DNA of 20,364 nucleotides from a virus. Of the stretch, positions 1 through 20,364 are shown one piece after another (the stretch's first letter is position 1; the number at the start of each line of letters is the position of its first letter). The position numbers and the translations under genes were made by a program. The stretch is taken from the IMG/VR virus record IMGVR_UViG_3300032333_000244, positions 1 to 20,364 of that record; one strand, given 5' to 3'. Below the pieces are notes generated by a model, which was not told the DNA's origin, did no database searches, and saw only the letters and a list, made by a program, of their open reading frames with translations.

Positions 1-56
1 AGGCTCGTCAATTTCGGGGTGTCGTGTGGTTATTCATCTTAGAATAATAATTACTT
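1..56. other. Left edge, no callable gene
   Basis: These bases precede the first glycosyltransferase. Two forward frames close here, at a TAG (40-42) and a TAA (45-47), so an upstream gene may end in this stretch, but too few codons remain to identify it. There is no clear SD before the ATG at 57; the bases just upstream are A/T-rich. Confidence 0.3.
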
Positions 57-1700
57 ATGGCAAAGATTCTCATAATTCCAGATTCAAGAGGTTGGGCAAT
101 CGACCAACTAGTACAAAAGAAAATTAAGTATAATCAACACCACAATTTTGCGTGTTTTTATGTTCATCCTCGCGACGCAGCACAACCTGAATTACAGCAG
201 CAGCTTTTAACTTTTATTGATGAGTTCAAGCCAGACATAATTCATTTTGAATACTACCGTTCGGCTCAACAACTGCTTGAGTCTTTGCCACAGCTACAGA
301 AATATAAAATCATTTTGACACATCATAATCAAAGGAAAAATAAGGCTTTATTGTTTAGAGATTGGAACGCAATCGGTGTAGATATTTTGGTTACGCATAC
401 CGAGAAAGCAGCAGAGATACTTAGAATAGAGGGAAAGCAAAGAGATGTTCGGGTTATTAAGCACGGCATTGATTTGGATTACTTTTCATTTGATAGTGCT
501 GAACCTGCTAAGTTTGTTGTAGGGTATGCAGGACGTATTGTTCCTTGGAAGCGTTTGGATTTGGTGGCTAAGGTGTGCAAGGAACTTGATATGGAACTGA
601 TGTTTATGGGGAAAATGGATAAAATGGATTATTGGACTTCTATTCCCGAGGACGTTAGGAACAATATCAACTTCTCCTTTATGGATTGCAGTAATGATGA
701 CCGGATAAACTTCTACCGAAGTATTACGGTATTCGCTAATGTGTCCGATGATGAATACGAAGAAGGCCCACTTGGGTTCTTTGAGGCTGCCGCTACTGGT
801 GTGCCTATTGTTACAACTCCGAACGGTACTGCTGCCGACATTGTAGAAGATAAAGAAAATGCGTTGATGATTCCTTTTGGTAATGAGGAGTTTTTGAAGC
901 GTGCTTTAATGGAGCTTCGAGATAACAAAGAACTTCGCGACAGGTTGCGTGAGAATATGTGGCAGACGATTAAGAATTTTAGTGATAGAAGAATGGCTTT
1001 CCGTTATTCAAAACTTTACTATGAAATGTATGGAGATTCTAAGCCTTTGGTGTCTGTGGTGTTGCCTACCTTAAACCGTATCGACCAGATAGCAGAGATA
1101 TTGGGAGCATTGACCAAGCAGACCTATAAGAACTTTGAACTTATTGTTGCTGATGACGGTTCGACTGAACCATTGCACGACCTTTTAAAACAATTTGCTA
1201 AAGACCATAAATCCATACCAATTAAGTATGTTTTAACGGATAGCAAGTTATTACGGGAAAATGGTCATTATGCTTATGGATTGGGTAAGGCACGCAATAT
1301 GGCTGTCTGTGAGGCCGAGGGTGAGTTTATTTTGTTCCTAGACAGTAGATTGAAGCCATTGCCTGATTGTATCGAGAAATTCGAGGGTTTTATGCGTTTA
1401 AAGGGCAAAGGGAAACTTTGGATATACGGACAGAAAGGCGGAGTAGATAAGCGTACTTTTGTTGAGAACTTTTCTTTTGTGAGACGGGTTGATTTTGTGA
1501 AGTTCGGAATGATGAATGAGCGTATTAACCGATATGGTGGTTTGAGCCAAGAATTACGAGACAGGTGGTTATCGCAGGGTGGAAGTTTTGAGTATGTTGA
1601 GACTGCAAAGGCTGATGAGATGAAGCGCGCGAGGAAGTCTACCGAACGCCGTTCGGATATTATCAAGATGAAAGACTTATTATTTAAGTTACTAAGTTGA
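57..1700 (+). CDS. Two-domain glycosyltransferase (GT4-like plus GT2-like)
   Basis: The 547-residue protein joins two transferase folds. Residues 1 to about 325 look like a GT-B fold GT4 enzyme: a receptor-side half containing THHNQ, a central GYAGRIVPWKR donor-domain start, and an E235-x7-E243 motif followed by AAATGVPIVTTPNG. From about residue 332 a GT-A fold GT2 domain begins with SVVLPTLNR, followed by DDGS at 366-369. The usual metal-binding DxD position reads LDSR (D429), so the second acid is missing and metal use or activity of this half is uncertain. The enzyme should move sugars from nucleotide donors in the cytoplasm; the acceptor could be host surface glycan, virion protein or modified DNA, and the sequence does not decide. 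It heads a cluster with two further GT-like genes. No SD precedes the ATG. Confidence 0.85.
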   Translation: MAKILIIPDSRGWAIDQLVQKKIKYNQHHNFACFYVHPRDAAQPELQQQLLTFIDEFKPDIIHFEYYRSAQQLLESLPQLQKYKIILTHHNQRKNKALLFRDWNAIGVDILVTHTEKAAEILRIEGKQRDVRVIKHGIDLDYFSFDSAEPAKFVVGYAGRIVPWKRLDLVAKVCKELDMELMFMGKMDKMDYWTSIPEDVRNNINFSFMDCSNDDRINFYRSITVFANVSDDEYEEGPLGFFEAAATGVPIVTTPNGTAADIVEDKENALMIPFGNEEFLKRALMELRDNKELRDRLRENMWQTIKNFSDRRMAFRYSKLYYEMYGDSKPLVSVVLPTLNRIDQIAEILGALTKQTYKNFELIVADDGSTEPLHDLLKQFAKDHKSIPIKYVLTDSKLLRENGHYAYGLGKARNMAVCEAEGEFILFLDSRLKPLPDCIEKFEGFMRLKGKGKLWIYGQKGGVDKRTFVENFSFVRRVDFVKFGMMNERINRYGGLSQELRDRWLSQGGSFEYVETAKADEMKRARKSTERRSDIIKMKDLLFKLLS

Positions 1701-1703
1701 TGT

Positions 1704-1931
1704 ATGAAAGATATTCAGTCGATTCAACAGGGACTTTGTAAAAGGCTTAAACGACCTGTGAGAGTCGAGTGTATAAAGACTTCGAGTGCGGGCAATGACT
1801 ACTTTATTGTGTACGCTGATATGAATGGAACTATCGCAGAGTATAGATTTGTAAAAGGTGCACTAAGTTTCAGAAGAGATAGGGAAAAAATCATTCAACA
1901 TTTATTTGATAGTTTAGTAAGTAATATTTAA
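1704..1931 (+). CDS. Small hypothetical protein in the glycosyltransferase cluster
   Basis: This 75-residue ORF starts three bases after the preceding stop and ends nine bases before the next gene, so it is probably translated as part of the same operon. It has a basic N-terminal helix-like part (residues 1-20), a probable beta hairpin around DYFIVYADMNGTIAEYRFV, and a basic C-terminal helix. There is no signal peptide, membrane segment or cysteine motif. I do not recognise the family. The strict spacing and lack of a competing frame support a real gene. Confidence 0.6.
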   Translation: MKDIQSIQQGLCKRLKRPVRVECIKTSSAGNDYFIVYADMNGTIAEYRFVKGALSFRRDREKIIQHLFDSLVSNI

Positions 1932-1940
1932 TTTATACAT

Positions 1941-3002
1941 ATGCAGGACATTCGCATTTTCAACTATCCGTGGCACATTGCTCATCAGGACGCATTGATG
2001 AACATACCGGCTACTAAGTGGTTTTGGTTACAGCAATATAAGCGTCAGTACGGGGATACTCCACGAGGAGATATGATTACCCGATACGGGATTGAGTGGG
2101 TTCCTCATTATGAGAGTGGCAAGTATGATGTTGCATTGCTCCATTTAGACCAGCAATGTTTTGAAAAAAGTATTCGCGAGCGTGGTAAGGGAAGTTTGTT
2201 TGATGAAGTAAATGCCGTAATTAAAAATGACATTCCAAAGATTGTTATTATGCACGGTACGCCGTATTATCCTGAAATGTTTAGCTGTGATATTACTGAT
2301 GAGAATTACGAACAGCTTGGTTTCTCAAAAGACCAGATTGGAATGAGTTCAGAGCTTATTAGAATGTTTAAAGACGCAGTGAAAGATTTTGATTATGTGA
2401 TATTTAATTCAAAGACTGCTGCAAAGCAATGGGGATTTACTGACTCGACAAAAGGACGGGCAATTTGGCACGGTATGGATACGAGTTATTGGGTTGACCT
2501 GCCAAAAGAACCTCGTGTAGTAACAATGATTAGTCCTGCTGGTCTTGATATGTACTACGACCGCCAGTTCTTGAGAGCCGTAAAGGAACATCTTGAAGAA
2601 AAGAGTATTGAACACTGTCACATTACTGTGGACGCTAAGTTTAGAAATTTTGAAGAGTATCGTAACTTCTTAGGTCGTTCATTGGTGTATTTCAATCCGA
2701 CGAGAGAAAGCCCTATGCCTCGAAGCAGAACAGAAGCGATGTTGTCTGGTTGCTGTGTCGTAACTACTCCGAGTCAAGACGCAAGTGATTTCATAAAGAC
2801 CGGTGAGAATGGTTTCCTTATTCCTCGCAATCCTGAAACTGTTGCAAACCTGATTGAAGAGTTGATATTCGATTACAAGAAAGCAGTTGAGATTGGGCAG
2901 GCAGGTAAGAAAACTGCGACTGAAATCTTCTCAATGGACAGGTATACTAAAGAGTGGCGTGAGCTGCTTGAACAAGTTATTTCTAACCATAAAAAAGTAT
3001 GA
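1941..3002 (+). CDS. GT-B fold glycosyltransferase, GT4-like
   Basis: The 353-residue protein has the GT4 outline: an N-terminal half with IVIMHGTPYY and VIFNSKTAAKQWGF, the inter-domain HGMD motif, and a C-terminal donor-binding half. The latter carries ESPMPRSRTEAM (E256 and E265) followed by LSGCCVVTTPSQDASDFI and GENGFLIP. The spacing between the two glutamates is one residue longer than the usual E-x7-E. The role is sugar transfer from a nucleotide sugar in the cytoplasm; the acceptor is unknown. The stop overlaps the next start (ATGA at 2999-3002), indicating translational coupling with the following GT-like gene. The start follows ATTTATACAT with no SD. Confidence 0.82.
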   Translation: MQDIRIFNYPWHIAHQDALMNIPATKWFWLQQYKRQYGDTPRGDMITRYGIEWVPHYESGKYDVALLHLDQQCFEKSIRERGKGSLFDEVNAVIKNDIPKIVIMHGTPYYPEMFSCDITDENYEQLGFSKDQIGMSSELIRMFKDAVKDFDYVIFNSKTAAKQWGFTDSTKGRAIWHGMDTSYWVDLPKEPRVVTMISPAGLDMYYDRQFLRAVKEHLEEKSIEHCHITVDAKFRNFEEYRNFLGRSLVYFNPTRESPMPRSRTEAMLSGCCVVTTPSQDASDFIKTGENGFLIPRNPETVANLIEELIFDYKKAVEIGQAGKKTATEIFSMDRYTKEWRELLEQVISNHKKV

Positions 3003-3844
3003 AAGTCGGTATAGTTACAATGGAGAGACATTTAGGCAAGGTGAATATTGGAAGCTCCCGTATTCGCGGTGAGTGGATTGCAAAGTATTGGGACGATGCA
3101 GAGATTTTCGTACAGGGACAGAAGTATGACGCTATCATTTACCAGAAAGCATATTGGGTTGAGCACGCTAAGCTCTTTAAAGGGATTAAGATTCTTGATG
3201 TATGTGACCCTGACTTTATGCACTGGGGTTATCGAGTGAAAGAAATGATTGAAGAGTGCGACGCAGTTACTACTTCGACTGAAGCATTGGCTGTTGCGTT
3301 CAGACAATTTACGGATAAGCCAGTGGTGTTTATTCCTGACCGTATGGACTTAGATTTCCATAAGGAAAAGAAAATCCACGAGGGTCGAGCGGAGAACGTT
3401 GTATGGTATGGATATTCCCAGAACTTTCCTTTGTTGCAAGCAGCGTTGCCGTCGGTAGTACGATTGAAATTTAAGACATTGATTGTGATTTCAGACCGTG
3501 GCTTTGTATTGCCAAGCCAGTTTATCGGCAAGATAGACATTATCAATTACAAGTGGTCGCCTCGAACCGTGAATGAAGATATTGTACGTGGTGATATTGT
3601 GCTTAATCCTAAGATTGATAGTACGCATTGGAGATTCAAGAGCAACAACAAAACAATTTCAGCGAACCTTTTGAATATGCCTGTTGCACAGACTGACGCT
3701 GAACTTGCTGCATTGATTGAAGAGAAACCACGTGCGGAAGCCGCAGAGAAAGCTTATAAGGAAGCAATTGAAAATTATGATGTTAAACTTTCTGTTGAGG
3801 ATTATAAGAATCTTGTTGCGACTCTTGCAGAAGCTAAGAAGTAA
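2999..3844 (+). CDS. Glycosyltransferase-like protein, GT-B related
   Basis: The 281-residue protein begins MKVGIVTMERHLGKVNIGSS, resembling the first strand and loop of a GT-B receptor domain. It continues with LDVCDPDFMHW, TSTEALAVAF, VVFIPDRMDLDF and VVWYGYSQNFPLLQAAL, a pattern like GT4-type proteins with the inter-domain crossover around residue 115. The C-terminal half is shorter than in full GT4 enzymes and no clear E-x7-E motif is visible, so it may be a divergent enzyme or a non-catalytic partner of the preceding GT. The last 50 residues are lysine- and alanine-rich helix. Its ATG overlaps the upstream stop. Confidence 0.7.
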   Translation: MKVGIVTMERHLGKVNIGSSRIRGEWIAKYWDDAEIFVQGQKYDAIIYQKAYWVEHAKLFKGIKILDVCDPDFMHWGYRVKEMIEECDAVTTSTEALAVAFRQFTDKPVVFIPDRMDLDFHKEKKIHEGRAENVVWYGYSQNFPLLQAALPSVVRLKFKTLIVISDRGFVLPSQFIGKIDIINYKWSPRTVNEDIVRGDIVLNPKIDSTHWRFKSNNKTISANLLNMPVAQTDAELAALIEEKPRAEAAEKAYKEAIENYDVKLSVEDYKNLVATLAEAKK

Positions 3845-3911
3845 AATAATTTTATTTCTTGTCGGTCGAGGATTTAAGCCTATTTATTCCGTGATTAAAT
3901 TGCCTGTAGGT

Positions 3912-4112
3912 ATGAAATTTGTGTGGTATTGTCCACGTAGAAGTTGCAATGCGATTGTGACTAAGAGCGAAAAACCTCTCCTAGATAGGGGTAATTTCGA
4001 GTGCAGACGTTGCAATTGCAAGTGGTCTGAGAATGATTTGATGAAAGCTAACAAGAAAAATATGCTTCGGTTCTTAAAGGATTTGGATAGAGAACAGGTA
4101 TTGCCAAGCTAG
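3912..4112 (+). CDS. Small zinc-ribbon protein
   Basis: The 66-residue protein starting at ATG 3912 has C-x4-C (CPRRSC) near the N-terminus and C-x2-C (CRRC, followed by NCKW) about 25 residues later, a classic four-cysteine zinc knuckle. The C-terminal third is a charged helix. Such small ribbons bind nucleic acid or support protein contacts; the exact job is unknown. The start is uncertain. The frame stays open upstream through the end of the previous gene, and a GTG at 3891 is another candidate with GAGGA lying 18 nt before it. The TAG stop falls inside a possible promoter for the following non-coding gap. Confidence 0.6.
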   Translation: MKFVWYCPRRSCNAIVTKSEKPLLDRGNFECRRCNCKWSENDLMKANKKNMLRFLKDLDREQVLPS

Positions 4113-4130
4113 TGGAAAATGTGGTAGTAT
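4101..4130 (+). promoter_or_regulatory. Possible weak sigma70-type promoter
   Basis: TTGCCA (4101-4106) and TAGTAT (4125-4130) are separated by 18 bases. Each hexamer is a moderate match to consensus. It would start transcription near 4137, just after the zinc-ribbon gene, and is followed by two hairpins, the second with a T-run. This is the weaker of two promoters in the gap. Confidence 0.3.
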
Positions 4131-4136
4131 TAATAT

Positions 4137-4203
4137 TGAGTACTTCCACGGGGCGCTTTCATAGTTTAAGAGACTATTAACCACTTTAATCGGTGGTTTT
4201 TAG
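4137..4203 (+). ncRNA. Candidate short structured RNA
   Basis: Between the weak promoter and a T-run the sequence holds two hairpins: ATAGT/ACTAT (4161-4165 with 4173-4177, seven-base loop) and AACCAC/GTGGTT (4179-4184 with 4193-4198). No ORF covers it. It does not fold as a tRNA. The call rests only on the promoter, hairpin and terminator order. Confidence 0.25.
4179..4201 (+). terminator. Weak intrinsic terminator
   Basis: AACCAC pairs with GTGGTT around an eight-base loop, and a run of five T (4197-4201) overlaps the end of the stem. The six-pair stem is short. It could end the glycosyltransferase operon transcript or a short RNA starting near 4137. Confidence 0.4.
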
Positions 4204-4240
4204 TTTGTGGCGTTTTGGTTCTCTATTGTGGATAAGTATA

Positions 4241-4269
4241 TTAACAGTTGTGGCTTTTTATGTCATAAT
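4241..4269 (+). promoter_or_regulatory. Strong sigma70-type promoter
   Basis: TTAACA (4241-4246) and CATAAT (4264-4269) are exactly 17 bases apart, and each matches its consensus hexamer at five of six positions. Transcription would begin near 4276, about 106 bases before the portal start codon. It is the best promoter in the left half of the window and probably drives the head operon, subject to the terminator that follows. Confidence 0.65.
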
Positions 4270-4275
4270 ACGTGT

Positions 4276-4381
4276 GTACAGAAAAAAATTAAGGTCTACA
4301 CGCAGTGAATTTTGATTTACTGCCACTGTAAAAACCTAGATTCTCGAATCAAATTTTGGTTAGCGAATCTAGGTTTTTTTT
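4276..4381 (+). ncRNA. Structured leader or short RNA before the portal gene
   Basis: A transcript from the 4241-4269 promoter would carry a hairpin at 4303-4322 (eight pairs with one G-T, TTTG loop), then a long terminator hairpin. A T-T-T-G-A-T-T run at 4311-4317 can alternatively pair with AATCAAA at 4347-4353 inside the terminator arm. The RNA could be a free-standing transcript of about 105 bases or an attenuator leader of the head operon. Only the fold and boundaries are visible; no known riboswitch or RNA family is recognised. Confidence 0.4.
4330..4381 (+). terminator. Strong intrinsic terminator abutting the portal ATG
   Basis: AAAAACCTAGATTC (4330-4343) pairs perfectly over 14 bases with GAATCTAGGTTTTT (4365-4378). 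The stem extends inward with AATC/GGTT after a small internal mismatch. A run of eight T spans 4374-4381, and the portal ATG begins at the very next base. The only SD-like bases before that ATG (TAGG, 4370-4373) are inside the stem, so the hairpin can limit both transcription and ribosome access. Confidence 0.8.
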
Positions 4382-6697
4382 ATGGCCTCTCTTTTTGAAC
4401 GATTGTCGAGTGCCTTTTCCTCTAAGTCTGAAACATTGCCTATACCTACAGGCAATCTTGATATTACCCAAGAAGCTTATTTTGGTAAGGACTTGAGTAT
4501 GACTCAAGGTGAATTGCTTAGAAGTATTCGAGGCTGGGTTTATGCCTGCGTGACCGCTATTTCAGATGAAGTCGCTTCTATTCCTTTGCATTTGTACAGT
4601 GTTAATCCTAAAACTGGTACGGTTGTAGAGGAGTTTAATCACCCAGTATTGGATTTGCTTTATAAGGTTAACGAGTTTACGACTCATTTTGACCATTTTT
4701 GGCTCACTCAAGCTTTCTTGGAAGCGACCGGTGAAGCTCCGTGGTGGCTTGAGAGAGGCGATAATGATGAGATAGTAGCTATCCACTTTTTGCAGCCTTT
4801 CAGAATCCGACCACTGATTAGTAAGGACGACAACAAAGTAATCGGTTATGAATATCAGACCGGTGCAGGAGCAAGTAAAAAGATAACAATACCAGCAAAG
4901 GATATTATCTTTTTAAAGTACCCTGACCCATCTAACCCTTTCCGTGGATTTGGAACATTACAGGCAGCAGCAGCTAGTGTTGATATTGATATGTACGCTG
5001 AACGCTGGAATAGTAATTTCTTTAAAAACGCAGCACGTCCTGATTCTATTTTGACTGTTAAGAGCAGTAAGAGAATGACCGACGAACAGAAACGAAGACT
5101 TAAAGCGAGCCTGAAAAAGAACTATAGCGGTGAATCCGCACATAGTGTAATGGTTCTCTTTGGTGATATGGAATTGAAGCCTTTTGGACAGAGCATAAAG
5201 GATATGGACTTTATCGAGCAGCAGAAGTTCTCGCGGGATAAAATCTGCGGGGTATTTCGTGTTCCAAAGTCTATCATTGCCCAGACCGAGGGAGTCAATT
5301 TCGCTTCATCAAAGACCGCAGAACAGATTTTTGCACGTTGGACAATTAAGCCTAAAATGGAGCGTTTAATACAGCAGTTGAATGAGTTCTTGCTACCTCA
5401 ATTTGAGGGTACCGAGAATATGTATTTGGATTTTGACAGTCCAGTAATGCAGGATACGACCGAGAAGCTCGAAACCTATAATTCAGGTTTGGATAAAGGT
5501 TGGCTTTCAATCAACGAGGTTCGTTCGCTTGAGGGTCTGGACCCTGTAGAGGGCGGGGACGTTATTCGATTACCACAAAACCTTGTTGATATTGGCCTTG
5601 ATACGAATACGAATCCTGTATTGCCAGAACGTAGTTTGAAAGGACTGACTGAAGAACAAAAGAATCTTCTTGCTAAGAAAGCTATCAAGCCAGCAAATGC
5701 AGGACGCTACAAACAAATGCTTGCTCGAAGTAAAGATTTTTATAAATTCAAAAAAGTTGAAGATACCGTTCGCGAAGCAGTAAAGGCTGCACTTCTTAAA
5801 AGTAATTTGGCTGGTGGAAAGAAGCCAGCAGAAGCGATTCAGCTTAAAAAAAAAATAGTTAAAAAGAGTGTACTTGATGATGTGGAGAAACTCCACTTGT
5901 GGAATGATGAAAAGAAAACTGATTTCGTTACCGCAAAGATTAAACTTTTTAATGAGAATGTAAGCGAAGTTGATGAGACACAAAAGAAAGTTTTCAGCCA
6001 GCAGAAAGATGAGACAATAAAACGTTTCAAGAAAGCGGTGAAAGTAAAGAAAGCCGAGGACGAAGAGATTGATGTGAACTATGATGAGCTGTTGCTTGAT
6101 GAGAAAGAAGAAACGAAACGTTATTTGCTCCTGTTTTACCCATTGTTCTCAAAGATTTACGGTGAATCATTAAAGGAAACTGAACGATTCATTGATGTAG
6201 ATATAACAATTTCAGTTGATGACCCTAAGGTTGAGAAGTACATTAACGCGCAGACCGAGAAGCTTGCAAAGAATGTAACACAGTTGACGAATGACAAGAT
6301 TCAAGAGCAAGTGAAGCTTGGTATCAAGTTGGGAGAGGGTGTAAGTGCATTGGAACAGCGATTGCGAGATACCTTTGATGAAATGGAACAATACCGTTCA
6401 GAGAGAATCGCACGAACGGAAACAGCTCGCTATAATGTAGCAGCTACCGAGGAAGCATTTGCTGATTCAGGAGTGGTGATTGCAAAGCAGTGGGTAATTG
6501 ACCCAAACACAGCGTGCGAGTTTTGCAAAATGATGGACGGAAAGATAATCCCACTGAACGGAAATTTCTTTAAAAAAGGTGAAACAATTACCGGTGCAGA
6601 CGGTGGACAATTGAAACTGGATTACGAGGCTATTAAACGACCTCCAATACATCCAAATTGCAATTGTGACCTTGCCCCCGTAACTATTAAAAACTAA
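4382..6697 (+). CDS. Portal protein fused to a MuF-like minor head protein
   Basis: The 771-residue protein joins two head proteins. Residues 1 to about 420 are an HK97/SPP1-type portal: an N-terminal helix (RSIRGWVYACVTAISDEV), clip and stem region, and a crown-like part ending near PVEGGDVIRLPQNL. The portal forms the twelve-subunit ring through which DNA is packaged and leaves. Residues about 420-590 are a lysine- and glutamate-rich linker. The C-terminus is a MuF (phage Mu gpF, SPP1 gp7-like) domain with RTETARYN (678-685), CEFC (712-715) and the closing HPNCNC (757-762), whose cysteines and histidine probably bind metal. Portal-MuF fusions are known, but this linker is long. A run of ten A in the linker could uncouple the two parts. 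The ATG directly follows a terminator T-run and lacks a normal SD. Confidence 0.9.
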   Translation: MASLFERLSSAFSSKSETLPIPTGNLDITQEAYFGKDLSMTQGELLRSIRGWVYACVTAISDEVASIPLHLYSVNPKTGTVVEEFNHPVLDLLYKVNEFTTHFDHFWLTQAFLEATGEAPWWLERGDNDEIVAIHFLQPFRIRPLISKDDNKVIGYEYQTGAGASKKITIPAKDIIFLKYPDPSNPFRGFGTLQAAAASVDIDMYAERWNSNFFKNAARPDSILTVKSSKRMTDEQKRRLKASLKKNYSGESAHSVMVLFGDMELKPFGQSIKDMDFIEQQKFSRDKICGVFRVPKSIIAQTEGVNFASSKTAEQIFARWTIKPKMERLIQQLNEFLLPQFEGTENMYLDFDSPVMQDTTEKLETYNSGLDKGWLSINEVRSLEGLDPVEGGDVIRLPQNLVDIGLDTNTNPVLPERSLKGLTEEQKNLLAKKAIKPANAGRYKQMLARSKDFYKFKKVEDTVREAVKAALLKSNLAGGKKPAEAIQLKKKIVKKSVLDDVEKLHLWNDEKKTDFVTAKIKLFNENVSEVDETQKKVFSQQKDETIKRFKKAVKVKKAEDEEIDVNYDELLLDEKEETKRYLLLFYPLFSKIYGESLKETERFIDVDITISVDDPKVEKYINAQTEKLAKNVTQLTNDKIQEQVKLGIKLGEGVSALEQRLRDTFDEMEQYRSERIARTETARYNVAATEEAFADSGVVIAKQWVIDPNTACEFCKMMDGKIIPLNGNFFKKGETITGADGGQLKLDYEAIKRPPIHPNCNCDLAPVTIKN
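5846..5855 (+). other. A10 homopolymer, possible slippage site
   Basis: Ten A in a row code for lysines 489-491 of the portal-MuF protein, after the portal domain and before MuF. Reading one base back or one base forward after the run meets TAA (5860-5862) or TAG (5856-5858) at once. Slippage in either direction would therefore make a protein of roughly 491-493 residues that keeps the portal part and loses MuF. It is the longest A-run I noted in a coding region; the next are eight A at 11077-11084 and 17153-17160. Confidence 0.4.
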
Positions 6698-6703
6698 CTT
6701 TAT

Positions 6704-9046
6704 ATGGATAAAACACTACAGGTAATCCAAGCGGAAACACAAGTCAAAGGCGGTAAGATGATTGCTATTGCGTCATCTGAAGCTGTTGACCGTGTTGGTG
6801 ATTCTTTGAAGTTATCAGATTGGGATTTGGTAAACTTCAAAAAGAATCCTGTGTTACAGGCAGGACACGATTATAATCCTCAATTTACAATTGGTATTGC
6901 AGAGGACATTCGTGTAGAGGGTGGTCAGCTTATATTTTCGCCTAAGTTCCACGAGATTACTCAATTAGCCCGAGACATTAAAAAGATGTACGAAGAGGGC
7001 TTTTTGAAAGCGTGGAGCGTCGGTTTTAAACCGGGCTCGGGCAAAGGAAGTAAGAACGAATTGCTTGAAGTGTCAGCGGTTGCGGTTCCTGCTAACCCTG
7101 AAGCTCTTATGCTTTCGATGAAATCAGCAAAAGAACTTGGAGAGACGACTATTGTCCAAGTAAAAGAATGGATTGAGGAAAATTCGAAAGAGGAGGTTAT
7201 GAAACCTGAACCGGACGCAGAACAGCCAATTCCAGCAGAAGAGAGTACTGAAAAAGATACGTCTGCCGCTACTCCTCCTGAAAAGAAACCAAAGACTCCT
7301 AAACAAAAACAATTGAGTAATGAATTAGTGAAAGAACATTTTGGCCTGTTGCGTAGTGATATTGAAGAAGCATTATCAACGCACGAAGCTCACCTCTTAG
7401 ATGAAGAGGTTAATAATGATGAAGAAGACGGTAGTGTAATGACTGACGAAACGTTAATGTATCCGAAACGAAAACCAAAAAAGAAAAAGTCTTTTGAATA
7501 TTTTGATAAGTTTGAAAATGCAAAAAAGATGTTCAAGAGTTTCGATGTTGCAAGTGCTCCGTCTACGACTACTGACGCTGCATATACATTGATTACCAAG
7601 TTCCTTGAAGTGAAAGTGAAAGATGTATACAACAACACGTTCTCGATTCCTATGCCGCTCTTGGGTACTTATCTTTCAGCCGTGAAACACGTGCTTGCAG
7701 GATTTGAACTCAAGGATACGCGAGCATATAGCTGGAATGGCGAGGTGCCTCCAAGCTACCAAGTGATTCAATTAAATTCAGAGAAGTCAGATGATTTCCT
7801 CGTGAATGGAATCCAGTTCCTTACTAAGGGAACAAAGAACTTGGTGGTTGAAACGTATCCTACGTGGTTCGGAATGAACATTACCATTAACTCGTCTGTT
7901 GATGAGAAAAAATGGAACAATGACATTCTCGGAGATATTAAAACGTGGGTTGACGAGAACAACTATTTGAAGAATGAACGTTTTTCATTAAGTGGTGAAT
8001 TTCTTGCAAAGACTGCTGACCAATGGGACGACCTGATATTGGAAGCAGATGTGAAAAAGAACCTTGCCCGCACGGTGAAGAACTTGAATGAGAAAGGCGT
8101 TGATTCAATTTCTCGTGGTGTACTGATGTATGGTGCGCCGGGGAATGGAAAGACAAAGAGCGGACGCATAATGATGAACGAATCAGAAAATACTTTTATC
8201 TGGGTTTCGGCAAAAGACTTGCGAGCCGTTGAGGGAGGTATTGGACTGGCGTTTGAGCTAGCACAGAAACTTGCTCCAAGTATTATCTTCTTTGAAGATA
8301 TTGACGGGTGGTTGAGCAAGGGAACGTGCGACATTATGAAAGGTGAAATGGACGGGTTAAAACAGGTAAAAGGAGTCGTAACGATTCTTACCTCAAATGA
8401 CCCTAACAATTTGCCAGACGCTTTGTTAGACCGACCGGGACGCTTTCACGATATTGTGAAATACGAATGTCCAAACAACATTATAAGAAAAGAGATGATG
8501 AGACAGTGGTTGAAAGGTGTAAGTTCAGAAACGATTGATATGGTGGTTGAAGAGACAGAGGGATTCTCTGGTGCTCATATGAAAGAACTTGCAGACTTTG
8601 CAATGGCGATAGCAACTGATGAAGCAATGGTGCTTGATGAAGCTGTGAAAAAGAGCCTTGAAAAGCTGAGGCAACAAAAAGTATTGGTACAGGAGATTCG
8701 AGATTCTGCAGAGAAGAAAGGCTTCGACGGAATGGTAGAAAAAGTTGGTGCTGTCCTGTCCAAGAAAAACAAGACGATAATCGGTAATTGTATTACCGCT
8801 ATCAATCAAACAAAAGACGCACTTGAGAAACTCCTCGAGGAGAATCAGGTTACTGCAACATCTGAAGATGAAGCTGCAAAGGCAGACAAGTCTAAAGAAC
8901 AACCTGCTCAAGAAAAATCTGCGTCACCCAAAGGTCGAACCGGGCAGAAGAAAAATGTATCCTCTGAGGATATTGCTTTCAATGCCTTAAAGCGAATAGC
9001 AGGGCAGGCAAGCTATGAGCTGAATCGTTTAAATCAGAAATCTTAA
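6704..9046 (+). CDS. Prohead protease fused to a Bcs1-like AAA+ ATPase
   Basis: The 780-residue protein opens with an HK97-type prohead serine protease (S78/U35 family), residues 1 to about 150. It has GHD (H55), AWSVGF (S105) and LLEVSAVAVPANP (E122 a candidate acid). An acidic and proline-rich linker (about 150-250) follows, then a middle domain (about 255-440) and an AAA+ domain. The ATPase has Walker A GAPGNGKT (477-484), Walker B IIFFED (527-532), sensor 1 N565 and the arginine motif RPGRF (577-581). The ED order in Walker B and the surrounding sequence resemble the Bcs1 branch of AAA proteins. The C-terminus is helical and coiled-coil-like, ending in a low-complexity tail. Position between portal and capsid genes fits the protease; the ATPase takes the scaffold position. 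I infer a role in procapsid assembly or maturation. An internal SD and ATG at residue 166 may yield the ATPase part alone. Confidence 0.88.
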   Translation: MDKTLQVIQAETQVKGGKMIAIASSEAVDRVGDSLKLSDWDLVNFKKNPVLQAGHDYNPQFTIGIAEDIRVEGGQLIFSPKFHEITQLARDIKKMYEEGFLKAWSVGFKPGSGKGSKNELLEVSAVAVPANPEALMLSMKSAKELGETTIVQVKEWIEENSKEEVMKPEPDAEQPIPAEESTEKDTSAATPPEKKPKTPKQKQLSNELVKEHFGLLRSDIEEALSTHEAHLLDEEVNNDEEDGSVMTDETLMYPKRKPKKKKSFEYFDKFENAKKMFKSFDVASAPSTTTDAAYTLITKFLEVKVKDVYNNTFSIPMPLLGTYLSAVKHVLAGFELKDTRAYSWNGEVPPSYQVIQLNSEKSDDFLVNGIQFLTKGTKNLVVETYPTWFGMNITINSSVDEKKWNNDILGDIKTWVDENNYLKNERFSLSGEFLAKTADQWDDLILEADVKKNLARTVKNLNEKGVDSISRGVLMYGAPGNGKTKSGRIMMNESENTFIWVSAKDLRAVEGGIGLAFELAQKLAPSIIFFEDIDGWLSKGTCDIMKGEMDGLKQVKGVVTILTSNDPNNLPDALLDRPGRFHDIVKYECPNNIIRKEMMRQWLKGVSSETIDMVVEETEGFSGAHMKELADFAMAIATDEAMVLDEAVKKSLEKLRQQKVLVQEIRDSAEKKGFDGMVEKVGAVLSKKNKTIIGNCITAINQTKDALEKLLEENQVTATSEDEAAKADKSKEQPAQEKSASPKGRTGQKKNVSSEDIAFNALKRIAGQASYELNRLNQKS
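7190..7201 (+). promoter_or_regulatory. Strong internal ribosome binding site and in-frame ATG
   Basis: GAGGAGG (7190-7196) precedes an in-frame ATG at 7199-7201, residue 166 of the protease-ATPase gene. The GAGG at 7190-7193 is five bases from the ATG. This is one of the best SD sequences in a window where most gene starts lack one. Initiation here would give a 615-residue protein with the linker and complete AAA+ domain but no protease, similar in logic to the nested scaffold start inside the lambda protease gene. Confidence 0.45.
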
Positions 9047-9050
9047 CCCG

Positions 9051-10271
9051 ATGTTTATGAAAAAGACAATCGAAATCGACGGAAAGAAATACGTTCTTAC
9101 CGAAGAAAAAGGTGTAGAATCTGCGGAAGAAACAGTTGAAGAAACTGCTGCAGAAGAGACTACTACGGAAACTGAGAATACCGTATCAAGTGAAGTACTT
9201 GAAAAAGCAACTCAGCAAGTTATGAAAAAACTTGGACTCGATAAAATCCACAAGTCAATTGAGGATTTGAAATCACAGGTAGCAGGTGATTCAAAAGAAA
9301 CTACCAAAAAGAAAGCGCTTATTAATCTTGGTGAATTGTTAAAGAAAGATGTAAGTGAGCTTACTGCACGAGAAAAAATCATTGGTTTTTTCCAAGCAGT
9401 GCTTCAGAACGACGTTGTGTCATTGAAAGCGTTGTCTGAGGGTACGCCTGCTGACGGTGGCTATCTTTTCCCAGATGAGTTCCGAGCAGAAGTTATTCGT
9501 GACCTTGAGGAACAGTCACGTATGCGTACTGAAGTTACCGTGATTCCTATGCGCCGAGATGTGATGAATATCCCTACTCTTACTAGTAAGCCTCAAGTTA
9601 CTTGGACAGAGGAAAACGCAGTGAAATCAACTACTACAGCACACTTCGGTCAAGTTGTGTTGACTGCGAAGAAACTCGCAGCGATTATGTACATCTCTGA
9701 TGAATTGATTGCAGATAGTACAGACATCGACGTAGTAAACTTCATTATCCGTCTCTTCTCTGAAGCGATTGGTGAAGAAGAAGACCGTGTTATTACTCGT
9801 GGAAACGGCACTAGTGAACCTACTGGTTTTGCTACAGCAACAATCTCTAGTCGTTCAGTTGCAGGCTCAAATCTTTCATTCGACGACCTTATCAATCTCG
9901 AATACGATTTGCCACAGAAGTACCACAGAAACGCGAAGTTCTACGTACACCGCAACAATATCCGTGAACTCCGAAAGATGAAAGATAGTCAAGGACGTTA
10001 CCTCTGGCAAGACCCAGTTTCGGCTAGCTCTCCTGCTACTTTCCACGGTTACCCTGTAATCGAAGACAATAACCTTTCAGAATCTGAAATTTATTTCGGA
10101 GACTTGAAAATGGCTTATTGGCTCGGAGACAGACAGCAAATGACAGTTAAAATATCGCAAGATACTGAAACTGCATTTACGAAAGACCAAACGGCTATCC
10201 GTGTCGTTTCTCGTATCGCTGGTAACGTTGTTCGTGCACAAGCCCTCCGCAAACTTACCAATATTCCCTAA
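9051..10271 (+). CDS. Major capsid protein, HK97 fold
   Basis: The 406-residue protein is a phage major capsid protein. Residues 1 to about 115 are acidic and helical, as in the delta (scaffold-like) region that prohead proteases remove. The mature part probably begins before EGTPADGGYLFPDEF (from residue 130), which leads into the N-arm and E-loop. The P-domain follows (KLAAIMYISDELIADS, EAIGEEEDRVITRGNG), and the C-terminal strands contain GDLKMAYWLGDRQQM. It assembles as hexamers and pentamers of the capsid shell. A second ATG at 9057 (MKKTIEID) is closer to the A/T-rich start context used elsewhere and may be the true start. The gene directly follows the protease-ATPase gene. Confidence 0.93.
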   Translation: MFMKKTIEIDGKKYVLTEEKGVESAEETVEETAAEETTTETENTVSSEVLEKATQQVMKKLGLDKIHKSIEDLKSQVAGDSKETTKKKALINLGELLKKDVSELTAREKIIGFFQAVLQNDVVSLKALSEGTPADGGYLFPDEFRAEVIRDLEEQSRMRTEVTVIPMRRDVMNIPTLTSKPQVTWTEENAVKSTTTAHFGQVVLTAKKLAAIMYISDELIADSTDIDVVNFIIRLFSEAIGEEEDRVITRGNGTSEPTGFATATISSRSVAGSNLSFDDLINLEYDLPQKYHRNAKFYVHRNNIRELRKMKDSQGRYLWQDPVSASSPATFHGYPVIEDNNLSESEIYFGDLKMAYWLGDRQQMTVKISQDTETAFTKDQTAIRVVSRIAGNVVRAQALRKLTNIP

Positions 10272-10300
10272 CCTCGGTTAGTTGACTATTAGTTTGTTAA

Positions 10301-10322
10301 AAGTGGGGATTCGTCCCCACTT
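10301..10322. other. Perfect hairpin after the capsid gene
   Basis: AAGTGGGGA (10301-10309) pairs perfectly with TCCCCACTT (10314-10322) around a TTCG loop. There is no T-run after it, so it is not a standard intrinsic terminator. It lies between the capsid gene and the next small gene and could stabilise the 3' end of capsid mRNA or reduce read-through. Confidence 0.6.
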
Positions 10323-10341
10323 GGCTATAACCTATTAGTAT

Positions 10342-10536
10342 ATGCAAGAAGCAATCAAATTATTGGAACCATATAAGGGATTTAATGCCGGTGCTGTTGT
10401 TTCGGTTGACCGTGCGATTGCTTTGATTCTCATAAAAAATAAGAAAGCGGTTTATCCTGCTGATAATGATTTCCTTATGCAGCCGGATTTTAATTCACAG
10501 ACTAAAGCATTTAAAAAGTCACCAAGACTTTCATAA
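10342..10536 (+). CDS. Small head-module protein following the capsid gene
   Basis: The 64-residue protein reads MQEAIKLLEPYKGFNAGAVV and later ALILIKNKKAV. The pattern of a strand, a PYxGFNxG turn and a helix ending in lysines and KAV resembles small proteins often encoded right after the capsid gene in siphoviruses. An accessory head or head-joining role is plausible by position and pattern only. The start follows TATTAGTAT without an SD. The last 25 residues are polar and probably flexible. Confidence 0.6.
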   Translation: MQEAIKLLEPYKGFNAGAVVSVDRAIALILIKNKKAVYPADNDFLMQPDFNSQTKAFKKSPRLS

Positions 10537-10573
10537 TACGCTAGTCCACTCTGTGCAGTTAATCGCATTTTAT

Positions 10574-10987
10574 ATGACTACATCTAAATTCTTTGCTAGG
10601 AGAACAACAGCGAATTTGGGTTGGGATATTATCGGAATCATTAGTAGTACCTTTCAGATTGTTTGGGCAGTATGGTTTTTATTACCATTTGATGCTTTTA
10701 AAATAATCCTTGCATTTAATTTTACTACCACTGAAAATTTGTGGGCAATGATTTGTTTATTTGTCGGTTTTATACATTTGTATTCGATATTTTCTCCGTC
10801 ATTGAGATTTCGTAAAATCGGGTGCGGTTTGGCAATTATGTTTTGGACTTCTTGCTTAGTTATTTTATTACAGCAGACATTAAGTAGTGCAATAATTCCA
10901 ATGTATACGACTATAAACGTATATATGCTAGTAAACCTTGTTTGGCTATTTAGTCTCAATAAATTTGGAGAATATGGACGACAATAA
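10574..10987 (+). CDS. Four-helix membrane protein, possible lysis role
   Basis: From ATG 10574 the protein has 137 residues and four hydrophobic segments at roughly 15-39, 56-73, 82-102 and 108-128, with a basic N-terminus (KFFARR) and a short polar C-terminus. I do not recognise a family. It starts in the same TTTTATATG context as other genes here and overlaps the next gene, a membrane-anchored coiled coil, by 14 bases. With an endolysin-like gene and a holin-like gene close by, a holin or antiholin role is possible but unproven. Confidence 0.6.
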   Translation: MTTSKFFARRTTANLGWDIIGIISSTFQIVWAVWFLLPFDAFKIILAFNFTTTENLWAMICLFVGFIHLYSIFSPSLRFRKIGCGLAIMFWTSCLVILLQQTLSSAIIPMYTTINVYMLVNLVWLFSLNKFGEYGRQ

Positions 10988-11417
10988 CGTAACAACTATT
11001 TTGATTGGTTCTGCGTCAGGTTTATTTGTATCTGTTGCAACTGCCTTTGTCGGTTATTTAATTAATAGACGTAAGCAAAAAAAAGAATTGAAGAAAATGG
11101 ATATTGATATAGAAACACAGATTCGTGATGACTGGCGTGATGATATAAAAGGCTGGCGTGAACACGTGTCAGAGCTAAATAAAAAGTTTGATGATTACCA
11201 AAACAAAACTGAAATAAAGATTGAAAAACTGCAAACGCAGGTCGATGAATGGAGAACAAAGTACGAGGTACTCTTTGATGAACATTTACAAATGCAGAGA
11301 GACAATGAGCACCTTTTGGGCAGGATTAGCAATTTGACTATTTCTAACAACACTTTGCAGGTCGATGTGAATCGTCTTCGCAAGACCTTGGCAGAAAATC
11401 ATATAGATGGATTTTAG
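10974..11417 (+). CDS. Membrane-anchored coiled-coil protein
   Basis: The 147-residue protein starts at ATG 10974, with GGAG at 10967-10970 as a closely spaced SD. Residues about 6-28 form one transmembrane helix (TILIGSASGLFVSVATAFVG), followed by a basic stop-transfer stretch (NRRKQKKELKK) and a long coiled coil to about residue 140. The shape resembles XhlA-type or spanin-like lysis accessory proteins, but no family motif is seen. It overlaps the upstream membrane protein and the downstream peptidase gene, suggesting coupled expression of a lysis cassette. Confidence 0.65.
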   Translation: MDDNNVTTILIGSASGLFVSVATAFVGYLINRRKQKKELKKMDIDIETQIRDDWRDDIKGWREHVSELNKKFDDYQNKTEIKIEKLQTQVDEWRTKYEVLFDEHLQMQRDNEHLLGRISNLTISNNTLQVDVNRLRKTLAENHIDGF

Positions 11418-12834
11418 AACTATGCGACACCCAGTTTCATACAAAGTATTCGAGAATGATATTACCTTTGGGTATAATTGGCTTGCTTATGATAGCGACT
11501 CTAAGGTGTATCACCCTGGCATTGATTACAATAAAGGTGCAGGGAACTCTGATTTGGGCGAACCGGTCTATGCGGTTGATTTCGGCTTTGTTGAAAAGAT
11601 TGCAATTACGACTACAGGGTATGGACGGCAGGTTAATTTGAGACACGATGACGGGTATTCAAAGTATGCTCATTTACAGACTATTTTGGTTAAAGAGGGA
11701 GACTATGTTACGCCTCTGACGCAGATTGGAACTATGGGAAATAGCGGTACCACATCTGCTCATACTCATTGTGAATTACTAACAAATGAACTCGTTGCTT
11801 ATGCGAAGACAGTAAGGAAAGACTGGTGGCAGTTCTACCCTGTCAATCGCTCTAAGGCGTGGGTTCAGCAGTATTATAAGAATCCTTATATGTTTTTAAA
11901 TCCAAGATTATTTAAGCTAATGATTGTTTTCAATAGTGTACAAAAGCCTGCTGGTTATGATGTGAATATTAAGAAATTACAAGATTGGTTTTTTGAAAAG
12001 TCAGGTAATCAGATGAAGCTTGATGTAGTCGATGTGAAATTTACCGATTACCAGAACGCTATTTGGAATCAGACGACTTATATGGGTGGAATTAATGATT
12101 TGATTATTGACCCTGCCTATTATCGTTACTGGGTTGCCCCTCACGCAAGTGGATATGACTTAGTGAGCTTTGCGATGTCAGAAGCTTTATGGAAATCGCC
12201 CGGAGTTATTGGATTTTCTCGTGCTCCAAAGATGTTAGGTATCGAGGGAATGGGACAAATTTGTCGTTCTGGTTGGAGTGATAGCAGGTTTAATGACCTT
12301 TGTGATGGTGATGAATTTATTGGTGTTCTTAGACACGAAATTTGCCATTCATTATATAAGATGTGCGATAAAGGAAATTTTGATAAGACACACGAGTACG
12401 AAAAAGAAAATAATATTGCAAAAGTCTTTAATGATGTTGATTTTAAAAAGATGATTGGTTGGAATCCTGCAGTTGGTGAACGAATGTTTAAATATGGTGG
12501 AGTTCCTACAAAGAAGAAGTGGATATTTAGTGGCAATCCTGTAAACAATAAAGTGTATCGAACTACTGATAACCGATTATTCTTTAAGTACTTGAATGGT
12601 TGGAAACAGATTCAAGAAACTGAATTTGAAAGTGCTGTAAAGAATGGTGCAGAATTTGGCTCAATGGCAGTACAAGAGGGTAATTGGATTATTGACCAGA
12701 TTGGTGGAACTTTTCCTCCAGAAGAACCCGGTTCTATCATTCTTGAAAGAATTGTAACTAGTACCGTTGAAAAACTTGCAGCACAAGTTGCTGGGTGGTC
12801 GACTACAATTCCTAACAAGCATTTATTTAACTAA
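11407..12834 (+). CDS. Endolysin-like protein with M23 and HExxH metallopeptidase motifs
   Basis: The 475-residue protein begins with a LytM/M23 peptidase domain (about 1-165): HPGID gives zinc ligands H36 and D40, and AHTHCEL gives H119 and H121. M23 enzymes cut peptidoglycan peptide bridges. The next part (about 175-370) is different. It contains RHEICHSLYKM with the HExxH zinc motif H310-E311-H314, and a downstream HEYE (H329, E330) that could supply the third ligand. The C-terminal 100 residues are aromatic-rich (VYRTTDNRLFFKYLNGW) and may bind a surface. No signal peptide is visible, so export would need the nearby membrane proteins. It could equally be a virion-borne lysin. An ATG at 11422 avoids the overlap with the upstream gene and is an alternative start. 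Confidence 0.82.
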   Translation: MDFRTMRHPVSYKVFENDITFGYNWLAYDSDSKVYHPGIDYNKGAGNSDLGEPVYAVDFGFVEKIAITTTGYGRQVNLRHDDGYSKYAHLQTILVKEGDYVTPLTQIGTMGNSGTTSAHTHCELLTNELVAYAKTVRKDWWQFYPVNRSKAWVQQYYKNPYMFLNPRLFKLMIVFNSVQKPAGYDVNIKKLQDWFFEKSGNQMKLDVVDVKFTDYQNAIWNQTTYMGGINDLIIDPAYYRYWVAPHASGYDLVSFAMSEALWKSPGVIGFSRAPKMLGIEGMGQICRSGWSDSRFNDLCDGDEFIGVLRHEICHSLYKMCDKGNFDKTHEYEKENNIAKVFNDVDFKKMIGWNPAVGERMFKYGGVPTKKKWIFSGNPVNNKVYRTTDNRLFFKYLNGWKQIQETEFESAVKNGAEFGSMAVQEGNWIIDQIGGTFPPEEPGSIILERIVTSTVEKLAAQVAGWSTTIPNKHLFN

Positions 12835-12843
12835 CTTTATTAT

Positions 12844-13113
12844 ATGTTAGACCAAATACCACAAAGTGCTATACTATATACTACAATAGTAATTTCACTG
12901 TTACCTTTTCTAGTTCAGCTTTTGAAGAAATTGAAATGGCTTAATTCTATTGACCCACGAAGAATTGCTTTAAGCCTTTCAGTTTTAGCTGGTTTAATTT
13001 ATGCGTTCAGTACTACGTTTCTTTCTGCTGTTTTCCTTGCAAAGCTTGCAGTAATAGCTGGGCTTTCTTTTACTATGGCTACTTTTCTTTACCGGCAGTA
13101 TAAAGGAGAATAA
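12844..13113 (+). CDS. Holin-like small membrane protein
   Basis: The 89-residue protein has hydrophobic segments at about 9-26, 42-62 and 66-83, separated by a basic loop (KKLKWLNSIDPRR), and ends in a short charged tail (YRQYKGE). Size, topology and position right after the peptidase gene fit a phage holin, which forms membrane lesions to release or activate the endolysin. No exact family is recognised. The start follows TAACTAACTTTAT, a string also found before the protease-ATPase gene. Confidence 0.65.
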   Translation: MLDQIPQSAILYTTIVISLLPFLVQLLKKLKWLNSIDPRRIALSLSVLAGLIYAFSTTFLSAVFLAKLAVIAGLSFTMATFLYRQYKGE

Positions 13114-13123
13114 TTAAGTTATT

Positions 13124-13255
13124 ATGACTAATATAGAATTGTTAGAGTCGATGACTCCAAAAACTGGGAGGAAAATAAAGGAGGACGGCACTATTATAAA
13201 TATTGCTGATGCTTTTGAGATTGTTGACGATTTAATATATCTAAAAATTGGTTAG
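13124..13255 (+). CDS. 43-residue protein, partial copy of the next gene's N-terminus
   Basis: This short ORF runs from ATG 13124 to TAG 13255. Its core GRKIKEDGTIINIADAF matches GRMIREDGTIVNIADAF in the N-terminus of the propeller protein that follows. It stops after only ten more residues. It may be a free-standing tail-attachment module, a capping peptide for the same attachment site, or a remnant of a former fibre gene whose body was lost. The gene is four bases from the next start. Confidence 0.6.
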   Translation: MTNIELLESMTPKTGRKIKEDGTIINIADAFEIVDDLIYLKIG

Positions 13256-13348
13256 CATATGTCTGCTGAAAATATTGAAAACTTATCTCCTGAATCTGGT
13301 CGTATGATTCGTGAAGACGGCACTATTGTAAATATTGCTGACGCTTTT
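13181..13348 (+). repeat. Direct repeat from duplicated fibre N-termini
   Basis: Positions 13181-13216 and 13313-13348 match at 33 of 36 bases, 132 bases apart. All three differences are single-base changes, so the duplication is fairly recent or is kept by recombination. The repeat could serve as a site where fibre bodies are exchanged. Confidence 0.75.
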
Positions 13349-14629
13349 TTTGTTGATACAGATGGAAATATTAAACTTAGAACTTCAGGTAATAATTGGA
13401 CTCGTTCTCCATCACTTGTGGGAGCGCTTATTGACCATATAAATTTAGACCAGACCTATTCAGTGTTCATAAGTGGTAATTATGCGTATACTGCGTCGTT
13501 AAGTGCAAATGCTTTAAATATCATTGATATTAGTAATCCTGCTTCACCCGTAATTATTGGAACTCTAATTGATAACACTAATTTAGATGGAGCACGAAAT
13601 GTATTTGTTGCAGGGAAGTACGCCTATGTTGCGTGTCAAGATGATAATTCATTGCGTATTATTGATATTTCTGACCCTACTAGCCCTACAATAGTAGGTG
13701 GTATTAAAGATAATACAAACTTATTACGATGTTATTTTGTGAATGTTGCTGGTAAATACGCTTATACAATTAATAATTCGGATAATTCATTGCGTATTAT
13801 TGATATAAGTAACTCAACTGCCCCCACAATAATCGGCGGTATCAAAGATAATACTAACCTTGCAGGAGCATACGGAATGAATGTGAATGGACGTTATGCG
13901 TATGTAGCGTGTGGCACTGATAACAGTCTACGAATTATTGATGTGCTTGACCCTACGACACCCGTAATTGTTGGGGGAGTGAAAGACAACACAGTACTCA
14001 ACCAAGCGCGCGCAGTGTATGTATCAGGGCGTTATGCATATGTTACTGCACACGGCAATAATCGTTTTCTAATTATTGATATTAGTGACCCAACTACGCC
14101 AGTTGTTATTGGAAGTGTTAAAGATGACGTAAATTTAAATCAGTGCCGTGCAGTTTCAATACAGGGAAATTTTGCTTATGTTGCTGCTGCTAATAATGAT
14201 AGTCTTACCGTCGTAGATATAAGTGATAAGACAAATCCAGTAGTTGTTTCGACTTACCAAGATTCAACAAATTTAGATTCCCCTTACAGTGTTTTTGTTG
14301 TCGGACATTATGCCTACTTGACTACAAATGTATCTGATAGTTTGGTAGTTGTTCAAATTTCAGGATTTGATTCACCAAATATTAAAACTGGGAGTCTTTC
14401 TGCAAATTCAATTAATATACAAGATGACGCAATTTTTAATAAAAATGTGTATATTCAGTCTGGTATGAATGTTGGTGATAGAGGAATACAAAGCGGTGGC
14501 ACCATTGCTACTGAAGATGAGCTTGAAGTAAGTAAGGTTAATAAAGGCATTATTCTTAAAAGTCCTGATGGTACAAAATGGCGTATTACTGCTGCAGATG
14601 ATGGAACTTTAAGTGTTACTGAAATTTAA
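13259..14629 (+). CDS. Seven-blade LVIVD-type beta-propeller fibre or adhesin
   Basis: The 456-residue protein has a short N-terminal module (GRMIREDGTIVNIADAF), seven tandem repeats and a C-terminal module. Each repeat is 46 residues and carries a YAY-like core (YAY, FAY in the sixth), a SLRIIDISDP-like strand and a DNTNL turn. This is the LVIVD repeat pattern, which forms propeller blades. The C-terminus includes SPDGTKWRITAADDGTLSV, a motif like those ending some phage fibre or tail proteins. I infer a virion surface protein that binds the host, with the N-terminus docking to the virion. There are no transmembrane segments or signal peptide. The ATG follows TTAGCAT with no SD. Confidence 0.8.
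   Translation: MSAENIENLSPESGRMIREDGTIVNIADAFFVDTDGNIKLRTSGNNWTRSPSLVGALIDHINLDQTYSVFISGNYAYTASLSANALNIIDISNPASPVIIGTLIDNTNLDGARNVFVAGKYAYVACQDDNSLRIIDISDPTSPTIVGGIKDNTNLLRCYFVNVAGKYAYTINNSDNSLRIIDISNSTAPTIIGGIKDNTNLAGAYGMNVNGRYAYVACGTDNSLRIIDVLDPTTPVIVGGVKDNTVLNQARAVYVSGRYAYVTAHGNNRFLIIDISDPTTPVVIGSVKDDVNLNQCRAVSIQGNFAYVAAANNDSLTVVDISDKTNPVVVSTYQDSTNLDSPYSVFVVGHYAYLTTNVSDSLVVVQISGFDSPNIKTGSLSANSINIQDDAIFNKNVYIQSGMNVGDRGIQSGGTIATEDELEVSKVNKGIILKSPDGTKWRITAADDGTLSVTEI
13415..14380 (+). repeat. Seven tandem 138-base coding repeats
   Basis: The YAY-like core recurs at 13481, 13619, 13757, 13895, 14033, 14171 and 14309, exactly 138 bases apart each time, with no insertions or deletions. Neighbouring copies share long identical stretches, for example 26 bases at 13643-13668 and 13781-13806. 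Copies two to five are the most alike. Confidence 0.9.
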
Positions 14630-14646
14630 TTATTTAATTTAATTTT

Positions 14647-15219
14647 ATGGCAACTTTCGTGTGGTTACTACAGGGGACTTCACCAACCACAATCGACGCT
14701 TCTGACATCTTACAATTCTCTGGTGTTGGCGGATTTGGAACTAAGATTACTGTTGGCCAATATAACGATAGCACACACGTTGAATCGAGTGTTGGAGCTG
14801 ATGATAGTTCAGGTAACACTCCAAACAATGTCAAATTCATTTCTCAAGCTGGTGGTACTGGTGGCGATTCTCAGGCTGACTGGGGAGATGGTACTGAAGA
14901 CCTTGACCAGATTCTTATTTCAGAGGCAACTTTGAAGATAACATTTTCTGACGGTGCTTCTGTTATTACTGAAGACGCAATCTTCTATGGGTATGACGGA
15001 ACGACACCTGCTACGGCTCCTGTAGGAGTTGATGTACGAGCGGCAGAGGTAGGAGACGCTAACTTTACTCAAGCAGAGGGAAGTGGAAGTGCCGTTGCTC
15101 TTGATGATAATTTGACACCTGCTACTTCACACGATTTCTATATCGCAGTGAGTGCAAGCCCTACGAATGTCGGATTGAAAGATGACTTTGCTTTCAGAAT
15201 TGAATTAACTTACAGTTAA
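14647..15219 (+). CDS. Probable virion structural protein, unknown family
   Basis: The 190-residue protein is rich in glycine, serine, threonine and aspartate with predicted beta structure, starting MATFVWLLQGTSPTTIDASD and ending with FRIELTYS. Acidic stretches (GDSQADWGDGTEDLD) may bind calcium. No catalytic motif, signal peptide or membrane segment is seen. Its place in the fibre block and its composition suggest a beta-rich appendage or decoration protein, which is inference. The ATG lies in an A/T-only context (TTTAATTTTATG). Confidence 0.6.
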   Translation: MATFVWLLQGTSPTTIDASDILQFSGVGGFGTKITVGQYNDSTHVESSVGADDSSGNTPNNVKFISQAGGTGGDSQADWGDGTEDLDQILISEATLKITFSDGASVITEDAIFYGYDGTTPATAPVGVDVRAAEVGDANFTQAEGSGSAVALDDNLTPATSHDFYIAVSASPTNVGLKDDFAFRIELTYS

Positions 15220-15244
15220 ACTGAAATTTAAATATAGAGGCTCT

Positions 15245-15649
15245 ATGAAGACTCATAACGTACGCTGGGCTGTATCGCTTTCAAATGGAGATACAGTCTA
15301 TGAAGAAAAGGGGGACTATCAAACAATTGATAATGAATTAAGTCCTTGGCAACGCTTGGTTAAATTCATTGAAGAAAATAAGTTACATATTACGTCACTT
15401 GCTTTGTATACTGAAGATGGGCGTCGTTTTAATCTACCAAGTGCTGGAAATAACCCACGCTTTAAAGCGTTTGATGAAAGTAAAAAACCAATTATCTATA
15501 AAATGTTTAGACGAATAGGTTTTGATGTAATTGGTAAAGACCAAAAAGAAGAGATTTTCACCATTGCACAGGCTGAATATGAAGACGGGGTGAAGTTGCA
15601 AGTGTGGGTTGATGAGCAGAATTTTAATTCTTGGACTCTAGTTACCTAA
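15245..15649 (+). CDS. Small hypothetical protein of the fibre block
   Basis: The 134-residue protein starts MKTHNVRWAVSLSNGDTVYE and contains SPWQRLVKFIEENKLHITSL followed by LYTEDGRRFNLPS. The arrangement suggests a compact alpha/beta fold. I do not recognise a functional family. It is one of the few genes here with a good SD: AGAGG five bases before the ATG. Placed between two virion-like genes, it may be an assembly factor or small structural protein. Confidence 0.6.
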   Translation: MKTHNVRWAVSLSNGDTVYEEKGDYQTIDNELSPWQRLVKFIEENKLHITSLALYTEDGRRFNLPSAGNNPRFKAFDESKKPIIYKMFRRIGFDVIGKDQKEEIFTIAQAEYEDGVKLQVWVDEQNFNSWTLVT

Positions 15650-15659
15650 TTTTAATTGT

Positions 15660-17063
15660 ATGGCAGACGCAAAAATATCAGAGTTAGACGCACTTGCTTC
15701 ACCAGATATTGCAGATGAATTACCTATTGTAGATACTGATGCAATAGAAACAAAAAAAATAACGTGGGCTAATATAGTCGCAGCATTAGATAATGAATTT
15801 GTTTCACTAGATTCTTCAACTGATAATGCTTTAGCACGTTTTAATGGAAGTTTAGGACAAATTCAAAATTCTGGAGTTCTTGTTGATGATTCTAATAATG
15901 TCTATATTCCTGCGACTGAGGGTTCTGAACAAGCGCCTGCCTTGACAATAGGAAATTGGACACTTGGTACTGGGTGGGCGTATGGGACTTCACCTGATAG
16001 ATTGCTCAAAAATTCTGACGGGACAGGAACAGCAACTCCCACTGCTGCAACAACAATAGTAGCTGGGATTACATATAAAGTTGTGATTACAGTATCAGTG
16101 TGGACGGTAGGTAGTGCAACATTCAGCCTTGGTGGTATTACATCAAGTACAGCTTTAACGTCAGCAGCTACATTCACTGCTTATATCACCGCAAATACAA
16201 GCGCGAAACTAATTATCACACCGACTAATACAAGTAGGTTTGAAATTTCAGCGATATCGATTATTCCTTTTGTTGCTGATACAGGAGAAGCTATTATTGA
16301 CGGAACGCTTGATGTACGAAGTACCGCTACTTTTCATAACCAAATACTAGCACGTGGTACAGCAAATGCTTCAGCCCCTAGTATTGCTTTCGTTGGAGCA
16401 ACTTCAACTGGTTTTATTTCTCCTGGTCAAGGTGTGGCTAATACGTTCTCAATGGTGTCTAATGGGACAGAAATAATGTGGTTTACCGGTTCTCGATTAC
16501 GCAGTTTGAATAGTTCATTTTCGTGGGATATTCAAGGTATATGGATTATGCAAGCAGACGCAACTCTTGGTATGCACCACCAAACAACAGCTTTATCAGG
16601 AGGCGCAAGACGTTCGGACACTTTTACAATGGCTGCTAACACCAACCAAACAGCTTCGACCGAAATATCCTCGATTGCATTTAATTTATCAGCTACTCGA
16701 CAATGGGCAACTGGAGCAATTACGACACAAAGAGAATTGCTAATCCAAGCACCTACCTATGCTTTTGTGGGAGCTTCAACTATTACTAACGCGGCAACAG
16801 TTGCAATTACAGGGTCGCCTACTGCTGGGACAAACGCAACAATTACGAACACATACTCTTTTTGGGTACAAGGTGGGGTGACAAAGTTAGATGGATTACT
16901 TGACCTTTCTGGTATTTCAGCAGGTAGCCCAAATCTTAATATTACCGCAACCTCAGACACACCTACTACTACCTGGACAGCAGGAGTACCAAGTACTGAC
17001 CCTGCTGGATTTATGGAAATAAATGTTGGGGGAAGTATACGTTATATACCATTTTGGACTTAA
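15660..17063 (+). CDS. Tail fibre-like protein
   Basis: The 467-residue protein begins with KISELDALASPDIADELPIV followed by TKKITWANI, a pattern common at the N-terminus of phage fibre and appendage proteins. Residues about 95-205 look like a beta-sandwich, carbohydrate-binding-like domain (NWTLGTGWAYG and a threonine/serine-rich strand pattern ending SRFEISAISIIPF). The rest is low-complexity beta repeat (ITNAATVAITGSPTAGT), ending with MEINVGGSIRYIPFWT. The probable role is host surface recognition. No enzymatic residues are evident. Confidence 0.72.
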   Translation: MADAKISELDALASPDIADELPIVDTDAIETKKITWANIVAALDNEFVSLDSSTDNALARFNGSLGQIQNSGVLVDDSNNVYIPATEGSEQAPALTIGNWTLGTGWAYGTSPDRLLKNSDGTGTATPTAATTIVAGITYKVVITVSVWTVGSATFSLGGITSSTALTSAATFTAYITANTSAKLIITPTNTSRFEISAISIIPFVADTGEAIIDGTLDVRSTATFHNQILARGTANASAPSIAFVGATSTGFISPGQGVANTFSMVSNGTEIMWFTGSRLRSLNSSFSWDIQGIWIMQADATLGMHHQTTALSGGARRSDTFTMAANTNQTASTEISSIAFNLSATRQWATGAITTQRELLIQAPTYAFVGASTITNAATVAITGSPTAGTNATITNTYSFWVQGGVTKLDGLLDLSGISAGSPNLNITATSDTPTTTWTAGVPSTDPAGFMEINVGGSIRYIPFWT

Positions 17064-17073
17064 TTATATTTAT

Positions 17074-17214
17074 ATGTCACTAGAAAAAATTGGAGATAAA
17101 GTTCGAGAAACAAAAGCTGTGGTTATCGACCACACTATAGAAGATTTGAAACAAAAAAAAGCGATGTTAGAAGCTCAACTAGCAGAGATAAATAATTTAT
17201 TAACAATAAAATAA
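17074..17214 (+). CDS. 46-residue coiled-coil protein
   Basis: From ATG 17074 the product starts MSLEKIGDKVRETKAVVIDH and then runs as a lysine/glutamate/leucine helix (KKAMLEAQLAEINNLL). It is ten bases after the fibre gene and four bases before the next small gene. It may be a small assembly factor or fibre chaperone, but no family is recognised. The frame contains a run of eight A (17153-17160). Confidence 0.5.
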   Translation: MSLEKIGDKVRETKAVVIDHTIEDLKQKKAMLEAQLAEINNLLTIK

Positions 17215-17218
17215 ATTT

Positions 17219-17362
17219 ATGGTTAATTTAACATTGACGGAACAGGACGCACAACTTGTTTTAGCTGCACTTGCTAAACAACCATATGAAGTTGTTGCTC
17301 AAATTATTACTAATATTCACACGCAGATTGTAACACAAGGAGAAATAAAAAGTAAAAAATAA
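17219..17362 (+). CDS. 47-residue small helical protein
   Basis: The ORF from ATG 17219 to TAA 17362 begins MVNLTLTEQDAQLVLAALAK and continues QPYEVVAQIITNIHTQI, two amphipathic helices with a lysine-rich tail. Similar short two-helix proteins are common beside phage fibre genes, though their function is generally unknown. The start context is AAATTTATG with no SD. Confidence 0.5.
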   Translation: MVNLTLTEQDAQLVLAALAKQPYEVVAQIITNIHTQIVTQGEIKSKK

Positions 17363-17385
17363 ATTAGTATTATTTAAAAACCAGT

Positions 17386-17772
17386 ATGGCTAATTTCCTA
17401 CTCAAAGAGGACGGAGATTTTCTGCTCAAAGAGGACGGTGATAAGTTGCTACTGGAACAACAACCGATTAGTAGTGACGATAGTCGGTTAGCAAAAATAT
17501 CCGGGGAAGACAGTGCGGCAGATAGCCGTAGTGCAAAACTTATAGGTAAAGAAACTGCTTCTAATTCGCGGGGTGCTTTGTTAAGCGGAAAATCAACTAT
17601 TCAAGATAGCCGAGGGGCGAAGTTGGTGGGTCAAATGGTCAATCCGTATGACCCAAGCGGTTCGCCATACCACAAAAAAACCGATGAGATTTATACTCCA
17701 AAGAATAGTCCGTTTTCAAAAAAGGATTCCGTGTATAAACCCAAAGGAGATATATATACACCGTATCCGTAA
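17386..17772 (+). CDS. Repeat-rich protein built of 8- and 14-residue units
   Basis: The 128-residue protein is almost entirely repeats. FLLKEDGD occurs twice in a row (4-11, 12-19). Then four units of exactly 14 residues start at 32, 46, 60 and 74, with pattern (D/N)SRxAxLxGKxxxx. The C-terminal 45 residues repeat SPY/SPF and YxPK motifs (YTPK 103, YKPK 117, YTPY 124). There is no signal peptide or membrane segment. It is probably an extended virion appendage or linker protein, judging from position and low-complexity design. It ends just before the promoter for the connector genes. Confidence 0.6.
   Translation: MANFLLKEDGDFLLKEDGDKLLLEQQPISSDDSRLAKISGEDSAADSRSAKLIGKETASNSRGALLSGKSTIQDSRGAKLVGQMVNPYDPSGSPYHKKTDEIYTPKNSPFSKKDSVYKPKGDIYTPYP
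17479..17646 (+). repeat. Four 42-base coding repeats
   Basis: Four consecutive units code for 14 residues each with the SRxAxLxG signature, with serine-arginine pairs at residues 33, 47, 61 and 75. At the DNA level the copies have drifted, so the protein pattern is conserved more than the bases. Confidence 0.75.
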
Positions 17773-17783
17773 AATGCTATAAT
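17755..17783 (+). promoter_or_regulatory. Extended -10 promoter for the connector and tail genes
   Basis: TATAAT at 17778-17783 is a perfect -10 and is preceded by TG one base away (TGC, 17775-17777), an extended -10. TATACA lies 17 bases upstream (17755-17760). Transcription would start near 17790, leaving a leader of only about ten bases before the ATG at 17800, which has no SD. This promoter would restart structural gene expression after the fibre block. Confidence 0.55.
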
Positions 17784-17799
17784 TCAGTAAAATGTCAAT

Positions 17800-18441
17800 A
17801 TGCCAAAAGGATATACTACAAAACAGGAAATTGAGAACTATCTATTAACAAATATTGATAGTTCTTTCGACACGCAACTTAATCTTTGGATTGACGCAAT
17901 TGAAAGAATTATTGAAAATTATACCGGACGTACTTTTTCTGCTGTTGACGCTGTTGCAAGTGCGAGAACTTTTGACGGACAAGGTGGCCGTGAAATATTG
18001 CTTGATACCTTTACAGAAATTACTTCGATTGAAGTTTTAAATTCTGATGGGACTGTTAACTATACTTTAAGTGAAGGTCAGGCTAATGATTTTGTAACGT
18101 ATCCATACAATGAAACCGAGAAGTGGCGAATAATGCTTAGCCCTAACAGTTCGATTGGTGTTTTTCCAAAAGGGAACAGTTTGATTCGTGTAACTGCAAA
18201 ATGGGGTTATGCGACTGCGGTGCCTGCTGATGTGAGACTTGCAGCAACACAATTGGTTGGTGAAGTAATTCGAGGAAGCCTCGCGTCGCAACAGAGTATG
18301 AATCATCAAGGTGGTGTGGTGCAGTCAGAAACACTTGGAGATTATTCGATTACGTTTGCACAATTTGAAAACTATCAGTTGAATAATCAACAGATGAGTG
18401 TGTTGCAGATATTGGAACCTTATGTGATTTACGAATTATGA
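17800..18441 (+). CDS. Head-tail connector protein, HK97 gp6 / SPP1 gp15-like
   Basis: The 213-residue protein has the helical connector pattern: an N-terminal KGYTTKQEIENYLLTNID, a long helix (LWIDAIERIIENYTGRTF), a beta insertion with SIEVLNSDGTVNYTL and RVTAKWGYATAVPADV, and a C-terminal helix (RLAATQLVGEVIRGSL). Such adaptors form a ring under the portal. Length is slightly above typical gp6 proteins. Its end overlaps the next gene (ATGA at 18438-18441), and head closure, gp10-like and terminator genes follow in the standard order. Confidence 0.8.
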   Translation: MPKGYTTKQEIENYLLTNIDSSFDTQLNLWIDAIERIIENYTGRTFSAVDAVASARTFDGQGGREILLDTFTEITSIEVLNSDGTVNYTLSEGQANDFVTYPYNETEKWRIMLSPNSSIGVFPKGNSLIRVTAKWGYATAVPADVRLAATQLVGEVIRGSLASQQSMNHQGGVVQSETLGDYSITFAQFENYQLNNQQMSVLQILEPYVIYEL

Positions 18442-18755
18442 CCATTCGACATTTGCTGAAAACTAGAGTAGTGATTGAACGATTACAAGAAGTCGATAAC
18501 GACCGTTCAGCAATGACGACTGTTACCGCTTCTATTGGGCATATACAGCCGCAGCTCGATGATAAGCGACAGCTTGAAGACGGTGTGTACGGAAAGCAAT
18601 TCAAGGTGTATATGGACGCAGGAGTAGATGTCCAGCAAGGCGACAGAGTTGAAGATGAAGACGGGTTTCAGTATACGGTGGTTTCAGCGGGAGTGAATCA
18701 TAGGGATTTCGGTTCGATTGATTACAAAGTAGTAATTGTTGAACAAACTAAATGA
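18438..18755 (+). CDS. Head closure protein, SPP1 gp16-like
   Basis: The 105-residue beta-rich protein reads TRVVIERLQEVDNDRSAMTT early and later YMDAGVDVQQGDRVEDEDG, YTVVSAG and YKVVIVEQTK. Short proteins with this strand order and a GDRV/DGxxYxV core are head closure or stopper proteins that seal the packaged head and bind the tail. It overlaps the connector gene by four bases and is one base from the next gene, so expression is coupled. Confidence 0.75.
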   Translation: MTIRHLLKTRVVIERLQEVDNDRSAMTTVTASIGHIQPQLDDKRQLEDGVYGKQFKVYMDAGVDVQQGDRVEDEDGFQYTVVSAGVNHRDFGSIDYKVVIVEQTK

Positions 18756-18756
18756 T

Positions 18757-19212
18757 ATGGCAAAACAAGTTACGATGACAATTAAGGGACTCGATAAATT
18801 CATCAGTAATCTTGATAATATCGACGGTAAGGTTAAGTCTCGTTTGCAAGAGGCGGTGAATGAAGCAGCGTTGTTTGCAACAGACGAAATAAAAGCGGTT
18901 ACGCCAGTTGCGAAAAGGCAATTGGTGAGAAGTATCAGACCTGAATTTGGAGTATTGCGAGCGGTAATATCTCCAAACACTAAGTATGCGATTTTCGTTC
19001 ACGAGGGAACCAGACCGCATATCATAATGCCATTGAAGAAGCAAGCATTGTATTGGAAAGGTGCGTTGCACCCTGTGAGACGTGTTCTACACCCCGGGAC
19101 AAAAGCACAGCCTTTCCTTGAGACTGGTATGACTAATGCTAAAGAGGGTGTGATACAGATTTTCGAGAAAAAGTTAAACCAGATTTTAAGAGATATTTCT
19201 ATCGGAACATAG
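18757..19212 (+). CDS. HK97 gp10-like tail protein
   Basis: From ATG 18757 the protein has 151 residues. It starts with a helix (LDKFISNLDNIDGKVKSRL) and contains the family's EGTRPHIIMPLKKQALYW segment and HPGTKAQPF near the C-terminus. The gp10-like family acts at the head-tail joint or in tail completion in many siphoviruses. The ATG overlaps none of the previous gene and has no strong SD. A longer in-frame start at 18736 would run into the preceding gene and is less likely. Confidence 0.85.
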   Translation: MAKQVTMTIKGLDKFISNLDNIDGKVKSRLQEAVNEAALFATDEIKAVTPVAKRQLVRSIRPEFGVLRAVISPNTKYAIFVHEGTRPHIIMPLKKQALYWKGALHPVRRVLHPGTKAQPFLETGMTNAKEGVIQIFEKKLNQILRDISIGT

Positions 19213-19213
19213 T

Positions 19214-19666
19214 ATGTGGTCAACTTTACTAGAACAACTGGTAGCGATACTCGCGGCAAATACTTTGATACAAGAAGTATATGCTTACGAGGTTGAAGAA
19301 TTTACGGGTGACCCTGCGGTAACTATATTTCCCTCTCAAAACCAGAGTGAATATAATACGACGCAGGAGAATGTCCGTATCTATGCTTTCTCCTTGTTTG
19401 TATATACCAATCGAACAAAGGCGGCAGCGGGTAAAGACGCAAAGGTCGAAGCAGAACGAAGAATGAGGAATCTAGTAGATAGTATCCTTGATGATTTCGA
19501 TAGAAATTATGTGTTACCCTCATTGGTTAATCCAACTGGGTATACATTCATTAACCTGTTTGCCACTCCGTCGGCGTGGGGCTATTCAGGAAGAGAAAGT
19601 GAATTTCGTGTAGCTGAAATTACCATTCAGGCACGAGTGTCAGTCGATTTATCAAATATTAGTTAA
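19214..19666 (+). CDS. Tail terminator-like protein
   Basis: The 150-residue protein starts one base after the gp10-like gene. It shows the alpha/beta order of tail terminators (lambda gpU-like group): an N-terminal helix (LLEQLVAILAAN), a strand pair (DPAVTIFPSQN, VRIYAFSLFVYTN), a long helix (KVEAERRMRNLVDSILDDFD) and C-terminal strands (EFRVAEITIQARVSV). The terminator caps the tail tube when it reaches full length. The identification rests on order and pattern. Confidence 0.75.
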   Translation: MWSTLLEQLVAILAANTLIQEVYAYEVEEFTGDPAVTIFPSQNQSEYNTTQENVRIYAFSLFVYTNRTKAAAGKDAKVEAERRMRNLVDSILDDFDRNYVLPSLVNPTGYTFINLFATPSAWGYSGRESEFRVAEITIQARVSVDLSNIS

Positions 19667-19688
19667 TAATTTAATAACCAATAAACAT

Positions 19689-20364
19689 ATGAGTTTATGG
19701 ATTGGACGAAGACAAGCGATTGGTATCGGGGTTGAATCCTCACGAGGTGTGGGTGTTGCTCCGACCTACTGGCTTAACGTTTTGTCTTTCAGTTTCGCAG
19801 ACAAGCCACAGCGTGCACTTTCAGAAGCAAGTTTCGCAGGTATTTGGGGAGGCGACCAAGCACCGGTTACATTGCTTAGTTCAGAGGGAGATTTCGAGGT
19901 AGAACTCGGCGACCAGAGTTTCGGGGCAATACTTAAAGCATTGCTCGGTACTTTGAACACCACTGGCCCGACAGATACCGCAGCGTATACTCATACGTAT
20001 TCTTTATTGAATACCAATGAACATCCGTCGCTTTCGATTGTTACCCTTGACCCTATCGGCAACTTGATGTTCGAGTTCGGTATGATTAACTCGATGACAT
20101 TGAATATCGAACCTAATGCGATTATTTCTTACACTGCGAATTTCCTTGCGAAAGGCAGTCAAGAAACTAACTCGTATACGGCAAGTTACGGTGCAGAGAA
20201 AAAGTTTGTAGGTCGCCACTTGACTTTCAAAGTTGCGTCAGCTACATCAGGGCTTGGAGCGGCAACAAAGATTAACTTGAAATCTTTCAGTCTTACGATT
20301 GAAAAGAACGCTGAGGTTCAAGCTACTCTTTCAACAATCCAGCCAGAAGATATCGTGAACAAAC
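19689..20364 (+). CDS. Major tail tube protein (cut by window end)
   Basis: From ATG 19689 the frame stays open for 225 codons to the end of the window, so the gene is incomplete here. It begins MSLWIGRRQAIGIGVESSRG and continues with beta-rich sequence (SSEGDFEVELGDQSFGAILK, HPSLSIVTLDPIGNLMFEFG, LKSFSLTIEKNAE). Pattern and position after the tail terminator fit the tail tube protein that stacks as hexameric rings. Already 225 residues long, it is within the usual range for tail tube proteins and should end soon to the right. The start follows ATAAACAT without an SD. Confidence 0.8.
   Translation, partial: MSLWIGRRQAIGIGVESSRGVGVAPTYWLNVLSFSFADKPQRALSEASFAGIWGGDQAPVTLLSSEGDFEVELGDQSFGAILKALLGTLNTTGPTDTAAYTHTYSLLNTNEHPSLSIVTLDPIGNLMFEFGMINSMTLNIEPNAIISYTANFLAKGSQETNSYTASYGAEKKFVGRHLTFKVASATSGLGAATKINLKSFSLTIEKNAEVQATLSTIQPEDIVNK

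Follow-up and report, generated by a model that had tools for sequence, protein, structure and literature searches.

An exchangeable AAA+ ATPase module within a phage HK97-type prohead protease, tentatively read as a scaffold-tethered assembly chaperone

Introduction

We know of no tailed phage in which capsid maturation uses a phage-encoded AAA+ ATPase carried in the chain of the protease. Among AAA proteins, YjoB is a putative chaperone, and both YjoB and Bcs1 are regarded as chaperone-like or as translocases of folded proteins, not as threading unfoldases. The subunits of Bcs1 work in concert on a folded substrate that is not threaded (PMC11143374; PMC12219900). In phage heads, the prohead protease gp245 of SPN3US trims off its own C-terminal propeptide, processed head proteins, both internal and ejected, are known from SPN3US and T4, and propeptides of T4 recruit chaperonins in head assembly (PMC10052503).

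The DNA analysed here (hereafter the window) is the entire IMG/VR virus record IMGVR_UViG_3300032333_000244, 20,364 bases in length, in which a gene between those for the portal and the major capsid protein joins a prohead protease to an AAA+ ATPase. This gene was compared to its relatives with respect to recurrence, evolutionary exchange and possible function.

Results

Organization of the fusion gene and its surroundings

The open reading frame at 6704..9046 (plus strand, as for all features located below) is a single frame that runs from an ATG at 6704 to a stop at 9046 and encodes 780 amino acids. Its order, confirmed by the alignment of the fusions, is an HK97-type prohead protease (residues 1-140, 6704..7123), an acidic linker modelled with low confidence (residues 141-295, 7124..7588), an N-domain (residues 296-440, 7589..8023), an intact AAA+ ATPase domain (residues 441-668, 8024..8707) and a C-terminal scaffold-like segment (about residues 680-780, 8741..9043). 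That a protease and a complete AAA+ ATPase share one chain had been proposed from the sequence alone (the sequence-only reading), and is borne out by the single frame together with matches to PHROG and Pfam AAA profiles. The residues then named are all in place: the catalytic H55 (6866-6868) and S105 (7016-7018), the Walker A motif GAPGNGKT (residues 477-484, 8132..8155), the Walker B motif IIFFED (residues 527-532, 8282..8299), the sensor-1 N565 (8396..8398) and the arginine-finger motif RPGRF (residues 577-581, 8432..8446). Overlooked at that stage were the N-domain, the C-terminal segment and the fact that Walker B carries ‘ED’, not the usual ‘DE’, a variant also present in Bcs1.

Profile searches confirmed the flanking genes, a portal protein fused to a Mu F-like domain upstream (4382..6697, E 2e-74) and an HK97-fold major capsid protein downstream (Phage_capsid, 9051..10271, E 6e-65), and it is in the slot between them that a prohead protease is normally encoded. 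Further downstream of the capsid gene follow an HK97-gp10-like protein and a tail tube protein. Upstream of the head genes, the window also encodes two glycosyltransferases (57-1700 and 1941-3002). A gene at 11407-12834, after the capsid gene and before the tail genes, codes for a Peptidase M23 domain followed by a long C-terminal extension, and an LVIVD beta-propeller repeat protein (13259-14629, Pfam E 2e-58) is encoded amid the structural genes. The sequence preceding the fusion gene (6686-6703), like that at the starts of the other fusion genes, is A+T-rich and lacks a Shine-Dalgarno sequence, as in Bacteroidota and relatives, which gives a hint as to the host group only. An internal Shine-Dalgarno start yielding a free AAA product was considered; the true starts lack such sites too.

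The protease domain and candidate processing sites

The protease part of the window matches the PHROG head maturation protease family phrog_80 (E 1e-13), phrog_11321 (3e-14) and PHROG 2753, while its match to TIGR01543 is weak and under the cut-off (E 0.002). The window protein itself does not match the Peptidase_S78 profile, which is matched by nine of the 17 aligned family members at E <= 0.01 (best 1.5e-6). H55 and S105 are invariant across these 17 proteins, comprising nine fusions and eight relatives devoid of the AAA module. The catalytic His and Ser, the profile matches and the location beside genes for a portal and an HK97-fold capsid identify the domain as an HK97-type prohead protease. 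This assignment was made by sequence, since the model of the full-length structure is poor in the protease part (mean pLDDT 57). The expectation of the sequence-only reading that prohead proteases are usually single-domain enzymes does not hold in this clade: here the protease is as a rule followed in the chain by a long middle of variable sequence and by a C-terminal segment that is conserved, and the AAA module is one occupant of the middle.

In the capsid proteins, LKALSEG or a near variant borders the mature domain. By analogy with HK97, the cut presumably falls after the K of this motif, in the window between K126 and A127 (K126|A127, 9426-9431). The presence of this conserved boundary leads us to infer that the N-terminal region of the capsid protein is cleaved by the protease. 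Of 50 proteins, 47 show a loose motif resembling this presumed site, K/R-[AGS]-hydrophobic, in the 28 residues that follow the protease domain, mostly at one position, whereas shuffled sequences give a mean of 10; the window has K-S-A after its protease, an incomplete match. Within 28 residues before the C-terminal segment the motif is found in 13 of 17 AAA-positive chains (shuffled mean 3.4) and in seven of 19 AAA-negative ones (shuffled mean 3.1), and is thereby commoner where the module is present (Fisher p 0.023), although the choice of this motif was post hoc and the proteins compared are related. In the window, K-S-F (residues 280-282) precedes the N-domain, and K-G-F (residues 674-676, 8723..8731) may represent a protease site at the boundary of the AAA domain and the C-terminal segment. 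The motifs surrounding the module are regarded as candidate cleavage sites, as a lead and not a demonstration.

Motifs and predicted fold of the AAA module

The AAA domain passes the Pfam cut-off (PF00004, E 9e-17). In the nine aligned fusions G477, P479, G480, G482, K483, T484, E531, D532, N565 and all of R577-F581 are invariant, as are the two catalytic residues of the protease, and across all 17 complete modules Walker A, the acidic residues of Walker B, the sensor-1 Asn and the arginine fingers are retained without exception; the N-domain is conserved in these modules as well. By these criteria the module qualifies as an AAA+ ATPase of the classic AAA clade, for which ATP hydrolysis and ring assembly are predicted. 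A role in defence was rejected, as weak PADLOC matches to IetA reflect the shared AAA fold only.

The structure of the module was modelled with good scores (pLDDT 90.8, pTM 0.84). The best fold matches in the PDB spanning both the N-domain and the AAA domain are YjoB (ranks 1-3) and Bcs1 (the next ten), these top 13 having TM scores of about 0.4-0.55 with a differing domain arrangement. The TM of about 0.5 may reflect either a different placement of the two domains or distant relatedness. In sequence searches of the PDB, the AAA domain is closest to Cdc48, PAN and FtsH, while a profile of the N-domain retrieved neither YjoB nor Bcs1 at E <= 10 and linked it to no solved structure. As the N-domain lacks such a match, the module is termed YjoB/Bcs1-like by fold and not a member of either family. 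The aromatic-hydrophobic-glycine pore loop 1 of threading unfoldases (the FtsH, Cdc48 and ClpX type) is canonical in only about one of the 17 modules (L090) in an alignment read by eye, and the loop is shorter than in FtsH, which sets the modules apart from this type.

Recurrence of the fusion

The sequence-only reading had asked whether other phages carry the fusion in their head modules. Such fusions exist at 19 further distinct loci, of which 16 are complete; their sources comprise at least 12 metagenomes and one contig of a metagenome-assembled genome (MAG), and the carriers belong to a family of uncultured tailed phages. After removal of duplicates, 20 loci are AAA-positive (window included), 42 are without AAA and eight are undecided as they lie at contig ends. 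In each of the 17 complete AAA-positive chains the protease is followed by a linker (66-326 aa), the N-domain, the AAA domain and the C-terminal segment, in this order, while three further chains end at a contig edge inside the module. Neither the window protein alone nor its AAA part retrieved any relatives in pattern scans; these were reached via homologues of the capsid gene and extended by a scan with the fusion alignment and a genome scan. The fusion is absent from 50,697 phage and 72,556 plasmid records, in which no record covers 80% of the query and each match covers one part at a time. One fusion resides in a 3.4-kb contig of a Cloacimonadota MAG, and none was found in 124 other genomes of this phylum. 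Another genome of the phylum holds a stand-alone 490-aa relative of the AAA module (L103, 1459-2931), flanked by two similar ORFs resembling endonucleases.

Presence, exchange and selection of the module

Relatives lacking the AAA module retain the protease, and most also retain the C-terminal segment, with other sequence in between. Since this segment is conserved with and without the module, the module is considered to lie inside a protease-scaffold protein. The exchange is most apparent in the pair L054 (with AAA) and L065 (without), whose flanks align without gaps, at 96.3% DNA identity upstream (1,391 bp) and 95.9% downstream (1,355 bp), while between these flanks 1,257 bp coding for the AAA module in L054 stand against 195 bp in L065. 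Their capsid proteins are identical at 335 of 346 compared residues (97%), which implies that no capsid substrate strictly needs the module.

On the protease tree, the distribution of the module requires 14 changes, of which at least 11 are forced by well-supported branches, and a vertically kept fusion was rejected because of this scatter. On the capsid tree 10 changes are needed, no fewer than with shuffled labels, and presence is not clustered; both trees derive from short alignments, which leave much unresolved. The AAA modules form one clade versus three stand-alone outgroups (98/92). For L056, L008 and L060, a grouping picked after the trees were seen, the protease data reject the relationship supported by the AAA tree (p-AU 0.0015). 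These conflicts, together with the exchange between L054 and L065, show that movement or loss of the module is uncoupled from the capsid. No AAA copy in trans was detected on the AAA-less records (the largest being 81 kb, and some possibly incomplete), in a search that included positive controls.

Despite its patchy presence the AAA module is maintained under strong purifying selection: dN/dS, taken from four close pairs in which the estimates are unsaturated, is about as low in the AAA domain (0.08-0.15) as in the protease domain (0.10-0.26), the C-terminal segment having values of 0.20-0.43.

The middles of AAA-less proteins (for example L065, L083, L086, L091, L096, L099) include a KLPHHK-type region, zinc-ribbon-like and GHTH-rich stretches and a helical segment, none of which is named by Pfam above the cut-off, and some of these alternative segments also stand beside an AAA module (L020, L054). 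The neighbouring capsid gene is unsplit in the window; in 12 loci (L014, L015, L018, L019, L020, L021, L049, L054, L071, L076, L080, L087) between one and five inserts, each about 0.25-2.7 kb long, interrupt it. Their positions recur near residues 142, 187-192, 212-216, 335 and 376-384, and Rfam identifies group I introns in the capsid genes of L019, L020 and L021.

Discussion

A proposed tethered assembly chaperone

The repeated gain, loss and swapping of the module suggests an accessory chaperone or a packaged cargo, and not a required part of maturation. The reading preferred here, to which a probability of roughly 0.45 is assigned, is that the gene encodes a prohead protease-scaffold protein with an accessory AAA+ assembly chaperone of the YjoB/Bcs1 type in its variable middle, tethered to the scaffold. 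The N-terminal protease and the C-terminal scaffold-like segment would carry the chain into the growing prohead, where the modules may assemble as an ATP-driven ring. Such a ring could aid the folding, oligomerisation or incorporation of head proteins without threading them, candidate clients being the capsid protein, the portal and the protease itself. At maturation the protease would cut after its own domain and around the module, and the freed module might then leave or stay behind. Of this scheme the single chain, its recurrence, the intact ATPase motifs, the purifying selection, the predicted fold and the optional nature of the module are established by the data above. The proposed cuts are favoured by the candidate motifs after the protease and before the C-terminal segment, and by the precedent of gp245, which trims itself (PMC10052503). 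Support for a chaperone function comes from the YjoB/Bcs1-like fold and from the precedent of T4, whose head assembly recruits chaperonins (PMC10052503), while the module-less relatives with a 97% identical capsid protein and the unclustered presence on the capsid tree speak against it, as do the TM of about 0.5, the other domain arrangement and the missing sequence match of the N-domain. The natural pair L054/L065, near-identical around the gene, makes the role of the module directly testable.

Alternative explanations

Cargo is an unlikely explanation but the one that fares best among the alternatives. On this view the module, lying between protease and scaffold, would enter the prohead with them, be cut out by the protease, remain in the capsid and be ejected into the host along with the DNA, like the internal head proteins of T4; its swapping would reflect host-directed selection. 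The cassette-like exchange within 96% identical flanks, the 11-14 changes on the protease tree and the conflicting histories of AAA and protease in the one grouping are all consistent with cargo, as are the candidate protease sites on both sides, with the difference on the C-terminal side modest in its p value and found post hoc. No ejected AAA chaperone is known to us, and the other middles are small zinc-ribbon-like or unassigned segments, none of them recognised as an effector, all of which counts against cargo in spite of the precedent of processed, ejected internal head proteins in SPN3US and T4 (PMC10052503). A wider version, that the gap between protease and scaffold is a swappable slot by which interchangeable modules, an ATP-driven chaperone among them, are loaded into the capsid within the protease-scaffold chain, freed by the protease and delivered into the host, is viewed with somewhat more doubt still. 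The protease-scaffold gene is at any rate a site of whole-domain exchange, and could be a general route by which chaperones or cargo are added to proheads.

An ATP-driven proteolysis of the FtsH or Lon kind is improbable; in it, scaffold or delta regions would be unfolded or extracted by the AAA ring and passed on to the protease. In its favour are the presence of both domains in one chain and the PDB sequence searches, in which Cdc48, FtsH and PAN come closest to the AAA domain. The 66-326-residue linker and the candidate self-cleavage site directly after the protease are difficult to reconcile with such a coupling, as are the near-absence of the canonical aromatic pore loop and the top structural matches to YjoB and Bcs1. 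An essential unfolding motor is disfavoured by this fold and by the dispensability of the module. The sequence-only reading was right that a linked ATPase occurs in the head module, since it is real, present in many phages and under strong purifying selection. Its role as a motor required for maturation finds no such backing, given the near-identical relatives without the module, its independence of the capsid phylogeny and the lack of an AAA in trans.

A neutral or selfish insertion of the domain, of no benefit to the phage, is less probable again: the patchy presence of the module and the intron-rich neighbouring capsid genes would fit a locus prone to insertions, but the strong purifying selection and invariant ATPase motifs do not, nor does Pfam show any splicing or homing domain in the module. 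Finally, an assembly error or chance joining of two genes, which the sequence-only reading had named as a possible refutation, near 7150-7250, is rejected as next to impossible, as the fusion recurs in the same order in all 20 distinct loci and shows no G+C break at the suspected junction.

Comparison with known systems

With the HK97-type prohead proteases (Peptidase_S78/U35; PHROG 80) the window protein shares the gene position, the His and Ser, the PHROG matches and, in its relatives, the S78 match, but adds to the chain an AAA+ module and a conserved C-terminal segment. Joining of the protease to another head protein likewise occurs in the prohead protease/major capsid fusions (NF045541, phrog_617), in which the partner is a capsid protein and not an ATPase; the match of the window to NF045541 is under the cut-off. 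The module most resembles Bacillus subtilis YjoB (PDB 7w42) in fold over the N-domain and AAA, yet YjoB stands alone, at about 19% identity and a TM of about 0.5, whereas the module described here forms part of a head protein. The next best fold matches, to mitochondrial Bcs1, concern a non-threading AAA protein (PMC11143374), but Bcs1 forms heptamers in a membrane and translocates the Rieske protein, a substrate of which the phage module shows no sign. Related AAA domains are encoded by other phages (phrog_10440 of Erwinia phages and Stenotrophomonas phage BUCTxx99, and the crAss-like cr10_1), although as separate genes that are not located between portal and capsid. A literature search, mostly of open-access papers, gave no account of a fusion of prohead protease and AAA+, its recurrence or its cassette-like exchange. 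Both domains are of known kinds, and what appears new relative to the literature searched is their union in a prohead protease, the recurrence of this union and its cassette-like exchange. The closest parallel in maturation is offered by SPN3US gp245 and T4 gp21, prohead proteases acting on internal head proteins, of which gp245 also trims its own C-terminal propeptide (PMC10052503); compared to these, in which no ATPase is described in the protease chain and the cleavage motif of SPN3US (AXE) is a different one, the window protein combines a prohead protease with an AAA+ module in a single chain.
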